Of a DNA stretch of 64,000 bases, positions 1 through 64,000 are shown one piece after another. A model generated the notes under the pieces. It was not told the origin of the DNA, ran no database searches, and worked only from the letters and a program-made list of their open reading frames with translations. The translations under genes and the position numbers were made by a program. Within the stretch, counting starts at the first letter, position 1; each line of letters begins with the position of its first letter. This DNA comes from a virus. The stretch spans positions 62,001 through 126,000 of IMG/VR virus record IMGVR_UViG_3300044673_000278, one strand, 5' to 3'.

Positions 1-80
1 TCCAAGGCACGATAACGTTCTGCACAAAGCTCAACGTGTGCTTCTAGGCTTTTCTTTTCAATGTCAGTGGTCTCGGCCAT
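1..80 (-). CDS. Hypothetical protein, N-terminal part only (cut by window edge)
   Basis: Only the first 26 codons are inside the window, starting MAETTDIEKKSLEAHVELCA and running off the left edge. The start has a good ribosome binding site (TTGGAG) and a late box at 100-105. The motif EAHVELCAERYRALE resembles the start of small coiled-coil proteins common in marine T4-like phages (from memory, not searched). Function unknown. Confidence 0.6.
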   Translation of the reverse strand, partial: MAETTDIEKKSLEAHVELCAERYRAL

Positions 81-85
81 TTCGT

Positions 86-514
86 TTACTCCAATCCTAT
101 ATTTATGGTTTCAAACCAAATGTTTTGATCCGTTCCTAGCGCACTCAGCACTGGCTCAATGTCACTGGATTCGTTGAGATTCACAATCATTGGCACACCT
201 GTGCAGTTTTGTTTCAAACCTCCCAAGGGGTCAGAACTGTTGTTGGCAAACACATCAGCAGATTCCACACGAAATTCAAACTGCCAAACGCCGTCGTTGC
301 ACTGCGGAGGCACAATGTCTTGCGGTTGTGTATTCAAGCTGATCAACTGCATTATGGTTTCCCAGTTGCGTTGTTGATTTCTAGACTTGTTCCAGTCTGC
401 AACTTCGTTTATTTTTTGTCCAGCACGATCAACAAAAGGAATCTGCCCAGCCTTGAAGTTGCCGGTGACTCCTGTGTAGGTGCAATCAAACAATGTTTTA
501 CATATGATCTTCAT
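86..514 (-). CDS. Conserved phage hypothetical protein (142 aa)
   Basis: A 142-residue soluble protein with no signal peptide or membrane segment; function not recognised. The start is ATG at 514, with a TAAATA late box six bases upstream (521-526) and no Shine-Dalgarno, so the message may be leaderless. It ends five bases before the next gene on the same strand. A terminator for the preceding gene lies immediately upstream (532-561), so this gene probably has its own late transcript. Probably a late or virion-associated protein, by context only. Confidence 0.75.
   Translation of the reverse strand: MKIICKTLFDCTYTGVTGNFKAGQIPFVDRAGQKINEVADWNKSRNQQRNWETIMQLISLNTQPQDIVPPQCNDGVWQFEFRVESADVFANNSSDPLGGLKQNCTGVPMIVNLNESSDIEPVLSALGTDQNIWFETINIGLE
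100..105 (-). promoter_or_regulatory. Late promoter box (CATAAATA)
   Basis: TAAATA on the minus strand upstream of the ATG at 80, with a TTGGAG ribosome binding site between. Confidence 0.5.
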
Positions 515-520
515 TGTTGA

Positions 521-526
521 TATTTA
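521..526 (-). promoter_or_regulatory. Late promoter box, leaderless type
   Basis: TAAATA on the minus strand, six bases before the ATG at 514. By T4 rules transcription would start at about the ATG. Confidence 0.5.
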
Positions 527-531
527 CGCCC

Positions 532-561
532 AAAAGAAAACCCTGGAATAAATCCAGGGTT
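532..561 (-). terminator. Rho-independent terminator
   Basis: A perfect 9-bp stem (539-547 with 553-561, AACCCTGGA/TCCAGGGTT) with a 5-base loop, followed on the minus strand by TTTTCTTTT. It lies just downstream of the gene ending at 584. Confidence 0.85.
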
Positions 562-583
562 GACTGTTAACTAAGTTTAAAAA

Positions 584-1000
584 TTAAACGTTAGTGAATG
601 TGGCTGAACCAGCAACGTTGGCAGTAGGAATACCAATGTTGAGACCGCCGGTGGCGTTGGCTGTTTGAGCAGCAGCAACCAGGGTAGCGGTGGTGTAAGC
701 GCCAGTTGGGTAGATAGCAATGTTCAACACAGCAGGTGCGCTAGGTGTAACTTGGTACATAGCGATTGTGCCGTTTTGCTGAATAGCTTGCAGAACGTTG
801 TTGATGTAACCAGTAGCGTTGGCAGCACCAGAAGCGCTGAGGGCGCTGTTGGCTGTCAAGCTGAAGAAGTCCAGGTGAGGACCGGCAACTTGTACTGGGC
901 CTTGAGCAGCGATGTTAGCTGTGTTAGCGATTGTACCGTTCTGTACGTCGATGGCAAACACCGGTTGGGTGGTGCCGTTTACTTTAGTGATTTGTGCCAT
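584..1000 (-). CDS. Alanine/asparagine-rich probable virion protein (138 aa)
   Basis: The protein is rich in Ala, Asn, Thr and Val with no charged clusters, typical of a beta-rich structural protein; the family is not recognised. The gene is a complete monocistronic late unit: a perfect TATAAATA late box (1040-1047), an AAGGAG ribosome binding site 9 bases before the ATG, and a strong terminator at 532-561. That layout suggests high late expression, so an abundant virion component such as a head decoration or fibre-associated protein is plausible, but this is inference. Confidence 0.75.
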   Translation of the reverse strand: MAQITKVNGTTQPVFAIDVQNGTIANTANIAAQGPVQVAGPHLDFFSLTANSALSASGAANATGYINNVLQAIQQNGTIAMYQVTPSAPAVLNIAIYPTGAYTTATLVAAAQTANATGGLNIGIPTANVAGSATFTNV

Positions 1001-1039
1001 TTTAAGCTCCTTAATATGTGGTCTCGGTGGACCTGCTTT

Positions 1040-1047
1040 TATTTATA
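1040..1047 (-). promoter_or_regulatory. Late promoter TATAAATA
   Basis: Perfect match to the T4 late consensus on the minus strand, 39 bases upstream of the ATG at 1000, with an AAGGAG ribosome binding site between. Confidence 0.8.
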
Positions 1048-1065
1048 CAACTGACAAAAAAACGG

Positions 1066-2997
1066 TTACTTGGGGTTGTTTCTCTGTCGGTTTTGAGCAG
1101 CAAATGCTTGGGGATCAAAGCGGCTCACAGCCTTGGCATAGCCTGCAGGGGTAGCCATGACCCAGCCTTCTTGTCCAGGATGCTGTGTATCTGCTTGGCG
1201 TAACAAGTCCATTTTGAGTTCGTGCAACAGTTCAAACGCCACAAAAGTTGAAGCCAATGCTTCTTGGTTAGTACTGGGATTTTTGAGATATTCCACAATG
1301 TTGTTGAACTTGCGTGGAGTTACTCTGCCTTGCAGCCACTCGCCAAATTCCACAATAAGCTTGTTGGCTGGGTCCAATGGGCCGCCTACTTTGGTGTTGA
1401 TAAAATCCACAGCCAATTTAAACAAGTCAGTGACTTGTTGTGCTCGCAGCTCAGCAGGGTTAAACAATGCTTTCATGTTTGCGCCCTGTGTTCTTGCAAT
1501 GGTTTTTAACTGCTTGACAATGGCTTGATTTAACTCAAGTGTGTTTGGGGTAGCAGGACGCTCCAGCATCAAACCTGGAACATCGTTGAACTTGACTCCG
1601 CTCAGGGGTTGACGTGGTTCACCTGCATCAGCATACATGGAGTGTACTGCAACACCAATGTTGCTGTTGCCTATGCGTTGACCCAAGGAACTTTTTACAG
1701 GAATCTTGTATGTCACAGTGTTGGGGCGGAACACATAGTTGCCTGCTTCAACAGGAGGCGTGTCCATGTACAGCAAATCACCCTTGACGTAGCCACGGAA
1801 GTTGGTGGGCAAACTGGCTTCCAGCACTGGCCACAGTGTCTTATACAAGTTGATTAGGCCTTCGCGTTCACCTGCACGTCGACGCTGTATGTCAGCCATC
1901 ATGGCAGGGCTGGTAGCAAGACCATCATAGCCTTTGGCTTCAAAACCTGATCCGTCAGTGAGTACAAATTCACCTGTGGAGGGCTTGCGTCCCCAGATCA
2001 CAGCAGGCTTGCCGTCCCATTTGGCTGTGACAGTTCGGGGCTGCTCTGTGGCATGTTGAGCAATGTCCAGAGCTTGTGTGATACCTGCTGCACCGTGACG
2101 GAACACAAGATCTTCCAAGTGTTCAATGCCCTTGGCTCTGCCACCCACTCCGCCTGCTTCTGCTTCGTACAGTCGATATGGGTTGGCTGAATCTGCTTCG
2201 ATCAGCGGGGTCATGCCTTGGTTCACAATACGATCACGCAGACGTGCAAGGAAGCCCACGTCGCTTTCGCTTACAGTGTCGGGCTCTTTGACACCTTCGC
2301 GGGCTAGATATTCACGGAAGTCTTTGAGTTTGGCATCACGATCGGGATGATTGGCCAGGGCTTTGTAAATGCTTTCAACGTTTTTCAAATTGCCACGCTT
2401 CATGCCTGGGCCCAACAGTATTTCTGCTGCGCGGTCAGGGTCCATGGTAATCACGTTGTCTGTGGTTCTGCTGGTAATGCCCTTGGCACTGGCCTTGAGT
2501 CCCTGTGCTTTGGCAATAGAGCTCATCAGCACATTTCTAAACATGCCTTTGTATTGAGAGTCCACACCACCTGCCAGGAAAAATGCACCCCAGTCAACAT
2601 TGGGCATGAACATGAAATCTGTTTGTACAAACCCGTTGTTGGCATCGCCGCCAATAGGGGTTTTGAAATGCACCGCTTCACCGCTCATGCGAACAAAGTC
2701 TCTGGGATCTTGCTTTTGCTGTGTGACATAACGGTCCAGGGCTGCTTTGAGTTCGGGCTTGGTAATCTTGCTGGTTTCTACAGCTAGGTCCAAGTCGCCG
2801 GAGTCGGGCTTTTTGCCTGTGCTGCCCAACCATTTGGTGGGATAGCCTGTGGCAGGGTCTGTTTCGCCGTGTAGATCCAAATTGGTAACAGATTCCAACC
2901 AGTTGATTGTGTCAGGAATTTCAGCCTGTTTGATGCGTCGGGTCAGCGGTACACCCATTTTGTCTTTGAATACATTGCCGCCTTCGAATATGTTCAT
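1066..2997 (-). CDS. DUF6267-like protein with Pol-beta-type and ligase-type nucleotidyltransferase motifs
   Basis: About 643 residues from the ATG at 2997, which follows the upstream stop by one base (TAACATG); an in-frame start at 3066 would overlap that gene by 68 bases. The N-terminal part has a Pol-beta nucleotidyltransferase signature: GST at residues 58-60, D68 and D70 in SGDLDLAVE, and a candidate third carboxylate D127 in VQTDFMF. The second half has KWDG at 326-329 in TAKWDGKPAVIWG, which matches the KxDG adenylation motif of the ligase/capping-enzyme superfamily, followed by GYVKGDLLY near 402-410, which resembles motif III. From memory, this type is called DUF6267 in T4-like phages. 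Two catalytic domains in one chain is inference from motifs. Confidence 0.75.
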   Translation of the reverse strand: MNIFEGGNVFKDKMGVPLTRRIKQAEIPDTINWLESVTNLDLHGETDPATGYPTKWLGSTGKKPDSGDLDLAVETSKITKPELKAALDRYVTQQKQDPRDFVRMSGEAVHFKTPIGGDANNGFVQTDFMFMPNVDWGAFFLAGGVDSQYKGMFRNVLMSSIAKAQGLKASAKGITSRTTDNVITMDPDRAAEILLGPGMKRGNLKNVESIYKALANHPDRDAKLKDFREYLAREGVKEPDTVSESDVGFLARLRDRIVNQGMTPLIEADSANPYRLYEAEAGGVGGRAKGIEHLEDLVFRHGAAGITQALDIAQHATEQPRTVTAKWDGKPAVIWGRKPSTGEFVLTDGSGFEAKGYDGLATSPAMMADIQRRRAGEREGLINLYKTLWPVLEASLPTNFRGYVKGDLLYMDTPPVEAGNYVFRPNTVTYKIPVKSSLGQRIGNSNIGVAVHSMYADAGEPRQPLSGVKFNDVPGLMLERPATPNTLELNQAIVKQLKTIARTQGANMKALFNPAELRAQQVTDLFKLAVDFINTKVGGPLDPANKLIVEFGEWLQGRVTPRKFNNIVEYLKNPSTNQEALASTFVAFELLHELKMDLLRQADTQHPGQEGWVMATPAGYAKAVSRFDPQAFAAQNRQRNNPK

Positions 2998-2998
2998 G

Positions 2999-3247
2999 TT
3001 AACTGTCCAAGTGTGTACGTTTGACTGATCTGGAAAACTTGCCAGCATCCTTGGATCTAATGGCATTCAGCAGTTTGCGAGTTAGATTTTCTGCTTGTTC
3101 AGAGGAATATTCTGCTTCGATCTGTTCGATAAGACGAATAGCAGACTGTATAACATTGGTAGCACGATTCTCGATCAGTATTTTACGATCGCGCTCAATG
3201 TACAAACTATCTAATTCTTCTAGCAAACTGCGGGTCTTTTTTTGCAT
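2999..3247 (-). CDS. Conserved small hypothetical protein (82 aa)
   Basis: A charged, helical protein (starts MQKKTRSLLEELDSL) with a likely coiled coil. It resembles a small family common in marine T4-like phages, by recollection only. It is the promoter-proximal gene of the unit with the DUF6267-like gene; a TAAATA box lies at 3268-3273. Function unknown. Confidence 0.75.
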   Translation of the reverse strand: MQKKTRSLLEELDSLYIERDRKILIENRATNVIQSAIRLIEQIEAEYSSEQAENLTRKLLNAIRSKDAGKFSRSVKRTHLDS

Positions 3248-3267
3248 GGTTTCGGGGACCTTTGTAT

Positions 3268-3273
3268 TATTTA
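3268..3273 (-). promoter_or_regulatory. Late promoter box
   Basis: TAAATA on the minus strand, 20 bases upstream of the ATG at 3247. It lies back to back with the plus-strand box at 3292-3297. Confidence 0.5.
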
Positions 3274-3291
3274 GCGATTCTGGGCTGGGAA

Positions 3292-3297
3292 TAAATA
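3292..3297 (+). promoter_or_regulatory. Late promoter box (GAATAAATA)
   Basis: TAAATA on the plus strand, 24 bases upstream of the ATG at 3322, with AAGGAT as ribosome binding site between. Confidence 0.6.
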
Positions 3298-3321
3298 TCT
3301 AATGCTCCACAAGGATATCTT

Positions 3322-4950
3322 ATGACCAGTCAAATCAATCCCAACAACATCGATGGGACTTACCCAGTAGCCGGCGTGCCCAACAACACGCAAGGCATGC
3401 GTGACAATTTTACTAATACTAGAACAAATTTTCAATATGCAGCGGACGAAATAACCGAGCTTCAGAGCAAAGCCCTGCTCAAAGCTGCTATCACCGGAAC
3501 CACTCTTGACAACAACATGAACAATCAAGAGATCTATGCTGTTCAATTGCGTGATCTCAGTTATGCATATTCTCAACTCACAGCCACTGCTGGCACAGTT
3601 AACATTGACTTTTCTGTGGGCCAATTTCAACAAATCAATCCTTCTGCACCTGTAAGTTTGAATTTTTCAAACTGGCCCACAGCAGGCACAGCAGGCTTGC
3701 TGTATCTTTTGATCAACATTACCAATGTAAGTCAAACTGTTACATTCCCCGCAGCAGTAAATCGCGGAATTGAAAAGATTGCTGGATCTCTGCCCGGCAC
3801 AGCCGGAGTATCCAATACTGTTACTTTTGGTGCAACAGGTTATTATGCATTTCAACTTTTGAGCACAGACGGTGGCGCCAATATCTGGATTTTTGATGAT
3901 GTTCGGCCCCCAGATACCTTTACATCCAACATTACCATTGCCAACACTTCTGTGAGCACTAGTACCAGTACTGGCGCCTTGGTAGTAACCGGTGGCACTG
4001 GTATGCAAGGCAATCTCAATGTGGGCGGCAACTTGAGAACTTACACCAGTGGTGGCAACATTGCATTCCAAGCCGATGTCAATGGGTTTGTCACTATCAA
4101 TGCCCCCACTGTTCCTGCCAACACCACAGGTGCATTGCAGGTAGTGGGCAGTGCAGGTGGTGCTTATCAACCAATTCTCAATGCCGGCGGTATGGTACAC
4201 GTAACCGGCAATGACGGTTCTGCATCTAGAATTACCAACGACAGTTTTGGTGCTGCTGCCAATGCTTATCCCCTAATGGTCCAACGTCGTGGTCGTGGCA
4301 CTGCTGCCTCGCCAACTGCTGTGCAAAGCGGGGATATACTGGCTCGCTACGGCGGAACTGGCTATGGCAACGTTGGTTATGTATTGGCTGCTGGTAACGT
4401 TGCGACCAACACTATGGATGTTGTGGCCTTAGAAAACTACACCACAGCCAATGGCGGCGCCTCTTTTCAATTCTACACTAGCCAAATTGGTGTGGTCAAC
4501 CGTACGCTCAGTGCCAACATCACTGCCAACGTTACCACATTCCCTGCCAACGTAGCCGCGGCCAACGTTGTGGTTTCTGGCACAGGCGGTGTATTCCTTG
4601 TCGACGGCGGCACCATGGGTTACGGTGCGGGTGCAGGTGGTACTGTGAGTCAAACTGGTAACAAGAGTTCAGGTGTTACATTGAACAAGCCCGCAGGCGA
4701 AATTACCATGCAAAACACAGCATTGGGTGCCGATGCTACAGTTCAATTTACTCTAACCAACAGCGCCATTGGCGCCCGAGATGTGTTGTTAATGAACATT
4801 GTAGGTGGCGTTGCTACAGGTGCTGCATACAACCTGGATGCCAACTGTTCTGCAGGTTCTGCTGTTGTCAGTGTGCGAAACATCACCGGCGGCTCGCTGA
4901 GCGAAGCTATTGTGCTGCGCTTTGTTGTGATCAAAGGATCAATTACTTAA
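3322..4950 (+). CDS. Tail-fibre-like virion structural protein (542 aa)
   Basis: A 542-residue protein with a short predicted helical segment near residues 25-55, then long Gly/Ala/Asn/Thr-rich beta sequence. This is typical of phage fibre or baseplate-associated proteins; the exact orthologue is not known to me. The N terminus (MTSQINPNNIDGTYPVAG) resembles a conserved start of marine T4-like virion proteins. It is alone on the plus strand behind its own late box and ribosome binding site, and converges with gp41: the two stop codons overlap at 4947-4950. Confidence 0.75.
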   Translation: MTSQINPNNIDGTYPVAGVPNNTQGMRDNFTNTRTNFQYAADEITELQSKALLKAAITGTTLDNNMNNQEIYAVQLRDLSYAYSQLTATAGTVNIDFSVGQFQQINPSAPVSLNFSNWPTAGTAGLLYLLINITNVSQTVTFPAAVNRGIEKIAGSLPGTAGVSNTVTFGATGYYAFQLLSTDGGANIWIFDDVRPPDTFTSNITIANTSVSTSTSTGALVVTGGTGMQGNLNVGGNLRTYTSGGNIAFQADVNGFVTINAPTVPANTTGALQVVGSAGGAYQPILNAGGMVHVTGNDGSASRITNDSFGAAANAYPLMVQRRGRGTAASPTAVQSGDILARYGGTGYGNVGYVLAAGNVATNTMDVVALENYTTANGGASFQFYTSQIGVVNRTLSANITANVTTFPANVAAANVVVSGTGGVFLVDGGTMGYGAGAGGTVSQTGNKSSGVTLNKPAGEITMQNTALGADATVQFTLTNSAIGARDVLLMNIVGGVATGAAYNLDANCSAGSAVVSVRNITGGSLSEAIVLRFVVIKGSIT

Positions 4951-6413
4951 CCAGTTTTGATCTTGCCCAACAACTGCTTGAGTTTGGCACTTTGAACATC
5001 AGCAGTGACTTTGGGCGCATCATCTAACTGGGCCATGGGCTTGTCCCAGGCATGTGTTCCCCCGGTAGGTTTTTCCCAACCCGGGGGTTTTTCTTCTCCG
5101 CCTTCTGCAGGCTTTACACTGGCCTTGGCTTTGATTGCTTCCATTACGCTGGGCTTGGGGCCTCCACGGAAAGTGTCTTGCTCGTCGCCGCCTGCGTCAG
5201 TGATGCGCATGGTATCAATGTTGTACTCTAAATCGATCTTCTGTCCCACGCCTGTGGAACTACGACTCTTCATACACTGAATCTGATACTTGCCACGCTC
5301 TTTCATAGCACGACTTGTAAAGATACCAAACACGTTGTCTGCTGTGTTGATCTTACTAATACCACCTGAAATATGACTGTGGTCAAATTCAATTTCTTCC
5401 ACAGCTGATCGATTCAACTGCGATGCTGTTACCAGCAAGATGCCCAGCTCTTTGGCCAAGTTACGCAGTTCTTCAGAAACATACTTGTCCTTAACAAACA
5501 AGTCGTTGGGGCTGACTTTTGCACTCACAGGCATCAACAAGTCCAAGTAGTCTACCATCATAAAGTCTACTTTGTGCCCGGTCTTGATCTGATACTCTTT
5601 TAAAAACGCACGGATATCGTTGATATTGCTCTGTGCTGGCAATGCTTTGACTTGATAGCTACCTGCTTTCTTGCCCACCATTTTGACTTTGAGTGCTGCT
5701 GTGGATTTGTCCTTGCGAATGTCTTTGGTTGACATGTCAGTCAACATGGCCGCGGTACGCAAGCCAGTTAGCTCTTCTGAAAGTTCTAAACTGATATATA
5801 CACCATGTAGTCCCATTTGCACCCAGTTCAGTGCAATGTTCATCATCACTAGACTCTTACCAGAACCCGAGCCACCAGCAAAGATGTTGAGTTCGCCTCG
5901 ACTGAATCCGCCATACAGCAATCTGTCCACTTGTGGCCAACCTGTGCTTACCTGTCCACCTGCATCAAAGTACTTGGTGAACATGCCTTCGGGATCAGCC
6001 CAAAAGTCTGTGCCAAGATCCTTGGTCAACGAGATCTGCACAGCATCCTTGACCAGTTTCTCCACTGGTTCAAACTCGCCTTTTTCCAACAAGTCTGCTG
6101 CTTTTAAGATCGCACGTTCCAGTTCTTGACGCTTGGTAAAGCCTTCAAACTCTTCCATGAACCAGTTGTAGTGACCCTCGTTGAGATCTGGCACTGGTTG
6201 TAGTTTGATACCTGTGGCTGCTGCAATCTGTGTTCGGTCTGGCAGTGTACTGAACTTGGCACTGTGTTCTTTGATAAACTCTGCTGCCTTGCGCAGACTG
6301 CGGTCAAAGTTTTCTGGATTGTAGATATTCTGAACACGCACATAGCTCTGTGCATCTTCTAACATCATTTCCAGGAACAGTCTCTGTACGTCAACTCCGT
6401 AGTCTTTTAACAA
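4947..6413 (-). CDS. 41: Replicative DNA helicase, DnaB/gp41 family
   Basis: This is the hexameric 5'-3' helicase of the phage primosome. The RecA-type core has Walker A GGSGSGKS at 180-187, Walker B VDFMMVDYLD near 282-291, and the DnaB-like segment ASQLNRSA downstream. The N-terminal 130 residues are helical, as expected for the primase-interacting domain. At 488 residues it is close to T4 gp41 (475). It follows primase gp61 with a 23-base overlap, so the two primosome subunits are co-translated; both are probably driven by the early promoter at 7384-7412. The C-terminal 70 residues are Pro/Lys-rich and probably disordered. Confidence 0.93.
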   Translation of the reverse strand: MLKDYGVDVQRLFLEMMLEDAQSYVRVQNIYNPENFDRSLRKAAEFIKEHSAKFSTLPDRTQIAAATGIKLQPVPDLNEGHYNWFMEEFEGFTKRQELERAILKAADLLEKGEFEPVEKLVKDAVQISLTKDLGTDFWADPEGMFTKYFDAGGQVSTGWPQVDRLLYGGFSRGELNIFAGGSGSGKSLVMMNIALNWVQMGLHGVYISLELSEELTGLRTAAMLTDMSTKDIRKDKSTAALKVKMVGKKAGSYQVKALPAQSNINDIRAFLKEYQIKTGHKVDFMMVDYLDLLMPVSAKVSPNDLFVKDKYVSEELRNLAKELGILLVTASQLNRSAVEEIEFDHSHISGGISKINTADNVFGIFTSRAMKERGKYQIQCMKSRSSTGVGQKIDLEYNIDTMRITDAGGDEQDTFRGGPKPSVMEAIKAKASVKPAEGGEEKPPGWEKPTGGTHAWDKPMAQLDDAPKVTADVQSAKLKQLLGKIKTG

Positions 6414-7377
6414 GATTTTTCTTCCTTAATTCAATTTTGATTCTGCTGGTTTCTCTAGCTTGCATGATACTTAGTACGGTGGCCAAGCGACCATACTTCT
6501 TCACAGCATCATTGACATCCTTGCAATCTTCCCAATTGGGTATGCTCACTGCCCAACCCAACTCCACTGCACGATCAATCAGTTCCAAACCTGCTTGGTC
6601 TTGATCAGGTACCACTGTGACTTCTCGATCCAGGCTGCGAATCAGTCTGGCCTGCGCATCACTGATGGTGTTGTGCATCACTGCCAAGCCGCCAATGCTG
6701 AGAGCATCAAATATACCTTCCATGACCATGACATGTTGCCAAGATTCATGCTGTTGATCTATGCCAAACACATAGCCAGGTTGACTGTGATTGATGTACT
6801 TTGGTGATTTGTTGTCTAAGAATCTAGCAGTCCAGCCAATCAGTTTGTTGTCATAGGTGAATGGCACAGTGACATGTGGGCGAACCCAATGGATTCCATC
6901 ATTGCGTATGGCCGTGAGCATAGGAAAGTCTTCAGGCACACGTCGATCTCTAATGTAGTTCCAATACAAGGGCATGTCTGGTGTTATCAACTCCGATCCC
7001 GGTGGCAAATCATCTGACTCTTTGAACTCGATGCCTTGGATAGCATCTGACACACGCTTGCGATCATCGATGATGCCGTGTATGCTGCGATGCCTCAAAC
7101 TTTCCAAATTCAACACATCTATTTCAGCTTCGGGTACGCCCAACCAGCTCAACAGTCTACGAGCTTTGAAAGTTACTGTGCGCCCAAGAATAAAACTGGC
7201 TGTGTATCCGCAGTTGAAGCAATGATAGCTCCAACCCGATTCGTTGACTTTGAGTCCGCCGCGCTGACGTCGATCTGGATTTTGTCCGTTGTGTTGACAA
7301 CATACCGCATTGAAACTGATCCAGCCGCTGGGGCTGGATTTACGTTTTGCTGGCAAGTAAGTTTGTATGTCAAGCAT
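6391..7377 (-). CDS. 61: DNA primase gp61 (zinc finger plus TOPRIM)
   Basis: This enzyme makes RNA primers for lagging-strand synthesis with gp41. The N terminus has a CHC2-type zinc finger: C26-x2-H29 and C53-x2-C56 (HCFNCGY). The TOPRIM core shows VMEGIFDALS and later VVPDQDQAG. Its length of 328 residues is close to T4 gp61 (342). It overlaps gp41 by 23 bases. The candidate sigma70 promoter just upstream places its -10 box six bases from the ATG, with no Shine-Dalgarno. Confidence 0.92.
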   Translation of the reverse strand: MLDIQTYLPAKRKSSPSGWISFNAVCCQHNGQNPDRRQRGGLKVNESGWSYHCFNCGYTASFILGRTVTFKARRLLSWLGVPEAEIDVLNLESLRHRSIHGIIDDRKRVSDAIQGIEFKESDDLPPGSELITPDMPLYWNYIRDRRVPEDFPMLTAIRNDGIHWVRPHVTVPFTYDNKLIGWTARFLDNKSPKYINHSQPGYVFGIDQQHESWQHVMVMEGIFDALSIGGLAVMHNTISDAQARLIRSLDREVTVVPDQDQAGLELIDRAVELGWAVSIPNWEDCKDVNDAVKKYGRLATVLSIMQARETSRIKIELRKKNLVKRLRS

Positions 7378-7383
7378 CTGCTT

Positions 7384-7412
7384 ATTTTAACAGATATTGA
7401 CAGCGATATCAA
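7384..7412 (-). promoter_or_regulatory. Early sigma70-type promoter for gp61-gp41
   Basis: -35 TTGATA (7407-7412) and -10 TAAAAT (7384-7389) on the minus strand with a 17-base spacer. The -10 is six bases from the gp61 ATG. The -35 overlaps the stop codon of the upstream gene. Confidence 0.6.
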
Positions 7413-8479
7413 CGATATTGGAGATTGGTTATGGTACCGTTGTCAATCAAAACTGTGGCTGCTACAGTGCCCTGATACTGCAAAGGCAAGTAACCTGCTC
7501 CACCGCTGACAATGAATATACCTGCCACTTGACTGTTGTCGCCCAAAGTGGTATAGGCCTGTGCACCAGCGCCATTGCCCAAAATTTGCAGTCGGGGTGG
7601 TGCAACATAACCTTGTCCAGGATTGGTCAGTGTGATAGCAGTGACCACACCGTCTGTGACAGTGGCATTGGCTGTGGCACCAAAACCTAGGCTGTTGTTG
7701 AATGCCAAACGAATCAAAGGATGAAATCCTTCTACGTTCAAATGCCAACGTTTGGTTTCGTTGAAGAACTCGTAGCTGGCAGTGACATCGTACCAAACAC
7801 CCAAATAATCCTGTGCTGCTTGAGCTTTGATTGTGCCAGTGTAGTGGTCCAGATCCATGCTGATGGTTGTGAGTTGCTGGCCATTGGTTGGAAGTTCGCT
7901 GCTGTAGAATTCTGTGTTCTGTGTGGTGTTCACAGGCTCAGGTTGCAGTGCCCAATCTGGCCAATTTGTGGGGCCGGGCTGTAGCTGCTGTGCTTTGCCA
8001 TAAATGGTAGGAATGGTCAGCTCTTGGCTGGGCACAAACTCTGGGAATACTGAGTCCACAATGTTGCAGTTGCCGCGGGCACCCGAATTGTCGTCCACAA
8101 ATGCCGATTGTACATAGCTGCCTGCTGTGCGCTGAATGCTGTAGCTGCCGGGCTGTGCAACGACTTCAATGGTATCTGCACTGTTGAGCACAACTTTGAC
8201 CCGCCCAGTGGTTGCACTGAGTATGTCCATGTTTTTTTCCAGGATCAGTCTGTCCCCAGTTTGGTTCAGCAATCTAAAAACAAAACTGGATCCAGTGATG
8301 TTTACAGGCTTTTGGTCCTGATTAATGAATTCAAAGAGTAACACATTGTCTACTCCTTTGTTGATAGTAAGTTGTTTGGCGTACACTGGATCGTACCTCG
8401 CTGTGAAATAGCCACCGCCGGTGTCCACTAATAACACCCGAGTGATTTGTTGATATAGATAAACGGTGGTAGAATACAT
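7409..8479 (-). CDS. Virion structural protein with C-terminal GxGY beta repeats (356 aa)
   Basis: The N-terminal half has an Ig-like beta pattern (strands around residues 35-120, e.g. VNITGSSFVFRLLNQ), a fold common in tail and baseplate proteins. The last 90 residues carry two Gly-rich repeats, NPGQGYVAPPRLQILGNGAG and SGGAGYLPLQY. The same kind of repeat (NPGTGY) occurs near the C terminus of the 1322-residue protein at 59551. A late box sits five bases before the ATG. Probably a fibre or baseplate-associated protein. Confidence 0.7.
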   Translation of the reverse strand: MYSTTVYLYQQITRVLLVDTGGGYFTARYDPVYAKQLTINKGVDNVLLFEFINQDQKPVNITGSSFVFRLLNQTGDRLILEKNMDILSATTGRVKVVLNSADTIEVVAQPGSYSIQRTAGSYVQSAFVDDNSGARGNCNIVDSVFPEFVPSQELTIPTIYGKAQQLQPGPTNWPDWALQPEPVNTTQNTEFYSSELPTNGQQLTTISMDLDHYTGTIKAQAAQDYLGVWYDVTASYEFFNETKRWHLNVEGFHPLIRLAFNNSLGFGATANATVTDGVVTAITLTNPGQGYVAPPRLQILGNGAGAQAYTTLGDNSQVAGIFIVSGGAGYLPLQYQGTVAATVLIDNGTITNLQYR

Positions 8480-8484
8480 CTACC

Positions 8485-8491
8485 TATTTAT
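8485..8491 (-). promoter_or_regulatory. Late promoter box, leaderless type
   Basis: ATAAATA on the minus strand, five bases before the ATG at 8479. It is divergent from the plus-strand late promoter at 8497-8504. Confidence 0.55.
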
Positions 8492-8496
8492 CCGAT

Positions 8497-8504
8497 TATA
8501 AATA
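8497..8504 (+). promoter_or_regulatory. Late promoter TATAAATA, leaderless type
   Basis: Perfect late consensus on the plus strand ending six bases before the ATG at 8511. The intervening CCTCCG is not a Shine-Dalgarno. Confidence 0.7.
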
Positions 8505-8510
8505 CCTCCG

Positions 8511-8888
8511 ATGGGCAATAACTTATTTGAAAAGCTGACTGAAAAATACCCGTTTATAACGCTGTGCATATATGCCAACGTTGAATACATAGGTGTAGTA
8601 CAAAACAGAGATGATGCTGTGACCACTATCTACGACTTTGGTGCAGTGCAAAGTCAGCAAGACAAGTTGGATTTCCTAGAACTGGCCAGTCAATGGTGGT
8701 GGGAAAGCAACAGATCTATACCCATCAACATATTCTTACGCGGTGATTGGGACCGTTTCAAAGGCACCTTGCGTACCTTCTCAAACAAAGATCTTGAAAT
8801 CTTACACGGGCCTATATGCAGCCTTCAAGACATAGCCCGCAAAAAATCTAAACGCAAATCAATTACGCTGGTTCGTCGCATGGACTGA
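8511..8888 (+). CDS. Conserved T4-like phage hypothetical protein (125 aa)
   Basis: A soluble alpha/beta protein with the segment WWWESNRSIPINIFLRGDW (about residues 62-80) and a basic C terminus (RKKSKRKSITLVRR). I recall the same pattern in marine T4-like phages, where it has no assigned function. It is a single plus-strand gene transcribed from a perfect TATAAATA box placed directly at its start codon. Its end overlaps the end of the mini-DnaE gene by 26 bases (convergent). Confidence 0.8.
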   Translation: MGNNLFEKLTEKYPFITLCIYANVEYIGVVQNRDDAVTTIYDFGAVQSQQDKLDFLELASQWWWESNRSIPINIFLRGDWDRFKGTLRTFSNKDLEILHGPICSLQDIARKKSKRKSITLVRRMD

Positions 8889-9441
8889 GCAGATTCATAT
8901 GCAATGCCACAAGCCTTGCGTATGATACAGCATGTGACTTCTTGAACACAAATCCGCGGCTGGCATCTCCATCCCATACTGACGCAAATACTTCTGCCCA
9001 AGGCCTACGTTGCAAGTGTGCTTTGCCCGGACGAATAATACTGATAAATGCAGCCATTCTGGGAATAGAGTCGGGTCGCATTTGTTGCAGCAAATCTGTG
9101 TAGTTTCCTACGTGTACCAATTGAGCAGCCCAGGCACTGTCAGTCCATAAACGCTGCCAATCGGGTGTTTGTGCTAGCACTTGTTCATAATGCTCAGGAC
9201 TCTGCACCAAACTGTACACACTCATATTCAGCAAGTCGATTTTGAAATAGCCACGCTGTTCTGCTGTTTCATAGTCCAGTGCTGCACATCCATGCACAGG
9301 ATCTTGTGGTATGTCAGTGACATAGATGCCCGAGTTATGATGCCGCGGTCGTCCATTGACTTCTAGGCGTGCAGGTACATGGCGGATCAACGCCAGCAAT
9401 TTATCCCTGTCGGGCATGTCGATGTCAATGTCTGCACTCAT
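8863..9441 (-). CDS. Mini DnaE-like protein (DNA polymerase III alpha palm motifs in 192 aa)
   Basis: Motifs of bacterial DnaE appear in the correct order in a protein of only 192 residues. DIDIDMPDR (4-12) matches PDFDVDF, which carries two catalytic Asp in DnaE. RHHNSGIYVTD (33-43) matches the KHAGGVVIAP segment. GYFKIDLLNMSVYSL (64-78) matches GLVKFDFLGLRTLT with the third catalytic Asp (D69). MRPDSIPRMAAFISIIRPG (121-139) matches the PD-IALVALFRPG block. FKKSHAVSYA (166-175) matches FNKSHSAAYA. There is no PHP, beta-clamp or OB domain. The start overlaps the upstream stop (ATGA), and the frame is intact. Polymerase activity is inference; a regulatory or decoy role is possible. Confidence 0.8.
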   Translation of the reverse strand: MSADIDIDMPDRDKLLALIRHVPARLEVNGRPRHHNSGIYVTDIPQDPVHGCAALDYETAEQRGYFKIDLLNMSVYSLVQSPEHYEQVLAQTPDWQRLWTDSAWAAQLVHVGNYTDLLQQMRPDSIPRMAAFISIIRPGKAHLQRRPWAEVFASVWDGDASRGFVFKKSHAVSYARLVALHMNLLSPCDEPA

Positions 9442-10199
9442 AACTTTTCCAATTGAGGTATAATAATTTTTTCTGCAAAGGCTCTGTGTGCGTCCACTGA
9501 ATAATGACCAATCAAGGGTTGATCCTTAAAATCGATAGGCTCAAATCCTTGCTGATGGCACCAAGTTGTAAAACTGAACTTTTCAAAGTCAAAAAAGTTT
9601 TCTTCGCTGAGCTGTGATTTAAAAAAGTCCAGTAAATATTCTTCTTTCAGTTCCTCAGACATTGGTCCTTGAAAAATTAAAAATTTAATATCCAACTGTT
9701 TCATCAAAGTCTGAAACATCACAAGATCACACATGAGATTTATGCGTTCTGCATACGGGCTGTAGTAGTATGCACGACCTTGATAGTATTTGTCAAGAAA
9801 ATCATTTTGGTACTTGTTTGCAATCTGTTTTCCTCCCAACAACAAATCTCGCCAATTGTTTTTATGGGAAAACATGTGAGGACAAAAGTTAGACTCTGCC
9901 GGATCGGCGTTTGTTACATCTTCGTGCCATAATTCAAACCTTAATTCAAAAGACAACGAAATCAATGCAATTATTTTTTGTTCCGGATTCAACTGTCTTT
10001 GCTGAATTAGATCATGCACAGAAGTTCTGACGATGCGTCTATTACAGCTTCCCCTGATTGCATTATTAATCACAAACCCATTGAGATGCTGCCCAACCAC
10101 GTGAGCATAGGTATTTTCTTTAAGCGCAGGAAAAAAATTTTGATCGCTGTAACTGTCACCGTTACAATAAACCAGCGGATGATCGTTCATTTTGTACAC
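9438..10199 (-). CDS. SGNH/GDSL-like hydrolase (DUF6071 type)
   Basis: Block I is YCNGDSYSD near residues 11-19, where the Ser after GDS is the predicted nucleophile. A Gly/Asn block (GSCNRRI) follows near residue 50, and the C terminus has SVDAHRAF, which fits the catalytic Asp-x-x-His pair. At 253 residues it fits the family. There is no signal peptide, so it acts in the cytoplasm or on the virion. Such enzymes deacylate sugars or lipids; here a role in trimming surface glycan acyl groups is inference. It is one of four SGNH-like genes in this window and is translationally coupled to the mini-DnaE gene (4-base overlap). Confidence 0.75.
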   Translation of the reverse strand: MYKMNDHPLVYCNGDSYSDQNFFPALKENTYAHVVGQHLNGFVINNAIRGSCNRRIVRTSVHDLIQQRQLNPEQKIIALISLSFELRFELWHEDVTNADPAESNFCPHMFSHKNNWRDLLLGGKQIANKYQNDFLDKYYQGRAYYYSPYAERINLMCDLVMFQTLMKQLDIKFLIFQGPMSEELKEEYLLDFFKSQLSEENFFDFEKFSFTTWCHQQGFEPIDFKDQPLIGHYSVDAHRAFAEKIIIPQLEKL

Positions 10200-10223
10200 A
10201 GTTCTATAGTCATAACGGCACGT

Positions 10224-11363
10224 TCATGCTCTAGTAGGGAAATAATCTTGTCTGGTCCCGGTCCTATCCAGATCAGTGGTTACACAGTGTATGCCGCCAT
10301 CCCAAAAATATCTGTGCCTAAGTGGAACCACATGCGGAGTCATTCCGTATCTCCCCAGCGCATCAAATACAGATTTGTTGTAGTTGAAAACTATGACATT
10401 TTTTGGATCGACGATCAACATATTGACATCAAATACTGTTTCCTCCACATACCCTGTCCAATGCTTTAGCCATTGCTCTACCACGTTGATGACATCTTGA
10501 TCGTGTTCAAAACCTGGTATCCACCAACGACCGTTGTTTTTCTGTTTTAAATGAAGAAAAGAACTAACTTTTTCCCAGCTCTGACTTGGTAGGTATACTA
10601 CTTCCCATCCAGGGAACGTGTCTGCATATGTGGGCACGTCTTTAAGACTAATGATCAAGCCTGGCGCAACTGGACAGAATACACCATCGCTATGACCTCC
10701 TGTATTGACTACATGATTTCTAGTGGTAGTGAACTCTGAGTCTATCAATTTCTGATACTGTTGTCTATCTTGAGTGTACGAATCTGTACCAAAATACAAA
10801 TCTTTACCAACCCTGGTTATTAAAGCTCCAGGTGCTGTACTGATCCGCTGATTGCTTACAATCTTATTTCCTGATTTTTCTATTGTATCAAATATTTTAT
10901 CATAACTTGAATAAAATTTCTGAAATTTTGATAGATTGTGTAACTCGTTGCATTCATCTTGAATTCGCTGTGGCAACGAATTGAACTCTTCAACAGAAGT
11001 ACATTTTGGCCAAGACGGATCTTTGACTGCTTCGTAAAATTTCTCAATGTTCAGTTGATAACCTTTGTAAAAAACTTCGCCTATCATGATCATGTGATCC
11101 CTGGGCGTCATTGGTGGAGGCAAATATTTGCCGCCTATAAAGATATCTTTGAACTCAGGAAGCTCGGGCCTCAAAACTCTAACGCCAAATTCTTCGAGCT
11201 TTTTAATTAATAGTTGATAGTCTTCTTCGGTTTCCTGTGCTATCTTCTCAAACAGTTTTCTTACATGTGGTTTAGTTATCCACTGATAGTATTCGGGTGG
11301 GTATGTTTGTCCTACCACACACAATTTTAAAGGATCCCAGTGCTGATATACGCTTAATGTCAT
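10224..11363 (-). CDS. Amidinotransferase (glycine/inosamine amidinotransferase-like)
   Basis: The family moves the amidino group of arginine to an amine acceptor through a covalent Cys intermediate. Family signatures are visible: PPPMTPRDHMIMIG (82-95), GGHSDGVFCPVAPGLI (222-237) with H224 and D226, FDVNMLIVDP (311-320), and DGGIHCVT (355-362) with the predicted nucleophile C360. At 379 residues it is near the usual size (about 350-420). It overlaps the upstream 117-residue gene by ATGA. The acceptor is unknown; glycine, an amino-sugar or a modified base are all possible. Arginine-deiminase-type chemistry is an alternative. Confidence 0.8.
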   Translation of the reverse strand: MTLSVYQHWDPLKLCVVGQTYPPEYYQWITKPHVRKLFEKIAQETEEDYQLLIKKLEEFGVRVLRPELPEFKDIFIGGKYLPPPMTPRDHMIMIGEVFYKGYQLNIEKFYEAVKDPSWPKCTSVEEFNSLPQRIQDECNELHNLSKFQKFYSSYDKIFDTIEKSGNKIVSNQRISTAPGALITRVGKDLYFGTDSYTQDRQQYQKLIDSEFTTTRNHVVNTGGHSDGVFCPVAPGLIISLKDVPTYADTFPGWEVVYLPSQSWEKVSSFLHLKQKNNGRWWIPGFEHDQDVINVVEQWLKHWTGYVEETVFDVNMLIVDPKNVIVFNYNKSVFDALGRYGMTPHVVPLRHRYFWDGGIHCVTTDLDRTGTRQDYFPTRA

Positions 11364-11713
11364 TTTGTATCAGTGTCGCACAATGCCACAGCAATACGCA
11401 CAGCATCTTCTGCACGATCACGAGCCAACAATGCATCAGCCACAGTGGGATGCTTTTTCGCCATCGCCAGCATGTGTTTTTCTTCTTCCATTTTGCGGCG
11501 TGCCCATTGCACAGTTTCCATGGTAAGCCCGTCAAGTTCGATTTGTGGATAGCTTGATTGCATGGGCAACCATGAGCTGCCGTCATACACTTCGAGATTG
11601 CTACCGGTGTAGCGAACCATGCCCGCACTGGGACGACTCATGTCAACATATGGTTGATTGTAGATATTGCCCGAAATGTGTATACCCGGCCCGCTTGTGA
11701 TATTTCTAATCAT
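11360..11713 (-). CDS. Conserved hypothetical protein, possible virion component (117 aa)
   Basis: Residues 1-55 are a small beta segment (GMVRYTGSNLEVYDGSSWLPM) of the kind seen in tail-fibre tips; residues 60-117 are a charged helix. Function unknown. It is in an operon-like run between the zinc-finger protein (1-base gap) and the amidinotransferase (ATGA overlap). Confidence 0.7.
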   Translation of the reverse strand: MIRNITSGPGIHISGNIYNQPYVDMSRPSAGMVRYTGSNLEVYDGSSWLPMQSSYPQIELDGLTMETVQWARRKMEEEKHMLAMAKKHPTVADALLARDRAEDAVRIAVALCDTDTK

Positions 11714-11714
11714 A

Positions 11715-12389
11715 TTACCATCCTGCTGTTGTTAGTATTTCTCTAGCATAGGCTAGATCTTCTGCACTGGAATCAAACTTGCTTTGCCACACATCACTGT
11801 TGATGTAGGGCCACACAATCTGTAGTTGCTCTGAACTCAACTGTGTCAAGAACTCTTGTCCAGATTCTGAATTGTAAATTACCCAAGGACTGATACGTCC
11901 TGTGGTAATAGCATGGCACGTACCGTTTGCACTGCCATATCTCAAACAATCCTGTGGCCTTGCAGCATTGCGTTCTGCCCAGTCTATGCTGTATTCTACA
12001 CTGCGAGCCAAGGCGTCTGCAACTGATTCGGCCTGCAAGTACCAAATCAAATACTCTGTGTAGATTCGATCACTGCACCATTGATCAATTTTCTTTTGGT
12101 TTTTCAGCAACCAATCGATCATTCTGGCCGGATTGATCACCACCGTGTCCACACAGTAACGTCCGAACTTTACAAATGCTCGGTAGTACGGAGACTCAGC
12201 AAAGTCATCGTAAGTACGTGACTTGGTGCTTTTGTTCATGAGCCTGTAGAACTCAAGATATGCTTGAAACCCAATCTGAACTCCACGTTCGTGCTGTTGC
12301 ATTCTACGCCGCTTGGGCTCGCACATGTGTGCAACAATGGTGCTTTCTCTAGCAAATGTTTTGTGACAGAACTCACACTGGTACGTCAT
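11715..12389 (-). CDS. Conserved T4-like phage protein with N-terminal zinc-finger-like motif
   Basis: About 224 residues from ATG 12389, one base after the upstream stop (TGAAATG); an in-frame start at 12431 is less likely because of overlap. The first residues contain C5-x2-C8 and H21/C23 (YQCEFCHKTFARESTIVAHM), a short zinc-finger-like module. The body is conserved in marine T4-like phages in my memory (SPYYRAFVKFGRYC, TTGRISPWVIYNSESGQ) but has no assigned function. Position next to the gp62-like gene suggests a replication or transcription role (inference). Confidence 0.75.
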   Translation of the reverse strand: MTYQCEFCHKTFARESTIVAHMCEPKRRRMQQHERGVQIGFQAYLEFYRLMNKSTKSRTYDDFAESPYYRAFVKFGRYCVDTVVINPARMIDWLLKNQKKIDQWCSDRIYTEYLIWYLQAESVADALARSVEYSIDWAERNAARPQDCLRYGSANGTCHAITTGRISPWVIYNSESGQEFLTQLSSEQLQIVWPYINSDVWQSKFDSSAEDLAYAREILTTAGW

Positions 12390-12390
12390 T

Positions 12391-12843
12391 TCACTTGCGT
12401 TCTTGGCCTGCAGACTTAAAGTAAGCATCAATTTCTTTCTGTGATACCAACTGCATCATCACATCAATTTCATCGTCTTTGTAAGTGGGATATATTTCTT
12501 GCAGTGCTTTGCGCTTGGCACTGGCCCCGGCTTCTTTTTTCTTGGGCGGGATCCAGTTGTGCTTGGGTGTGCCCATGTCTGGACTCACTGTGGTTGCCAA
12601 CAGCCATTGCAGCTTTTTGTGTGCGGCTGTGTTCACTGCAAAGAAGTGTTTGTTGAGTCGTTCGTTGGTAGAGATCACGTAAAACTCTTGCAGATCACGT
12701 GAACCTTCCACAGCCGAACCCCAACGAATCATGAGATAGGGCGAAAACTTTTTGCGTTCTTCTTCTGTGAGTTCGTCGTAGAATCGTCGATTCTTGCGAT
12801 CGAACTGTCGCATTTCGTTGCCGATGTTTAGTTTATCACTCAT
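12391..12843 (-). CDS. 62: Clamp-loader small subunit, gp62-like
   Basis: A 150-residue helical protein whose pattern resembles cyanophage gp62: an (N/S)P(F/Y)L block (SPYLMIRWGS, 34-43), then NERLNKHFF (60-68), HKKLQWLL (75-82) and a KW/KKKE block near 100. In T4, gp62 joins gp44 to load the gp45 sliding clamp. No gp44 is adjacent here, so the assignment rests on the weak sequence pattern alone. It overlaps the upstream gene by eight bases. Moderately sure. Confidence 0.6.
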   Translation of the reverse strand: MSDKLNIGNEMRQFDRKNRRFYDELTEEERKKFSPYLMIRWGSAVEGSRDLQEFYVISTNERLNKHFFAVNTAAHKKLQWLLATTVSPDMGTPKHNWIPPKKKEAGASAKRKALQEIYPTYKDDEIDVMMQLVSQKEIDAYFKSAGQERK

Positions 12844-13081
12844 TGGGTTTCTTTAGATTATACAACACAAACAGCTTGTCTAGCAACTCCCGCATTTCCG
12901 GATCTGACTCACACATCTGCAATATATCATTCATTTCACTGGCGTATTCACGCATGGCCAGGCTAGTTGGGGTGTCAGTCCAGCCCACCAACTGACGCTT
13001 GGTCTCACCGAACTTACGAGCATATACTCTGTTGTCTACACGCTCATAAACATAGGTTGCGCCCGGAGTCAGTGTACCCAT
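12836..13081 (-). CDS. Conserved small hypothetical protein (81 aa)
   Basis: Begins MGTLTPGATYVYERVDNRVY, a short beta segment, followed by a predicted acidic helix. I recall similar proteins beside replication genes in T4-like phages. Function unknown. It overlaps both neighbours (8 bases with gp62-like, 1 base with the cupin). Confidence 0.75.
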   Translation of the reverse strand: MGTLTPGATYVYERVDNRVYARKFGETKRQLVGWTDTPTSLAMREYASEMNDILQMCESDPEMRELLDKLFVLYNLKKPNE

Positions 13082-13416
13082 TAGTGATTCCTTTTGCCGT
13101 CAAACACACAGTTAAACAACAAGTTCATTTCGCCGTCATTGATCACACGATGAAATGCACCGTCGGGAATTAGTATAACGTCACCAGCATTGACTCTAAA
13201 CTTTTCTTCGTCCACAATCATCATGCCTGTGCCTTGCACAAAGAAATAAACTTCTTCTTGTCCAGCATGACTGTGTCCGCGAGTGGCCTGACCTCGATAC
13301 AGTTTGGTAGAACTCAGCACAAGATTTTTCAGTGTCTTGTTGTCTTTGAGCAAGTAGGTTTCGTTGTCTTTGACAACTTCGCCGCCGACGTCGTGTATAG
13401 TGTATTTGATATTCAT
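13081..13416 (-). CDS. Cupin-domain protein (111 aa)
   Basis: A single-domain cupin. Motif 1 is HSHAGQEEVYFFVQGTG (about 48-64) with His/His/Glu metal ligands, and motif 2 is GDVILIPDGAFHRVIN (about 78-93) with the last His. Cupins of this size bind a metal and act as sugar isomerases/epimerases, dioxygenases or binding proteins; the substrate cannot be read from sequence. There is no signal peptide. It shares a stop/start base with the downstream gene. Confidence 0.85.
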   Translation of the reverse strand: MNIKYTIHDVGGEVVKDNETYLLKDNKTLKNLVLSSTKLYRGQATRGHSHAGQEEVYFFVQGTGMMIVDEEKFRVNAGDVILIPDGAFHRVINDGEMNLLFNCVFDGKRNH

Positions 13417-13417
13417 G

Positions 13418-13918
13418 TTACCAGGCCTTGTTGTAATCTACAATTTCACAGTTGCGACTGACATCTTTGACAAAGTAAACACACGCAGGTTTATCGCCGT
13501 CGTCAAGAGGTACAGCCAACATCTGTCCATTTTTTAACTTGGGTGCATACCAGTTTACTTCGTGATACACATCCAGGATCTCGATGTCTGGAAAACTGGG
13601 TCTAAAGCTCGAAAGAGGATTGAATTCAAATACCTTGAATCCTCGATCATTGATTGATGTCAATGGTAGCACTTCTAGGTCACCAATCTCAGGTTCACCA
13701 ATTAAGATTTGCCAGTCCATAGGCATGCGGATTGTGTTGTGACCTATTCTCAGTACCAGTGCAGGAGATGTAAAGCTCTCTAAAAATATCAAGGGTATAA
13801 AGTGATAGTCCGGGTCTGCTGGATTGGAATTATCTAATATAGCAAAACGCATGTCATCTATTTCATCGGGCAAATGATCTAGATCATAATGTTGATTGTC
13901 TAAGGTTAATATACGCAT
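13418..13918 (-). CDS. Conserved T4-like phage hypothetical protein (166 aa)
   Basis: A soluble alpha/beta protein (MRILTLDNQHYDLDHLPDEI...), common in my memory next to replication genes in marine T4-like phages. The segment MPMDWQILIGEPEIGDLEVL is its most distinctive part. No catalytic motif is recognised. It is followed by the cupin with a one-base gap. Confidence 0.75.
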   Translation of the reverse strand: MRILTLDNQHYDLDHLPDEIDDMRFAILDNSNPADPDYHFIPLIFLESFTSPALVLRIGHNTIRMPMDWQILIGEPEIGDLEVLPLTSINDRGFKVFEFNPLSSFRPSFPDIEILDVYHEVNWYAPKLKNGQMLAVPLDDGDKPACVYFVKDVSRNCEIVDYNKAW

Positions 13919-13938
13919 ATGGTTTTATTTTACTTGGT

Positions 13939-14634
13939 TCATTTCACATTGTCAACAATTTTACGATGTATGTTGGCAGCAATGATCTCCTGAGTTGCTC
14001 GGTCAGTATGAAATGGGGAGTCGTAATCTCTGTTGGCAGCACTAAAATCGTATGCTGCTTGTCCAATGTCTGCATCTTTGAAATTCAATGGCAAGATTCC
14101 TGTGGCTTGAATTCGATTGTGCCAGTACTCAAAAACCCACTCGTCGCGTTGAGCACAAACTGAATCATTGTACATGTATTTGAGATATAGTTTAACTGCT
14201 TTGATCTGCTCAGCAGTTAAATTAAAAAATGGGTTGTTTTCAAGGTCTTGCCACACTGTACTGACTACCATACCTCCGTCGGTTTCTACATCGTCAAACG
14301 AGCCAACATACGGTGTGCCAGAGCTAGAGTAACAAGGATTGTAGTATATGAAGTTTTTTAGAGGAGCATGTTGATTATAAAATTTATCTTTTAAATATAC
14401 CTCGACCCTGCTGCTCCAAGTTTTTCCATACACAATTACACTGGGATTGAGTTTCAAAGCCTGATCAATTTGAAACCAAATAGCAGTATTGCTCATGCCT
14501 CCGTGTGCAAGATTCGTTACTTCGTAACCGTACTGGTCTTCTAGTATCTGACTAAAATGAGCCCTGGGCCCAGTGGTCTGAATTGTTTGAACAGTGCTGG
14601 CACAAAAACTATCGCCGCATACAACGATCTTCAT
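13939..14634 (-). CDS. SGNH-like hydrolase
   Basis: About 231 residues from ATG 14634, which overlaps the UvsW stop (ATGA). Block I is IVVCGDSFCAST near the N terminus with the predicted Ser nucleophile, followed by NLAHGGMSNTA (Gly block II) and a late DSPFHTDRATQEI segment that could give the catalytic His. It is related in plan to the other SGNH genes at 9438, 37274 and 53676. No signal peptide. Substrate unknown. Confidence 0.7.
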   Translation of the reverse strand: MKIVVCGDSFCASTVQTIQTTGPRAHFSQILEDQYGYEVTNLAHGGMSNTAIWFQIDQALKLNPSVIVYGKTWSSRVEVYLKDKFYNQHAPLKNFIYYNPCYSSSGTPYVGSFDDVETDGGMVVSTVWQDLENNPFFNLTAEQIKAVKLYLKYMYNDSVCAQRDEWVFEYWHNRIQATGILPLNFKDADIGQAAYDFSAANRDYDSPFHTDRATQEIIAANIHRKIVDNVK

Positions 14635-16100
14635 GCCAGTTTCATCCACTCTAGTTTTTCAGCAGTAAACGGGTAGTTGGCTTCCTTGTAGTAGGCCTTG
14701 CGCTTGGTCAAATGGCGCTTGGCGAACTTGCATGTTGAAGTTATGTCCCAAATTTCTACGTGGTCTTTGTCCTCGGCTTTGCGGATACCACGACCGATAC
14801 TTTGAATAACCCGCACAAAACTCTTTCCTGGCTCCACCAGAACCAAGTTAAAGATCCTAGGTATGTTAATGCCCACAGCAGCCACACCGTATGTTGCCAC
14901 AATGATTTTGTCTGTTGCTTCGGCCACTGATTCGTATTCTGTTTGCCTGTCTTTGGATTTGGTTGCGCCAGAAACAAACACTGCACGATCACCCAGTCGT
15001 TCAACCAAGGCGTGTCCAGCAGCTACACGATCCACCAAGACCAGGGTATTGCCAGTTTCGTTGACCTGTTGAATCAGTGCTGCCATTGCGTCCAACCTGC
15101 CAGACTCTTCCAACAGGTATTTTAACTCACTTTGATAGTCTTTGAACTCTACATGGTCCACCAACTGCACAATATTCACATGGCACTGTGCCAGTACACC
15201 TTGCTGTTGTAGTTCGTTGGCTGACAGTTTGCTAACAACAGGACCCAAGCTGACCAGCAGTGCTTGGCTTTCGAACTTCTCTTTGGGCACTGTGCCTGTG
15301 AGGCCCCAGCGAATTGGCACTCTCGCCATTACACCTGTGAGCAAGGTTTTTAGTGCATCAGCTTTGGCCATGTGTACTTCGTCAACCATGACGCATACTA
15401 CATCTTCAATGAAGTCTTGTATGGTGATGTCTGCTACACCGTTCTTGGTATTCTTCATCAGCACGTTGAGGCTTTGCCATGTGCAGATGGTGTGTCTGTG
15501 CCCGTGTTCTTTTCTATCGCCAAAGTACACACCCACGTCCAGGCCAACGTTGCGATAGTCTTTTTCTGTTTGTCGCACAAGATCTTTGTTGGGCACAATC
15601 ACTATGCTACGACCAAATGGCTCCACTGCGGCGCTCAGCGTGGCAGTCATGATTGTTTTGCCTGCACCCGTGGCCACTTCCTGAATGCTCTGTGGATTTT
15701 CCAAGAAGTTGTTGACAATCTCCACCTGATAGTCGCGCAACATAATAGGCTGTCCTTCTGCAGGATGCCCTTTGGGCCATGTCTTGTGTGCCCAGCTGTG
15801 TTCTGTTACTTGTGTAAATTCAAATGTGTTGCTGTAGTCTCGTTGATCATCTAAGTCAATGTCGTATCCCAACTGCTCTAGCACAGGAACGATATCCGGC
15901 AAGAGATTTGTAAAGGTACTTCCGCCCAGTTGGAAATAGCTGACTTTGCCGTCCCAGCGTCCTAGCCTCACAGCAGGAAGGTAACGTGCATATGGCACAT
16001 CGTATTTGAAAGCGTTTACTAAACGTTTGCGAGCGTCAAGATCCAATCCTTCGATTTTGATGTTAACCTCGTCCTTGATAACTATGGTTGCTTGTTTCAT
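14631..16100 (-). CDS. uvsW: UvsW-type DNA/RNA helicase (SF2)
   Basis: 489 residues from ATG 16100, close to T4 UvsW (503). The SF2 motifs are clear: motif I ATGAGKT (143-149), motif II DEVH (239-242), and motif VI QSIGRGIRK near the end. The N-terminal 100 residues carry the small UvsW nucleic-acid-binding domain (VRLGRWDGKVSYF). In T4, UvsW unwinds R-loops and remodels branched recombination intermediates, shutting off origin replication. The ORF extends to 16184, but the ATG at 16100 lies seven bases after the -10 box of a sigma70 promoter. Confidence 0.93.
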   Translation of the reverse strand: MKQATIVIKDEVNIKIEGLDLDARKRLVNAFKYDVPYARYLPAVRLGRWDGKVSYFQLGGSTFTNLLPDIVPVLEQLGYDIDLDDQRDYSNTFEFTQVTEHSWAHKTWPKGHPAEGQPIMLRDYQVEIVNNFLENPQSIQEVATGAGKTIMTATLSAAVEPFGRSIVIVPNKDLVRQTEKDYRNVGLDVGVYFGDRKEHGHRHTICTWQSLNVLMKNTKNGVADITIQDFIEDVVCVMVDEVHMAKADALKTLLTGVMARVPIRWGLTGTVPKEKFESQALLVSLGPVVSKLSANELQQQGVLAQCHVNIVQLVDHVEFKDYQSELKYLLEESGRLDAMAALIQQVNETGNTLVLVDRVAAGHALVERLGDRAVFVSGATKSKDRQTEYESVAEATDKIIVATYGVAAVGINIPRIFNLVLVEPGKSFVRVIQSIGRGIRKAEDKDHVEIWDITSTCKFAKRHLTKRKAYYKEANYPFTAEKLEWMKLA

Positions 16101-16107
16101 TGATACA

Positions 16108-16136
16108 AGTATATAGTTATCTTGCACAAAAGTCAA
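16108..16136 (-). promoter_or_regulatory. Early sigma70-type promoter for uvsW
   Basis: -35 TTGACT (16131-16136), 17-base spacer, -10 TATACT (16108-16113), minus strand; seven bases to the uvsW ATG, no Shine-Dalgarno. The -35 overlaps the T-tract of the upstream terminator. Confidence 0.75.
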
Positions 16137-16160
16137 AAAAGCAGGCACCGAAGTGCCTGC
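16135..16160 (-). terminator. Rho-independent terminator
   Basis: Perfect 8-bp stem GCAGGCAC/GTGCCTGC (16141-16148, 16153-16160), CGAA/TTCG tetraloop, then six T on the minus strand. It ends the small-gene early operon before uvsW. Confidence 0.9.
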
Positions 16161-16167
16161 TGTAAAG

Positions 16168-16201
16168 CCCAGGGCCGGAGCCAACCGTTTGTTGCCCTGG
16201 G
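16168..16201. repeat. Inverted repeat (possible structured RNA)
   Basis: CCCAGGGC (16168-16175) pairs with GCCCTGGG (16194-16201) across an 18-base loop. It sits between the 36-residue gene and the terminator, so it would be a 3' UTR stem-loop. It is not a tRNA: no D or T arm can be drawn. Confidence 0.5.
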
Positions 16202-16206
16202 AAAAC

Positions 16207-16317
16207 TTAACTCATGTCCGCTACACGAACATCAAATCCTGACTCTGTGTATGTATCTGCTTCACTGGCGTCATCTACAGAAAACAAGAACAAATCACCA
16301 TCCCAAATCTCGTACAT
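16207..16317 (-). CDS. Acidic microprotein (36 aa)
   Basis: Reads MYEIWDGDLFLFSVDDASEA... to VRVADMS and stop. A strong AAGGAG ribosome binding site lies upstream, which is the main support for translation. Acidic and soluble; function unknown. It is the last gene of the small early operon. Confidence 0.65.
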   Translation of the reverse strand: MYEIWDGDLFLFSVDDASEADTYTESGFDVRVADMS

Positions 16318-16326
16318 ACTGTCTCC

Positions 16327-16479
16327 TTAAAAAATGGCATTTGCGGCGGCCGCAGCATTCCACGCACTGAAAAAAATATTCATCCAGCCTAGCTTGTTGT
16401 TGCCGGCTTCAAAGTCTCGTTCAGCCCATTTCCACATCAGCCAAGCAAGAAAAATATTGATCACAACCCAAAAGCTCAT
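16327..16479 (-). CDS. Small membrane-type protein (50 aa)
   Basis: Starts MSFWVVINIFLAWLMWKWAE with a hydrophobic N-terminal segment and ends in an Ala-rich run (NAAAAANAIF). The start overlaps the upstream stop (ATGA). Probably one membrane segment; function unknown. Confidence 0.6.
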   Translation of the reverse strand: MSFWVVINIFLAWLMWKWAERDFEAGNNKLGWMNIFFSAWNAAAAANAIF

Positions 16480-16583
16480 GCCATCACCGCAATCAAAAAG
16501 ATAAAAAACGCTGCCACAGGATAGCCAAACAACAGGGCCATCATTGCTAGTATGGTTCCAAAGAAAGCCTTGTCACTGCTCAT
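16476..16583 (-). CDS. Small membrane protein (35 aa)
   Basis: Starts MSSDKAFFGTILAMMALLFG; residues 8-34 are almost entirely hydrophobic (one or two membrane helices). Its stop overlaps the next start by ATGA and its own start is two bases after the previous stop. Function unknown. Confidence 0.6.
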   Translation of the reverse strand: MSSDKAFFGTILAMMALLFGYPVAAFFIFLIAVMA

Positions 16584-16585
16584 AA

Positions 16586-16708
16586 TCAATGCACTTGAAA
16601 CTTGAACCAATTGTGTTCAACGATTAGCAATATCGAAGTGAGCAGCAAACCCCAAATCAGATTACCCGACAGAGCCAATGCCAACACCGCAAGCCATCCA
16701 GTAATCAT
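16586..16708 (-). CDS. Small membrane protein (40 aa)
   Basis: Starts MITGWLAVLALALSGNLIWG; residues 3-31 are hydrophobic and the C-terminal EHNWFKFQVH is polar. Packed one after another with two other tiny membrane genes. A holin-like or envelope-modifying role is possible but cannot be shown. Confidence 0.6.
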   Translation of the reverse strand: MITGWLAVLALALSGNLIWGLLLTSILLIVEHNWFKFQVH

Positions 16709-16709
16709 G

Positions 16710-16874
16710 TTATTTCTCTCTACGGTTTGCAAACCAGACCAGCGGAGCAAAAATCACTGCCATAAAGATCAACCACGGCACAATCACTTCAACAAACATT
16801 GAGCCACCCAACACCCACAGCATATAGATGCTGAACGCAGTAAAGGTATAGATCAAATATACAGTGAGACTCAT
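16710..16874 (-). CDS. Small membrane protein (54 aa)
   Basis: From ATG 16874 (MSLTVYLIYTFTAFS), two bases after the upstream stop. Two hydrophobic segments (about 4-24 and 28-47) and a basic tail (NRREK) give an N-out/C-in type hairpin. Function unknown; fits the small early membrane-protein group. Confidence 0.65.
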   Translation of the reverse strand: MSLTVYLIYTFTAFSIYMLWVLGGSMFVEVIVPWLIFMAVIFAPLVWFANRREK

Positions 16875-16876
16875 GA

Positions 16877-17059
16877 TCAGTCCTGCTTCAAGCAAACAAA
16901 CCGGACTTCTTTGGTAGTGCGTTTACCAAGTGCTTCGCTCTGTTTACCAGCAGCCAGACAGGCAGCTTCGGACTTGAACCCTGGCACTGTAGTCAGCGCC
17001 ATTGAATCTTTTTCACTGAGCATGCCTGCATGCAAAAATAAAATCAAAACGTATGTCAT
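16877..17059 (-). CDS. Small secreted or membrane-anchored protein (60 aa)
   Basis: The N terminus MTYVLILFLHAGMLSEKD looks like a short signal peptide or anchor; the mature part has two Cys (EAACLAAGK and RFVCLKQD) that could form a disulfide outside the cytoplasm. The ATG overlaps the upstream stop, and the upstream GVEE codons supply its GGAG ribosome binding site. Function unknown. Confidence 0.65.
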   Translation of the reverse strand: MTYVLILFLHAGMLSEKDSMALTTVPGFKSEAACLAAGKQSEALGKRTTKEVRFVCLKQD

Positions 17060-17265
17060 TCTTCGACTCCGAAACCAAAATGTTCCAAGATGCCCTTAGG
17101 GCCATCAAACGCAAGTGTAGCACATTCCCGAACAATCAACTCGGCGAACTTGGCCACATCCAGTTTTTCTGTGGGCTCGTCCAAGCCCTTGGATAGAGCG
17201 TAGTCCTCTGCTTGATCGGCAGGAACGGCACTCAGCTTGATCAGTTCTTGAATTCGTTCGTTCAT
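17056..17265 (-). CDS. Member of tandem small-protein family (69 aa)
   Basis: One of three tandem paralogues with the plan MNxRIxEL at the N terminus, KFAELIVxEC in the middle, and HFGVE(E) at the C terminus. Here: MNERIQELIKL, KFAELIVREC, EHFGFGVEE. Helical and soluble; function unknown. The C-terminal codons GGA GTC GAA GAA TGA contain the GGAG ribosome binding site and ATGA start of the next gene. Confidence 0.75.
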   Translation of the reverse strand: MNERIQELIKLSAVPADQAEDYALSKGLDEPTEKLDVAKFAELIVRECATLAFDGPKGILEHFGFGVEE

Positions 17266-17510
17266 TGTTCAACTCCGAAATGTTCCAGCAACTCTGTTCG
17301 CACATCGTCGCAATCCAACATCTGGTTACCGTCGTCGTCACAAGTAACCAGGTCATCAATATGGTCAGCACATTCCTTGACAATCAACTCGGCGAACTTT
17401 TCTTTAACCACTTGAAGATACTCCTTGCCTTGATATAGCCCATTGGCATCGCAAACACCCAAAGCATATTCCACGGCCTGCGCATCAAGTTCTCGAATTC
17501 GTTTGTTCAT
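17262..17510 (-). CDS. Member of tandem small-protein family (82 aa)
   Basis: Paralogue of the 17056 and 17824 genes: MNKRIREL, KFAELIVKECAD, LEHFGVEQ. The middle carries an extra acidic segment (TCDDDGNQMLDCDD). Its own ribosome binding site is AGGAGTTAAACT-ATG. The last codons again provide GGAG and ATGA for the next gene. Function unknown. Confidence 0.75.
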   Translation of the reverse strand: MNKRIRELDAQAVEYALGVCDANGLYQGKEYLQVVKEKFAELIVKECADHIDDLVTCDDDGNQMLDCDDVRTELLEHFGVEQ

Positions 17511-17513
17511 AGT

Positions 17514-17636
17514 TTAACTCCTAATTCTACGCCATACAACTTCAAATGTAGTTGGCTTTAACATAACTTCCCAACCTTGAGGAATATGTTCAGGGAATAG
17601 ACTTGTTTTACCGTTGCTGTGTTTGTACAGTTTCAT
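17514..17636 (-). CDS. Basic microprotein (40 aa)
   Basis: Reads MKLYKHSNGKTSLFPEHIPQ then GWEVMLKPTTFEVVWRRIRS. The ATG overlaps the stop of the upstream gene (ATGA), preceded by GGAG within that gene's GVEE codons. Basic, possibly nucleic-acid binding, but no known family. It ends four bases before the next ATG and its final codons carry that gene's AGGAG. Confidence 0.65.
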   Translation of the reverse strand: MKLYKHSNGKTSLFPEHIPQGWEVMLKPTTFEVVWRRIRS

Positions 17637-17827
17637 TCTTCAACTCCACAAAGTTTTAAAATCTCTGCTCTATACCGGCCGCCTTCAAAGTTGTCGGCAA
17701 TGTGATACATTAGTGTATAGCAACCCATTGCGGCTATAGCATCGTGCTCTGGACGATATTCAACACCGGCAAGACTGGCAAACTCTGGCCCCCAGTATTG
17801 TTTGCGGTCCTCAATGTAGTTGCTCAT
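17633..17827 (-). CDS. Small hypothetical protein ending in GVEE (64 aa)
   Basis: The body (MSNYIEDRKQYWGPEFASLA) is unlike its neighbours, but it ends LCGVEE like the tandem family. That tail therefore tracks the ribosome binding site of the next gene rather than protein homology. Function unknown. Confidence 0.7.
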   Translation of the reverse strand: MSNYIEDRKQYWGPEFASLAGVEYRPEHDAIAAMGCYTLMYHIADNFEGGRYRAEILKLCGVEE

Positions 17828-18018
17828 TCTTCAACTCCGAAATGCTTATTCAGTTCATCAAATGCTGATTCGTGCCCAGTAATGAACAAAGTTTGCATCA
17901 CCTCTTCTAACAATAAATCGGCGAACTTTTCAACGTTAACCTCGTTCATCGGACCATCATCGCTGTCGTAGTCAGGATTGGTGGCCTGCTTGATAAGTTC
18001 CCGAATTCGTTGGTTCAT
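17824..18018 (-). CDS. Member of tandem small-protein family (64 aa)
   Basis: MNQRIRELIKQA at the N terminus, VEKFADLLLEE in the middle, NKHFGVEE at the end. Acidic and helical. The ribosome binding site is AAAGGA. It is the first of the tandem genes in transcription order; its terminal codons overlap the next start. Confidence 0.75.
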   Translation of the reverse strand: MNQRIRELIKQATNPDYDSDDGPMNEVNVEKFADLLLEEVMQTLFITGHESAFDELNKHFGVEE

Positions 18019-18077
18019 TTGTCATCCTTTATCGAAACGGGACTTATTGGCACTGCCCGTTACGCACACGGCAGGGG

Positions 18078-18257
18078 TTAACCCTGGAATCCCACACAGG
18101 ACTCGAATACTTCAATGAGTTCTTCGTCCGTCATGCCGTCAAGTTCGGCTGGGTCAGTGATATGATCTTCCTCGTCACAATCAAAGCAACGAGGAATTCC
18201 ATAACCATCACTGTCTTTGACAAAGGCTTTGAGACGATTGATGACAAGTTCACGCAT
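18078..18257 (-). CDS. Small conserved acidic protein (59 aa)
   Basis: Starts MRELVINRLKAFVKDSDGYG and ends in VFESCVGFQG. The segment RCFDCDEEDHITDPAELDGM is conserved in my memory among T4-like marine phages. Ribosome binding site AAGGAG, eight bases from the ATG. CxxC plus acidic stretch; function unknown. Confidence 0.75.
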   Translation of the reverse strand: MRELVINRLKAFVKDSDGYGIPRCFDCDEEDHITDPAELDGMTDEELIEVFESCVGFQG

Positions 18258-18267
18258 GGTTCTCTCC

Positions 18268-19296
18268 TTAGTCAGCAGCCTTCATGCATGTGGTCTCTGC
18301 CAAACGCTTCCAGTTCAGCGGGCTCAGCTTGCGCAGGTCTGCAATCTTCAGCGCCATACGCAGGCTCATTTCACGCAGACGAGTCTGCTTCTCCGACATG
18401 AAGTCGATGATCTCGTCTTGCACACACTGATCAAAGTCGTAGTCCTGGAACAACACACCGTCCTTGGCAATCTGACGAATGCGCAGGATCTTGTCACGCA
18501 TGGTGTCCAAGGTCAGGTCCAGATAGTGACAACGGCTCTGCAGAGCGTCAAGGTGATCGCGCAGTTTCTGGCTCTTCATCTTGTCGAACTTCAAGTTGGT
18601 AATGAAGATCACCGAGCCTTTGAATTCAAAGCTGTCGGGGATGCCTTCTTGGCGCAGGATGCGGCTGTCAGCCAGCCACGAAATCTTACGCTTCTTGCCA
18701 GAGTCCAGGGCACCCTTCAGCAGGTTCAGTGCAACGTCATCCAGCAAGATGCTGTCACAGTCGTCAAACACAACCACGCAATTGGGGTCACTATATTTGT
18801 ACAGAGTTTGATACAGGCCAATGGGAGTGGCCGAACCTTTGACAACCTCAGCTCGCAGTCGCTTGCCGGCAATCTTGTCAAACATGCAAGCCTTGTCAAT
18901 CTCTTGCTCCACGCCAAAGCTCTTGCCAACACCCGGAGGGCCTGAAACAATCATAGCACGGATGTCGCCGCCGACACAGGCACGGCTCATTTCAGTCAGA
19001 ATGTCAAAACGCTCACGGATACGATCCATGGCTTGTTCGTCAGTTTCTTGCACAGCCACAGCAGGCTTTTCGATGTGAATGGTGTTGTCTTGTGTCATGC
19101 CGCTAGTATACTCGATATCTGCGATGTTGTCAACGCGGACACGAATCGTATCAGGGCAACGAGGAAAATTGTCACCGTTTTTCACAGTAACGTAGCTACC
19201 TTTGGCTCCAGTTTGAAAGCCAGACACCAGTTCAAACACAGTGTCTTTGATAGCAATACCGCGGTAGTTACCGTTGAGAATTCGAATGGTGGACAT
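18268..19296 (-). CDS. AAA+ ATPase (342 aa)
   Basis: An ATP-driven remodelling protein. The N-terminal 75 residues are a small beta domain (KOW/SH3-like pattern GAKGSYVTVKNG); the AAA+ core has Walker A GPPGVGKS (119-126) and Walker B VVVFDDCD (174-181), then a helical C terminus. I recall close relatives in many marine T4-like phages without a proven role. It has its own early promoter and a CGGAG ribosome binding site, so it is made early. It is not the gp44 clamp loader by pattern. Confidence 0.85.
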   Translation of the reverse strand: MSTIRILNGNYRGIAIKDTVFELVSGFQTGAKGSYVTVKNGDNFPRCPDTIRVRVDNIADIEYTSGMTQDNTIHIEKPAVAVQETDEQAMDRIRERFDILTEMSRACVGGDIRAMIVSGPPGVGKSFGVEQEIDKACMFDKIAGKRLRAEVVKGSATPIGLYQTLYKYSDPNCVVVFDDCDSILLDDVALNLLKGALDSGKKRKISWLADSRILRQEGIPDSFEFKGSVIFITNLKFDKMKSQKLRDHLDALQSRCHYLDLTLDTMRDKILRIRQIAKDGVLFQDYDFDQCVQDEIIDFMSEKQTRLREMSLRMALKIADLRKLSPLNWKRLAETTCMKAAD

Positions 19297-19324
19297 TGTG
19301 GCTCCGTTTTGTTACTGTTCTTGT

Positions 19325-19353
19325 ATTATAGCAAATGATGAATTATTGGGCAA
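19325..19353 (-). promoter_or_regulatory. Early sigma70-type promoter for the AAA+ gene
   Basis: -35 TTGCCC (19348-19353), 17-base spacer, -10 TATAAT (19325-19330), minus strand. The upstream gene's TAA stop lies within the spacer. Confidence 0.8.
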
Positions 19354-19483
19354 CCGTTTGCTGTTGCTCAAGCTCTTGTTGCGAAAATACAACACCGCCG
19401 TAGGCTTGTTGGAACTGCTCTGCTACTGCACGAAGGAAAAAAGTGTATACTTTACCTTTACTGGTAATCAGAGTGTACTGCAT
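19343..19483 (-). CDS. Small hypothetical protein (46 aa)
   Basis: Starts MQYTLITSKGKVYTFFLRAV and ends in a Gln-rich tail (SQQELEQQQTVAQ). It has an AAGGAG ribosome binding site and its own early promoter. Its last codons form the -35 element of the next promoter. Function unknown. Confidence 0.65.
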   Translation of the reverse strand: MQYTLITSKGKVYTFFLRAVAEQFQQAYGGVVFSQQELEQQQTVAQ

Positions 19484-19510
19484 GTGGCTCCTTTTTGCTA
19501 CTGTTCTTAT

Positions 19511-19539
19511 ATTGTAGCAAAAAGGTTATTTTTGGTCAA
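19511..19539 (-). promoter_or_regulatory. Early sigma70-type promoter
   Basis: -35 TTGACC (19534-19539), 17-base spacer, -10 TACAAT (19511-19516), minus strand. It overlaps the last codons of the 75-residue gene. Confidence 0.8.
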
Positions 19540-19753
19540 CCGTTTTGTTGAATTCTGCGTCAAATTTTGCTTGGGTCAGTTTGATATCGTAGATCATTTT
19601 GGTGCCAAAGCACAGGGCCGCGATGCCCAAAATGGTACCCAGTACCTGCATTGGTACAAGAAAAATTATAGCAGGCACTGCCACGCTGATAGCTGCCAGG
19701 CCCAGGCAAGTTTTGGCTGTTTCTTTGATGGCTGTTTTTTGGATCTGATCCAT
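19526..19753 (-). CDS. Small two-helix membrane protein (75 aa)
   Basis: Residues 15-35 and 38-55 are hydrophobic (AAISVAVPAIIFLVPMQVLG), so two membrane helices with a charged C-terminal tail. Own early promoter and AAGGAA ribosome binding site: an early inner-membrane protein. Could be a superinfection-exclusion type protein, by analogy only. Confidence 0.7.
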   Translation of the reverse strand: MDQIQKTAIKETAKTCLGLAAISVAVPAIIFLVPMQVLGTILGIAALCFGTKMIYDIKLTQAKFDAEFNKTVDQK

Positions 19754-19779
19754 GATGATTCCTTTGTGTCTATGCGCTA

Positions 19780-19808
19780 ATTATAGCACTTGCCGAATTA
19801 TTGGTCAA
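19780..19808 (-). promoter_or_regulatory. Early sigma70-type promoter
   Basis: -35 TTGACC (19803-19808), 17-base spacer AATAATTCGGCAAGTGC, -10 TATAAT (19780-19785), minus strand. Confidence 0.85.
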
Positions 19809-19831
19809 ACTGCAAAGGTAATACTCAAGTA

Positions 19832-20035
19832 TTACTGAGCCAGAGTTTGCAGGAACATGTTTTTGAGCTCTTCTACGTCCTCGTACTCAACATAAAAGTC
19901 GGTAGTAGGATCGTAGTACTTTCCCTCTTTGGGATCGTAGTACAAGACCTGACCGTTGGGGTAGAAGAAAGGACCTTCCAGACCCTTGCGTGGTTGCCAT
20001 TTTGTATCACGCTCACGCAGAACTCGATATCCCAT
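19832..20035 (-). CDS. Tyr-rich small hypothetical protein (67 aa)
   Basis: Starts MGYRVLRERDTKWQPRKGLE; the middle is Tyr/Pro/Asp-rich (YYDPKEGKYYDPTTDFYVEY), followed by a short acidic helix. Own early promoter and AAGGAG ribosome binding site. Function unknown. Confidence 0.7.
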   Translation of the reverse strand: MGYRVLRERDTKWQPRKGLEGPFFYPNGQVLYYDPKEGKYYDPTTDFYVEYEDVEELKNMFLQTLAQ

Positions 20036-20063
20036 GTCAGGCTCCTTTGTTGTTACAGCCCTA

Positions 20064-20093
20064 ATTATAACCGAAATTCGATTATTTGGTCAA
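20064..20093 (-). promoter_or_regulatory. Early sigma70-type promoter
   Basis: -35 TTGACC (20088-20093), 18-base spacer, -10 TATAAT (20064-20069), minus strand. It overlaps the stop region of the 90-residue gene. Confidence 0.75.
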
Positions 20094-20354
20094 CTCAGCA
20101 GAAAGTAGTATCAAAGTAAGATCCGCTTCGTTGCGAAACGAAATCCAGTAGAGACGAGGGGAAAAGGGATCAGGGCGAGATCCGTAACGGCCGTGCCAGG
20201 GACCTTGTGCGTCCCAACTGCTGGTTTTGAACTTTTCTTTACAGATCCTTTCGATCTCCCTGGCGTTGCGATTAAACTCAGTGAACCGCAGAGCCACAGT
20301 GTGCCTGTGCTCTCGGAACATTTTGTATCTGCCGTTTAACTTGACAATTTTCAT
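20082..20354 (-). CDS. Small basic hypothetical protein (90 aa)
   Basis: Basic N-terminal half (RYKMFREHRHTVALRF) and a Trp/Pro/Arg-rich middle (GPWHGRYGSRPDPFSP). No family recognised. Early promoter with the -10 box six bases from the ATG and no Shine-Dalgarno, so probably leaderless. Confidence 0.7.
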   Translation of the reverse strand: MKIVKLNGRYKMFREHRHTVALRFTEFNRNAREIERICKEKFKTSSWDAQGPWHGRYGSRPDPFSPRLYWISFRNEADLTLILLSAELTK

Positions 20355-20360
20355 GCCCTA

Positions 20361-20389
20361 ATTGTAGCACTGAGCGAATTATTGGTCAA
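20361..20389 (-). promoter_or_regulatory. Early sigma70-type promoter, leaderless type
   Basis: -35 TTGACC (20384-20389), 17-base spacer AATAATTCGCTCAGTGC, -10 TACAAT (20361-20366), minus strand; six bases to the ATG. The -35 overlaps the stop of the upstream glycosyltransferase gene. Confidence 0.8.
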
Positions 20390-21123
20390 CGCCAGTGTGC
20401 TTCAACAATGGGATCATTGACTTGATGTGGTTTGGGTTGACCGTGAAACACAATTACACTGGCATTGGGGTCGTGCTGTGCAGGTGTGCCCGGTGCGCGA
20501 TGTCTGCGGCGTGGGAAATCATAGCCGCCTTCTTGACACTGCCAGCGCCAACTTTGAAAATGTTGATCGGGCCAAAAACGTTTGTATTGATGTGATATCA
20601 CAGTGTCAAGATAGTCCTGGTCGCCGTGGTATCTTTTTACAATCATTTCTCTGGACTCACGATTGAAGTCGTGCCATACATGAGCAAACTTACTGACATT
20701 CCACCACATCATGCTGGAGTTCATTTTACTACAGGGATGCTGTAGATATCTAAAATCTCTTATGGTCCAAAAGTAATCTGTATTTGATTGTGCAACCCAA
20801 TCAAGGCTGTTGACAACGACCACATCCAAGTCCAAGTACAGCAAGTTACCGGCGAAGTGCTCAGGATTGAACAATTGCATTTTGTTCCACCAAGATTTTT
20901 TCGGTCCCTGAGCTTCGGGCCACGGTTCCAAACAATGCTTGATCATGTGTGGGGGCACTGGCCTGTCTGCTTCGGTGTACACATGAAAATTGATGCCTAC
21001 AGACAACTGTCGACTCAACATACTGTAAAGTCGTTCAACGTAGTCCCAACTGTAGCCAGACCCGTGTATTACACAAGCACAGTTTATGGGACCTGTAATG
21101 CTGGGCGTATTCTGTTTAGCCAT
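20386..21123 (-). CDS. Glycosyltransferase, GT-A type
   Basis: Predicted to transfer a sugar from a nucleotide-sugar donor. From ATG 21123 (MAKQ...) the protein has 245 residues with the segment WWNKMQLFNPEHF (78-90) and the metal-binding DxD in LLYLDLDVVVV (D98, D100). It is a paralogue of the plus-strand gene at 24465, which also begins MAKQ and has the same KLQLF-LYIDLDA arrangement. It overlaps the upstream gene by 40 bases. First minus-strand gene of the glycan island by position. Confidence 0.8.
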   Translation of the reverse strand: MAKQNTPSITGPINCACVIHGSGYSWDYVERLYSMLSRQLSVGINFHVYTEADRPVPPHMIKHCLEPWPEAQGPKKSWWNKMQLFNPEHFAGNLLYLDLDVVVVNSLDWVAQSNTDYFWTIRDFRYLQHPCSKMNSSMMWWNVSKFAHVWHDFNRESREMIVKRYHGDQDYLDTVISHQYKRFWPDQHFQSWRWQCQEGGYDFPRRRHRAPGTPAQHDPNASVIVFHGQPKPHQVNDPIVEAHWR

Positions 21124-21935
21124 GTTCCTGTTATGATTTCTTCTACTGTGTATTCTGTGTGACAAATTTCTACCAACCACTGAGCGCGATCTACATCGTA
21201 GGGCTGTTCGATGTTGGCAAGATTGATTGCCACAGGTGCAGCCAAACTTGATTGATCAACCACGGGTCTACATCCTGCAACAGCAGCTTGTATACCCGGG
21301 CCTGAATTGTAGTTGATCACAGCATGACATCGATAATGCATGTCGTAGCTGTCGTAGGTATTGGTTAATTTTTGTGGTTGCACAACCTTTACACCTGCTG
21401 GTAACTCGCCGAGCGGAAGTCTTGACCTAGGATGTGGACGCACAACAATGGGCCTGTCTGACACTGCACGAATATTTGTAATTTGTTGGTGAACCCAAAC
21501 AGGCATGTTGATATTTTCAGTTTGCAAACTCAGCGGGTGTTGTGCTGCAATTACAATTTCTTCTGTGTGGACGGATTGTGTTGCTAGGCTGATGTTTAAT
21601 TTAGCAGGACGATCCCAATCTAAATCTTCAGTGTGTCCATAATACCCTGCTGAAGTTATGTTATTGACTGCAATTTTCCAAGTATGCCCACGATACAATG
21701 CGCCTACTTCCACAATGATCACGGGTTTGTTTTGAGTGCGATAGTGACGATACACTGCTCGATTGGCTGTCATGCGCCCATTCCAAAGCACAGACCAAAT
21801 CACTGCTGCATCTGCTGACATTGAGTTTTCCTGTAATTTGATTCCTGCGCCCACGGCACTGTCTAGCACAGCTGACATCACTGGTCCAGAATTCAACGCA
21901 CACTGCAAAGGAAAATAAGCCAAAGTCTTGATCAC
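21084..21935 (-). CDS. GT-B/capsule-type polysaccharide biosynthesis protein, paralogue A
   Basis: Start chosen as GTG at 21935 (MIKTLAYFPLQ); a GTG at 21947 is also in frame. The C-terminal half resembles the capsule/KDO transferase type: SDRPIVVRPHPRSRLPLG (R-x-H-P), INYNSGPGIQAAVAGCRPVV (acceptor-donor loop), and W-x6-CHTEYTVEEIITG near the end. Two other genes (25130, 26909) share this plan. Probable cytoplasmic sugar transferase. Confidence 0.7.
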   Translation of the reverse strand: MIKTLAYFPLQCALNSGPVMSAVLDSAVGAGIKLQENSMSADAAVIWSVLWNGRMTANRAVYRHYRTQNKPVIIVEVGALYRGHTWKIAVNNITSAGYYGHTEDLDWDRPAKLNISLATQSVHTEEIVIAAQHPLSLQTENINMPVWVHQQITNIRAVSDRPIVVRPHPRSRLPLGELPAGVKVVQPQKLTNTYDSYDMHYRCHAVINYNSGPGIQAAVAGCRPVVDQSSLAAPVAINLANIEQPYDVDRAQWLVEICHTEYTVEEIITGTWLNRIRPALQVP

Positions 21936-21941
21936 TAAATA
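21936..21941 (+). promoter_or_regulatory. Late promoter box, leaderless type
   Basis: TAAATA on the plus strand, six bases before the ATG at 21948; it heads the plus-strand glycan operon. Confidence 0.55.
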
Positions 21942-21947
21942 TCCCAC

Positions 21948-22751
21948 ATGAAATACACTGTAGTTACCACATTTTCAGCCGACGGTTATAAACGTTATGG
22001 CCAGCGCATGATACAGACATTTTTGCAAAATTGGCCACAACAAGTTGATCTGCTGGTCTATGCAGAAAATTGCACAGTCACAGAAACAGCACCCAATCTG
22101 CAGGTGTTTGATTTGGCCACTGCCAGCCCCGAACTAGTCCAGTTCAAAACAAAATGGCAAGGAGTGCCCAAGGCCAACGGTGACGTCAGCGACGATCCAG
22201 TCAGACGCCAGAGAAAAGATGCTGGCAAAGGTTTTAAGTGGGACGCTGTGAGATTCAGTCACAAAGTGTATGCTATATTTGCTGCTGCTCGTGTATGCAA
22301 AACAGATTGGTTGATCTGGATGGACGCAGACACAGTGTGCCACAGCCCGCTGGACATTGAATTTCTCCATCGTATGTGCGATACCAAAAGAGATATTTGT
22401 TATCTGGGTCGTGCCAAAAAATACACCGAGTGCGGACTGTACGCAATGAACCTCCGCAGTGCAGCCACACAAAAATTCTTACACGAGTTCCAACGCTATT
22501 ACGACGATGCAGAACAGGGAATCTTTACTCTAATGGAGTGGCACGATAGTTTTGTGTTTGATCATGTTAGAATCAACACTGGACTACAGGGAACAGACTG
22601 GAGCAGCCATTTGATTTCAGGTGAAGGCCATCCACTGATCAACACTGAATGGGGTGCGTACCTTGATCATCTCAAAGGTGATCGCAAGGATCTAGGACGC
22701 AGCAAAGTCAAAGACCTAAAGGTAATAAGAAAAGAAGGCTATTGGCAGTGA
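21948..22751 (+). CDS. Glycosyltransferase, GT-A type (267 aa)
   Basis: N-terminal Rossmann-like segment (YTVVTTFSADGY) and DxD motif in WLIWMDADTV (D126, D128), as in metal-dependent nucleotide-sugar transferases. The C-terminal half has GEGHPLINTEWGAYLDH. First gene of the plus-strand run 21948-25133, whose members overlap or abut each other. Sugar and acceptor unknown. Confidence 0.8.
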   Translation: MKYTVVTTFSADGYKRYGQRMIQTFLQNWPQQVDLLVYAENCTVTETAPNLQVFDLATASPELVQFKTKWQGVPKANGDVSDDPVRRQRKDAGKGFKWDAVRFSHKVYAIFAAARVCKTDWLIWMDADTVCHSPLDIEFLHRMCDTKRDICYLGRAKKYTECGLYAMNLRSAATQKFLHEFQRYYDDAEQGIFTLMEWHDSFVFDHVRINTGLQGTDWSSHLISGEGHPLINTEWGAYLDHLKGDRKDLGRSKVKDLKVIRKEGYWQ

Positions 22752-23425
22752 AGTCCTATATCATACATCTCAGTCGTGTACCTGCTAGCCTAGCATCTGC
22801 TGAACGATTGCAAGCAGAATTAAAAGACTTTGGCCAGGAATCTGAGTTGTTTGAAGGCAGCTACGGGGATCAAACACTCGAACAATATCAAGAAATCAAT
22901 AGGCAATGTCACGACTGGGGACTCAAGGGGCCCGACAATCCATTTACAGCTGAACACAAGGTCGAACTTACCACTCCTGGTATTGTGGGCTGCTTTGACA
23001 GTCATTACAGACTTTGGCAACACTGTGCGGACATACAAGAACCCATAATGATATTCGAAGATGATGCGCATGTTATACGACCGTATGTGCCTGTGTTGTG
23101 GACTGACGTGTTGATTGTGGCTTCTAGTCATACAAAGAAAATGGGCAGGTATCAACAGTACATTAACAATCCAACTGAAGATCCTCCACGGGCCATGCCA
23201 TATGGACAAAGCACACTGCCCGGCGCTGCTGGATATGCACTGCACCCTGCTGCTGCTGATAAATTAGTAAAATGCTATCGTCGATCTTTTTTACCAGCCG
23301 ACAATGCTGTGAATCAATACCTTGTGAGAATACAAATACACAGCCACATGATAGGTTATGCAATAGACAGAGACAAAACTGACGGCAAAAGCAGTTTGAT
23401 ACGAACAAAATACTGGGACAAATAA
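22748..23425 (+). CDS. Glycosyltransferase family 25 (LPS biosynthesis type)
   Basis: Start chosen as GTG 22748, overlapping the upstream TGA (GTGA); a TTG start at 22742 is less likely. Family-25 blocks are clear: YIIHLSRVP at the N terminus, GIVGCFDSHYRLW (78-90) and IMIFEDDAHV (100-109) with the EDD metal site, then LPGAAGYALHPAAADKL. Family 25 enzymes add galactose or similar sugars to lipooligosaccharide. It ends directly at the next ATG. Confidence 0.85.
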   Translation: MKSYIIHLSRVPASLASAERLQAELKDFGQESELFEGSYGDQTLEQYQEINRQCHDWGLKGPDNPFTAEHKVELTTPGIVGCFDSHYRLWQHCADIQEPIMIFEDDAHVIRPYVPVLWTDVLIVASSHTKKMGRYQQYINNPTEDPPRAMPYGQSTLPGAAGYALHPAAADKLVKCYRRSFLPADNAVNQYLVRIQIHSHMIGYAIDRDKTDGKSSLIRTKYWDK

Positions 23426-23976
23426 TGGGATATAGTTTAAGCACAGGCAAAGCCGAAACACTGGCATGGTTCCAACAGCACGGACCATTTCAAAGAATAC
23501 TAGACATTGGTGCTGGATCAGGCACCTATATCAATTTGATTAAGATAAAGAATCGTGTTTGTCAAGACGCAGAGTGGGTAGGTATCGAAGCCTGGGCTGA
23601 ATATGTTGAAAAATTCAATCTACAACACAAATACAATCGTGTGATAAATCAGGATGTAAGAACTGTGGACTGGAACAGCATGGGTAAATTTGACGTTGCC
23701 ATTGCCGGAGATGTGTTGGAACACATGACCAAGTCCGAGGCTGTTGAATTGGTAGAACACATATTGGATCATTGTGCCACGCTGATCATCAGCATACCTA
23801 TCATACACATGCCACAGGATGCAATTGAGGGCAATCCCTATGAAGTGCATGTCAAAGACGACTGGAGTCACGACGAAGTAATGGCTACCTGGCCCCAGTA
23901 TATTCAGGAACACTATCGCAAAAGTGGCAAAAGCAAAATTGGCGTATACTGGTTATCAAAACAAAATGCTCATTAA
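23425..23976 (+). CDS. Class I SAM-dependent methyltransferase
   Basis: Motif I is ILDIGAGSGTY (25-35), which binds S-adenosylmethionine; the acidic loop VGIEAW and the FDVAIAGDVLEHM segment are motifs II and IV. At 183 residues it is a single compact domain. Within a glycosyltransferase operon it probably methylates a sugar or an outer-surface glycan. Confidence 0.85.
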   Translation: MGYSLSTGKAETLAWFQQHGPFQRILDIGAGSGTYINLIKIKNRVCQDAEWVGIEAWAEYVEKFNLQHKYNRVINQDVRTVDWNSMGKFDVAIAGDVLEHMTKSEAVELVEHILDHCATLIISIPIIHMPQDAIEGNPYEVHVKDDWSHDEVMATWPQYIQEHYRKSGKSKIGVYWLSKQNAH

Positions 23977-24490
23977 ACAACACCTACATCACTATCAACG
24001 AATCAAATCATACTGTGCAGGCAAGTCCATGCTGATGCTGGGCAATCAGTATACCAAAGTGGGCCCAGCAGCTGAGTTGTTTGAACTCAACAAATACAAG
24101 ACACTGGATCCTGACGGCGGAGACTATGCCATTGACATTCAAAGCGATCTATCGTTCATGGATCAGCAATGGGATGTTGTTTTTAATTTGGGCACTATTG
24201 AGCATGTGTGGGACGTTCACCGGGCATACAGCAACAGTGCAAGGCTTGTGAAGGTAGGTGGATATTACATAGGACATGCACCTGTGGAAAACTACAACAA
24301 TCACGGCATTCACGTTACCAATGCCAAAGCCATTCTTAAATTCTTTGAAATGAATGGATTCGAAATGGTTGAATACTGGACCAGTGACTCTGTAATTTTG
24401 TGGCACGTTGCTCGCAAGATCAAACATGTGACAGAATTTGTTAGACCGCAACAGGTGTGGATTGATGGCGAAGCAGACCATTTTGAATAA
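23966..24490 (+). CDS. Methyltransferase-like protein (174 aa)
   Basis: From ATG 23966 (MLIKQHLHHY), 11-base overlap with the upstream gene. It keeps class I methyltransferase features: WDVVFNLGTIEHVWD and a following VGGYYIGHAP segment, but motif I is degenerate (SMLMLGNQYTKVG). It may be a divergent sugar methyltransferase or an inactive partner. Coupled to the glycosyltransferase downstream (26-base overlap). Confidence 0.7.
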   Translation: MLIKQHLHHYQRIKSYCAGKSMLMLGNQYTKVGPAAELFELNKYKTLDPDGGDYAIDIQSDLSFMDQQWDVVFNLGTIEHVWDVHRAYSNSARLVKVGGYYIGHAPVENYNNHGIHVTNAKAILKFFEMNGFEMVEYWTSDSVILWHVARKIKHVTEFVRPQQVWIDGEADHFE

Positions 24491-25133
24491 ACCACTAAAC
24501 GTAGTATGTGTACTGCGCCAAGGTGGCAAAGTAGGTTACAGTGCATCGTGGGTCGAAAAGCTCATGCATGGTGTGCAAAGAAATCTCACACTGCCGTATC
24601 AATTCACTTGCTTGAGTGACTGCGATGTGCCTTGCAACAGAATACCACTGGAATCCACTGGCACAGGATTTTGGTCCAAGCTACAATTATTTCGTCCAGG
24701 GCAGTTTGACGGCCCTGTGCTGTACATTGATCTGGATGCTATTGTATGTCAGAACATTGATGAAATTGTACACAGAGTCCAAGATCAGAATTTTGTAATG
24801 TGGCTAGAACCACGTACACACGCACATTCAAGTGCAATCATGTGGTGGCAAGGTGATCACAGTCACTTATGGGATCTGTACAAGTCCCAACCCGAAAGTC
24901 ATTGGCAGCAGGCGCACACTGAGAAACACAGTTACGGCGATCAAGGGTTCATTGCCGACCACGTCAAACACACGTTGTTTCAAGATCACATGCCCAACTC
25001 ATGGTTTCATCTTGCTAGCAAACGAGACAATGAGTTTGACTTTGCAGAAGTAAAAATTCTACAGTTTATCAAAACTCACACCAAACCCAGTACACTGCCC
25101 GATCACCCCATGGTGCAGCAACACTGGCATTAA
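24465..25133 (+). CDS. Glycosyltransferase, GT-A type, paralogue of 20386
   Basis: MAKQ start at 24465; WVEKL (29-33), FWSKLQLFRPGQF (69-81) and DxD in LYIDLDAIV (D89, D91) match the paralogue at 20386. Last gene of the plus-strand run; its stop overlaps the stop of the convergent capsule-type gene by four bases. Probably adds a sugar to a phage-directed or host glycan. Confidence 0.8.
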   Translation: MAKQTILNKPLNVVCVLRQGGKVGYSASWVEKLMHGVQRNLTLPYQFTCLSDCDVPCNRIPLESTGTGFWSKLQLFRPGQFDGPVLYIDLDAIVCQNIDEIVHRVQDQNFVMWLEPRTHAHSSAIMWWQGDHSHLWDLYKSQPESHWQQAHTEKHSYGDQGFIADHVKHTLFQDHMPNSWFHLASKRDNEFDFAEVKILQFIKTHTKPSTLPDHPMVQQHWH

Positions 25134-26023
25134 ACGTACTGTCGGAAATGACGCCACGCTGCACCTGACGCCAGTTCAGGCTTGCTCCAATGACACATTG
25201 CCAGTTTCTCAATCCACTGCTGACGATCTGGCATATGTGGTGACTCAATCCTAGACAAATCAGTGTTGGCCACAGCATGTGCCTGACTGTTGGCTGGTTG
25301 CGGGTCTGTGATAAAAGCAGGTATGCCTTCGATTGCAGCAGCCACTGCTGGTGTGGAGTTGTATGTGACCACTGCCCAGGCATTGGCAAAGTCATTGACC
25401 AACTCAACGTTTTTGCTGATGTCTCTGCCAGCTAGGTATTGGGCAGCAGATTTATCTCCCGGATGTGCTCTAATGCGTATGGGACGATCCGAAAATTGAC
25501 GTATGGCAGCAATGGTTTGATCTAACCAATTCACAACATTTTGACCTTGCATGCTCCAACCACCATTGCGTTGAGTACAAATCAAAATATGACTGCCTTG
25601 TGTTCGCCAGTCTCGCAGCACAATGCCAGTGTCCTTGCTGACTTGTTGCCAACGAGCAGGATCCACGGTGTTCCAGAAGTATGTGCCGGTGGTAGGAAAC
25701 ACACCGTCAAAACTGTATCGGTGGTAGGCATTGTGGCCGCGATAATTAAACAAGTTGCTGTCTACTACCAGTAATCGTCGGTTCCTGGCACGTTGATAGT
25801 CAATAACCTGCTGTCTCAGTGCAAGATGCGGGGCAGACTTACCGTGTTCGTGTTGCCAACCTTGTATGAACGCCACATCACAGTCCACTAGATTTCTGCC
25901 TGTGTGCAATATACCTTGGTCGCCGGATGCTGAAACACCCTGAGCAAACAAACGCAGCATTTCGGCCTTTTCTGGATTTTTATTGCTAGGCGGTATTCCC
26001 GCCAAATACGATACAACTTTCAT
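25130..26023 (-). CDS. GT-B/capsule-type polysaccharide biosynthesis protein, paralogue B
   Basis: About 297 residues from ATG 26023 (ATGA overlap with the upstream stop). Shares with paralogues A and C: SDRPIRIRAHPGDKSA, VTYNSTPAVAAAIEGIPAF, and W-IEKLAMCHWSKPELASGAA. The conserved R-x-H-P and NS-x5-AA blocks fit the donor-binding half of GT-B transferases of the KDO/capsule type. No membrane segments. Confidence 0.75.
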   Translation of the reverse strand: MKVVSYLAGIPPSNKNPEKAEMLRLFAQGVSASGDQGILHTGRNLVDCDVAFIQGWQHEHGKSAPHLALRQQVIDYQRARNRRLLVVDSNLFNYRGHNAYHRYSFDGVFPTTGTYFWNTVDPARWQQVSKDTGIVLRDWRTQGSHILICTQRNGGWSMQGQNVVNWLDQTIAAIRQFSDRPIRIRAHPGDKSAAQYLAGRDISKNVELVNDFANAWAVVTYNSTPAVAAAIEGIPAFITDPQPANSQAHAVANTDLSRIESPHMPDRQQWIEKLAMCHWSKPELASGAAWRHFRQYV

Positions 26024-26916
26024 CGTATGGCCTCCCAGAAATCCTGTGTAGCAGATTGACATTCGTCTAGTGCATCGCTGTGTATCACAGCATTGTCAAT
26101 TGCATCGCGCCATTCTGAAACTGTGTCAACAAAGGCTGGTTGATGTTTTAGATACTTGAATTTTGAGCTCCAGGCGCCAACTACAATCACTTTGCGTTTG
26201 AGCAGTGTTGCCCAGTATGCACCATGATAACTGTTGGTCAGCACAACCTCTGCTGATCCCAACAGCTCAATGGTCTGTTCTATATTGGAACCCGAGTTAA
26301 CAAATCTCGGAATTGAATCGCTGCCAAATACTTTGTCTTTGATCAACTGTTTTTTGTGTTCGAACCAGATCACAGGATTTCTAATGCTGTATGTTTTGTC
26401 AAATGCTGGATGCATACAACTGGCACAAGGTGCCCACTCATAGTATTGCCCAAAGTCTCTTATGCCCACACGATCGAACTTTTTCATTTCTTCAGGATAC
26501 TCAAAGTCATCTGCAGAACTATTTTGTCCGGCTCCCCAAATATATCTAGGTGCAGTTGGTTTGGGCAGTTTGTCTCGGATTTCGTTAAGCAAATCACTGT
26601 AGGTATTTTTGAATTTTTTATGCAAATCTCGATTGCGATCGTCAATTACATGCCAACGTGCTGCCGACAGTGCATCGATTTGTAATCTATCGGGTGTGCT
26701 CAGTACTTTGGCTGCAACATTGCCCATGAATTCGTTGCCTATCAATCCACCGCCACCTAATATCAGCGGAACATTCAATGGGTAATCCACCCCGCCAAAG
26801 TCAGCAGCGTCAATGGATTGATACTCATCGGGCTTGAGAAAATACTGCAAGGGATTGGATGCCATATCCCCAACATTGTTTTGATCTCGGCGATGAACTA
26901 CTACAAATTTAACCAT
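26020..26916 (-). CDS. Polysaccharide pyruvyl transferase family protein
   Basis: Family features: NVGD near the N terminus (14-17), GGGGLIG (54-60), YIWGAGQNS, and the C-terminal TNSYHGAYWATLL. The family transfers pyruvate from phosphoenolpyruvate to sugar hydroxyls to make ketals on exopolysaccharide or cell-wall glycan. It is coupled to genes on both sides by ATGA or short overlaps. A pyruvyl group adds negative charge to a glycan; that would fit receptor masking (inference). Confidence 0.85.
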   Translation of the reverse strand: MVKFVVVHRRDQNNVGDMASNPLQYFLKPDEYQSIDAADFGGVDYPLNVPLILGGGGLIGNEFMGNVAAKVLSTPDRLQIDALSAARWHVIDDRNRDLHKKFKNTYSDLLNEIRDKLPKPTAPRYIWGAGQNSSADDFEYPEEMKKFDRVGIRDFGQYYEWAPCASCMHPAFDKTYSIRNPVIWFEHKKQLIKDKVFGSDSIPRFVNSGSNIEQTIELLGSAEVVLTNSYHGAYWATLLKRKVIVVGAWSSKFKYLKHQPAFVDTVSEWRDAIDNAVIHSDALDECQSATQDFWEAIR

Positions 26917-27682
26917 ATTGTTTTAGAATCCTTAGTGCTGCACCATTGTTTAATTCTGATGTGTGAAACTGACCGTAAGCAAGATGACATGCCCACTGGT
27001 ATCTCAAGTCATCGTCTGCATACAATGGTGTTTCAATCTTGTTGAGATCAGATAACGCAACGGGTGCAGCAGCATGTGTGGGTGCTAACACAAATGCTGG
27101 TATGCCGCTGATTACACTTTCGACTGCTGCAATGCTGTTGAACGTAACCACAGCAAATACATCCTGTGTCAACGCTTGTGCAAAACTATTGATTTGACGA
27201 TCACTTCTTTTTGGCGCACGTTCTCTAACAATTATAGGACGGTCTGTGACAGATTTTAAATGACTGATGGTTTTATCAATCCATTGCTGTCGATCTATGC
27301 CATAAAATCTACAAGGCTTGTCATCGGGCAGAGCTAACAAAATGTTCTTTCCGCTGCGATTCCACGACTTCATTTGTATACCTTGGCGGCGCCAACGATC
27401 GTCTGGCACAGTTCTTAGTTCACTGTGTTGTAAATCATTGCGTACTATGCGGTGCCATTGCTTGAACCCAGTGTTGCCAAAATAACCTGTGTCCATGTAG
27501 TAGAAATCACGACGGTCTTTCCAGCAACGTTGCATGATTTTGTATTTCAGTATGCCTCTCAATACCAAAGGCTCCGTGCTGGATTCATACACAAAGTCGT
27601 TGAGATTGATAGCACGTTGCCCGCAGCCCTGGGCAAACGTATTGATGTATTCGTCCTGGCCGTCCTTGCTGATAAAAATCAT
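26909..27682 (-). CDS. GT-B/capsule-type polysaccharide biosynthesis protein, paralogue C
   Basis: 257 residues from ATG 27682 (ATGA overlap with the upstream stop). TDRPIIVRERAPKR, VTFNSIAAVESVISGIPAFV and the end W-x3-LAYGQFHTSELNNGAA match paralogues A and B. The H of the R-x-H-P block is replaced (RERAP), so its active site may differ. Function by analogy only. Confidence 0.7.
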   Translation of the reverse strand: MIFISKDGQDEYINTFAQGCGQRAINLNDFVYESSTEPLVLRGILKYKIMQRCWKDRRDFYYMDTGYFGNTGFKQWHRIVRNDLQHSELRTVPDDRWRRQGIQMKSWNRSGKNILLALPDDKPCRFYGIDRQQWIDKTISHLKSVTDRPIIVRERAPKRSDRQINSFAQALTQDVFAVVTFNSIAAVESVISGIPAFVLAPTHAAAPVALSDLNKIETPLYADDDLRYQWACHLAYGQFHTSELNNGAALRILKQYG

Positions 27683-28362
27683 ATGTCCCGCTGCTGACAG
27701 TATTCGGTGAGAATGCGTTCCCGGTGCCATTCGTTGCCTTGCGGTGTATCAGCAAACTCCTGAAAGCATGGCGTGCCAAGTGTGTAATGCAGTAACTTGG
27801 CGTCGGCATTTGGCCCGTATTCATCGGGCAACCAGTTCCATTCTTTGGGGAGTTCACCAATTCGAGCATCATCTAACCACGAGAAGCGGTGGAGGAAACT
27901 GCCGGTGCTGTGTTGGACGAAGTCAGGGGTAAGTTTCCGGTTAGGAAAGCTAGCACAATTCCACAGAATAACACTACTCCAATTTTTTCTAGGATAGTTT
28001 TCATTTTTTGCCCCAAGGTATTTTACAGGCATGCGAGTTTGGTAATCGTGTTTGACCACTTGCACATCACAGGTATGATCACGCATGTTCCAGAGTTCGG
28101 CAATGTCGCCACGCACGATCATGTCTCCGTCAATGAAAATAGCATGACCTTCGTAGTCTTGTAGGTATGGTACTAGAAAACGTGTGTAGATAAAGTGATT
28201 GCTGCCGTCGGTGTGCGTTTCAGAATATTCTTTGAACAGATTCAGTGCAACTGGTACGATGGCCACTGGTTGGCTTGAGTTGCGAATAATAGAGTTCGCA
28301 CACACATGATAGGCTATGGCTTCTCTGGGATCATACCCTATGAATACTGGAATTGGTTTCAT
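27679..28362 (-). CDS. Glycosyltransferase (GT8-like)
   Basis: MKPIPVFIGYDPREAIAYHV start and DxD in IFIDGDMIV (D78, D80). TRFLVPYLQ (60-68) precedes the DxD as in family 8-like transferases. 227 residues, cytoplasmic. Its start overlaps the end of the upstream methyltransferase by 32 bases. Confidence 0.8.
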   Translation of the reverse strand: MKPIPVFIGYDPREAIAYHVCANSIIRNSSQPVAIVPVALNLFKEYSETHTDGSNHFIYTRFLVPYLQDYEGHAIFIDGDMIVRGDIAELWNMRDHTCDVQVVKHDYQTRMPVKYLGAKNENYPRKNWSSVILWNCASFPNRKLTPDFVQHSTGSFLHRFSWLDDARIGELPKEWNWLPDEYGPNADAKLLHYTLGTPCFQEFADTPQGNEWHRERILTEYCQQRDI

Positions 28363-28789
28363 TGTTACACACTGACAAAATATAACTGCCGTGCCTATGA
28401 TGTTCTACTGTGGAGAAAAATTTACGCAGTAACTGGTCAATGCTGACATCGTCAAATGCTTGTCGCCACTCGGGCTTTTTCTTTACCGCCAATGTTACAA
28501 CTACAAAACTTTTGGCACAACCTGCAATGTTATTTAATGTCGCCGCAGGATCGTCAAGGTATTCCAAAACTCCCAACAACAAGCCAAGATCAAATTGTTC
28601 TTGTAGTTTCACGGGTTGATCAAGGTCTGCAACAATGTCAGCAGTGTCACAGCGATCAATACCCAGGTACTTGGAAGGTTTTACGTAGTCTAAAACTTCT
28701 CGATTGCCGCAGCCAAAATCCACTATGCTAACGTTGTTGGGTATGTAGTCTTTGACAAATTCCCAACGATCGCTCCAGGGATTTTTCAT
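28331..28789 (-). CDS. Small SAM-dependent methyltransferase (152 aa)
   Basis: Motif I is VDFGCGNREVL (about 23-33), followed by YLGIDRCD (motif II) and DLGLLLGVLEYLDDP (motif IV). It is shorter than usual. Its place between the nucleotidyltransferase-cupin and a glycosyltransferase points to glycan methylation. Confidence 0.75.
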   Translation of the reverse strand: MKNPWSDRWEFVKDYIPNNVSIVDFGCGNREVLDYVKPSKYLGIDRCDTADIVADLDQPVKLQEQFDLGLLLGVLEYLDDPAATLNNIAGCAKSFVVVTLAVKKKPEWRQAFDDVSIDQLLRKFFSTVEHHRHGSYILSVCNNETNSSIHRV

Positions 28790-29550
28790 CTGCGTTCAAT
28801 GTCCTCTTCTACGCAATTTGTACCGTATTGGATTTCGATCAGTTTCAGTGGTTGGTCAGTTTCGTTGCACAACTGATGCCATTCTTGACAACGGATGAAA
28901 GTATGCTCATGCACGTCAAGATGACACTTGACTTCAGGATCAGTGCTGGCTTGATCCAGTGTGTACACTGTGGCTGTGCCTTCGGCCACAAACCAAAATT
29001 CAGCACGTTGGTCATGTCGTTGCATGCTCAAACATGTTTTGGGCGCTACTGTAAGTTCTTTGAGTTTGGTATTGGCACCTACTTCGTGCAGCACACGATA
29101 GTAACCCCAGGTTCGTTGAGTCTTGGGCTTTTTCCAATCTTCAAGAATCCAGCTAGAACTGTTCTTTTTGTCCTCGCCGCCTACCCCAAACACAAAACTC
29201 AATCGAGATCCTGCAAGATCCATCTCGGGGATATTGTCCTTTGTACGGTCACCACCGTTGGCAAAGATAATTTCTGCATCAGGATACTTTTGTCTCACAC
29301 GGATTATAGCATCCTTGCTGGATCCGTCATCGTCGTTGTATGTAACAACTTCGTCAACAATGCGCAAGGCGCTGACCAGTGCAAAACGTTCGCTCATAGG
29401 CATGAATGGTCGACCTTTTTTACGAGTCAACCATTCATCTGAGTTGAGTCCCACAACAAGCTTGTCGCCCAGTTGTTTGGCTGCATGAAAGTATGCTAAA
29501 TGCCCGCTGTGAATGGGATCAAATCCCCCGGTAACGATTACGATTTTCAT
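28786..29550 (-). CDS. Cytidylyltransferase-like domain fused to a cupin (PMI type II-like)
   Basis: Residues 1-130 are a nucleotidyltransferase of the cytidylyltransferase/RfaE type: GGFDPIHSGHLAY (8-20) with the HxGH active site. Residues 135-254 are a cupin like type II phosphomannose isomerases (MQRHDQRAEFWFVAEGTATV, then a HEHTFIRCQEWHQL block). Together they could make an activated sugar such as an NDP-heptose or -mannose derivative for the neighbouring transferases. The fusion is intact. A late box lies five bases before the ATG. Confidence 0.8.
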   Translation of the reverse strand: MKIVIVTGGFDPIHSGHLAYFHAAKQLGDKLVVGLNSDEWLTRKKGRPFMPMSERFALVSALRIVDEVVTYNDDDGSSKDAIIRVRQKYPDAEIIFANGGDRTKDNIPEMDLAGSRLSFVFGVGGEDKKNSSSWILEDWKKPKTQRTWGYYRVLHEVGANTKLKELTVAPKTCLSMQRHDQRAEFWFVAEGTATVYTLDQASTDPEVKCHLDVHEHTFIRCQEWHQLCNETDQPLKLIEIQYGTNCVEEDIERR

Positions 29551-29555
29551 AGTGC

Positions 29556-29561
29556 TATTTA
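29556..29561 (-). promoter_or_regulatory. Late promoter box, leaderless type
   Basis: TAAATA on the minus strand, five bases before the ATG at 29550; it heads the minus-strand glycan operon 29550-25130. Confidence 0.55.
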
Positions 29562-29575
29562 CAGGCTTAGCTGTA

Positions 29576-30028
29576 TCACACTGTAATATCTTCCATGCCT
29601 GCTGTGCGCAGTTTGGTGATGTGACCCAGTTGCCATTGCTTGGTATCTAGCCCTTTCATGATACCCAACCAACGATTGCGCAACAGTGCTACTTCGTTGA
29701 TAATGGTTTCAAAGTCAATGACTTCATCCTCACCGTCTACGTATTTTTCAGCGTCCCTGCTGGTCAGCGCACGGGCATAGGCTTCCAAGTACTTTTGGAA
29801 GTGCCTACGACGAATTTTTCTCAATTGTATATTGAGAAAATTGAGCACCGCTTCAATCTCTTGTAACTGATTAAAACGGTGCTCTGTGATACCCGGCAGC
29901 TCTTTGACGTTTTTTTCAACCAAGCCGCCAATGCGACAATCGCGTTTGGCTTCTTCGAGTTCGCGTTCATAGTGCTGAATGAAATCAGGTATGTTACCTA
30001 GGTCAGCTACTACTTTGCTATACCACAT
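29576..30028 (-). CDS. uvsY: UvsY recombination mediator
   Basis: About 150 residues from ATG 30028 (TAATG overlap). Helical and basic (LRKIRRRHFQKYLEAYARAL). In T4 UvsY loads UvsX recombinase onto gp32-coated single-stranded DNA. Sequence length (T4: 137) and position beside uvsX support this. Confidence 0.85.
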   Translation of the reverse strand: MWYSKVVADLGNIPDFIQHYERELEEAKRDCRIGGLVEKNVKELPGITEHRFNQLQEIEAVLNFLNIQLRKIRRRHFQKYLEAYARALTSRDAEKYVDGEDEVIDFETIINEVALLRNRWLGIMKGLDTKQWQLGHITKLRTAGMEDITV

Positions 30029-30276
30029 TACTCTTCCCAATCTTGGTCGTAGTCTTCCTCGTCCTCGTCGACTTCTTCTTCTTGGTCGTCTTCGATATAT
30101 GACGCAAGGGCTCGTTTGATATCTGCGTCGCCTTTGAACGCATCACGAATATCCCCAGCATCCTCATCATGATCGATCAACAGAGAAACAAGAGTTTCTG
30201 CTGCTTCGGCTCGATCCACAGTGTTGACGTACCGCTTGAGTTCGCCCCAAATTTCACTAGCAATGTCTGAATACAT
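30028..30276 (-). CDS. Acidic protein between uvsX and uvsY (82 aa)
   Basis: A small helical N-terminal part and a very acidic tail (EDDQEEEVDEDEEDYDQDWE). Its position between uvsY and uvsX is also seen in cyanophages by recollection. The acidic tail resembles DNA-mimic or gp32-tail-like segments, but the role is unknown. Confidence 0.75.
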   Translation of the reverse strand: MYSDIASEIWGELKRYVNTVDRAEAAETLVSLLIDHDEDAGDIRDAFKGDADIKRALASYIEDDQEEEVDEDEEDYDQDWEE

Positions 30277-31337
30277 TAAACCTCCTCGTTTTCAGAATCA
30301 GTGGTACTTACCTTGTCTGCTTGATTGGCAAAATCTGCCATGATCTTGTCCAAGCATCCATCTTCGTTGTTTTCCCAAGCTTTGCGGAACTGTTTGATAA
30401 TCTCGCCATCGCTGGTCACAAACATCAGTCGGTTACCGTCCTTCTTGAGCATGCCCTTCTTTTCAGCAAGATCAACTAGACCGCTGTAAGGGCTCATACC
30501 TTGCTCATAAGGGATCTTGACCTGCACACCTTCAAAGGGCTTGGCATAGCGAGTTTTCATTACTTTACAGGCCGAGCGAATACCCATGACGTCTGTGACT
30601 TTGTTGCCATCTTCGTCTTCTTTGAGTTTGAGCTTGCGCATAGCAACCACAATAGAGCTGGCGTAAATGAAGCCTTGACCGCCTGAAATCTTGTCATCAG
30701 GATCAAACATGTCCTGGCTTGCATATGTGTGGTTAGTACACACCAGACCAACGTTGTAGCTACCAAACATGTTGACACAGTTACGAACCAATGCAGTCAG
30801 AGCTTTGGGTTTACGGCCTAGGTCACCTTTGAGGTCGCCGCCTTCAAACTGGTTGATGTCGGTAGGAGTCAACAACATGCCCAGAGAGTCAATGACAAAA
30901 AGAACTTTAGGACGTTCACCATCAGGCAGGGCTTTGTAATCGCTCATGAACGTAGCAATGGTCTTGGCTACATCGTCAATCATGGCCATGCTTAGTTTCA
31001 GCAGTTTGCTTTCATCTGTGCTTACACCCAGGGCATGCAGCCAGGCTTCGTCCAGTGCGTTTTCACTGTCGATTAGCACAACATAGATGCCTTGTTCCTG
31101 TGCGTTCTTGATGATGTTGCCGCTGCAGATGTAGCTTTTGCCTGCGCCGGATTCACCAGCAAACACTGTAACTTTGCCCAGCGGCACACCTTTGTTGAAG
31201 TCGCCTGAAATAAGATAGTTCAGTGCATAGTTGCCTGTTGAGATCCAGTCTGTGGGATCGTTGAAGCCGATACTAAGGCCGTCAATGCTTTTAGTGATTT
31301 CCTTACGGAACTTTGAAATGTCAAATGGTTTACCCAT
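30276..31337 (-). CDS. uvsX: UvsX recombinase (RecA family)
   Basis: 353 residues from ATG 31337, close to T4 UvsX (391). Walker A is GESGAGKS (61-68), Walker B is VLFVIDSLGML. It pairs homologous DNA for recombination-dependent replication together with UvsY and gp32, both in this window. The acidic C terminus is typical. It follows the radical SAM gene directly. Confidence 0.95.
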   Translation of the reverse strand: MGKPFDISKFRKEITKSIDGLSIGFNDPTDWISTGNYALNYLISGDFNKGVPLGKVTVFAGESGAGKSYICSGNIIKNAQEQGIYVVLIDSENALDEAWLHALGVSTDESKLLKLSMAMIDDVAKTIATFMSDYKALPDGERPKVLFVIDSLGMLLTPTDINQFEGGDLKGDLGRKPKALTALVRNCVNMFGSYNVGLVCTNHTYASQDMFDPDDKISGGQGFIYASSIVVAMRKLKLKEDEDGNKVTDVMGIRSACKVMKTRYAKPFEGVQVKIPYEQGMSPYSGLVDLAEKKGMLKKDGNRLMFVTSDGEIIKQFRKAWENNEDGCLDKIMADFANQADKVSTTDSENEEV

Positions 31338-31339
31338 GA

Positions 31340-32638
31340 TTAGTCCTTTGTGTATATCCAACGAGATAGCTCATTGCTAAATGTAGATTTTACATCCAAT
31401 TTATGCCTTTTGCTATATTCTAAAACAAAATTTTTGAAATCAATTTGTTCTAAATGCGAAGTACTGGGCGAGCCCAGCAGTGAAACAATTTGATCTATGT
31501 TGATTGCCAATAACTCAGAATCTAGATTTTTGCGATGTTGTTGTACCCACGATTGAAGTTGCTGCATATAGTATTTTTTTAAATGCTCAGGCAACACAGA
31601 TATCGCTTGAAAATTAGGCCATCTTACAACACTGACTTTTGAGCTGAGTCGATTGGGCCAGCGGCGTTTGATTTCCAAATACCAGTTACAATAGTCAATC
31701 AACCCATCCAGTGCCAAAATATTTAAAGTTCCCAAAAAGTCTAAGTTGACTTCGGGATACTTTGTTAGCACATGATGCACGTTGGTGTTAAACTCTTGCC
31801 AGTCTAAGCCGTATCGAATGAACTCGGATTTTTTATCAGTGCCATCAATGCTGATAGACAACTTAATTTTTTTAAACCTCGAACGATATGATAGAAATTT
31901 TTCAATCATCGCCTGGTTACTAAAATTTGTAACAATCTGAAGATTCAAATTACTGGTGTCATACCCTTCCAATCGATCCATTAGTTTCCAAAATTTTGGA
32001 TTAATGGTTGGTTCGCCGCCTAGCACATTTAACTTCCTGATGGTATCTAAGTTTTTTGTTATCATCTCAACCACGCGATCAAACAGCAGATTTTGTTGTT
32101 GTTCGTCGAGTCGGTCTTTTGATCCCAATCGTTGATACGTTTTCTTTGGATCAGTGGCCGTTTTGTATGGTCCGTTGATTTTTAAATCTGTGGCCCAGCT
32201 TGTGCTTTGAGTTGGATCGCAATAGCTACACACAAAATTACAATAATTATCAATCATTATAGTGATAAGTTCCGGGACAACTGTATTACTGAGATCAAAC
32301 TTGGTGAAATCTTTGTGTTTGTGGTGTTCGCTGTAATAGACCCTATCGCTGATCACATCGCTGTTGGTGTTTTCGATGTTCCAACAATTAGAGCATTCCG
32401 CCGGTTGAACACCCAGTAGCATTTGCTGGCGTTGCGAAATCTTTTGCCTGGTGTTGTGTACTGCCAATAGATTTGACTCAATCTCCAGCAGATCAATTGG
32501 ACCGGGCACAGGATAATGACAACTACTAGTCTGACCAGTATGCAAATATATGTCTGTAGACATCCATTTTGCAGCACAAAAAGTTGGGCTAACAGGATCT
32601 AGTCTTTCAATTTTGAAAGTTTTCAGCTGCTGACTCAT
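31340..32638 (-). CDS. Radical SAM protein (twitch/SPASM type) beside uvsX
   Basis: 432 residues from ATG 32638. The radical SAM cluster is C133-x3-C137-x2-C140 (NYCNFVCSYC), with GGEP (SAM binding) near residue 208. N-terminal Cys (C82, C85) may hold a second iron-sulfur cluster. Enzymes of this type modify peptides or small molecules through a 5'-deoxyadenosyl radical; the substrate is unknown. Two related genes lie at 38070 and 39206. Placed between gp32 and uvsX. Confidence 0.85.
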   Translation of the reverse strand: MSQQLKTFKIERLDPVSPTFCAAKWMSTDIYLHTGQTSSCHYPVPGPIDLLEIESNLLAVHNTRQKISQRQQMLLGVQPAECSNCWNIENTNSDVISDRVYYSEHHKHKDFTKFDLSNTVVPELITIMIDNYCNFVCSYCDPTQSTSWATDLKINGPYKTATDPKKTYQRLGSKDRLDEQQQNLLFDRVVEMITKNLDTIRKLNVLGGEPTINPKFWKLMDRLEGYDTSNLNLQIVTNFSNQAMIEKFLSYRSRFKKIKLSISIDGTDKKSEFIRYGLDWQEFNTNVHHVLTKYPEVNLDFLGTLNILALDGLIDYCNWYLEIKRRWPNRLSSKVSVVRWPNFQAISVLPEHLKKYYMQQLQSWVQQHRKNLDSELLAINIDQIVSLLGSPSTSHLEQIDFKNFVLEYSKRHKLDVKSTFSNELSRWIYTKD

Positions 32639-32644
32639 AGAATA

Positions 32645-32670
32645 TATCAAGGCCCTTGCGGGCCTTGATA
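32645..32670. terminator. Hairpin at the end of gene 32
   Basis: Perfect 11-bp stem (32645-32655 with 32660-32670) and TTGC/GCAA loop, three bases after the gp32 stop. T-rich sequence follows on both strands (ATTTT plus strand, TATATT minus). It probably terminates or stabilises the gp32 message; the gene downstream starts seven bases later. Confidence 0.7.
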
Positions 32671-32673
32671 ATT

Positions 32674-33684
32674 TTACTTGCTTTGTCTTGCGCGAATCAT
32701 TGCAAGAATGTCTTCGGCTTTCTGTGCAGGCTTGGCTGCGGATTGCACAGGTGCTGTAGCAGCAGGTGCATCGTCCACATCAAATGGAGGATCTTCTGCA
32801 ACTGGAGCAGCCTTGGTCACTGCGGGTGCTGCTGCACGTGGTGCAGGTGCATCTTCATCAGTGTGTGCTGCGCCGCCGCTGGAACCAGCAGGGGCCTGCA
32901 GACCAGCAGGACGGTAGTACTGACCCCAACGATCGGGATCATAAGGTTGACCGTCAACACTTGCTTCGAACATTTCCTTGATCACGCGAAGCTCAACGTC
33001 AGTGGGCTTCTTGGGCAGGAATGTGCTCAAGTCAAACAGACCGTGTGCTTCCACAGCAGCTTGTTCTGCTTCTGTGAGTGCAGACTCTTTACGTGCCCAC
33101 TTAGAAGTGTTGTAGTCAGCATAACCACCTTTGGAGGTCTTGGTAATGCGGAAGTCCAGACCACGCATGTAGTCGGTTGGCAGTTCTTCCAGATCAGGAT
33201 CCATCAGTGCGGATTTGATCAGGGTAAACAGTTGAGGTCCGATAATGAATTTACGGATTGGGTTTTCGGGAGTGACGTCATCACTCAAGGGGTTCTCACG
33301 AACAAAGCCTTGGAAAATGTAGCTGCGCTTCTTCCAGTACTTGCGACCCATTTCTTCAAGGCTCTTGTCCTTGAACCAGGTACGCACTTCGGTGAGGATA
33401 GGACAGGTTTCGCCCCACATTTCCACGCAAGGGACCTGAACCATAACTTGTTTGGATTCCATTTCGCCTTTGATGCCCGAGAAGGGTAGACGAATCATTG
33501 CTCGTTCTTGCCAGAAGAACGTGTTTTTGGGGTTGCCGTCTGGAAGAAAACGGAGTGTGGCGCTTTGGCCTTCTTCCATGTTCCAGTGAGGGTAAATCGA
33601 GCGATCGCCGCCGCCTCCGGAACTGTCTTTGCCTTTTGTTTCAGCTGCCTGTAGTCTTGCTCGAATTTCTGCTAATGATGCCAT
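32674..33684 (-). CDS. 32: Single-stranded DNA-binding protein gp32
   Basis: 336 residues (T4: 301). N terminus basic (MASLAEIRARLQAAETKGK), core with HWNMEEGQSATLRFLPDG (33-50), and a low-complexity Ala/Pro linker followed by an acidic patch (EDPPFDVDD) used in T4 to recruit partners. Only two Cys are visible in the region of the T4 zinc site, so the zinc site may be altered. It coats single-stranded DNA in replication and recombination. Expressed from a strong sigma70 promoter and preceded by a repeat-containing leader. Confidence 0.92.
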   Translation of the reverse strand: MASLAEIRARLQAAETKGKDSSGGGGDRSIYPHWNMEEGQSATLRFLPDGNPKNTFFWQERAMIRLPFSGIKGEMESKQVMVQVPCVEMWGETCPILTEVRTWFKDKSLEEMGRKYWKKRSYIFQGFVRENPLSDDVTPENPIRKFIIGPQLFTLIKSALMDPDLEELPTDYMRGLDFRITKTSKGGYADYNTSKWARKESALTEAEQAAVEAHGLFDLSTFLPKKPTDVELRVIKEMFEASVDGQPYDPDRWGQYYRPAGLQAPAGSSGGAAHTDEDAPAPRAAAPAVTKAAPVAEDPPFDVDDAPAATAPVQSAAKPAQKAEDILAMIRARQSK

Positions 33685-33703
33685 AGTATTTTCTCCTTAA
33701 TAA

Positions 33704-33751
33704 GTTGCCTATGTAGTGTTGCCTATCTAAAAATTTAGATCTAAGTTGCCT
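33704..33751 (-). promoter_or_regulatory. Gene 32 leader with three AGGCAAC repeats
   Basis: AGGCAAC occurs three times in the mRNA leader (plus-strand GTTGCCT at 33704-33710, 33718-33724, 33745-33751), spaced 14 and 27 bases, upstream of the AAGGAG site. A palindrome ATCTAAA-AA-TTTAGAT lies between the second and third copies. In T4, gp32 represses its own translation by binding its leader; these repeats are candidate operator sites. Confidence 0.55.
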
Positions 33752-33764
33752 GTGACACACAAAC

Positions 33765-33797
33765 AAGAAAGCGCATACACCCAGTAAGTATATGCGC
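33765..33797 (-). terminator. Hairpin that also carries the gene 32 -10 box
   Basis: Stem GCGCATAYAC/GTGTATGCGC (33771-33780 with 33788-33797; one G-T pair), followed on the minus strand by TTTCTTG. It would end the upstream 626-residue gene. The gene 32 -10 box (33787-33792) lies in the stem. Confidence 0.7.
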
Positions 33798-33815
33798 CTT
33801 GTGCCTTGGTGTCAA
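33787..33815 (-). promoter_or_regulatory. Sigma70-type promoter for gene 32
   Basis: -35 TTGACA (33810-33815), 17-base spacer, -10 TATACT (33787-33792), minus strand. The best -35 match in the window. Confidence 0.8.
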
Positions 33816-33821
33816 TACTAT

Positions 33822-35702
33822 TTATGTTCTTTTGACAAAAGCTAATTTTTTCAGTCTGTCCAGATCTTCGTAGAAGCTGTCTGTGACTGCACCGCGGTGA
33901 TCCATGGGATCGGTTGAGTCTTCCGCTGCTACTTGTCGATCTTTGACGATTCTGTAGGTTCCCATTTTGGTCTTGACTACTCTGCCGCCAAACTCATTGG
34001 CAATTTCTTTGGCAGCACTGGGGCTGTCAACTGTGACCAACATGGGCCCAGAACCAGTTCCACTCTTTCTTGTTACATCATGTAGATAAAGATATTGTTC
34101 TTTTCCAAACTTGCTGGGCAAGAACTTGCCTGCTGGAACACTGGTATGGAATTCATAACTATCTAAATTTTCCGTCAGATCCGAATAGTTGGCATAGTAC
34201 TCATCGTACACAGAGTCGTCGCCGTGGTCCATGGCTGCATCAGCAGCACGTTTGCCAAAACGGGCGTCAATGTAGCTGTATAGCTCATCCAAGAAGCGCT
34301 CGCGATCTAAACCTGGCATGCTGACTCGCAGGTCTTCAATGGCATTGCCCACATAGTCGCTGGAACCTTCTTCCAGCGGAGCAACAGCACCTGCCACGGT
34401 ACCGCCCGTGCTTTCGTCCATGTCGCAACCGGCTTCGAAAGTGGCCAAGTTGTCGCCTTCGTTAACTTCGGGTTCGGGCTTAACACCCGGAACTTCCATG
34501 CCCATTTCTTTCATACGAGCAATGATCACGGGTCTAGCATCAGCGTCGGCATCGCGGTCAGCCAGTTCGCCCAGTCGATCAAACAGTTCGTCATCGCCTA
34601 GGATGTCATACAGTTGTTCTGTGGCATTGGCAGCATCAGGACCCACTGGCAGTTCCTGTGCCAACAAACTGTAGAGCTTGTCTTTGGCTTCAGGTGTTTC
34701 GGGCAAAGCCCAGGTACCTTCGACCAACTTGTTGGCCCATGACTCAAATTCGTTGGCTTCTTTCATTGTGCTTCCTTGTATCTTTGCCAGTGTGGGCAAT
34801 GCTGCTTCAATTCTGGTGTCCAGTGTTTGTTCAATAAACATGGTCTTGAGATCTTCAACCAGGGCTTCTTGTACGCCCACATCAGCTGGAGTCCAAGACT
34901 CAAAATAGTTTTGATAGCCACGAGCTGTGCCCATGTGCTTTAGATTGTTCTGTAGATTGTGATAGTATTCACGAGCAGCTTCTACCAACTGCTGTGTTTG
35001 GCCTTCAAACATTTTGTTTTGGCTGGCTCTATTGAATCTGGCCAGCACAGCCATTTCGTTCACAGTTTCAGCAATGTGAACACCGCGCACATCATAGGGC
35101 TTGCCGCCGTGACGCACATGTTCCAACATGGCTCGACCGCCTACTAGCTTGGTAAATGGTAATTTAAAACGTTCGCCATCGGCAGTTTCAATAAACAAAC
35201 TTTCCACATAGCGATAACGCTTGTCATCTTCGCCGATCAATCGATTGTGTTTGATTACTAAACGTGCATCTGTGGCTTCACCCATGTAGCTCACACGGCG
35301 ATTGCCATAGTAGCCTTCAAACAAACCTTCTTTGATAGCGGCCATGCCTGCCATGGTATGTTTGATTGCGTTTAGATTCTTGGGTGTAAATGTGTGGAAG
35401 TTATGGCGTGTGGCAAATTTACTGAGTTGTTGTAAGAAGCTGAACCATTGGTCTTTGTCACCTTCGTCTTCCATGCTCTTGCCAAGATTGTCACCAAAAA
35501 ACAGCATGAGCTCTTTGTCGTCTCCAATCAGTGCAACTGCGGTACCGTAGTTTTTGCCCGAAGCACCCATGTAGTCAAATTTGAAAACTGAGCCTTCATC
35601 GGGTGTGGTTTCCCGGCCTTGTGCGTCTGTGACTTGGGGGTCGAAGTTTTTGCTGACCAGTAAGTCATACAAATCTTTGCTGATGTTGATATCTTGTGCC
35701 AT
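33822..35702 (-). CDS. Conserved large T4-like phage protein (626 aa)
   Basis: I recall this protein as widespread in marine T4-like phages without an assigned role. The N-terminal third has DLYDLLVSKNFDPQ and FFGDNLGKSMEDE; the middle holds IKHTMAGMAAIKEGLFEGYY and the C terminus has repeated Asp/Glu-rich helices. No enzyme motif. Its late box is seven bases before the ATG. It ends at the terminator that overlaps the gene 32 promoter. Could be a head-associated or injected protein (inference). Confidence 0.8.
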   Translation of the reverse strand: MAQDINISKDLYDLLVSKNFDPQVTDAQGRETTPDEGSVFKFDYMGASGKNYGTAVALIGDDKELMLFFGDNLGKSMEDEGDKDQWFSFLQQLSKFATRHNFHTFTPKNLNAIKHTMAGMAAIKEGLFEGYYGNRRVSYMGEATDARLVIKHNRLIGEDDKRYRYVESLFIETADGERFKLPFTKLVGGRAMLEHVRHGGKPYDVRGVHIAETVNEMAVLARFNRASQNKMFEGQTQQLVEAAREYYHNLQNNLKHMGTARGYQNYFESWTPADVGVQEALVEDLKTMFIEQTLDTRIEAALPTLAKIQGSTMKEANEFESWANKLVEGTWALPETPEAKDKLYSLLAQELPVGPDAANATEQLYDILGDDELFDRLGELADRDADADARPVIIARMKEMGMEVPGVKPEPEVNEGDNLATFEAGCDMDESTGGTVAGAVAPLEEGSSDYVGNAIEDLRVSMPGLDRERFLDELYSYIDARFGKRAADAAMDHGDDSVYDEYYANYSDLTENLDSYEFHTSVPAGKFLPSKFGKEQYLYLHDVTRKSGTGSGPMLVTVDSPSAAKEIANEFGGRVVKTKMGTYRIVKDRQVAAEDSTDPMDHRGAVTDSFYEDLDRLKKLAFVKRT

Positions 35703-35709
35703 AGTTGTA

Positions 35710-35715
35710 TATTTA
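35710..35715 (-). promoter_or_regulatory. Late promoter box, leaderless type
   Basis: TAAATA on the minus strand, seven bases before the ATG at 35702. It overlaps the stop codon of gp17. Confidence 0.5.
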
Positions 35716-37302
35716 GCGCATTACAATAAAGGGCAAGGGTTCAACTACACTGTCAGAATGGTCCCGCAAATGTGTGTCTAAGTCACTGTGATAGCTCTGC
35801 AACAGCATCAGCATACGCCCAACCAACAATGTAGCCATTACAAGATCGTCTGTTTCTCCCATTTTGGCAGCATAGCTAGATCCGTTGGCCACAAAGTTTT
35901 TAAACTCGCTGATCAAGGGCTTTGAACGCAGTTTCATACGCCCTGATTCTATTAGAATCTTTACTTTGTTACAGGCAGTGAGCTTGGCTTTGTTTGTGGT
36001 GTTAAAGCCCTTGCGGAATCTGCGGCCTGTGCCTGCTACTACAGTGTTGTCACTTAGGAAGTAGCCAGGGATATTTTCTTCGCCGTATTCTGCGATACTG
36101 ATCAGTGCTGCTTCACCAATGGTATTGTTTTCCACTGAGTAATACACACTCTTATTGTCACGAGTAACAGCATAAAGTTCTTTGACAATGTCTGCCAGTA
36201 TGCGAACTTGATTGGGAATGTCTGTTTTGTTGTGTTTCCACTCAGCAATCTGTTCTGTGGTTCTGGCTTCGAACACTTGTATAGCAGCAGGATCTCCACC
36301 TGTGCCCAAACTGGGATCCATGGCTACAACATAGATTTCTCCTGCACGTGGTTCCCTGTACCAACGCACTTGTCCAGATTTACGTATGGGTTCTGTTCCT
36401 TCTAGCTCCAACAATTTAATAGGACTGATCAGTGTTTCGTCATTGATCACAAACTCGCAGTCCATTTCCCTGCGGAAACGTTCTTCGCCCAGCTGTGCTC
36501 TCTGCTCGTCGGCCCATTTTTCATCGCGATCTGGGTGTTCTCGCCAATAAGCACGGTAAGCTTTGAAGCCGTTAATGCCCACACCGCCGGGACGCGGATT
36601 ACCGTACTCGTCCTCAACTTTGTTGGCACCTTTCCAAATCAACGCAAACTGATCTTCGTCTGAGTTTGGTGTTGACGTAATAATAGCTTTACCACCTGTT
36701 GACAGCGTAGGCGTAATAGAAGTCCAGAATTCCGACGCAATAGTGGGACGCACGAACGCAAATTCGTCTAGGTACAGCAGTGTGATAGACATACCCCGGC
36801 CGGTGTTTTCAGTTGTGGTCTGACTGACAATACGACTGCCGTTTTCAAATTCTATCGAGCCCTTGTTGTAACTGGTAGCGCCTGCGCGAATGTGGTTGGG
36901 GCACAGTTCGTATGCGTATCGAATACGCTGCATGATTTCCTGTGCGCCCAAATATTTGTGTGCCGCAATAAGAATTGTCGAGTCCGGCACAAACATTGCG
37001 TACCACAACAGGTATCCTGCTGCTGAAGTTGACTTACCTGTCTGTCGAGGCATCAACGATATGGAGAAACGATTGTTGTGATAGTTTTCAATCAGTCTGC
37101 GCTGATACTCAAAAGGATGGTACAGCATCTTACCACGTGTGGGATGCTGGATGTAGAAGAAGTTGTCCATGAAATACATGGGCCCGTTGATGGGATCAGC
37201 GCATAGCGCAAATTCTTCTAGTTCTTGTTCAGTATATGTTTCACGCCTATGCGGCGCTTTGACTAGCACTGTTTCAAGATTTTTGGGTTGCATACCAATC
37301 AT
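35713..37302 (-). CDS. 17: Terminase large subunit gp17
   Basis: DNA-packaging motor and nuclease. ATPase: Walker A PRQTGKS (85-91), Walker B LLYLDE (D179, E180). Nuclease: VVAMDPSLGTGGDP and the C-terminal ETDDLVMATLL. 529 residues (T4: 610). The ATG at 37302 has an AGGA site; it overlaps the SGNH gene by 29 bases. The small subunit gp16 is 8.5 kb away rather than adjacent as in T4. Confidence 0.95.
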   Translation of the reverse strand: MIGMQPKNLETVLVKAPHRRETYTEQELEEFALCADPINGPMYFMDNFFYIQHPTRGKMLYHPFEYQRRLIENYHNNRFSISLMPRQTGKSTSAAGYLLWYAMFVPDSTILIAAHKYLGAQEIMQRIRYAYELCPNHIRAGATSYNKGSIEFENGSRIVSQTTTENTGRGMSITLLYLDEFAFVRPTIASEFWTSITPTLSTGGKAIITSTPNSDEDQFALIWKGANKVEDEYGNPRPGGVGINGFKAYRAYWREHPDRDEKWADEQRAQLGEERFRREMDCEFVINDETLISPIKLLELEGTEPIRKSGQVRWYREPRAGEIYVVAMDPSLGTGGDPAAIQVFEARTTEQIAEWKHNKTDIPNQVRILADIVKELYAVTRDNKSVYYSVENNTIGEAALISIAEYGEENIPGYFLSDNTVVAGTGRRFRKGFNTTNKAKLTACNKVKILIESGRMKLRSKPLISEFKNFVANGSSYAAKMGETDDLVMATLLVGRMLMLLQSYHSDLDTHLRDHSDSVVEPLPFIVMR

Positions 37303-38059
37303 TTAATATCCTATCTGCAATTCTACGATGTGCTTCGGGGCCGCCGTGCATAGCATCTCTGGCATAGCCTATTTCTTCTCTGGACATTGACATGAAATCC
37401 ATCGATCTCAAAACAATACACGGTATATTTAATTCTGCACACAGTTGTTTGACGGCGCGAATATTTTTACGCTGATTTATCCAAGCATTTTCGTCATTTA
37501 AAAACCAATGCTTGACAAATTCATCTGCGCCGGCGCCATTGATCAGCGACCCTGGCATGTATACATCAACTGGTATGTTCCTTAAATGTGCCACAGATGG
37601 TTCATCTAGCAGCAGTTCCATTCTGTCCTCTGGTGGAGTAAACATCACTACCAGTTTGGGCATCAGTTCAGGTACCCAGTATTCGGCCATACGATAACAA
37701 GTGTCTGCCGACGATCCTCCCCAAGAAATATTAGCTACCCGTAATCCAAGTGCTCGACCCACCAGCTCTGGCCATATGGTGTCTAGTGGAAGGCCTATGC
37801 CATTGGTAAAACTACAGCCCAGTGCCACAAGGTATGGTTCGCCCTTTACAATTTCGTCACATCTGAATCCGTGGCTGTTGATTTTGTATGTAATGGCGCC
37901 AGGTAGATGCCAGCCCCGAGATTCAAAATATGCGCGATGCACGGGATCTTGACAAAGTCTCTGAAACGATTCTTCAGTGTCTGTTGGTAGCCAATTCAGG
38001 GTCTGCCCTGCTACTCCGATGCCAGGGAAAGGTGGTGGTTTAATTGTATTGTCTATCAT
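37274..38059 (-). CDS. SGNH-like hydrolase next to terminase
   Basis: Block I is ALGCSFTNGIGLP (about 79-91) with Ser in place after GC, followed by NISWGGSSADTCYR (Gly block) and a C-terminal DAMHGGPEAHRRIAD with the candidate catalytic His. This is the plan of the SGNH hydrolases at 9438, 13939 and 53676. No signal peptide. Substrate unknown. Confidence 0.7.
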   Translation of the reverse strand: MIDNTIKPPPFPGIGVAGQTLNWLPTDTEESFQRLCQDPVHRAYFESRGWHLPGAITYKINSHGFRCDEIVKGEPYLVALGCSFTNGIGLPLDTIWPELVGRALGLRVANISWGGSSADTCYRMAEYWVPELMPKLVVMFTPPEDRMELLLDEPSVAHLRNIPVDVYMPGSLINGAGADEFVKHWFLNDENAWINQRKNIRAVKQLCAELNIPCIVLRSMDFMSMSREEIGYARDAMHGGPEAHRRIADRILNDWYATQKS

Positions 38060-38069
38060 GGCTTTGTAA

Positions 38070-39215
38070 TTATTTTCTGAGTTTGCTTACTAAATCCGGC
38101 CACAATTCTTGAAAGGTCTTTTGTTTTTTTAACACACTTTCAATCTCCGTGTGCCACTCTAGTACATCTATTTCTTTGTCTTTGTTAAACAAATAACTGT
38201 TATCAACCAACGAGTTGATGTATCCTTTTAGTGTATCTAACGCAAGATTATTTTTGGTCGAATATTTTTCCACTGTTCGATTGATTTCGTCGATAGCCTG
38301 TTGTCGAATTTCTATTGGTAGTCGACGAACATCAAGTTCGTGCGGATGAGTCAGTTCGCACCAAAACATGTCAAGTTCGTTGTCAACACAAAAGTCATAA
38401 TATGGAACCAACTCAAACGCACAATAGATGCTGTATGCAGGATGTGCAACAACATGTTGATTGTCTTGTTTCATTTGTGCAATGTTGGCAACAAATTGAT
38501 CCCAGTTGGCCCCATTGCGAACGTATTCAAACTTGTCTCGGTCCACATTGTCAAAACTAATCAACCAGTCAACTTTTTTCCATTTTTTCAATTCTTGATA
38601 CACAGGGTTATTTTTAATATCAACACTGAGATTTGTTGTTACCATAACACTGGTAGTTTCAGAATCAAGTTGCTGTAAAAACTCTGTCAGGCCCCTCTGC
38701 AGCAGAGGCTCGCCTCCGCCCAACGAAAGTCCCTTGATATTTTTCCCATGAGTTTTGGCCAACTCTATCAAGTCATTGTGCTCATTTTTGTTATGCACTA
38801 TGGGAATTTTTCGAACACTTTGCCAAGCGGTAGAAGTATGCGGATTACAATACACACAAGTTAGATTACACAGATTACTCCAGTTTATAACAACGTCATT
38901 GAGAGAGAACCATTCAATGTCTTGATCAATGTTTTGTTTGACTTCGTCTGATGCGGCACGCATTGTTCTTCCGCTGCTGCGACCGTTTGACTCAAGGTCT
39001 TGGCATATATTACATGCAGAATGCCATTCTCCCTGTGCAATGGTTTGTCTTAAATCTTGCAGCGGCTTGTCTTTTAAAATTTCCTGTATGGATTTTTCTT
39101 TAAGGCTACCTAGCTCATAGCTGCTGTGCATACACGGTAGCACCTTACCAGTTTGATCAATGTTCAAAAAAGTCCACGGCGAGGAACAGAACGTTTTGCT
39201 TTGACTTATTGACAT
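38070..39215 (-). CDS. Radical SAM/SPASM-like protein
   Basis: 381 residues from ATG 39215 (10-base overlap with the upstream gene). Radical SAM site C116-x3-C120-x2-C123 (NLCNLTCVYC), GGGEP after it. Cys at 10, 28, 68 and 71 suggest an auxiliary iron-sulfur cluster in the N terminus. Paralogue of the gene at 39206; the tandem pair probably acts on a related substrate. No substrate peptide is obvious. Confidence 0.85.
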   Translation of the reverse strand: MSISQSKTFCSSPWTFLNIDQTGKVLPCMHSSYELGSLKEKSIQEILKDKPLQDLRQTIAQGEWHSACNICQDLESNGRSSGRTMRAASDEVKQNIDQDIEWFSLNDVVINWSNLCNLTCVYCNPHTSTAWQSVRKIPIVHNKNEHNDLIELAKTHGKNIKGLSLGGGEPLLQRGLTEFLQQLDSETTSVMVTTNLSVDIKNNPVYQELKKWKKVDWLISFDNVDRDKFEYVRNGANWDQFVANIAQMKQDNQHVVAHPAYSIYCAFELVPYYDFCVDNELDMFWCELTHPHELDVRRLPIEIRQQAIDEINRTVEKYSTKNNLALDTLKGYINSLVDNSYLFNKDKEIDVLEWHTEIESVLKKQKTFQELWPDLVSKLRK

Positions 39216-40348
39216 AGATGTGCTAGCTCCGGCCATAGTTCCACAAACTTACCTTGTTGGTCCCGGTGATACTTGCTTTCAATTTCGGCAATGTGCTGAC
39301 GGAATTTGTGTTCGATCCCCGGCTTGGCAGCATCTACGTTTTTGTAGTTTTGCAAGCTTTGGTCAAAGAACTGTCGTTCTGCATCTGTGGCCAGACCTGT
39401 TTGATAGAACTTTTCTATTTCTTCAGCCGCTGCCTTTGCAACTTCGGGACCATGTAAGAAAGGATCAAGATAGTCTGGCTGGAACAAATTCTGCCACAGC
39501 ACTGTGGTATCTGTTTCGTGAGCAAACTGTCGCAGTTCGCAGACTCGTGTGGCACTGTAGATGTTGTACACAGCATGGATACCGCCCCACTGCCCTTGTG
39601 ACTTCATTAAATCTTTGATTACTGCAAGATTGTTTCGTATTGTATCCCAGCTTGCGCCGTGACGCACATATTCTAGTCTGCTGCCCACATTGTCAAAGCT
39701 CATAGACCAGCCTACTTTGTTGCGAGTGGCAAGCTTTTGGAATATTTTGTTCTTTTCAAAATCAACATTGAGATTGGTAATCAATGTAACAATAGCGTCT
39801 TTGGGTATAACATCCAACAAACGTTCGTTTTCGGGCAACAACAAGGGTTCTCCACCTACCAGTGCAACTTCGTGTATGTGATCGTGGTGCTGTTCTATAA
39901 AGTCGCAGACCTGATCGTAGTAGGGCCTGGCGCCAGATTTAAATGGAATGTTTTTGAGACTAGCCCATTTGCTGCTGCATGCTTCACCACAGTAGTTACA
40001 GCTTAGGTTACAAGTGGTGTTCCAACGCACATCTACGATCACAGGGTAGTGATACAGATCTCCAGCTGTGGCAAAATCAAAGTCTGGGTTTACATCGTTG
40101 TGCCATTTGCGTTCCGAGTCAGCACCAAAGCGTTCAGCACGAACACAATTGCTACAATACTCGTGTGGTTGTCCTTGGGCGAGACTTTGGCGTATTTCGG
40201 CCATTAAGTCACTGTTGAGAATTTCAACAATACTTTGTTGATTTAGATTGCCCAGCATGTTAGGGTTGCCAGCACAGCAAGTTTTGACATCCCCACGTGG
40301 ATTGATATGTAAGCCGCGCCAAGGTGCAGCACAGAAAAAATTACTCAT
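39206..40348 (-). CDS. Radical SAM/SPASM-like protein
   Basis: 380 residues. Radical SAM site C113-x3-C117-x2-C120 (TTCNLSCNYC), VGGEPLLLPEN later. N-terminal Cys (6, 24, 25, 65, 68) match the paralogue's auxiliary cluster. A late box lies only four bases before the ATG within a CCCGTA-AA-TACGGG palindrome. Substrate unknown. Confidence 0.85.
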   Translation of the reverse strand: MSNFFCAAPWRGLHINPRGDVKTCCAGNPNMLGNLNQQSIVEILNSDLMAEIRQSLAQGQPHEYCSNCVRAERFGADSERKWHNDVNPDFDFATAGDLYHYPVIVDVRWNTTCNLSCNYCGEACSSKWASLKNIPFKSGARPYYDQVCDFIEQHHDHIHEVALVGGEPLLLPENERLLDVIPKDAIVTLITNLNVDFEKNKIFQKLATRNKVGWSMSFDNVGSRLEYVRHGASWDTIRNNLAVIKDLMKSQGQWGGIHAVYNIYSATRVCELRQFAHETDTTVLWQNLFQPDYLDPFLHGPEVAKAAAEEIEKFYQTGLATDAERQFFDQSLQNYKNVDAAKPGIEHKFRQHIAEIESKYHRDQQGKFVELWPELAHLCQ

Positions 40349-40352
40349 CCCG

Positions 40353-40358
40353 TATTTA
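40353..40358 (-). promoter_or_regulatory. Late promoter box within a palindrome
   Basis: TAAATA four bases before the ATG at 40348, at the centre of CCCGTAAATACGGG (40349-40362). Confidence 0.45.
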
Positions 40359-40366
40359 CGGGCAGT

Positions 40367-40801
40367 TTATTGGCACCAGGATGTTTTGGCTTCGCCGAAG
40401 TATTCTCTAGCAAACCCATTGGCAATCAAACCGGCACGCAGACTACGACCGTCTAGAATGATATCTCCCAGGACACGGCCACCGAACTTATCCCAGGCAT
40501 ATAGCGTGACTTGTCGTTTTTGACTAGCTGCAACTGCATTTTTGGTAAATTGGGTAGCGGCTTGTCCTCGTTGATCTTCTGAAGGGCATTGAGCACGGAA
40601 TCCTTTTTCAGGTGTGTCAACGCCAAAGATTCGGACAGCGAGTTCGGGCTTGAGTGGAGCAGGTAGAAAGGGTGCAGAGATTACCACTGTGTCCCCGTCG
40701 TTGACGCGAACAATTTGTGCATCGTAAGTTACGCCTTGAGGTGTTTTTTGTGCCAGTGCCAGAACTGGCACCAACAGCAATGCTGCAATAATTTTTTTCA
40801 T
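40367..40801 (-). CDS. Secreted thermonuclease-like protein (SNase family)
   Basis: N-terminal signal peptide MKKIIAALLLVPVLALAQ, cleavage after ALA. SNase residues are in place: DGD (35-37), R57, D62, E65 in VRIFGVDTPE (56-65) and R109. At 144 residues it is the full single domain. It is predicted to be exported to the periplasm and to cut nucleic acids there. Coupled to the upstream head-type gene by ATGA overlap. Confidence 0.88.
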   Translation of the reverse strand: MKKIIAALLLVPVLALAQKTPQGVTYDAQIVRVNDGDTVVISAPFLPAPLKPELAVRIFGVDTPEKGFRAQCPSEDQRGQAATQFTKNAVAASQKRQVTLYAWDKFGGRVLGDIILDGRSLRAGLIANGFAREYFGEAKTSWCQ

Positions 40802-41202
40802 CTTGGATAGCCTTTGAATGCTTTGATTGGACTTTGCTTATCAACAAAATTGGGTTCTTCGCTGGGTGCAGTACTGACCATTTTCTTGCCGCCAGGTGTT
40901 TTGGTCATTTTCAATGCTTGATCAATTACAGGCTCAATGTTGTTGTTGAATCCAGCAATGACTGCGTGCTCGCCAAATGCTGTTTCGGCAGTCCACTCGG
41001 GCGTGAAGGGATCAATGTTGTCGTTCAATGGGCTCTGCTTGGAAGCATAGTCGGCTCTGGCTCGAGCCAGTGCCACACCAAATCTATAATTCTTATAAGG
41101 GTCTGCTGCACTCAGTCCGGGTAACACATAAGTGTAGCGCATAGGGTCAGCATACTCGGGTGGCAGCTCTCGTTGCTCTCTGATAAATTCACGAGCTCTC
41201 AT
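40798..41202 (-). CDS. Probable internal head protein with MRAREF start (134 aa)
   Basis: Begins MRAREFIREQ, like a T4 capsid-targeting peptide (MKTYQEFIAE), and ends KQSPIKAFKGYPR like its neighbour. The middle is unrelated to the neighbour. In T4 such N termini direct internal proteins into the prohead and gp21 cuts after the E. A role as an injected protein is inference. The FKGY codons carry the ribosome binding site for the nuclease. Confidence 0.7.
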   Translation of the reverse strand: MRAREFIREQRELPPEYADPMRYTYVLPGLSAADPYKNYRFGVALARARADYASKQSPLNDNIDPFTPEWTAETAFGEHAVIAGFNNNIEPVIDQALKMTKTPGGKKMVSTAPSEEPNFVDKQSPIKAFKGYPR

Positions 41203-41570
41203 CGTGGGTATCCTTTGAATGCCACAATGGGACTTTGTTTGTTTGTTGAATTGACTTCTTCTGAGTCCATGTCGCCGTGATTAAGATCTTCCCAATCTGC
41301 CCCAGCAGCTTTATAGGCTTGCTTGAGCATTTTTTGTTCTTCTTTGGTATATGGATGTGCAGATCGACGTGTGCCAATCCAGCTCATGTCTTCAATTTCT
41401 ACTGGCTTGTCTGTGCCATCGGCACAGGCGGCGGCCATCATCACACGGTTAAGAGTATAGTCGCTGTTGGTTTTGCGCTTGTCTCTAAACAAATTTAGGC
41501 CGCGAGTAGCCTGCTGAATTCTGTGACTAGGCTTACCAACTTGTTCTGCAACAAACTCACGTGCTCGCAT
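41199..41570 (-). CDS. Probable internal head protein with MRAREF start (123 aa)
   Basis: Begins MRAREFVAEQ and ends KQSPIVAFKGYPR. The middle has a charged basic/helical character (RDKRKTNSDYTLNRVMM). The last codons TTC AAA GGA TAC CCA CGA TGA supply AAAGGA and the ATGA start of the next gene. Capsid-targeting interpretation as for the neighbour. Function unknown. Confidence 0.7.
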   Translation of the reverse strand: MRAREFVAEQVGKPSHRIQQATRGLNLFRDKRKTNSDYTLNRVMMAAACADGTDKPVEIEDMSWIGTRRSAHPYTKEEQKMLKQAYKAAGADWEDLNHGDMDSEEVNSTNKQSPIVAFKGYPR

Positions 41571-41899
41571 TATGCGCTTCCTACACCTTTGGACGCAGCT
41601 TGAGCCGAACTTGCTGTTCCTAGTTCTTGAACTGTGAAGTTAGCACCTGTGATAGTTAACTTGTTGCCTACGCCTACATAAATGTCTTGACGACTGTTAG
41701 CTGGCACAGCCACTGCATTGCTGTAGATGTTACCAACAGGAGTTCCTACGTTGGCAGTGTTTCCGTTGGCAGGATTGACATAGGTCAACTGAACTGCTTC
41801 AACTTGAAACGTAACAGCAGTGTTGCCTGTACTAATTCGGGCTTTGTCTGTGAACCACGATTGCGCTGATGCACTGGTATAAACGTTTGCTTGTGGCAT
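41570..41899 (-). CDS. Probable virion protein (109 aa)
   Basis: Starts MPQANVYTSASAQSWF; beta-rich with Ala/Thr/Val, no charged clusters. Resembles small structural proteins of marine T4-like phages by recollection. It shares one base with the neighbouring genes (TAATG) on each side. Function unknown. Confidence 0.7.
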   Translation of the reverse strand: MPQANVYTSASAQSWFTDKARISTGNTAVTFQVEAVQLTYVNPANGNTANVGTPVGNIYSNAVAVPANSRQDIYVGVGNKLTITGANFTVQELGTASSAQAASKGVGSA

Positions 41900-42066
41900 T
41901 ATGAATTATCCTTGTTAGGCTGAGAAACCACTGGTTTGAACAGCTCTCGAGTTTGATACAGCACGCCAGGAATTTCTACTGGTTGTTGTTTGTATCCGTT
42001 GGTAGCAGGGCTGTGCGGATTTTGTTGCACAGGAGTATTAGGGACAGGGTTAAATGGTGTGTACAT
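41899..42066 (-). CDS. Pro/Asn-rich small protein (55 aa)
   Basis: Reads MYTPFNPVPNTPVQQNPHSP, followed by GYKQQPVEIPGVLYQTRELF and a polar tail. Probably unstructured. A stop/start overlap with the next gene and its place in the head-protein run support expression. Function unknown. Confidence 0.65.
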   Translation of the reverse strand: MYTPFNPVPNTPVQQNPHSPATNGYKQQPVEIPGVLYQTRELFKPVVSQPNKDNS

Positions 42067-42075
42067 ATTGTTTCC

Positions 42076-43206
42076 TTACCAGGCTCGGCAGCTCCAATAA
42101 CGTGCTTTCCAACGTGGACCTGGATTGTCGCAGTTGTGACGAGCACGGAAGTTTTTGCGGCGGCCTGGAATATTCTTCTTGATCTTCATGCCTTTTTGGC
42201 CAAAGTTAACTTTGACCACGTTGCCCTTGGGACCACGCACATAAACTTTTGATTTCTTAACATCGCCCTTCATGGGCTTGCCCAGCGGAACTTCACGGCC
42301 TCGATACTTGGCTTCTGTTACATCGTTCTGCAATGCATACTCTAACTCTGATGTATGAATTGTTCCATTGATAACACTTTGTATCATCTCGTTACGATCA
42401 GCATCTGGTTCAATTTTTAAAATATATTCGTCAATTAATTCCAGTGTTTCTGGATGTAATTGTTCGGAGCCTTCCGCCACACCTTGCTCATCAAGGGGTT
42501 CATCGGGCAGTTCTGCCAACATGCGAATAACATCACGAGTCCAACCACTGACATCACTGGAGCCAATTTCATCATCGGGACCAATGTTAACATAGTCCGC
42601 TAGCTCATCAATGGCATCCATGACTTTTTCTGGGCCGTGTGTGGCCAGCACGCCAGGATGTTGCATTAGGATTCTATTGAGCACTGCACGGGCCACTGGA
42701 TTGGGTTCGTTGTTGTCTTCGCTGACATAATCATCTTTGTTGCTTTCGATATAGTCAGCAGCAGTGTCTAAGTAGTCAGCAGCTTTGTTGATTTTGCTCT
42801 GTACCCACTCAGGCATGTTTTCATTGTCATCTAGCATGCCAGTGAGTCTACGAGCAGCACGAACAATGGTTTCAAGATCATCTTTGGCCATGTCGCCTTC
42901 AAAGTCATACTCACCAGCATCGGCCATAGGTACATCTTGGGCTTCCATACTAGCAATAGGCTTTACAGGAGCAGCAGCTATGTCTTTTTCTAGTTGACTA
43001 ATGTCGCCGTCGCTCAAGAAGCCATAGCTTTCTAACAAGCCCATCATCTTTTCGTCAGCATGCAGCACAATACCATCGTCGGTTTCGTCAACAATGTATG
43101 TTTCCAGCAAGCATTCTTCGCGAATATTGATAGCGAAGTTGTCGCCACGTACTGGGCGACTGTACTGATCTTCGGATTCTTGTAGATATTCGCGCAGTGA
43201 TTTCAT
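42076..43206 (-). CDS. Probable internal head protein with capsid-targeting N terminus (376 aa)
   Basis: From ATG 43206: MKSLREYLQE|SEDQ closely matches the T4 capsid-targeting peptide MKTYQEFIAE|A, with a gp21-type cleavage pattern (LxE then S). A second site is VAE|GSEQ near residue 248. The body is acidic; the last 60 residues are strongly basic (IKKNIPGRRKNFRARHNCDN). A prohead core or injected protein is likely. ATG follows the upstream stop by two bases. Confidence 0.75.
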   Translation of the reverse strand: MKSLREYLQESEDQYSRPVRGDNFAINIREECLLETYIVDETDDGIVLHADEKMMGLLESYGFLSDGDISQLEKDIAAAPVKPIASMEAQDVPMADAGEYDFEGDMAKDDLETIVRAARRLTGMLDDNENMPEWVQSKINKAADYLDTAADYIESNKDDYVSEDNNEPNPVARAVLNRILMQHPGVLATHGPEKVMDAIDELADYVNIGPDDEIGSSDVSGWTRDVIRMLAELPDEPLDEQGVAEGSEQLHPETLELIDEYILKIEPDADRNEMIQSVINGTIHTSELEYALQNDVTEAKYRGREVPLGKPMKGDVKKSKVYVRGPKGNVVKVNFGQKGMKIKKNIPGRRKNFRARHNCDNPGPRWKARYWSCRAW

Positions 43207-43208
43207 GA

Positions 43209-45116
43209 TTAGCCCTTGTATGCTTTCCACAGATTGTTCATGCTTTCGCGAACTTTTTCAAGATCGCCGTCGCCGTCTAAATCAGCTTCTTTCTTGCCAG
43301 CAGCACGAGCCTTGGCTAGGTTGCCAGTAAACTTGTTGCCTTCTTCTACGTCATCTTCTTCAACTTTTTTGGCTTCAGTTTTGATACCAGCCATTTCCAT
43401 CATACGACGGATGGCATCTTCTTCCATTTCAGCATAGCTGTGTTGACGTTCTTCTTGGCTAGCAATCACAGGCACAGTGGTCTGGCCAGTTGCCTTGGGC
43501 TTGTTGATACCGCCTGCATATTGCAGTGCATCGTCACTGGTTTCTGTTTCTGTGGGATAGTCAGGAGCGTTTTCTGTGGGTGTTGTATCACCATAGGCTT
43601 CGTCCATTTGTCCGTCGCAACCGCATGATGCTTGGCCGCAGCTGGGGCAAGCTTCTGCGCCTTCGCCACCTACACCAGCCATCTTCAACAATTCGCCTAG
43701 TTTTTCAGCATCGTCATCGGTGGCAGTTACTGTGAGGCTCTTAGTAGGGCCGCCCATTGCGTCATTGTTCATGTTCATTGAAACATTCATTGACTCAGCA
43801 ATCATGTCTTCAATTTCACGATTCATGCTGTCATAGATGCCTTTGCCAAAGCTGAATCCGCTGCTGGCAGTGGGTGTACCTGAGCCGCCGGCTTCTTCAG
43901 TTTTTTCTTTCTTGGCTTTCTTGGGCTTGTCGGCAGACTTGTCTGCTTCCTTATCCTTCTTAGGGGCCTTTTCTGGCAAACCTTTGTGCTTGGTCGCAGC
44001 AAAGTCTTTGGCATCTTTCTTGCCCATGCTCTTGGCTACTTTGGCAACTTCCTTGCTGGCAGGCTTTTCGCCTTTTTGTGCAGCATGGACCATGCCCATG
44101 AACTTTTGCTGTTTCTTGCTTACTGCTTTTTCGTCCAGCTCTTCTTCGCCGTCGCTCATCATTTCCAACACGCCTTGAATAGCATTGCCTAAGGCGTTTT
44201 TACCTTCCGCAAATGCTTGGTCCATTAGACGTTCAAGAACTTCACGATCTTCGGGTGTTGCTGATTCTTTGACTTTTTCGCCAGGCTCTTTGTCGCTGAG
44301 CTTGTGCTTGGTAACGTTGCCTTTGTGAGCAGGCAGTTTGACTTTGCCAACACCAAATGCTGACCAGTCGGGCTTGAGTTCAGCGCCTTGTTCAGTGTCA
44401 GTGGACTTCTTGGGACGACCGCGGCCACGTGGTGCAGCAGGCTTGACCTGTGGCTCATCATCTTTCTGAGCAGCGCCGCCATAACGCTTGCCAGCAATCT
44501 TACGAGTAACAGCACCTTTCATTGCTTCAGCAGCAACGTCGCCTAGCATTTCGTCAACTTCTTTTTTGGCGCCGGCAATCTTGTCAGCAAATGTGATCTT
44601 GTCAGCAGGGGGTGCTAACTTGGCAAATTTCTTTTGCTTGGGTGTCATAGGAGCCGCAGCTTCCTTGGCCAGTGGTGTACGTGGCTTTTCGCCTGTGGCA
44701 GGCAAACCCATTTTACGTTGTAGGTCTTTGCGCAGATCTTCGTCTGAACCGTGGCCCAGTGTGTCAAGAGCTTTGCTGCCAACTTTCTTAGCAACAGCAA
44801 CACCCTTGCGAACTACATCGCCCAGACCTTCTTCTACGCTTTCATTCTTGCCACGCAGTTTGGCCAACACAGCACCAGCTACTTTTTCGCCGCGCTCTTT
44901 GCTGCCATACTTTTCACCAGCTGACTTGGCAATCTTTTCAAAGTTTTTTCCTGGCTTGCCAATGTCCTTGCCGGTACGAGCCTTCTTGGCTGAGTAATCA
45001 CCAGTGGAGCCTTCGGCAACAGCAGGTTGAGCACCTTCGTTGAGGTTCTGGTGTACACTCTTAGGAGTGTCTAACACTTCTTTGAGTTTTTTGTTGATGT
45101 CGTAAAAGAATGTCAT
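43209..45116 (-). CDS. Lysine-rich internal head/core protein with AT-hook (635 aa)
   Basis: A low-complexity Lys/Ala/Glu-rich protein, typical of prohead core or DNA-packed internal proteins. Residues 229-237 read PRGRGRPKK, a canonical AT-hook. A cysteine cluster CPSCGQASCGC lies near residue 500. Several gp21-type sites occur (LNE|GAQ, VAE|GST, VEE|GLG, FAE|GKN). The start MTFFYDINKKLKEVL differs from the usual targeting peptide. DNA condensation in the head or on injection is inferred. Confidence 0.75.
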   Translation of the reverse strand: MTFFYDINKKLKEVLDTPKSVHQNLNEGAQPAVAEGSTGDYSAKKARTGKDIGKPGKNFEKIAKSAGEKYGSKERGEKVAGAVLAKLRGKNESVEEGLGDVVRKGVAVAKKVGSKALDTLGHGSDEDLRKDLQRKMGLPATGEKPRTPLAKEAAAPMTPKQKKFAKLAPPADKITFADKIAGAKKEVDEMLGDVAAEAMKGAVTRKIAGKRYGGAAQKDDEPQVKPAAPRGRGRPKKSTDTEQGAELKPDWSAFGVGKVKLPAHKGNVTKHKLSDKEPGEKVKESATPEDREVLERLMDQAFAEGKNALGNAIQGVLEMMSDGEEELDEKAVSKKQQKFMGMVHAAQKGEKPASKEVAKVAKSMGKKDAKDFAATKHKGLPEKAPKKDKEADKSADKPKKAKKEKTEEAGGSGTPTASSGFSFGKGIYDSMNREIEDMIAESMNVSMNMNNDAMGGPTKSLTVTATDDDAEKLGELLKMAGVGGEGAEACPSCGQASCGCDGQMDEAYGDTTPTENAPDYPTETETSDDALQYAGGINKPKATGQTTVPVIASQEERQHSYAEMEEDAIRRMMEMAGIKTEAKKVEEDDVEEGNKFTGNLAKARAAGKKEADLDGDGDLEKVRESMNNLWKAYKG

Positions 45117-45122
45117 TTGGTA

Positions 45123-45731
45123 TTATCCTCGAGGTTGGGCGCCAGTGGCTGGTTTTGGTGGACGCTTGATTGTGGTCATCGGGCTCTTGACGCCCTGAGG
45201 CAACTCATTGGTTGTCTTGGCTGGTGCAGTGCGTCCGCCAGCCACGGTAAAGTCTGAACGATAAGCATTTTTCAATACGTCGTGGTCGTAAGGACCAGTG
45301 GCATAATCTTTGCTCAAGGCTTTTTGTTCTCGATCTGGTGCAGGATAATCTGTGTCCTTCAGCAGGTCTTTGTTTTCGTCAGCGATCTTTTCGTACTCCT
45401 GAACCATGCCGTCGTTGTAGTTACGAGTGCTCATGATCACACGGTTAGGGTCAATGCCCAGCAACTGTGCTAGTTGCTTGATCTGAGGTTCGATGGCAGG
45501 GTAACGGAAGCTCACATCGAACATGCTCACTGACTCGTTCTTGAAGTTGGGAAAGTCAGTGGGAATGGCTTGTACAGGTGTGGTCTTGAGATCTGTCATA
45601 TTAACTGGATCAAATTGATCCAGCTTTTGTTTGAGTTGGCGAACAGCGTCAGCATCTACTTTACCGCAGATTTTGATGCGATAATCATAGGTTCTTTGGC
45701 TTTCGGCGAGGTAATTGGCGAATGTTTTCAT
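45123..45731 (-). CDS. Probable internal head protein with T4-like capsid-targeting sequence (202 aa)
   Basis: The N terminus MKTFANYLAE|SQRT is the closest match in the window to T4 MKTYQEFIAE|A. The remainder is a two-domain alpha/beta protein with a Pro/Lys-rich tail. Late box at 45749-45754. I recall homologues in marine T4-like phages. Predicted to be packaged and cut by the prohead protease. Confidence 0.75.
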   Translation of the reverse strand: MKTFANYLAESQRTYDYRIKICGKVDADAVRQLKQKLDQFDPVNMTDLKTTPVQAIPTDFPNFKNESVSMFDVSFRYPAIEPQIKQLAQLLGIDPNRVIMSTRNYNDGMVQEYEKIADENKDLLKDTDYPAPDREQKALSKDYATGPYDHDVLKNAYRSDFTVAGGRTAPAKTTNELPQGVKSPMTTIKRPPKPATGAQPRG

Positions 45732-45748
45732 TTCGATATCCTATGCTA

Positions 45749-45754
45749 TATTTA
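45749..45754 (-). promoter_or_regulatory. Late promoter box (ATAAATATA)
   Basis: TAAATA on the minus strand, 17 bases upstream of the ATG at 45731; it heads the internal-head-protein operon. Confidence 0.6.
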
Positions 45755-46258
45755 TTCTTTTGTGTCGTTTTGCTTGTTGCCGCCAATGATTCTAGCCAGC
45801 AAATCGTTACGACTCAGTACCACACCTGTGCCTTGTTGCACAGGCCCTTCTGGCTCTTCTTTGGCATCTAGTGCCGCTTGCTGTTGATCCAAACGCATTT
45901 TTTTCATTTGCAAATCAATCATCTTGAGCTTTTTGTCTAGTTTGGCAGTCTTGGCTGTGATAGCATGTCCCAGCATGTTAGATGCCACTGAAAAGATTTC
46001 GCTAGCAAAGCGACTGTCAACTTGCATGCCTAGATCCATGAGATCTTTGTAGCTGCCTGTGGCCATCTTGGCCAGTTCGTCCATTTCACTATCGGTTGCA
46101 TCCAAGCCCTTTACAGCAGGCAGTGCTTCGTCGATTTTGTCAATGGTTTCGTCCAGTGCTGCCAATGTTTCTCGGTTAGCAGGCAATTCGGGAATAGCAG
46201 CATCTACTTCGTCCGAAGTAGGCGGTAGATCAAACAGTTCTTCAAGTTTTTTGGTCAT
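45752..46258 (-). CDS. 16: Terminase small subunit gp16
   Basis: 168 residues (T4: 164), helical with two long central helices (SRFASEIFSVASNMLGHA and LDKKLKMIDLQMKKMRL), the plan of gp16, which forms a ring that regulates gp17. Pattern, size and T4-like context support the call. A late box is four bases before the ATG. It is separated from gp17 by about 8.5 kb. Confidence 0.75.
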   Translation of the reverse strand: MTKKLEELFDLPPTSDEVDAAIPELPANRETLAALDETIDKIDEALPAVKGLDATDSEMDELAKMATGSYKDLMDLGMQVDSRFASEIFSVASNMLGHAITAKTAKLDKKLKMIDLQMKKMRLDQQQAALDAKEEPEGPVQQGTGVVLSRNDLLARIIGGNKQNDTKE

Positions 46259-46262
46259 GCCA

Positions 46263-46268
46263 TATTTA
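46263..46268 (-). promoter_or_regulatory. Late promoter box, leaderless type
   Basis: TAAATA on the minus strand, four bases before the gp16 ATG at 46258. Confidence 0.45.
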
Positions 46269-46273
46269 GTGGC

Positions 46274-46705
46274 TTAATTTGACCCGTTGCGAAACATGTC
46301 GTTTTCGGTTATGACTCTGAAGTGTATGCCTTGCTTGGCGCACCATTTGGTTGCTGCGTCCCATTTGGCATAGTTGATAGCAACCACAGCACGATCTCTA
46401 CTGCTCATTTTGCTTTCGATTACACTTTGTTTTTTGGGTTTAATTTCGATCAGTTCTGCTCGCATGGTATTGTTGCGGGTACGATATGTGATCAAGAAGT
46501 CTGGAACATAGATAGTTTGTTTGCCTGTGAGCGGATGTCTGTAGGGTATTTGTATGGCTTCTGACGCCCATTGCAACACATTGTCGTTGGTGTCACAAAA
46601 GCGCATAAAGCTAAGTTCCCAGCCCGATCGATACCTGGGAGTTTTGTTCCCAACATATTTGTCAGGGTTTTGTACAGTGTAAAATCCTTGTGCCCACTTG
46701 CTCAT
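46274..46705 (-). CDS. 4: Head completion protein gp4
   Basis: The N-terminal part matches T4 gp4 plan: KYVGNKTPRYRSGWELSFMRFCD (residues 16-38, compare KYVGNKKPVYRSMWEYHFFKFCD) and later FLITYRTRN with ELIEIKPKK. This is a nuclease-like (TnsA/VSR-type) fold. In T4 gp4 completes filled heads before tail attachment. 143 residues (T4: 150). Confidence 0.9.
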   Translation of the reverse strand: MSKWAQGFYTVQNPDKYVGNKTPRYRSGWELSFMRFCDTNDNVLQWASEAIQIPYRHPLTGKQTIYVPDFLITYRTRNNTMRAELIEIKPKKQSVIESKMSSRDRAVVAINYAKWDAATKWCAKQGIHFRVITENDMFRNGSN

Positions 46706-47067
46706 TGTATCACATTTCTTGCAGCATAGGCGTTGGGTGTCACTGGAACACCAACCCCCAACAATGTTGCAAGACTACGAATTTGATTGAGATAATAGGC
46801 CAACGTAACGTTCAGGTTTACACCATTGGTACCTTGGAATTCCTGCAGCAAAGTCAGCGGGGGGACACCGGTAGATTCGGCAATTCTAAACAAGCTGACT
46901 GTGAAGTTTCCAGCAGCCTGTTTGTTTTTCATAGTTTGTAAAAAATAGCTATGAACTACATCATACTCTGCTGCTGGAACATTAACGTCATAATCATAGA
47001 ACTGATCAAAAATTCTCACAGTTTGATCTGTGTTGAAGTTTGTGTTGTTAACTGATCCTGTTGCCAT
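46702..47067 (-). CDS. Conserved T4-like virion-associated protein (121 aa)
   Basis: I recall this protein as conserved next to gp4 and tube genes in marine T4-like phages: MATGSVNNTNFNTDQTVRIF, NKQAAGNFTVSLFRIAES, ATLLGVGVPVTPNAYAARNV. No function assigned. It overlaps both neighbours by a few bases, in the tail operon. Probably a head-tail or baseplate component. Confidence 0.75.
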   Translation of the reverse strand: MATGSVNNTNFNTDQTVRIFDQFYDYDVNVPAAEYDVVHSYFLQTMKNKQAAGNFTVSLFRIAESTGVPPLTLLQEFQGTNGVNLNVTLAYYLNQIRSLATLLGVGVPVTPNAYAARNVIQ

Positions 47068-48212
47068 TATTGTCCACCTGTGTTGTTTCCTGGAGCTCGA
47101 GGTGTGGGAATAAACACACCTGTTGGTCTATTTAACACTGGGCGCACAGCACCCGGCAATGATTTGATAATTTCGTTGGTACCCAGTCGTACAGTTTCGC
47201 TCTTGGCAATGGCTTGTAAATCTTTGCCTTTGAATGTGTTGTACACTGTGCCTGCTTTTTGTGCAGCACCAATCAGGCCACCGAGGTTGCCACTCTGTAG
47301 GTCTTTGATAGCGCCTTCGGCAGCATCCAACAATCCGCCTTGGCCAAACACTGTGGCGTTGGAACCAGGTCTAGCAATGCTACTCAATCTGGTATCATAG
47401 CGTTCAGGTCCGCCAAATCCTTGTACGTTTTGATCAGCCTGACCACCCTTGCTCATTGAACCTTCGTAGTACTTCACAGTTTCATATTCCACAGTCATTG
47501 AATGTTGCATTATGCCATTGCCTTGAGTGTAGTCATAGGTATCGTGATTCCAGGCTTTGATAATAGGGTTAATAAGAATGTACTCAGCAAACTTGCGCTG
47601 ATCCATGCCATAAATTCTGATGTCTTTGAAGAATGGTGGCTTTCCATTGACGTTTGAGTTTCCGGCTTTCCAAGTTTCTCCAGAATATCCCCAGTCCTTG
47701 ACTTGCAATGTATCGCTGTAGATGTCATTTCGAGGGTATCCAAAACCTGTGGTTCTGTTTTGACTTGCACCCACACTGCCGTTGGTTACGTTGGGATTTA
47801 AATATTGTTGAGAAGGGTCGTTGTAATAATAACTGAAATAGTAATACCACAGTCTACGTGCATTGTCTCCACCGTCATCGTGGAAAGTTATGTTAATGGG
47901 TTGATACTCAATTTTTGTTTGAACCAGTCGCTTGCGATTGTACTGATTCATTGTTGCTGTTTGAATATTGTACTTGGGAAGATCTACTGTTTTAACCAGC
48001 AGGCTGAGTTCAGCAACGTCACCGCTACCAAAAACACCCTTCAAGAAAGGAATCTCTGTGTTGATAGAGAAACTCACATGAAAGAGAAACTTGTAGCGAG
48101 GCTTGAGTTCAAAGGCGTTGGTAGTAAAAGTTCGGCTTGCGTGAGTATAATCACGCAAGCCTTGCCCTGTGCCTAAGAACCCTTTTAAAAAGTTCTGGCC
48201 AAAATCTGCCAT
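47067..48212 (-). CDS. Tail tube/baseplate tube-type protein (gp48/gp54-like)
   Basis: A 381-residue protein of the gp19 tube superfamily: PRYKFLFHVSFSINTEIPF (38-56), YQPINITFHDD and MTVEYETVKYYEG are typical tube/baseplate-tube strands. It follows gp19 in the operon. T4 has two such initiators, gp48 and gp54; which is represented is not clear. The C terminus is low complexity. Alternative: a second tube protein. Confidence 0.7.
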   Translation of the reverse strand: MADFGQNFLKGFLGTGQGLRDYTHASRTFTTNAFELKPRYKFLFHVSFSINTEIPFLKGVFGSGDVAELSLLVKTVDLPKYNIQTATMNQYNRKRLVQTKIEYQPINITFHDDGGDNARRLWYYYFSYYYNDPSQQYLNPNVTNGSVGASQNRTTGFGYPRNDIYSDTLQVKDWGYSGETWKAGNSNVNGKPPFFKDIRIYGMDQRKFAEYILINPIIKAWNHDTYDYTQGNGIMQHSMTVEYETVKYYEGSMSKGGQADQNVQGFGGPERYDTRLSSIARPGSNATVFGQGGLLDAAEGAIKDLQSGNLGGLIGAAQKAGTVYNTFKGKDLQAIAKSETVRLGTNEIIKSLPGAVRPVLNRPTGVFIPTPRAPGNNTGGQ

Positions 48213-48225
48213 GTGCTAGCCCGCC

Positions 48226-48876
48226 TTATTGGCCTTGGCCTGCACCAGTTACTGCGCCAGCAATGGTCTGACCAAGAACTGTGCCAATACCAATACCGCC
48301 TTGTGCAACATCACCAGCCACTTGGTTGGCGTTGTCGTAAGCAATAGTCAAACTCACTGTAACAGGAGCACTTTCACCGTAGTTCAATGCGCCGTAGTCA
48401 GCACCTTTGAGGTAGCAACCGTACAGTTCCCAAGTTTCTAGAACTACTGGAGCAACAGCACCGTTGCCACCGTCGAGAATCTCGATACGAGTTGTAAACT
48501 TGTAATCAACACCGCTGGCTGCGGAGGCCATTTCCAAGAAGTCCATTTGCTTCTGCATCTGCTCGCCAACTAGGCGGCTAACTTGACCTGAAGCATCGTC
48601 GCGAATTTCTGTGGTGCAGTCTGCCCAAGTGTGCTTACCAGCCAACTTCAATGTTGAGTTGTAAATTGGCAGAGTAATTTCTTCAAATGTCAGGTTAGGA
48701 CGGCTGAAGCTCATTACCTGCTTGGTCAGTTCAGTTGTGGGTTTAGATACACCAAAGTTTTCGAAGAACACGCGGAAGCGATATCTTAATTTTGGCATCA
48801 ACAGACCTTGAGCTCCACCGCCTGCGGCGTCTGCTCCTACGGGCACTGTCATTTTGTTTAGTGATGCACTTGCCAT
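48226..48876 (-). CDS. 19: Tail tube protein gp19
   Basis: 216 residues (T4: 163). Beta-rich, with LRYRFRVFFENFGVS, TFEEITLPIYNSTLKL and the middle TWELYGCYLKGADYG, the expected tube plan. Own late box (48895-48900) and AGGAG ribosome binding site, so made in large amounts, as expected for a major tail protein. It lies directly after the terminator of gp18. Confidence 0.88.
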   Translation of the reverse strand: MASASLNKMTVPVGADAAGGGAQGLLMPKLRYRFRVFFENFGVSKPTTELTKQVMSFSRPNLTFEEITLPIYNSTLKLAGKHTWADCTTEIRDDASGQVSRLVGEQMQKQMDFLEMASAASGVDYKFTTRIEILDGGNGAVAPVVLETWELYGCYLKGADYGALNYGESAPVTVSLTIAYDNANQVAGDVAQGGIGIGTVLGQTIAGAVTGAGQGQ

Positions 48877-48894
48877 AAATTTCTCCTATATGTT

Positions 48895-48900
48895 TATTTA
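48895..48900 (-). promoter_or_regulatory. Late promoter for gp19
   Basis: TAAATA on the minus strand, 18 bases upstream of the gp19 ATG, with AGGAG in between. Confidence 0.6.
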
Positions 48901-48909
48901 CCTTAAGAA

Positions 48910-48929
48910 GAGAGTCCTTGCGGACCCTC
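48910..48929 (-). terminator. Hairpin terminator after gp18
   Basis: Stem GAGAGTCC/GGACCCTC (48910-48917 with 48922-48929; one mismatched or G-T pair) and a 4-base loop, T-rich (TCTTCTT) after it on the minus strand. It lies just after the gp18 stop at 48933. Confidence 0.65.
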
Positions 48930-48932
48930 TTT

Positions 48933-51900
48933 TTAGGCGGCTGCTCCAGAGATCTCTCCAGTGTTCTTGATTCGCAGAGGAATGTAGATGAATTCAACTG
49001 CTTTCACTGGTTCGATGGCAATGTCAACCCATAGTTCGTTTCTGTCGATTCGAGCTGGTGTATTGTTGCTGGTATCGCAAACAACCAAGTAGTCATAAAT
49101 GGCTCGCTTGGCAGTCAAGTCGATCATCAGGCTGTTGACTGTGTTGGTCATTTCCTGACGTGTGATCTCGTCGTTGGGTTCAAACAAGAACAACTTGCCA
49201 ATCTGTTCCAAACGTCCACGCAAGAATGCAACCAGTCGTGCAACGTTGATTCGATCCAACGCTGTAGTAGTTGTGGTTGTAGTCTTGTTACCAAAGTTGG
49301 TAATACCTACACCTGGGATAAAGGTAATTGGGTTGATGTTGCGCTCGTACAGGATATCGCGAATGCTCTGTCCCATGCTCAACTGCACAAATTCGCCTGT
49401 GGCAGCATCAATGAAACCAATAGCCAGTGCGTTGTCGACAACACCACGACGTGTACCAGCTGGTGCTAGCCACGGATAGCTTACAGCATCACTGCGCAAG
49501 ATTGTACGAACCATCATGTGGCTTGGAGGAGCCACAACAGTGTTACCGCTGAGGTCAGTGGTCTGGCAGCTTGGATAGAATGCAGCAGCATAGTTACTGG
49601 TTGCAATCTGACCATCTTCTGTGGCCAATCCAAGACCGTTGTTGTTGGTAGCCCAATTAACCAAGCTGGTACCACTTGAGTCCAGACGCATTGGAGTATC
49701 TGCTACAACAAACAAGGTATTGCCACGCTCATTGCTGAGAGCAATCATGTTTGGTGTGAGTTCAGGGTATGCAGGAGCAGCAATCAGGTTGAATTCTGTT
49801 TGCTCTTCTCTAGCTGCTAGGCTAGTATCAATACCTGACTTCATTGCAGCCACAACCATTCTACGCTGTGCCTGGCGTCCTGACCACATGCTTCCGTCAT
49901 CTTTGTTACCACTAGCGGTGAGCCAGGTATTCTTCTGGCTCGGCAGAGTGTCATCAGGGAAGCTAGCAGCATTGAAATAGTTTTCTTGGAAACTCTTGAC
50001 ATTGTAACCACTGCGGCGTGTGTTCCACAACAGCATACCTTGTGGATACAGGGCTGAATCAGGAGCATCTAAGTCCAGGTAGTTGCTGGTCAACAAGCTC
50101 TGAATTGTTGGGAACGGGTCACTCACAGGGTCTGTGGTGCCGTTTGGTGCCCAACGTGCGTCAGCAAACAACACACCGTTTTCAGTAACTTGGTCTGTGG
50201 TATCTACTGCTACCCATTGATCTGTACCGTTAACTGGTTCCCAACGGTAGATGCGTGGATAATTTTCCAAATCGCTGGAATCGATCCAAAGATCGCCGTA
50301 CTGCAGAGGACTCTCAGCAGAATCGTTCTGTGTAGTTGGTGCTGTAGCAGAAATGATCGGGCCGCTGGGGTTGGTCTGTGTCAAATCAAAACCACGAACA
50401 TCGTTGGTAACGTTTTGATAACCGCGCCATTGTCCGTTGTCCTGAATCATGATATCCACATCGCTGATGCTGCTGTAGAACCACAAACGGCCATCAGCTG
50501 GATCTACATCAGGTGCAGTATCGCTGGCAGTGTATGTAAACTCCGGAGAAGTTACCCAGTTACTCAACACCAGAGCTGATGTCGATGCACTTTGACGGCA
50601 CAACAATGTGGCCAAAGTAAATCCGGCAGTGGTAATTGGTGTTCCAACAGTGTTTAAAAGTGAGATTGTACCGCCCTGGCTGTGTGTAAACACAATATTT
50701 CCAGCTGAGTTGACGCTGGCAGAAACATTTGGTATGTTAGCTGCACTGACGGCTGCGATAAAGTCAGCTGCTGTAGTGCCACCCAAAGTAGCAGTACCTG
50801 ACACAAAGTTAGCTTGACCTGGTTGGCTAGCTGAAATAGTAAAGGCATTTCCGTTGACAAATGTTGGGTTAGCAACAGTACCGGTGACTATGGTTGCTCC
50901 CAGTGCATATCGAGACAGAATTTCAAATGATGTTGTAACATTTGGTGTTGTCTGATAAAAGTTTGCATTCCACTGAACATAGGTAGTTCCAACTGGGATA
51001 TTCTTACCACCGCCAGACGGATCAAGCGCAAACAATGCTGCACCGTCACCAGAGTAGGCATTGGTCACTTGACTTACCCAGTCTCCCAATGCAGTGCTGT
51101 AACGCTTTATTTTTAAACTCAGACCATTGTTTGCAGAACTCATATTGTTCCAAACAGAACCGGTTGGGCGTGGACCATTGTCGGTGGCTCTCCAACGCGG
51201 TGCCTGATAGCTGTATGACGGTAGGTATGTAGGAGCAAGGTATTCACCTGCAGTAATACCTAGAGCAGTTAACAATGCTGCACCGTTGTTTGGACCTGGG
51301 TCAATTGCTATTACGCCGCCGCCAGCTGTGGATCCATCGTTGGTTGCATCGGAGTCTGCATACAACGCAAGACGACCGCTTACTGCTGCTGCTGTAACGC
51401 CAGAAATTGCAGCGGTGTTAATAGCAGCGGCTAGGCCAGCAACAGTGTTTGTCACAGGTACGGCAACCAATGTATCGTTGATAAAAAGGTTATAACCTTG
51501 AGTCAGCGAACTTGGGCTTGCAGTACCAGTTATGGTAGGCCAAGAAGATTTCCACTCGTCGTCACCAATTAGTACCCAATTGTTGCTGGAGTTTTTGTAA
51601 TATCCCTTTTTGTTAACATCGACTGTAACTATCGCGTAGTCGCCGATGCTGCCAACTGAAGACAATGGAGTGACATCGCCGCCTTCGGCATCAACAACTT
51701 GATCGGGATCTGTGATTACGATAGGAGTTTTGACTGTGAATGTATTGGTAGTTTGGTTCCATTCCTGGATGCCCCAAGTGGTCTCTGATACATCTAACCA
51801 TACTGTACCGTCAGCAGGTTCGCCCACAGGACGATTCAAGCTGGCAGTAAGCTCAGTTAAGTCAATATCAACACGTTGTACATACGCACGATTGGTAACA

Positions 51901-52205
51901 CCAAGAGCACTGTAAGCAGCAAGCAAACCGTACTCGTTGAGTTCGTAACCGTTGATAGGAGTACCTGTGGTAGTGTTGTAGAAAAACGGTACACCAAAGG
52001 TAGCAGCCAAATCTCTCTGGCTGGTAATGAGATATGTTTTATTGGCGTTGGCGGCCAATGTTCCAGCAGCAACAGTTACGCCGTCAGCTGATACTTTGTT
52101 TTGCGCGGTTGCAACCAAGAAATAAGGTACTGAGTTAACAGCACTTGGGATGTATTGACTTTCGTCAATTACGGTTACTTCTACGCCGGGTGATACTAGA
52201 GCCAT
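48933..52205 (-). CDS. 18: Tail sheath protein gp18, extended (1090 aa)
   Basis: Contractile sheath subunit. The N terminus MALVSPGVEVTVIDESQYIP and the C-terminal half (GKTTTTTTTALDRINVARLV, AIEPVKAVEFIYIP) fit T4 gp18. At 1090 residues it is about 430 longer than T4 gp18 (659); the extra sequence lies mainly between about residues 120 and 690 and is beta-rich, probably surface-exposed domains. Perfect TATAAATA late box at 52231-52238 and AAGGAA site. Confidence 0.92.
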   Translation of the reverse strand: MALVSPGVEVTVIDESQYIPSAVNSVPYFLVATAQNKVSADGVTVAAGTLAANANKTYLITSQRDLAATFGVPFFYNTTTGTPINGYELNEYGLLAAYSALGVTNRAYVQRVDIDLTELTASLNRPVGEPADGTVWLDVSETTWGIQEWNQTTNTFTVKTPIVITDPDQVVDAEGGDVTPLSSVGSIGDYAIVTVDVNKKGYYKNSSNNWVLIGDDEWKSSWPTITGTASPSSLTQGYNLFINDTLVAVPVTNTVAGLAAAINTAAISGVTAAAVSGRLALYADSDATNDGSTAGGGVIAIDPGPNNGAALLTALGITAGEYLAPTYLPSYSYQAPRWRATDNGPRPTGSVWNNMSSANNGLSLKIKRYSTALGDWVSQVTNAYSGDGAALFALDPSGGGKNIPVGTTYVQWNANFYQTTPNVTTSFEILSRYALGATIVTGTVANPTFVNGNAFTISASQPGQANFVSGTATLGGTTAADFIAAVSAANIPNVSASVNSAGNIVFTHSQGGTISLLNTVGTPITTAGFTLATLLCRQSASTSALVLSNWVTSPEFTYTASDTAPDVDPADGRLWFYSSISDVDIMIQDNGQWRGYQNVTNDVRGFDLTQTNPSGPIISATAPTTQNDSAESPLQYGDLWIDSSDLENYPRIYRWEPVNGTDQWVAVDTTDQVTENGVLFADARWAPNGTTDPVSDPFPTIQSLLTSNYLDLDAPDSALYPQGMLLWNTRRSGYNVKSFQENYFNAASFPDDTLPSQKNTWLTASGNKDDGSMWSGRQAQRRMVVAAMKSGIDTSLAAREEQTEFNLIAAPAYPELTPNMIALSNERGNTLFVVADTPMRLDSSGTSLVNWATNNNGLGLATEDGQIATSNYAAAFYPSCQTTDLSGNTVVAPPSHMMVRTILRSDAVSYPWLAPAGTRRGVVDNALAIGFIDAATGEFVQLSMGQSIRDILYERNINPITFIPGVGITNFGNKTTTTTTTALDRINVARLVAFLRGRLEQIGKLFLFEPNDEITRQEMTNTVNSLMIDLTAKRAIYDYLVVCDTSNNTPARIDRNELWVDIAIEPVKAVEFIYIPLRIKNTGEISGAAA

Positions 52206-52230
52206 AGTGGGTTCCTTTTCAAGTTTCTAA

Positions 52231-52238
52231 TATTTATA
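52231..52238 (-). promoter_or_regulatory. Late promoter TATAAATA for gp18
   Basis: Perfect late consensus on the minus strand, 25 bases upstream of the gp18 ATG. Confidence 0.8.
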
Positions 52239-52291
52239 GATTATGGCCAAAATCACGCCGTTACGGTGCCCTTACGGTAAGGTCCGTGCCA

Positions 52292-52297
52292 TAAATA
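52292..52297 (+). promoter_or_regulatory. Late promoter box, leaderless type
   Basis: TAAATA on the plus strand (CATAAATA), five bases before the ATG at 52303. Confidence 0.5.
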
Positions 52298-52302
52298 TTG
52301 CT

Positions 52303-52647
52303 ATGAGACCCATTTGTCCAGTGTGTAACCAGCGTCCTAGAGCAGTAAATTGCCACAGAGGTGATCGAATTTACTATCGCAGCAGATGCGAAGTTTGCAC
52401 TAAGAAAAACAAAAAAATAAAGCCACCTGTTCCTAGGTGGCAGTTATCGGGCTACAAGAAAAAACCCACATGCGATCGCTGTGGGTTTAAAGCAAAACAT
52501 CGTGACCAACTAATAGTGCATCACATCGATGGGGACTTAAATCATTGCGAGTTTAGAAATTTGCGCACAATTTGTCTCAACTGTGCTGTGGATGTTAGAC
52601 GCACAGAAATTACTTGGCGTCCTGGAGACTTGGAACCCGACGTTTGA
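52303..52647 (+). CDS. HNH-like endonuclease (114 aa)
   Basis: Start chosen at ATG 52303 because the late box ends five bases before it; an ATG at 52243 is in frame. Two CxxC pairs (CPVCNQRP and CDRCGFKA) and the HNH-type segment LIVHHIDGDLNHCEFRNLRT then CLNC. Zinc-binding HNH nucleases of this size are frequent in phages as free-standing homing or repair enzymes. It converges on the dNMP kinase with a 38-base overlap. Confidence 0.75.
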   Translation: MRPICPVCNQRPRAVNCHRGDRIYYRSRCEVCTKKNKKIKPPVPRWQLSGYKKKPTCDRCGFKAKHRDQLIVHHIDGDLNHCEFRNLRTICLNCAVDVRRTEITWRPGDLEPDV

Positions 52648-53143
52648 GTAGATTACTGACCAGTTCCCTGGTGTTGCGTTTTAAATCTTCCAGTGTACCG
52701 TTGTTGTCAATTACAAAATCAGCCATCCAAATTTCCAAACTCATGCTACTACGATCTTCAGCAGGCAAATGATCGCTGCGGTCTACCCAAATAGCATGAT
52801 CAAATACACCAGTGTTACGCATGGCATGAAACTCTGCTTTGTTGCGCAGGCCACAATAGATATCGTTTTCGGCAAAAATTTCCCGCCCTAAACGGGCATA
52901 ATCATTCTTGCAATAATCATGAATCATGTCATACCATTCTGCTCTATGGTTATGACGATCTTCAAAGCACTGCTGGTATGTTGTGTATCCGTACTTTTCT
53001 TTCAGTGCAGCATAGATAAAACGCTCAGCACAAAAATCTGAACTGGATCTAAAACTGTAGTTGAACTCATCCCGTAGTATTTCACACACAGTATCTTTAC
53101 CGTGGCGTGCATTGCCGATGATCAATAGTTTGGGTAGTGTCAT
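52610..53143 (-). CDS. 1: Deoxynucleoside monophosphate kinase, gp1-like
   Basis: 177 residues from ATG 53143 (ATGA overlap with the DexA stop). P-loop is GNARHGKDT (10-18), matching the gp1-type GKD(T/S) P-loop. The middle has LGREIFAEND. In T4 gp1 phosphorylates dTMP, dGMP and hydroxymethyl-dCMP for DNA synthesis. Smaller than T4 gp1 (241). Confidence 0.75.
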   Translation of the reverse strand: MTLPKLLIIGNARHGKDTVCEILRDEFNYSFRSSSDFCAERFIYAALKEKYGYTTYQQCFEDRHNHRAEWYDMIHDYCKNDYARLGREIFAENDIYCGLRNKAEFHAMRNTGVFDHAIWVDRSDHLPAEDRSSMSLEIWMADFVIDNNGTLEDLKRNTRELVSNLLKRRVPSLQDAK

Positions 53144-53658
53144 ACAAGTTCTCTTACTTTGAGATATTCCAGTGCATCGTGCAGCAGATCGATTTGACGC
53201 CGACAATCTTCCAATGCATGATGACTAGCAGGGTATTTTTGCAAACTGGGAACCAGTCCGTAGATGGTACGAGTATCGCGGATTTTGTAGTATTGCCAAG
53301 GCAGTGCCATGTTATAGCTTTTGTAAGCATGCTCTAATATATTGGCATCGTATGTGGGGCCGTTCATCCAAATACGATTGCATTTCCAGCACAGCCGATG
53401 CAGTTCTTCTAGAGCTTGTTTGAGAGGAATACGCCCTTGTTCTGCAAAGGCTTCGGCTTGTGCTTCTTTTTGAGTGGCCCACCAATCTATAGTACCTTGC
53501 TCGATCTTGCGGTCTTCCTGGCTTTCCAATGTGACTCGGGCATAATATTTGTGCTCAAAATATCCGCGAGTCAACGGATCAAAAGTTTGAGCAGCAATGG
53601 TTAAAATAGTTGCGTCTGGTCCTGTGGCCAAACCTTCGATGTCGATCATTACGTCCAT
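53140..53658 (-). CDS. dexA: Exonuclease DexA-like (DEDDh 3'-5' exonuclease)
   Basis: All DEDDh residues are visible: D6 and E8 in MIDIEGL, D104 in YDANILEHAY, H147 and D151 in HHALEDCRRQ. 172 residues (T4 DexA: 227). Predicted exonuclease of the Rv2179c/DexA type; acts on RNA or DNA. Coupled to the dNMP kinase. Confidence 0.85.
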   Translation of the reverse strand: MDVMIDIEGLATGPDATILTIAAQTFDPLTRGYFEHKYYARVTLESQEDRKIEQGTIDWWATQKEAQAEAFAEQGRIPLKQALEELHRLCWKCNRIWMNGPTYDANILEHAYKSYNMALPWQYYKIRDTRTIYGLVPSLQKYPASHHALEDCRRQIDLLHDALEYLKVRELV

Positions 53659-53675
53659 TCTGCATTGTAGCAGAA

Positions 53676-54407
53676 TTACGTTTGCAGGTCAATGTTCATG
53701 GCCAGCTGGAACCAGTCAATTATGGCATTTCTGGTTGGATGGTACTGGTCAGACTCCAATCTACCAGCACGTTTGGCCCATTCATACGGGCTATCAAATT
53801 TGGTAAACCTGGTCCAATCCACTGCACTGTACAATGGTGTGTCCTTGCACATTATACCATGACTGTGTTCTTCTTGCTCGCCGGGTATACTGCGTTGAGT
53901 GTCGTATATGAATCCCATTTGATATGGAATTTTTGCTCGGTCTAACACTGCTTGAGTTGATATAATACTCAGCAAAGTGAGTTCTGACAGATACTGACTA
54001 CCCGAAGTTGTTCCAAGATATTGTGCCTGAAAAAATTTCTTGATCACTTCGGGTGTAGCAGTTAGATCACCTGTGCCCGATCCTAACATTCCACCAGAAT
54101 GAAACCACACCATGCTACCAACATTACACCGAGCTATCCACGCATCGGGTTTGTTTTCTGGATATGTGCGATTGAGTTCTTCGCTGATTGGAAAGTCAAG
54201 TCTATTGATGCCTGACCACAATACCACAACTTGATCGTATTTGTTTTGAGTTACTTCGTAGATTGTTCTAGCAGCCAGAGCCTGATTGCCCGAGCCAGGG
54301 CTGGCCAACACTGTGTATTTTTGAGCATTGACATGATAGTCGCTGTCGCTGAGCCTATAGGTAAGCCTTGCTAAAAAACTACACCCAACCAACAGTGTTT
54401 GTGACAT
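53676..54407 (-). CDS. SGNH-like hydrolase
   Basis: From ATG 54407 (TAATG overlap with gp13-like). Block I is LLVGCSFLARLTYR, then SPGSGNQALAARTIYE, VVVLWSGINRLDFP and DQYHPTRNAIIDWF with a candidate catalytic His. Fourth copy of this SGNH type in the window. No signal peptide. Substrate unknown. Confidence 0.7.
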   Translation of the reverse strand: MSQTLLVGCSFLARLTYRLSDSDYHVNAQKYTVLASPGSGNQALAARTIYEVTQNKYDQVVVLWSGINRLDFPISEELNRTYPENKPDAWIARCNVGSMVWFHSGGMLGSGTGDLTATPEVIKKFFQAQYLGTTSGSQYLSELTLLSIISTQAVLDRAKIPYQMGFIYDTQRSIPGEQEEHSHGIMCKDTPLYSAVDWTRFTKFDSPYEWAKRAGRLESDQYHPTRNAIIDWFQLAMNIDLQT

Positions 54408-55177
54408 TAGCCAATTACCCAAGTCAAGGGCTGGCTTCCATCAATGTAGTTTTTAAGATCTTCTAATAGTTTGTCCATAGCTGCTTGTGCTTCTGATTTC
54501 ATTGCAGCGCCATTTAAACTGGTACCGCCTTGTGGACCAGCAATGCTGGCAAACTTTTCACGTGCTTCACCAATGATCATTTTGCAGTTGGCTACCATGT
54601 AGTCTTTGATCCATTGCTGAATCTGATAGTCGCTCAACAGGTTGATTTCAGGCTTGAGGTTGTAGGTCCAAATCAGCACAGCTTCGCCGGTGCCTTTGGG
54701 GTCACGAATCAACTGCAACTTCTTGGTCACAGGATTCCAGGTGTAGTTCATATATGCACCAAACATACGACCTGCTAGTTCAACATACTGCGAGTAGAAA
54801 TCGTAAGTAGCGAGGCCGCCAGCAACGTTGAAGTTCATGAGATACACGTTCAAACTGGCCTGACTAAACGGGTCAAAGTTTGAAGCATACGGGCCTGTGG
54901 CATCACCAAACGTTCTGCGGAAAATTTGACGAACGCTGATTACTTCTTGTGGCAGCTGATACACGTTTTCGTCCTTGACCAAACGCATAAACAAGTAACT
55001 TTCCTCGTATGCATTGTTGGCTCGTTGACGGTAAGTGCCGATTGTGCGCTGATATGCAGCTTCGTAATGCTCTGGATCAAGTTCCAGATCAACAATTTGA
55101 CTGCCCAGCTGAAGCTGGACATAATCAATGAGATTTTGTTTGAGTGTGCTTAGTGTATCTTGCTGTTGTTCGGCCAT
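54407..55177 (-). CDS. 13: Neck protein gp13-like
   Basis: 256 residues (T4 gp13: 309). Conserved marine T4-like pattern: NLIDYVQLQLGS, LELDPEHYEAAYQRTIGTYR, and IIGEAREKFASIAGPQGGTSL (about 200-220). Lies on the opposite strand from the gp14/gp15-like genes. Late box at 55197-55202; the ribosome binding site is in a hairpin loop. Connects the portal to the tail (from T4). Confidence 0.7.
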   Translation of the reverse strand: MAEQQQDTLSTLKQNLIDYVQLQLGSQIVDLELDPEHYEAAYQRTIGTYRQRANNAYEESYLFMRLVKDENVYQLPQEVISVRQIFRRTFGDATGPYASNFDPFSQASLNVYLMNFNVAGGLATYDFYSQYVELAGRMFGAYMNYTWNPVTKKLQLIRDPKGTGEAVLIWTYNLKPEINLLSDYQIQQWIKDYMVANCKMIIGEAREKFASIAGPQGGTSLNGAAMKSEAQAAMDKLLEDLKNYIDGSQPLTWVIG

Positions 55178-55195
55178 GGGGGATCTCCGTCCCCC
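55178..55195 (-). promoter_or_regulatory. Hairpin presenting the gp13 ribosome binding site
   Basis: GGGGGA/TCCCCC stem (55190-55195 with 55178-55183) and loop CGGAGA (minus strand) directly before the ATG. The GGAG is in the loop. Confidence 0.6.
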
Positions 55196-55196
55196 T

Positions 55197-55202
55197 TATT
55201 TA
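55197..55202 (-). promoter_or_regulatory. Late promoter box for gp13-like
   Basis: TAAATA on the minus strand, 19 bases before the ATG at 55177, overlapping the stop codon of the 379-residue gene. Confidence 0.55.
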
Positions 55203-56339
55203 CCAGGCCCTAAGCACCACAAGGTTCTCGCTGCCACGGCCGTTCCAGGCTGTTTCTGTGGCTTTGATGTCTTTGAATGCTTTGCGAGCTGCTGGCTTGC
55301 CTGCTGTGACAATGGCCTTGAGCTGCTCTGCAGGCTTGCGCAGTGTTTTCTGCAGGGTTTCTGTGGTTGAGAACCCTACAATGGAGTTGTTTTTTACAGT
55401 AAACACTTTGGCATATTCATCAGCAACCACGTGGATCAACTTGCGCTTTTTGCTGTCGTACAACCAAGCTTCGGTTTTGTCCACCAACTGTGCAGCCGGC
55501 AACGATTTGAGTTTGAGCTCAGGAACTTCGGCACAGATCTTGAATTTGGCTGCTTTCTTTTCTGGGCTCACAGGCTTGACCTTGCGAGGCTTGCGTTCCA
55601 CTTTCTTGATTTGCACATAGCTACCGCAGTCTGTGATCACAAGCTCGCAGAACTTCACACAGTTTTTGAGCTGTGTTTTGGTCATGAAGTCATAGGCTTT
55701 TGCAAGGTCGGCATCTTTGCCGGCCACTGCTTCCTCGAACTCAGCTAACTTGCGAGTCCATGTGTCTTTGACTGTGGAGATCATTTGCGGGGCAATGTTC
55801 ATGCTTCGCATCAGGCTCACGGGTTTGTAGTCTGCATTGAGTTTGGCTCCGCTGGCTACAAATTCATCAAACAAGCCATCGAGCTCGCCTAGGCATTCGC
55901 TGACCTTTTCGCGCAGACGATCCTGGATAGTGGTCTTGGGCACTTCGGGCTCGTCTGTGCTGACTTCTTGCTTGGGAGCATCTTTGATAGCCAGCAGTTC
56001 AGCAATCATATTGTCCAGTTTGATTTGCTCTTGCTCGCTCAAATCTAGGCCCATCATGCTCATTCGGCACAACCAACCTGTGGTCAGTCGAACTTGGCTG
56101 TCGCTGAGAGCTCGAATTTTCTTTGCGTCTCGGCCACGGTCGTGAGTTTCCAAATAGGCTGCAACAAAGTCTTTGGCTTCTTTTTTGCCGTAGAAGTAGT
56201 TGTACCAATTGAACGCACGACTCAGGGCAGTGAAGCGATCTTCTGTGGGCTGTTTGCGCCACAGCGGTTCGTCCCCTACATACTTGGTGTCGGGACTACG
56301 GGGATTCAGCGGTTTAATACTTTTTGCTACAGCAACCAT
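55200..56339 (-). CDS. Conserved T4-like phage protein, early-expressed (379 aa)
   Basis: Helical, charged protein I recall from marine T4-like phages without known function. The N-terminal half has a helical block (FTALSRAFNWYNYFYGKKEA); the middle and C terminus are Lys-rich with a beta region near 240-330. An early sigma70-type promoter (56365-56393) and AAGGAG site make it early, although it lies between late neck genes. Could bind a host or nucleic acid target; nothing specific visible. Confidence 0.75.
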   Translation of the reverse strand: MVAVAKSIKPLNPRSPDTKYVGDEPLWRKQPTEDRFTALSRAFNWYNYFYGKKEAKDFVAAYLETHDRGRDAKKIRALSDSQVRLTTGWLCRMSMMGLDLSEQEQIKLDNMIAELLAIKDAPKQEVSTDEPEVPKTTIQDRLREKVSECLGELDGLFDEFVASGAKLNADYKPVSLMRSMNIAPQMISTVKDTWTRKLAEFEEAVAGKDADLAKAYDFMTKTQLKNCVKFCELVITDCGSYVQIKKVERKPRKVKPVSPEKKAAKFKICAEVPELKLKSLPAAQLVDKTEAWLYDSKKRKLIHVVADEYAKVFTVKNNSIVGFSTTETLQKTLRKPAEQLKAIVTAGKPAARKAFKDIKATETAWNGRGSENLVVLRAW

Positions 56340-56364
56340 GTGGGCTCCTTGTGACTATTGTGTA

Positions 56365-56393
56365 ATTATAGCACTTCGCCAATTTGAAGTCAA
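56365..56393 (-). promoter_or_regulatory. Early sigma70-type promoter
   Basis: -35 TTGACT (56388-56393), 17-base spacer, -10 TATAAT (56365-56370), minus strand. It lies back to back with the plus-strand late box at 56401-56407. Confidence 0.8.
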
Positions 56394-56400
56394 ATCGCCC

Positions 56401-56407
56401 ATAAATA
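56401..56407 (+). promoter_or_regulatory. Late promoter box, leaderless type
   Basis: ATAAATA on the plus strand (CATAAATA), seven bases before the ATG at 56415, no Shine-Dalgarno. Confidence 0.6.
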
Positions 56408-56414
56408 AAACACT

Positions 56415-57725
56415 ATGCCCAGATTAAGTCTTTATCGCCCAAATCGTACTCGTGATTATCAGTTTTTGGATAGAACCATTCACGAAATGTACACTGTTGG
56501 TGGGTTGGATATCTACGTTCACAAATATCTGGGCCCAACACCCGGTGGAGAAGATTCAGCATTTTCGGGCAACGCCGATGCAACTCAACCAGTTTATGAT
56601 GATTTGAATCCGCTGAATATTCAAGATTTGCTGTTGCTAGAAAACAGAGACAGAGTTTATGCACCAGATGTTTATGTCATGCGTGGTGTTTATAATCAAC
56701 AAGATGTTGATTTTGATTTAACACAGTTTGGATTGTTTCTAAACAACGATACTCTGTTTATCACGTTTCACTACAACGACATGATCGACACATTTGGTAG
56801 AAAATTAATGACAGGCGATGTTTTGGAATTGCCTAATTTGCGTGATTTTCATCCACTGAATCCCAATTTGCCACGAGCATTACCGAAGTATTATGTGATT
56901 CAGGATGCTGCTTTTGCCAGCGAGGGCTTCAGTCAAACATGGTTGCCACACTTGTGGCGTGTCAAAGCCACACCACTCACAGACGCACAAGAATACAATT
57001 CAATCACAGACAAGCCCATGGTACAAGAAAACATTTGGGACAACGGCAACTTCTATCCTGCAGGCACTGTGGTTAACTATGGTGATGTTTACTATCAATC
57101 TACACAGAACGTTCCTGCTGGGACAGACATAACTGATACCAGTTTCTGGTCTGAGTACACTCCCAACACCATCAGCGATGTACAAGGCACAAGACAAAAA
57201 GATTACGAAATCAACGATGCTATTCTTACACAAGCTGATGTTGAAGTGCCACTGTCGGGTTACGATCCCACAAAGTTTTATATTCTTCCCACACAAGACG
57301 GACAACCTGCCAACCCCGATGGCCTCACTGCTGACAGCACAGTCACAGTAGACGGCACACAAGGAGGTATGGGCGTTACTCCCAAGAGCGATGGGTACAC
57401 CATTGGTTACCTTACCGGCGATGGCATTGCACCCAATGGATTGCCTGTTACCCCTGGAGTAAGTTTTCCTATCAATCCTGTGGCCGGCGACTATTGTTTG
57501 CGCTTAGATTACAGACCCAATCGTTTGTTCCGCTATGACGGTGCTCGCTGGATCAAGCTCGAAGATCGAGTTCGTACAGACCTCAACAATGGACCAGACA
57601 ACAAAACACTGCGTTCGAGCTTTGTTAATAACGACGCAACTGTTAATACCACAGATCGAGGCCCAATACCAAGTCGTCAGAGCCTCAGCGAACTACTCAA
57701 ACCCAGGGCCGACAACGGCGGTTAA
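56415..57725 (+). CDS. 14: Neck protein gp14-like (436 aa)
   Basis: N-terminal pattern of gp14 in marine T4-like phages: SLYRPNRTRDYQFLDRTIHE, MYTVGGLDIYVHKYLGP, LLLLENRDRVYAPDVYVMRG, then GRKLMTGDVLELPNLRDFHP. Longer than T4 gp14 (256) because of a C-terminal beta-rich extension from about residue 200. Forms the head-tail collar with gp13 and gp15. First gene of the plus-strand run with gp15 and the Nudix gene. Confidence 0.75.
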   Translation: MPRLSLYRPNRTRDYQFLDRTIHEMYTVGGLDIYVHKYLGPTPGGEDSAFSGNADATQPVYDDLNPLNIQDLLLLENRDRVYAPDVYVMRGVYNQQDVDFDLTQFGLFLNNDTLFITFHYNDMIDTFGRKLMTGDVLELPNLRDFHPLNPNLPRALPKYYVIQDAAFASEGFSQTWLPHLWRVKATPLTDAQEYNSITDKPMVQENIWDNGNFYPAGTVVNYGDVYYQSTQNVPAGTDITDTSFWSEYTPNTISDVQGTRQKDYEINDAILTQADVEVPLSGYDPTKFYILPTQDGQPANPDGLTADSTVTVDGTQGGMGVTPKSDGYTIGYLTGDGIAPNGLPVTPGVSFPINPVAGDYCLRLDYRPNRLFRYDGARWIKLEDRVRTDLNNGPDNKTLRSSFVNNDATVNTTDRGPIPSRQSLSELLKPRADNGG

Positions 57726-57728
57726 CAT

Positions 57729-59129
57729 ATGCAGCAATATTTTTACGATGAACAAATACGTCGATTCTTACTTCAGTTCACAAGAATCTTTTCAGGGTTT
57801 CAAATTGAATACGGACGCGACGAAAACAATCCAGAAGCTGCTGCTCTGCTGAGAGTACCTATTCGCTATGGTGATTCCAGCCGCCAAGCACAGACCATCT
57901 TGCAAGAAAACTCAGCCAGCAGTTTGCCTTCAACACCGCTGATGACGTTTTACATTGCAGCACTGAATTACGATCGTCCGCGTATGCAGGAGCCTTACTT
58001 TGTGAGCAAAGTAAATGTGCGCCAACGTACCTACGACACTGCTACAGAAACATACGAAACCACACAAGGCAATGCTTTTACCATTGAGCGACTGATGCCT
58101 GTACCGTATGCTCTGACACTGAACTTGGATCTATGGACCTCTAACACCAATCAAAAACTACAGCTCATGGAGCAGATCCTTACGCTGTTCAACCCCAGCC
58201 TGGAAATTCAAAGCACAGACAACTATCTGGACTGGACCAGTTTGAGTGTAGTAGAATTAGAAAGCGTAAACTGGAGCAGCAGAACCATTCCCATTGGCAC
58301 TGAAAATCCCATTGACATTGCTACTCTGCGTTTTAACTTACCAATCTGGATTAGCCCTCCAGCCAAAGTCAAGAAGCTGGGTGTTGTGGAACGAATCATT
58401 GCTTCCATGTACGATGCCCAAGGTGACTTGGTCAATGCTGTGGTCAACAACGACTTACTGTTGGGCACACGACAAGTTATCACTCCGTACAACTATGCTA
58501 CTGTACTAATTGGCAACAAAATACAATGTTTGCAGCAACAATATCTTGCACAAGAACCTGACAACGACAGCTTGCAAGAAACAGTTATTGTCCCTGACAG
58601 CAACTTGCTATGGCCTGCTGTAATCAACTTGTATGGCACACTGAGACCAGGTATCAGTCAAATGCGATTGGAGCAGCCCGACGGGTCGGAAGTGGTCGGC
58701 ACGATCTCTATAGATCCCAACGATGATAGATTCTTGTTGTACACTGTGGACGAAGACACTGTTCCGCAAAATACTTTGGCCCCAGTTGACGCTATTATCA
58801 ATCCTCAAGCAACAGGTCCTCGACCTGAAGATTCAACATTGGCCGGTGTTAGATATTTGTTAACCGAAGGCACAGGCAGTGGCGAAAATATTGCTGCCGC
58901 AAGTGCATGGATTGGCGAAAACGGTCGTCCCTTGGTCGCTCAAGCCAATGACATTATTGAATACACTTCGCAAGGATACTGGCGTGTGGTGTTTATTGCT
59001 GCGGCACAAACTGCAACCCAGTACGTAACTAACATAACTACAGGTACACAATATTTCTGGACAGGCGAAGAATGGATCAAGAGTTATCAGGGCGTGTACC
59101 CCGGCGGAAAATGGAGACTGGTTCTGTAA
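57729..59129 (+). CDS. 15: Tail completion/sheath stabiliser gp15-like (466 aa)
   Basis: The N-terminal 220 residues match gp15: YFYDEQIRRFLLQFTRIFSG, ALLRVPIRYGDSSR, MPVPYALTLNLDLWTSNTNQ, then LRFNLPIWISPPAKVKKLG (about 200-218). The C-terminal half is an additional beta-rich extension. T4 gp15 (272 residues) caps the tail and stabilises the sheath. Gap of three bases after gp14-like. Confidence 0.8.
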   Translation: MQQYFYDEQIRRFLLQFTRIFSGFQIEYGRDENNPEAAALLRVPIRYGDSSRQAQTILQENSASSLPSTPLMTFYIAALNYDRPRMQEPYFVSKVNVRQRTYDTATETYETTQGNAFTIERLMPVPYALTLNLDLWTSNTNQKLQLMEQILTLFNPSLEIQSTDNYLDWTSLSVVELESVNWSSRTIPIGTENPIDIATLRFNLPIWISPPAKVKKLGVVERIIASMYDAQGDLVNAVVNNDLLLGTRQVITPYNYATVLIGNKIQCLQQQYLAQEPDNDSLQETVIVPDSNLLWPAVINLYGTLRPGISQMRLEQPDGSEVVGTISIDPNDDRFLLYTVDEDTVPQNTLAPVDAIINPQATGPRPEDSTLAGVRYLLTEGTGSGENIAAASAWIGENGRPLVAQANDIIEYTSQGYWRVVFIAAAQTATQYVTNITTGTQYFWTGEEWIKSYQGVYPGGKWRLVL

Positions 59130-59554
59130 GAGCTGTAGGCGTTTGGTTTCGCAGTGCCGAAACTGGACGTTATCTTTATCTGTTGCGCAACGACACCAAA
59201 CATCCGGGGACCTGGGGCTTACCGGGTGGCAAAGTAGAGTCAGGCGAAACACTGCTAGGCGGCATGGAACGCGAGTGCATCGAAGAACTGGGTTTCTTCC
59301 CCGAATATCAGCACCTGGTGCCTCTAGAAAAATTCACATCATCAGACGGACAATTTGAATACAACACTTGGGTGTGTGTTGTAGCATCAGAATTTCGCCC
59401 CAATCTCAATCACGAACATCTAGGTTACGCTTGGATCGATCGTGGCAACTGGCCTAGACCCATGCATCCAGGGCTGTGGTCAACTGTAAACATTGATGCA
59501 GTTCAAGGCAAGATAGACACTGTAGAGCGCTATCTTGCCGAGCATGCCAATTAA
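59111..59554 (+). CDS. Nudix hydrolase
   Basis: 147 residues from ATG 59111 (overlaps the end of gp15-like by 19 bases). Full Nudix box GxxxxxExxxxxxxREUxEExGU: G40 to G61 with E46, R54, E55, E58 and E59 (GKVESGETLLGGMERECIEE). Plan GX5EX7REUXEEXGU intact. Hydrolyses a nucleoside diphosphate linked to X; possible targets are capped RNA, (d)NTPs or NDP-sugars. The last is attractive given the glycan island but unproven. Confidence 0.88.
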   Translation: METGSVRAVGVWFRSAETGRYLYLLRNDTKHPGTWGLPGGKVESGETLLGGMERECIEELGFFPEYQHLVPLEKFTSSDGQFEYNTWVCVVASEFRPNLNHEHLGYAWIDRGNWPRPMHPGLWSTVNIDAVQGKIDTVERYLAEHAN

Positions 59555-62500
59555 GCCTGGCTTTCGAAATACTGCAACTGAATTTCAGCCAGCGGGTTAG
59601 ATACTGTTGTCAATGCTGTTAACTGAATTGCCAACACTTCTGGTCCGTTGGGGTAAACGCCAGTACCAGGAACTGCCGAAGTACCCATTTGTTTAACTGA
59701 ACTCAAATCCAATGTACCCGAGTTAGTGGTACTAATCGGGATAGCAAACAATCTTTCACCACCAGTTAGTTCTGTAGTAATAGCAGTCACTGTTAGGTTC
59801 AGATCATTAGCCGGAGTAGATCCACCAATGACGTTGCCTAAAATTCTTAGGGTGTCGCCAATTGCATAACCAGTGCCTGGGTTTTGCACTGTGATCTGAA
59901 CAGTGTTGTTGTTGTAAGTGGTGCCAGTGGCTGTGAGTTGCACTGTGAGGTTGGCTCCCGAACCTGAGCTCGACACCACAGTAGGCGTTAAGTTAGCATA
60001 GGTACGAGAATTACCAAAAGTCGGCTTGGTACCGCTCTTGGTAAAGCCACCAACGGATCCATACGACGAGCCAGTTAAACCACCGGTTGTTTCGTCAGTG
60101 TAGTTTGGCGCAGTTGAGAACTCGCACAAACTAGGTTGATAGCCACCACCTAAGTTGTTGATGCCTGTCCATGCTGTGCTTGCGGCATTGATGTTGCTGG
60201 GGTTGAGAATACCTTCAACTAGATAACGGCCAGCGGTGATGTTGATAATCATGTTCTTCAGTGTGACTTGAGCGCGGTTGATCAGGTCACGTTCGCCAAG
60301 ATCGCCGATGACACCGTTTGATACGCTGGGGCTGAGTCGCATACAGAATGCCACTTGCTTCTGGCCCACGGTGGCTGGCAGACCATAGTTCACGCGGTTG
60401 AATGTAAATTGATAACCTTCGTCGCCATCAAAGTTACCGTCCATGATTACTGAACTACCCCAGTGGTTAATCAACGGAGTACAAGTATTGGAGATCAAGA
60501 TAACACCAGTGTTGGCGTCATGGCTGGTAGCTGCAGAACTAGTAAAGCTGCGGTTAGCACCTTCGATCCACTGTGTAAATGTTGCTGCACGAGTACATCC
60601 AGTAAGGTCGTTACCACTCTTGCCCGAGTACTTGATGATTTCACTGTCGATCATCACATATGCAGGATATGTTACACTAGCAGGCGGGTAATACGTAGCA
60701 TCTACGAGAGAGATTGTGGTTTGACTTGCGTCAATTGCACTGGCCAAACGGTTCACTGGAGTTTCGTTAATGGCTTCGTAGCGAGCAGGCAAGTTACCTG
60801 AACGCATGTAAGCTTCATAGTTAACGTTGTTGTTGGGACGACGATGGCAAGGAATCATTTCGCCTGTTTGTCCACGAATCATCCATTGTGCATAACCTGC
60901 ACCATACCATGAATATTCAATACCCAACATCTGCATGCGGCCTGTGTTGAGTGTGTAGCCACTGGGTCCTGTACCGTCAAGTGGGTCAATGTTGAAGTCT
61001 GCTTGTTTGACACGGATTTCCTGGCGCAAGCACATCTTCACACGGTTCTGGTTAGATACACCTCGATACACAGGCACCACAGTCATACGTTGTTCATCCA
61101 AGATACTTGTCACAGTGTGTGTCATTCCTCGGATCACAACCACGTCGCCGTTGTTAAGCTGTTCTTGGAAGCGACTGATTTCGTTGCCCACAACCAAGTT
61201 AGATCCTGCACCCACGGACACTAGACCAGCAACTTGGAAGGTTGAACTGCGTTGCACTGCATTGATATTTTGTCCGTCACACTCCCAGAACAATCCGTTT
61301 TGATCATCAAAGATACCTGCACGAATAGATGCGCCTTGCCAGGCTTCCATGTTGACTCGTGGCTGAGGAGCTAGTTCAGGTGTAGTAGAACCAAGAGTTT
61401 CTTGTGCTTCAACTGTAAAAGTTAAATCGCTAACAATGCTGGTCACAACATAGCCAGTGTTGTTGTATCCAGATGTGCTCACACCAGAAAGTTCAAGCAC
61501 AGCGCCTGGATTCAGACCATGTTCAAGATCAGTTGTAACGGTAATGGTACTACCCGCTACTGTACCACTAGCAGTAATTGATGTGATATCAAATGTAGGT
61601 TTGAGCATGGTACCTGATGTGAACAAGATACCCTTACCAGACTGATAGCGGAAGTATTTTTTGGTCTGTCGTGCGGCACTGGCACCACGAGTAGGCACGC
61701 CTGGTCCCATGATAACACCTCCGTCGAAGGGTCTTGGCAGGAATGTAGCGTTGCTGCGAACGTTGATAATACCAGTTAGAGAGCCCGATACTGCGGCACC
61801 TGCTTTGGCAGTGAATGTGAATGTGGTTGTCGACGGTACACTGACTACGTAAAAACTACCCAATGCATATGCATAGTTTGTACCAGCGGTCATGTCAACC
61901 AAAATTGGGGTGCCAGGAACTAATCCGTGAGCGTATGTGGTTGTTACTGTGATGGTACTTGGATTGTTACCATCACTGACAATACTCACAATGTCTAAGT
62001 CTGCCCCAGTAAACGGATATGCTTCGCGAACCACTGTGTCAGTTCGATTCAATGGGTATCCTAGTGGATATCCTGGGTCACGATGTGGGTAGTAAGAAAA
62101 GTTGTTGGTGTTGTACCCATCAGCAGATATAATGTTAATACCGTTAACATCTGGATCAACAGACGACAATACAGTACAATATTCACCTTCGCCTTCGCCA
62201 ATGCCGTGATCAGGTGCGTTGACTGCCACTAACGGAATATTGGCGTTGGTGCTGGCATTGTACAAGCCAGTCATACGCACCATCAAAGATCCTGCACCTG
62301 CAAGTGTCAGCGGCGTTGAACTAAAAGCGCCACGGCTGATAGTCTGTAGACCGTTTACTGCTGTGTTAATGGCAGTGTGTTGTACTAATTCAACGTTGCC
62401 GCTGAGTTTTTGTATGATACTGCCCACAGCAGCTGAATTTACGCTGGGAATGTTATACCAGCCTCTAGTTAGATCTAATTCTGTACCGTTGGCAATTTCA

Positions 62501-63519
62501 ATTACTCTACCAATTTCAACGCTGGGTACAACATAGATTGCGTTGCCTGCACTAATGTTGGCACCGCCTGAGTTGGTGTTGTTGGTTTGTCTAATTACAG
62601 TGAGAGTGTTAGAACTAACGTTGGTCACCGCCATGACTTCAAACACATTGGCAGTATTGGTTTGAACAATCACATAAGAACCGTCGCTAATACCTGCTGC
62701 TGCAACGTTGGCGCAGACTACAGAAGTTGTTGCTGTAGAAGTGATGTTGGTAGAAATAGTTGTACCACCGGAGGTTGGACGGGGGATGATCAGCACGTTA
62801 TCGCCGATACTGAATCCAGTACTGCTAGCTACTTTAAATGTACGATCTTGCGGACTTGGTACTTCCTGAGTTAAGTATGTACTGGTCAGTACCGTAGTGT
62901 TACCTTGTGTTTGGCTGATTAGCAAAGCAAAGTCGTTGGCTACCCACTCTGGGCTTCCAGGGTTGTTCAATCTCACAGATGTATCAACGTTGGATGTAAT
63001 AGTATCATCGCCAGCAATCATAGCCACATAACCATTAGTTGAATAGTTAATATCTGCACCAGTATATTCAAAGAATCCTGGAATGTTGTTATTGGTTGAA
63101 AAATTCTGCCACTTGGTATTTTGCAAACCGTATTCAAAGTCAGCATCAATCAGAGCTTCGGGGTTGGCAATACGGCTACGTCCAATTGCATCAAGACCAA
63201 ACCCATAAGGTTGTGTGTAAATTTGTTGAGTTTCAACCCATACTGCTAGTTTATCACCGGCGCTCATTGAGCTGGTATCGGCATCCAGTGTGAGTGTAGT
63301 TACTCCATCGTATGCTGTAGGAAAGTCGTTGGTTGTGCCAGCTGCCCACGACACTGAACCACCCAACGCTGGATCTCCAAAGTTGTAAATGCAGATACCG
63401 TCAGTGGTATTGTAGATGGCCAAAAACTCATCTAAGTTCACACGTCCTTGCACTTTGACAGTACCCAGCCCTGCGGTACCCGGTGTAAAAACGTATTGGT
63501 TAACTCTTTGTCGTGCCAT
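59551..63519 (-). CDS. Very large tail/baseplate structural protein (1322 aa)
   Basis: Beta-rich with repeated Gly/Thr/Asn-rich units. A conserved central block near residues 740-920 (KKYFRYQSGKGILFTSG, GIFDDQNGLFWECDGQNI, EYSWYGAGYAQWMIRGQTGE, EAYMRSGNLPARYE) is widespread in marine T4-like phages as a tail or baseplate component (recollection). The C terminus has an NPGTGY repeat like the 7409 gene. No peptidase or lysozyme motif. Its stop overlaps the Nudix gene stop. Confidence 0.75.
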   Translation of the reverse strand: MARQRVNQYVFTPGTAGLGTVKVQGRVNLDEFLAIYNTTDGICIYNFGDPALGGSVSWAAGTTNDFPTAYDGVTTLTLDADTSSMSAGDKLAVWVETQQIYTQPYGFGLDAIGRSRIANPEALIDADFEYGLQNTKWQNFSTNNNIPGFFEYTGADINYSTNGYVAMIAGDDTITSNVDTSVRLNNPGSPEWVANDFALLISQTQGNTTVLTSTYLTQEVPSPQDRTFKVASSTGFSIGDNVLIIPRPTSGGTTISTNITSTATTSVVCANVAAAGISDGSYVIVQTNTANVFEVMAVTNVSSNTLTVIRQTNNTNSGGANISAGNAIYVVPSVEIGRVIEIANGTELDLTRGWYNIPSVNSAAVGSIIQKLSGNVELVQHTAINTAVNGLQTISRGAFSSTPLTLAGAGSLMVRMTGLYNASTNANIPLVAVNAPDHGIGEGEGEYCTVLSSVDPDVNGINIISADGYNTNNFSYYPHRDPGYPLGYPLNRTDTVVREAYPFTGADLDIVSIVSDGNNPSTITVTTTYAHGLVPGTPILVDMTAGTNYAYALGSFYVVSVPSTTTFTFTAKAGAAVSGSLTGIINVRSNATFLPRPFDGGVIMGPGVPTRGASAARQTKKYFRYQSGKGILFTSGTMLKPTFDITSITASGTVAGSTITVTTDLEHGLNPGAVLELSGVSTSGYNNTGYVVTSIVSDLTFTVEAQETLGSTTPELAPQPRVNMEAWQGASIRAGIFDDQNGLFWECDGQNINAVQRSSTFQVAGLVSVGAGSNLVVGNEISRFQEQLNNGDVVVIRGMTHTVTSILDEQRMTVVPVYRGVSNQNRVKMCLRQEIRVKQADFNIDPLDGTGPSGYTLNTGRMQMLGIEYSWYGAGYAQWMIRGQTGEMIPCHRRPNNNVNYEAYMRSGNLPARYEAINETPVNRLASAIDASQTTISLVDATYYPPASVTYPAYVMIDSEIIKYSGKSGNDLTGCTRAATFTQWIEGANRSFTSSAATSHDANTGVILISNTCTPLINHWGSSVIMDGNFDGDEGYQFTFNRVNYGLPATVGQKQVAFCMRLSPSVSNGVIGDLGERDLINRAQVTLKNMIINITAGRYLVEGILNPSNINAASTAWTGINNLGGGYQPSLCEFSTAPNYTDETTGGLTGSSYGSVGGFTKSGTKPTFGNSRTYANLTPTVVSSSGSGANLTVQLTATGTTYNNNTVQITVQNPGTGYAIGDTLRILGNVIGGSTPANDLNLTVTAITTELTGGERLFAIPISTTNSGTLDLSSVKQMGTSAVPGTGVYPNGPEVLAIQLTALTTVSNPLAEIQLQYFESQA

Positions 63520-63522
63520 CTC

Positions 63523-63912
63523 TTAAACTCCAAATATGATTTGATTCGCAGTCAATCTTGCCTGCGTGGTTGTACTAAATTTATCGTAACTCACAGCACC
63601 TGTGGCGATTTTGCTGTTGGTCACAGTTGCATCACTGGGCGTACCAGTGTACAGTGTGTCGCCCATGATGATGCCAAAAAATGGTGTCAATGCCGCAGGC
63701 GCTGTGGTAAAACTTATGGTAGATCCTGATATCGAAAAGTCCACTCCGGGGTTTTGTGTCTCTCCGTTGAGCACTACCATCATAGCAAACGCAGTAGGGG
63801 GATTAAACGAAATACCTCCCACTGTGATCGGAAAGGACGTTGTTGAGCCGTCAAAGCTCAAACTATCCATTTTTCTATACTGACCTATTTGTGGTGTATT
63901 GCCTATGTACAT
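63523..63912 (-). CDS. Tail-fibre-type protein (129 aa)
   Basis: Starts MYIGNTPQIGQYRKMDSLSF, typical of phage fibre/virion proteins; ends with VTNSKIATGAVSYDKFSTTT, a beta/trimerisation-type stretch. One-base overlap (TAATG) with the gene upstream and a three-base gap before the large tail gene. Probably a small fibre or baseplate component. Confidence 0.7.
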   Translation of the reverse strand: MYIGNTPQIGQYRKMDSLSFDGSTTSFPITVGGISFNPPTAFAMMVVLNGETQNPGVDFSISGSTISFTTAPAALTPFFGIIMGDTLYTGTPSDATVTNSKIATGAVSYDKFSTTTQARLTANQIIFGV

Positions 63913-64000
63913 TATAATCTTCCTACAACAACTTCGATGGTGCCTTCGACTCCTACAAAGTCTTCCAGTGCTTTACCAATCACTGAACCAATGGCCGGTG
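63912..64000 (-). CDS. C-terminal end of a virion-type protein, cut by the window edge
   Basis: Only the last 28 codons are present: PAIGSVIGKALEDFVGVEGT then IEVVVGRL and stop. The stop overlaps the ATG of the next gene. The ending resembles structural genes of T4-like phages. Nothing more can be said. Confidence 0.55.
   Translation of the reverse strand, partial: PAIGSVIGKALEDFVGVEGTIEVVVGRL

Follow-up and report, generated by a model that had tools for sequence, protein, structure and literature searches.

We conclude that a gene cluster in the virus record IMGVR_UViG_3300044673_000278 is very probably an island of T4-type internal head proteins that are cleaved by a gp21-type protease and injected into the host. 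The T4 internal proteins IPI, IPII and IPIII carry the capsid-targeting sequence (CTS) MKTYQEFIAE, which is cut by gp21, and are known to be injected. The original prediction, that the cluster encodes injected internal head proteins, is supported by the analysis, with packaging into the virion, cleavage, injection and an anti-defence role still being inferences here. Gene and repeat positions below refer to the window, a 64,000-nt stretch of a record of 251,693 bp (252 kb), unless another source is given, and every gene and repeat listed with window positions lies on the minus strand.

Four genes encode proteins of 202, 376, 123 and 134 aa with tag-like N termini, all of them present where they had been predicted. 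The 202-aa protein (45123-45731) starts with the tag MKTFANYLAE|S (45702-45731; the bar marks the predicted cleavage site), followed by an alpha/beta ferredoxin-like domain. The 376-aa protein (42076-43206) carries MKSLREYLQE|S (43177-43206), in which L4 stands where an aromatic residue is expected, and has a C-terminal domain of ~80 aa (..RHNCDNPGP..YWSCRAW) that is common in marine phages. Its start codon is an internal ATG preceded by a Shine-Dalgarno sequence; a longer, mechanically called ORF begins at an upstream GTG. The 123-aa protein (41199-41570) has the tag MRAREFVAE|Q (41544-41570) and the C-terminal tail SPIVAFKGYPR, and the 134-aa protein (40798-41202) has MRAREFIRE|Q (41176-41202) and SPIKAFKGYPR. 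Two untagged genes belong to the same operon, encoding a 55-aa Pro-rich protein (41899-42066) and a 109-aa protein (41570-41899). Neither product matched a Pfam or PHROG family; the latter is possibly a virion protein, which is untested.

The island is bounded by the gene for a gp4-like head closure protein (46274-46705; PHROG 218, E 2e-41), with that for the terminase large subunit (35713-37302; PHROG 36964, E 3e-120) on the opposite side. In the 24 relative loci examined, the island always contains two to four tagged genes, and eight of these loci have a tagged relative of the 376-aa protein at the same place. Immediately preceding the tagged genes is one for a 168-aa helical protein (45752-46258) with 40% identity to PA5oct gp283. 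We infer from position only that this protein is small-terminase-like, and no homology to the S-CREM2 small terminase was found.

The occurrence of the tag in this genome is not due to chance. Motif matches among 84 greedily called genes (124 kb) were exactly the four cluster genes. Column-shuffled N termini yielded a mean of 0.11 to 0.26 motif starts, and four were never reached in 2000 shuffles. The whole-phage search that had been proposed for the same N-terminal pattern was run by pattern and by stretches; three DNA patterns, applied to all 251,693 bp, revealed no further credible tagged gene start. MRDGVWYVSE at 2749 was considered as a fifth tagged start and rejected, as it lies inside a longer frame.

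Homology searches outside the tag identified 123 relatives of the 202-aa protein, in which the tag is kept. Across these sequences, entropy was below 0.45 bit at tag positions 2, 4, 7, 8 and 10 and above 2 bits at positions 3, 5, 6 and 9, with F4, Y7, L8 and E10 being near-invariant. In the T4 CTS, mutation assigned residues 4 and 7 to targeting and residues 8 and 10 to processing (PMC9026906). The near-invariant residues are thus those mapped by mutation in T4, which supports a T4-type tag and bears out the proposed likeness to the CTS. The 202-aa protein also matched PHROG 14802, annotated 'virion structural protein' (E 2e-5). In an AlphaFold2 model, the tag region forms a short helix (residues 4-11). 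A Foldseek search with the model gave ribosomal protein S6 as a modest, ferredoxin-like match (TM about 0.5-0.6 of the target); we rejected a function based on this match as too generic. PA5oct gp282, a structural protein by ESI-MS/MS, is a distant homologue that aligns from residue 1. Its N terminus, MKSFRDYYDA|S, is without the LxE cleavage site, indicating that cleavage of the tag is not universal. For S-CREM2 gp136, which occupies the matching place, no homology to the 202-aa protein was found.

The shorter MRAxEF proteins have 113 (123-aa) and 92 (134-aa) relatives. In both families, F6 and E9 are fixed, residue 7 is hydrophobic (I, V or L) and residue 8 is free, defining a nine-residue frame. 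A tblastn search with the two proteins against isolated phages returned no match. The claim that the tagged proteins are otherwise unrelated was nearly right: the middles of the 123- and 134-aa proteins have no detectable homology (hhalign probability 0.6%), but this pair also shares a C-terminal tail, KQSPI.AFKGYPR, and the full-length comparison (98.7%) is driven by the ends. The tail is encoded by a 63-nt repeat whose copies, at 40798-40860 within the 134-aa gene and at 41199-41261, are 71% identical. Within the copy at 40798-40860, the sequence AAAGGA may double as a ribosome-binding site for the gene that follows. AlphaFold2 gave only a poor model of the 123-aa protein (pLDDT 60, pTM 0.34).

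The same operon had been described as including a Lys-rich AT-hook protein with several LxE-type sites. This 635-aa protein (43209-45116) does contain a single AT-hook (RGRGRPK at residue 230), together with a DUF3008-like stretch, but the number of LxE-like sites in it is marginally above that expected from composition (11 versus 6.5, p = 0.056). MS identified S-SCSM1 ORF93, a homologue of the DUF3008-like stretch, as a virion protein, and PA5oct gp281, detected by ESI-MS/MS, is a positional match. The 635-aa protein does not have an N-terminal tag, an observation that was counted against the interpretation of the cluster as internal head proteins.

Absence of a gp21-like protease would have refuted the original prediction. 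The genome encodes one (Peptidase_S77, PF03420; G000:148335-148802, E 6.3e-24), as well as a gp22-like scaffold and an acidic gp67-like core protein. The end of the latter, GVNTKSP.., is loosely similar to the SP tail of the MRAxEF proteins. The gp23-type capsid protein has a predicted site, YLKE|NAS, at the place of the T4 propeptide site; in ten relatives, this site is YLAE|S or YLSE|S. The predicted cleavage site of the capsid protein matches that of the tag; the capsid sites are predictions and have not been established by protein sequencing.

In IMG/VR, the proteins bearing the two tag types fell into 69 mutually unrelated clusters, some of which are chance internal hits. Of the distinct hits, 97/123 and 102/120 (199/243 together) coincided with gene starts, as compared to 1/23 for a permuted-motif control. 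Peptidase_S77 was present in 12 of the 17 tagged contigs longer than 100 kb versus one of eight controls, the controls being mostly short contigs. Tagged cargos included the anti-CBASS protein Acb1 (L364:2104-2571; PF23474, E 2.8e-23), a DnaJ-domain protein and GNAT acetyltransferases. Several pattern hits (helicase, tail tube and the like) seem to be internal matches arising by chance, and we excluded them from the cargos. Overall, the tag is modular and is joined to many unrelated cargos in related phages, some of them known enzymes or counter-defence proteins. No match to an ADP-ribosyltransferase family was found among the cargos scanned, and the four window cargos matched no known counter-defence family in Pfam or PHROG.

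Virion proteomes from CsCl-purified particles have been published for three cyanophages, S-CREM2, S-SCSM1 and S-SZBM1. In these phages, six of the nine tagged genes were detected as virion proteins (P = 0.0018). This result requires an aromatic residue before the site, a stricter form of the motif chosen after the hits had been seen; using the permissive pattern, 7/14 tagged starts were detected (P = 0.006). S-CREM2 gp6, gp13, gp14 and gp154 were all tagged and all detected, as were the NMNAT of S-SCSM1 and the cytidylyltransferase of S-SZBM1; the six include a SAM hydrolase and an APH/ChoK kinase. In these proteomes, every packaged NMNAT or cytidylyltransferase was tagged. S-SCSM1 ORF30 and S-SZBM1 gp191/192 are tagged yet were not detected. 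Contamination was left open in two of the three studies, and the available portions of the source papers make no mention of a targeting signal for the virion enzymes.

In the mechanism that we propose, the tagged proteins would be made late, and their first 9-10 residues would attach to the prohead's gp22-type scaffold core, bringing the protein inside. A gp21-type protease would then cut after the hydrophobic-x-Glu site, and the mature cargo would stay alongside the DNA in the head, entering the host together with it. A role for these cargos in early infection or counter-defence is inferred. In T4, IPI counters GmrSD, and IPIII is needed on E. coli ECOR17, where its role is probably counter-defence (PMC9391042).

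The same tag mechanism would operate if the tagged proteins were prohead core or assembly factors, packaged and cleaved for a part in building the head or packing the DNA, and not for action in the host. Such a role, the only point on which this explanation differs, is possible but rather doubtful. In each of the 24 relative loci, the 202-aa gene serves as the island's fixed anchor, and it lies between head-closure and terminase genes, as in PA5oct. T4 IPIII itself affects head assembly (PMC9026906), and the loose resemblance of the gp67-like tail points the same way. By contrast, the 376-aa and MRAxEF genes differ in number and size between the relatives, and the Acb1, DnaJ-domain and GNAT cargos have no evident assembly role.

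It is unlikely that the N-terminal motif is some other signal, acting in membrane association, as a partner-binding helix or in phage-nucleus import, and merely resembles that of T4. Although the tag is short and helical in the 202-aa model, and some phages, such as PA5oct, retain the helix without the LxE site, this explanation accounts for neither the conserved Glu at the predicted P1 position nor the free P2. Moreover, tagged proteins are enriched in the virions of the three cyanophages, tags co-occur with a gp21-type protease, and capsid, scaffold and protease all mark the phage as T4-type. Finally, descent from one gene family, or chance, can scarcely explain the shared N termini: the 123- and 134-aa proteins are alike at both ends, but their middles are unrelated, the 202- and 376-aa proteins differ along their whole length, the tag occurs in dozens of unrelated families, the permuted motif is not a feature of gene starts, and the shuffles never gave four tagged starts.

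Beyond the internal head proteins of this island, we consider it likely that, in T4-type phages infecting freshwater and marine bacteria, the T4 CTS serves as a general, exchangeable label. Such a label would explain the cyanophage virion enzymes and pre-load counter-defence and host-takeover proteins, such as Acb1, to act at entry, with the repertoire being readable from the genome. Finding the tag on Acb1 raises the possibility that anti-CBASS activity is delivered together with the DNA. If the label works across T4-type phages, injected effectors could be listed from genomes alone, many 'hypothetical' genes would become testable early-infection effectors, and real cargo among the virion enzymes of cyanophages could more easily be told from contamination.

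The cluster resembles T4 IPI, IPII and IPIII in having an N-terminal tag of 9-10 residues with the same functional positions and a hydrophobic-x-Glu site, in the unrelated mature parts, and in the S77-type prohead protease and gp22-type scaffold encoded in the genome. Unlike in T4, the cargos are not the T4 internal proteins, their mature parts are neutral to acidic, the MRAxEF[ILV]xE tag is a nine-residue variant accompanied by a shared C-terminal tail, and the genes form an island between head-closure and terminase genes. The packaged T4 enzyme Alt ADP-ribosylates the RNA polymerase of the host. Several tagged cargos in other phages are likewise enzymes, as is the head-carried, injected Alt, but no ADP-ribosyltransferase was matched among those scanned. 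The ejection proteins of SPN3US and phiKZ also have propeptides that are removed by a prohead protease and are ejected with the DNA, but these propeptides are mostly longer than 100 residues, with another motif and in another capsid lineage (PMC5694885). The virion enzymes of S-CREM2, S-SCSM1 and S-SZBM1 carry the same kind of tag as the window proteins, on different types of cargo.

Four minus-strand genes of the window, each with a Shine-Dalgarno sequence at its start, begin with a peptide (tag) resembling the T4 capsid-targeting sequence MKTYQEFIAE. They encode proteins of 202 aa (45123..45731; MKTFANYLAE), 376 aa (42076..43206; MKSLREYLQE), 123 aa (41199..41570; MRAREFVAE) and 134 aa (40798..41202; MRAREFIRE). 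This island is bounded on one side by a gp4-like head-closure gene (46274-46705), on the other by the large terminase gene (35713-37302). Among 84 called genes (124 kb), exactly these four matched the tag, whereas shuffled N termini would give 0.11-0.26, confirming the tagged cluster of the original prediction. No further credible tagged start emerged when the entire record (251,693 bp) was scanned by pattern, a search proposed with that prediction. The proteins had also been predicted to be otherwise unrelated. This nearly held: the 123- and 134-aa proteins have both ends in common, though not their middles. The pattern in this pair suggests that cargo was swapped between ends that stayed conserved, or that each end is under selection of its own. 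Part of this tail's conservation may be translational, an inference from the overlap of its KGYPR codons with the next gene's ribosome-binding site.

The 202-aa gene was constant across 24 relative loci. After it come a tagged gene with a YWSC[RK].W-type C terminus, in 8 of the loci, and up to three genes of the MRAxEF families (relatives of the 123- and 134-aa proteins) with SP.xFxGYPR-like tails; each locus contained 2-4 tagged genes. Phages of Pelagibacter, Roseobacter, Flavobacterium and Methylophilales, small ones included, carry the C-terminal ~80-aa domain encoded at 42076-42330 (RHNCDNPGP..YWSCRAW), whose function is unknown. Directly after the tagged genes, 40367-40801 encodes a staphylococcal-nuclease-like protein whose signal peptide is MKKIIAALLLVPVLALA. 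Two radical-SAM proteins lie side by side between the island and the large terminase (38070-40348), and the 626-aa protein after the terminase (33822-35702) matches virion structural protein family PHROG 13484.

To examine the tag's conservation, relatives of the 202-aa protein were identified using only residues outside the tag, yielding 123 distinct homologues from fetched loci, some of which came from seed patterns containing the tag, a mild bias. Positions 2, 4, 7, 8 and 10 were near-invariant and 3, 5, 6 and 9 free. In T4 IPIII mutants, residues 4 and 7 mainly affect targeting, and 8 and 10 processing (PMC9026906). The tag's evolution is as would be expected of a capsid-targeting sequence. 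In the MRAxEF families, F6 and E9 were retained and residue 7 stayed hydrophobic, with residue 8 free; one member with a four-residue insertion still has I-x-E.

The original prediction would have been refuted by absence of a gp21-like protease; the record encodes a Peptidase_S77 prohead protease, together with a gp22-like scaffold, an acidic gp67-like core protein, a portal and a gp23-type capsid protein. The latter contains YLKE/NAS (slash, predicted cleavage) roughly where T4 gp23 loses its propeptide; the site in relatives, YLAE/S or YLSE/S, is nearly letter-identical to the tag's end. The gp67-like protein (2840-3706 of fetched locus L003) ends in GVNTKSPLPGGRKG, of which GVN[TNA]KS is kept in several relatives. 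This end loosely resembles the SP tail of MRAxEF proteins and may be a second core motif that they share.

In IMG/VR, the patterns MRAxEFxxE and MKTFxxYLxE each returned at least 120 stretches; a codon-permuted control returned 30 in the entire database. Among the matches listed, 97/123 and 102/120 distinct cases, respectively, stood at an open-frame start, as did 1/23 for the control. Stripped of the tag, the carriers listed formed 69 clusters, a minority being chance internal matches. The tag is modular. Carriers among the matches listed included Acb1 (anti-CBASS, E 2.8e-23), a DnaJ-domain protein, DUF6267, GNAT acetyltransferases, a Zeta-toxin-like protein, an RNA-polymerase-inhibitor family member and a phage lysozyme. 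Peptidase_S77 was present in 12 of the 17 tagged contigs >100 kb among these matches versus 1 of 8 controls, most of them short. The Acb1 (PF23474; 2104-2574 of L364, a 21.8-kb viral contig) begins MKTFREYLAE/A, which suggests pre-loaded anti-CBASS activity.

All virion evidence is from other phages. ESI-MS/MS identified as virion proteins both PA5oct gp282, which is homologous to the 202-aa protein from residue 1 and has the same gene order around it, and gp281, encoded by the next gene. However, gp282 (L166:8001-8603) begins MKSFRDYYDA/S, retaining the tag start without the LxE site. Targeting may thus be more widely conserved than cleavage; gp282 may be targeted without gp21-type cleavage or reflect a different specificity.

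In cyanophage S-CREM2, the tag regex matched five annotated gene starts genome-wide: SAM hydrolase gp6, gp13, kinase gp14, cytidylyltransferase gp154 and, as a doubtful case, gp17. All five are among the 52 virion proteins (PMC10665884). The tagged NMNAT of S-SCSM1 is present in virions (PMC9602691), and the S-SZBM1 cytidylyltransferase, starting MRFRQFIIE/A, is the only enzyme singled out in its virion list (PMC9146016). In all, 6 of 9 tagged genes were detected in virions when an aromatic residue was demanded before the site (stratified P = 0.0018), and 7 of 14 with a looser regex (P = 0.006); both are reported because the stricter rule was chosen after the matches were seen. Three tagged small proteins of S-SCSM1 and S-SZBM1 were not detected, and contamination is not ruled out by the authors of the S-SCSM1 and S-CREM2 studies (PMC9602691, PMC10665884). 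The accessible parts of the cyanophage proteome papers mention no targeting sequence; earlier notice is not excluded, most subscription journals lying outside the search. Two further S-CREM2 proteins are among those detected. The Cas9-like nuclease gp12 (L443:7704-10313) carries LRFASFMAE/A at residues 17-25, as though a tag sat behind a misassigned or extended start. The gene for gp136 (L444:3302-4015; MQTFSMFFSE) adjoins the small terminase, a position comparable to the one that the tagged 202-aa gene occupies here, although homology is not detectable.

Overall, the reading of these genes as encoding T4-type internal head proteins is supported, with no virion evidence from this phage itself. 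Since none of the window's cargos has a recognised function, the idea that they counter host defences is a guess, by analogy with T4 IPI and IPIII (PMC9026906, PMC9391042) and the tagged Acb1 elsewhere. The wider result is the tag's presence on cyanophage virion enzymes and on many unrelated cargos of environmental phages; this is the part most worth following. The island itself represents the T4 internal-protein system in a new form.
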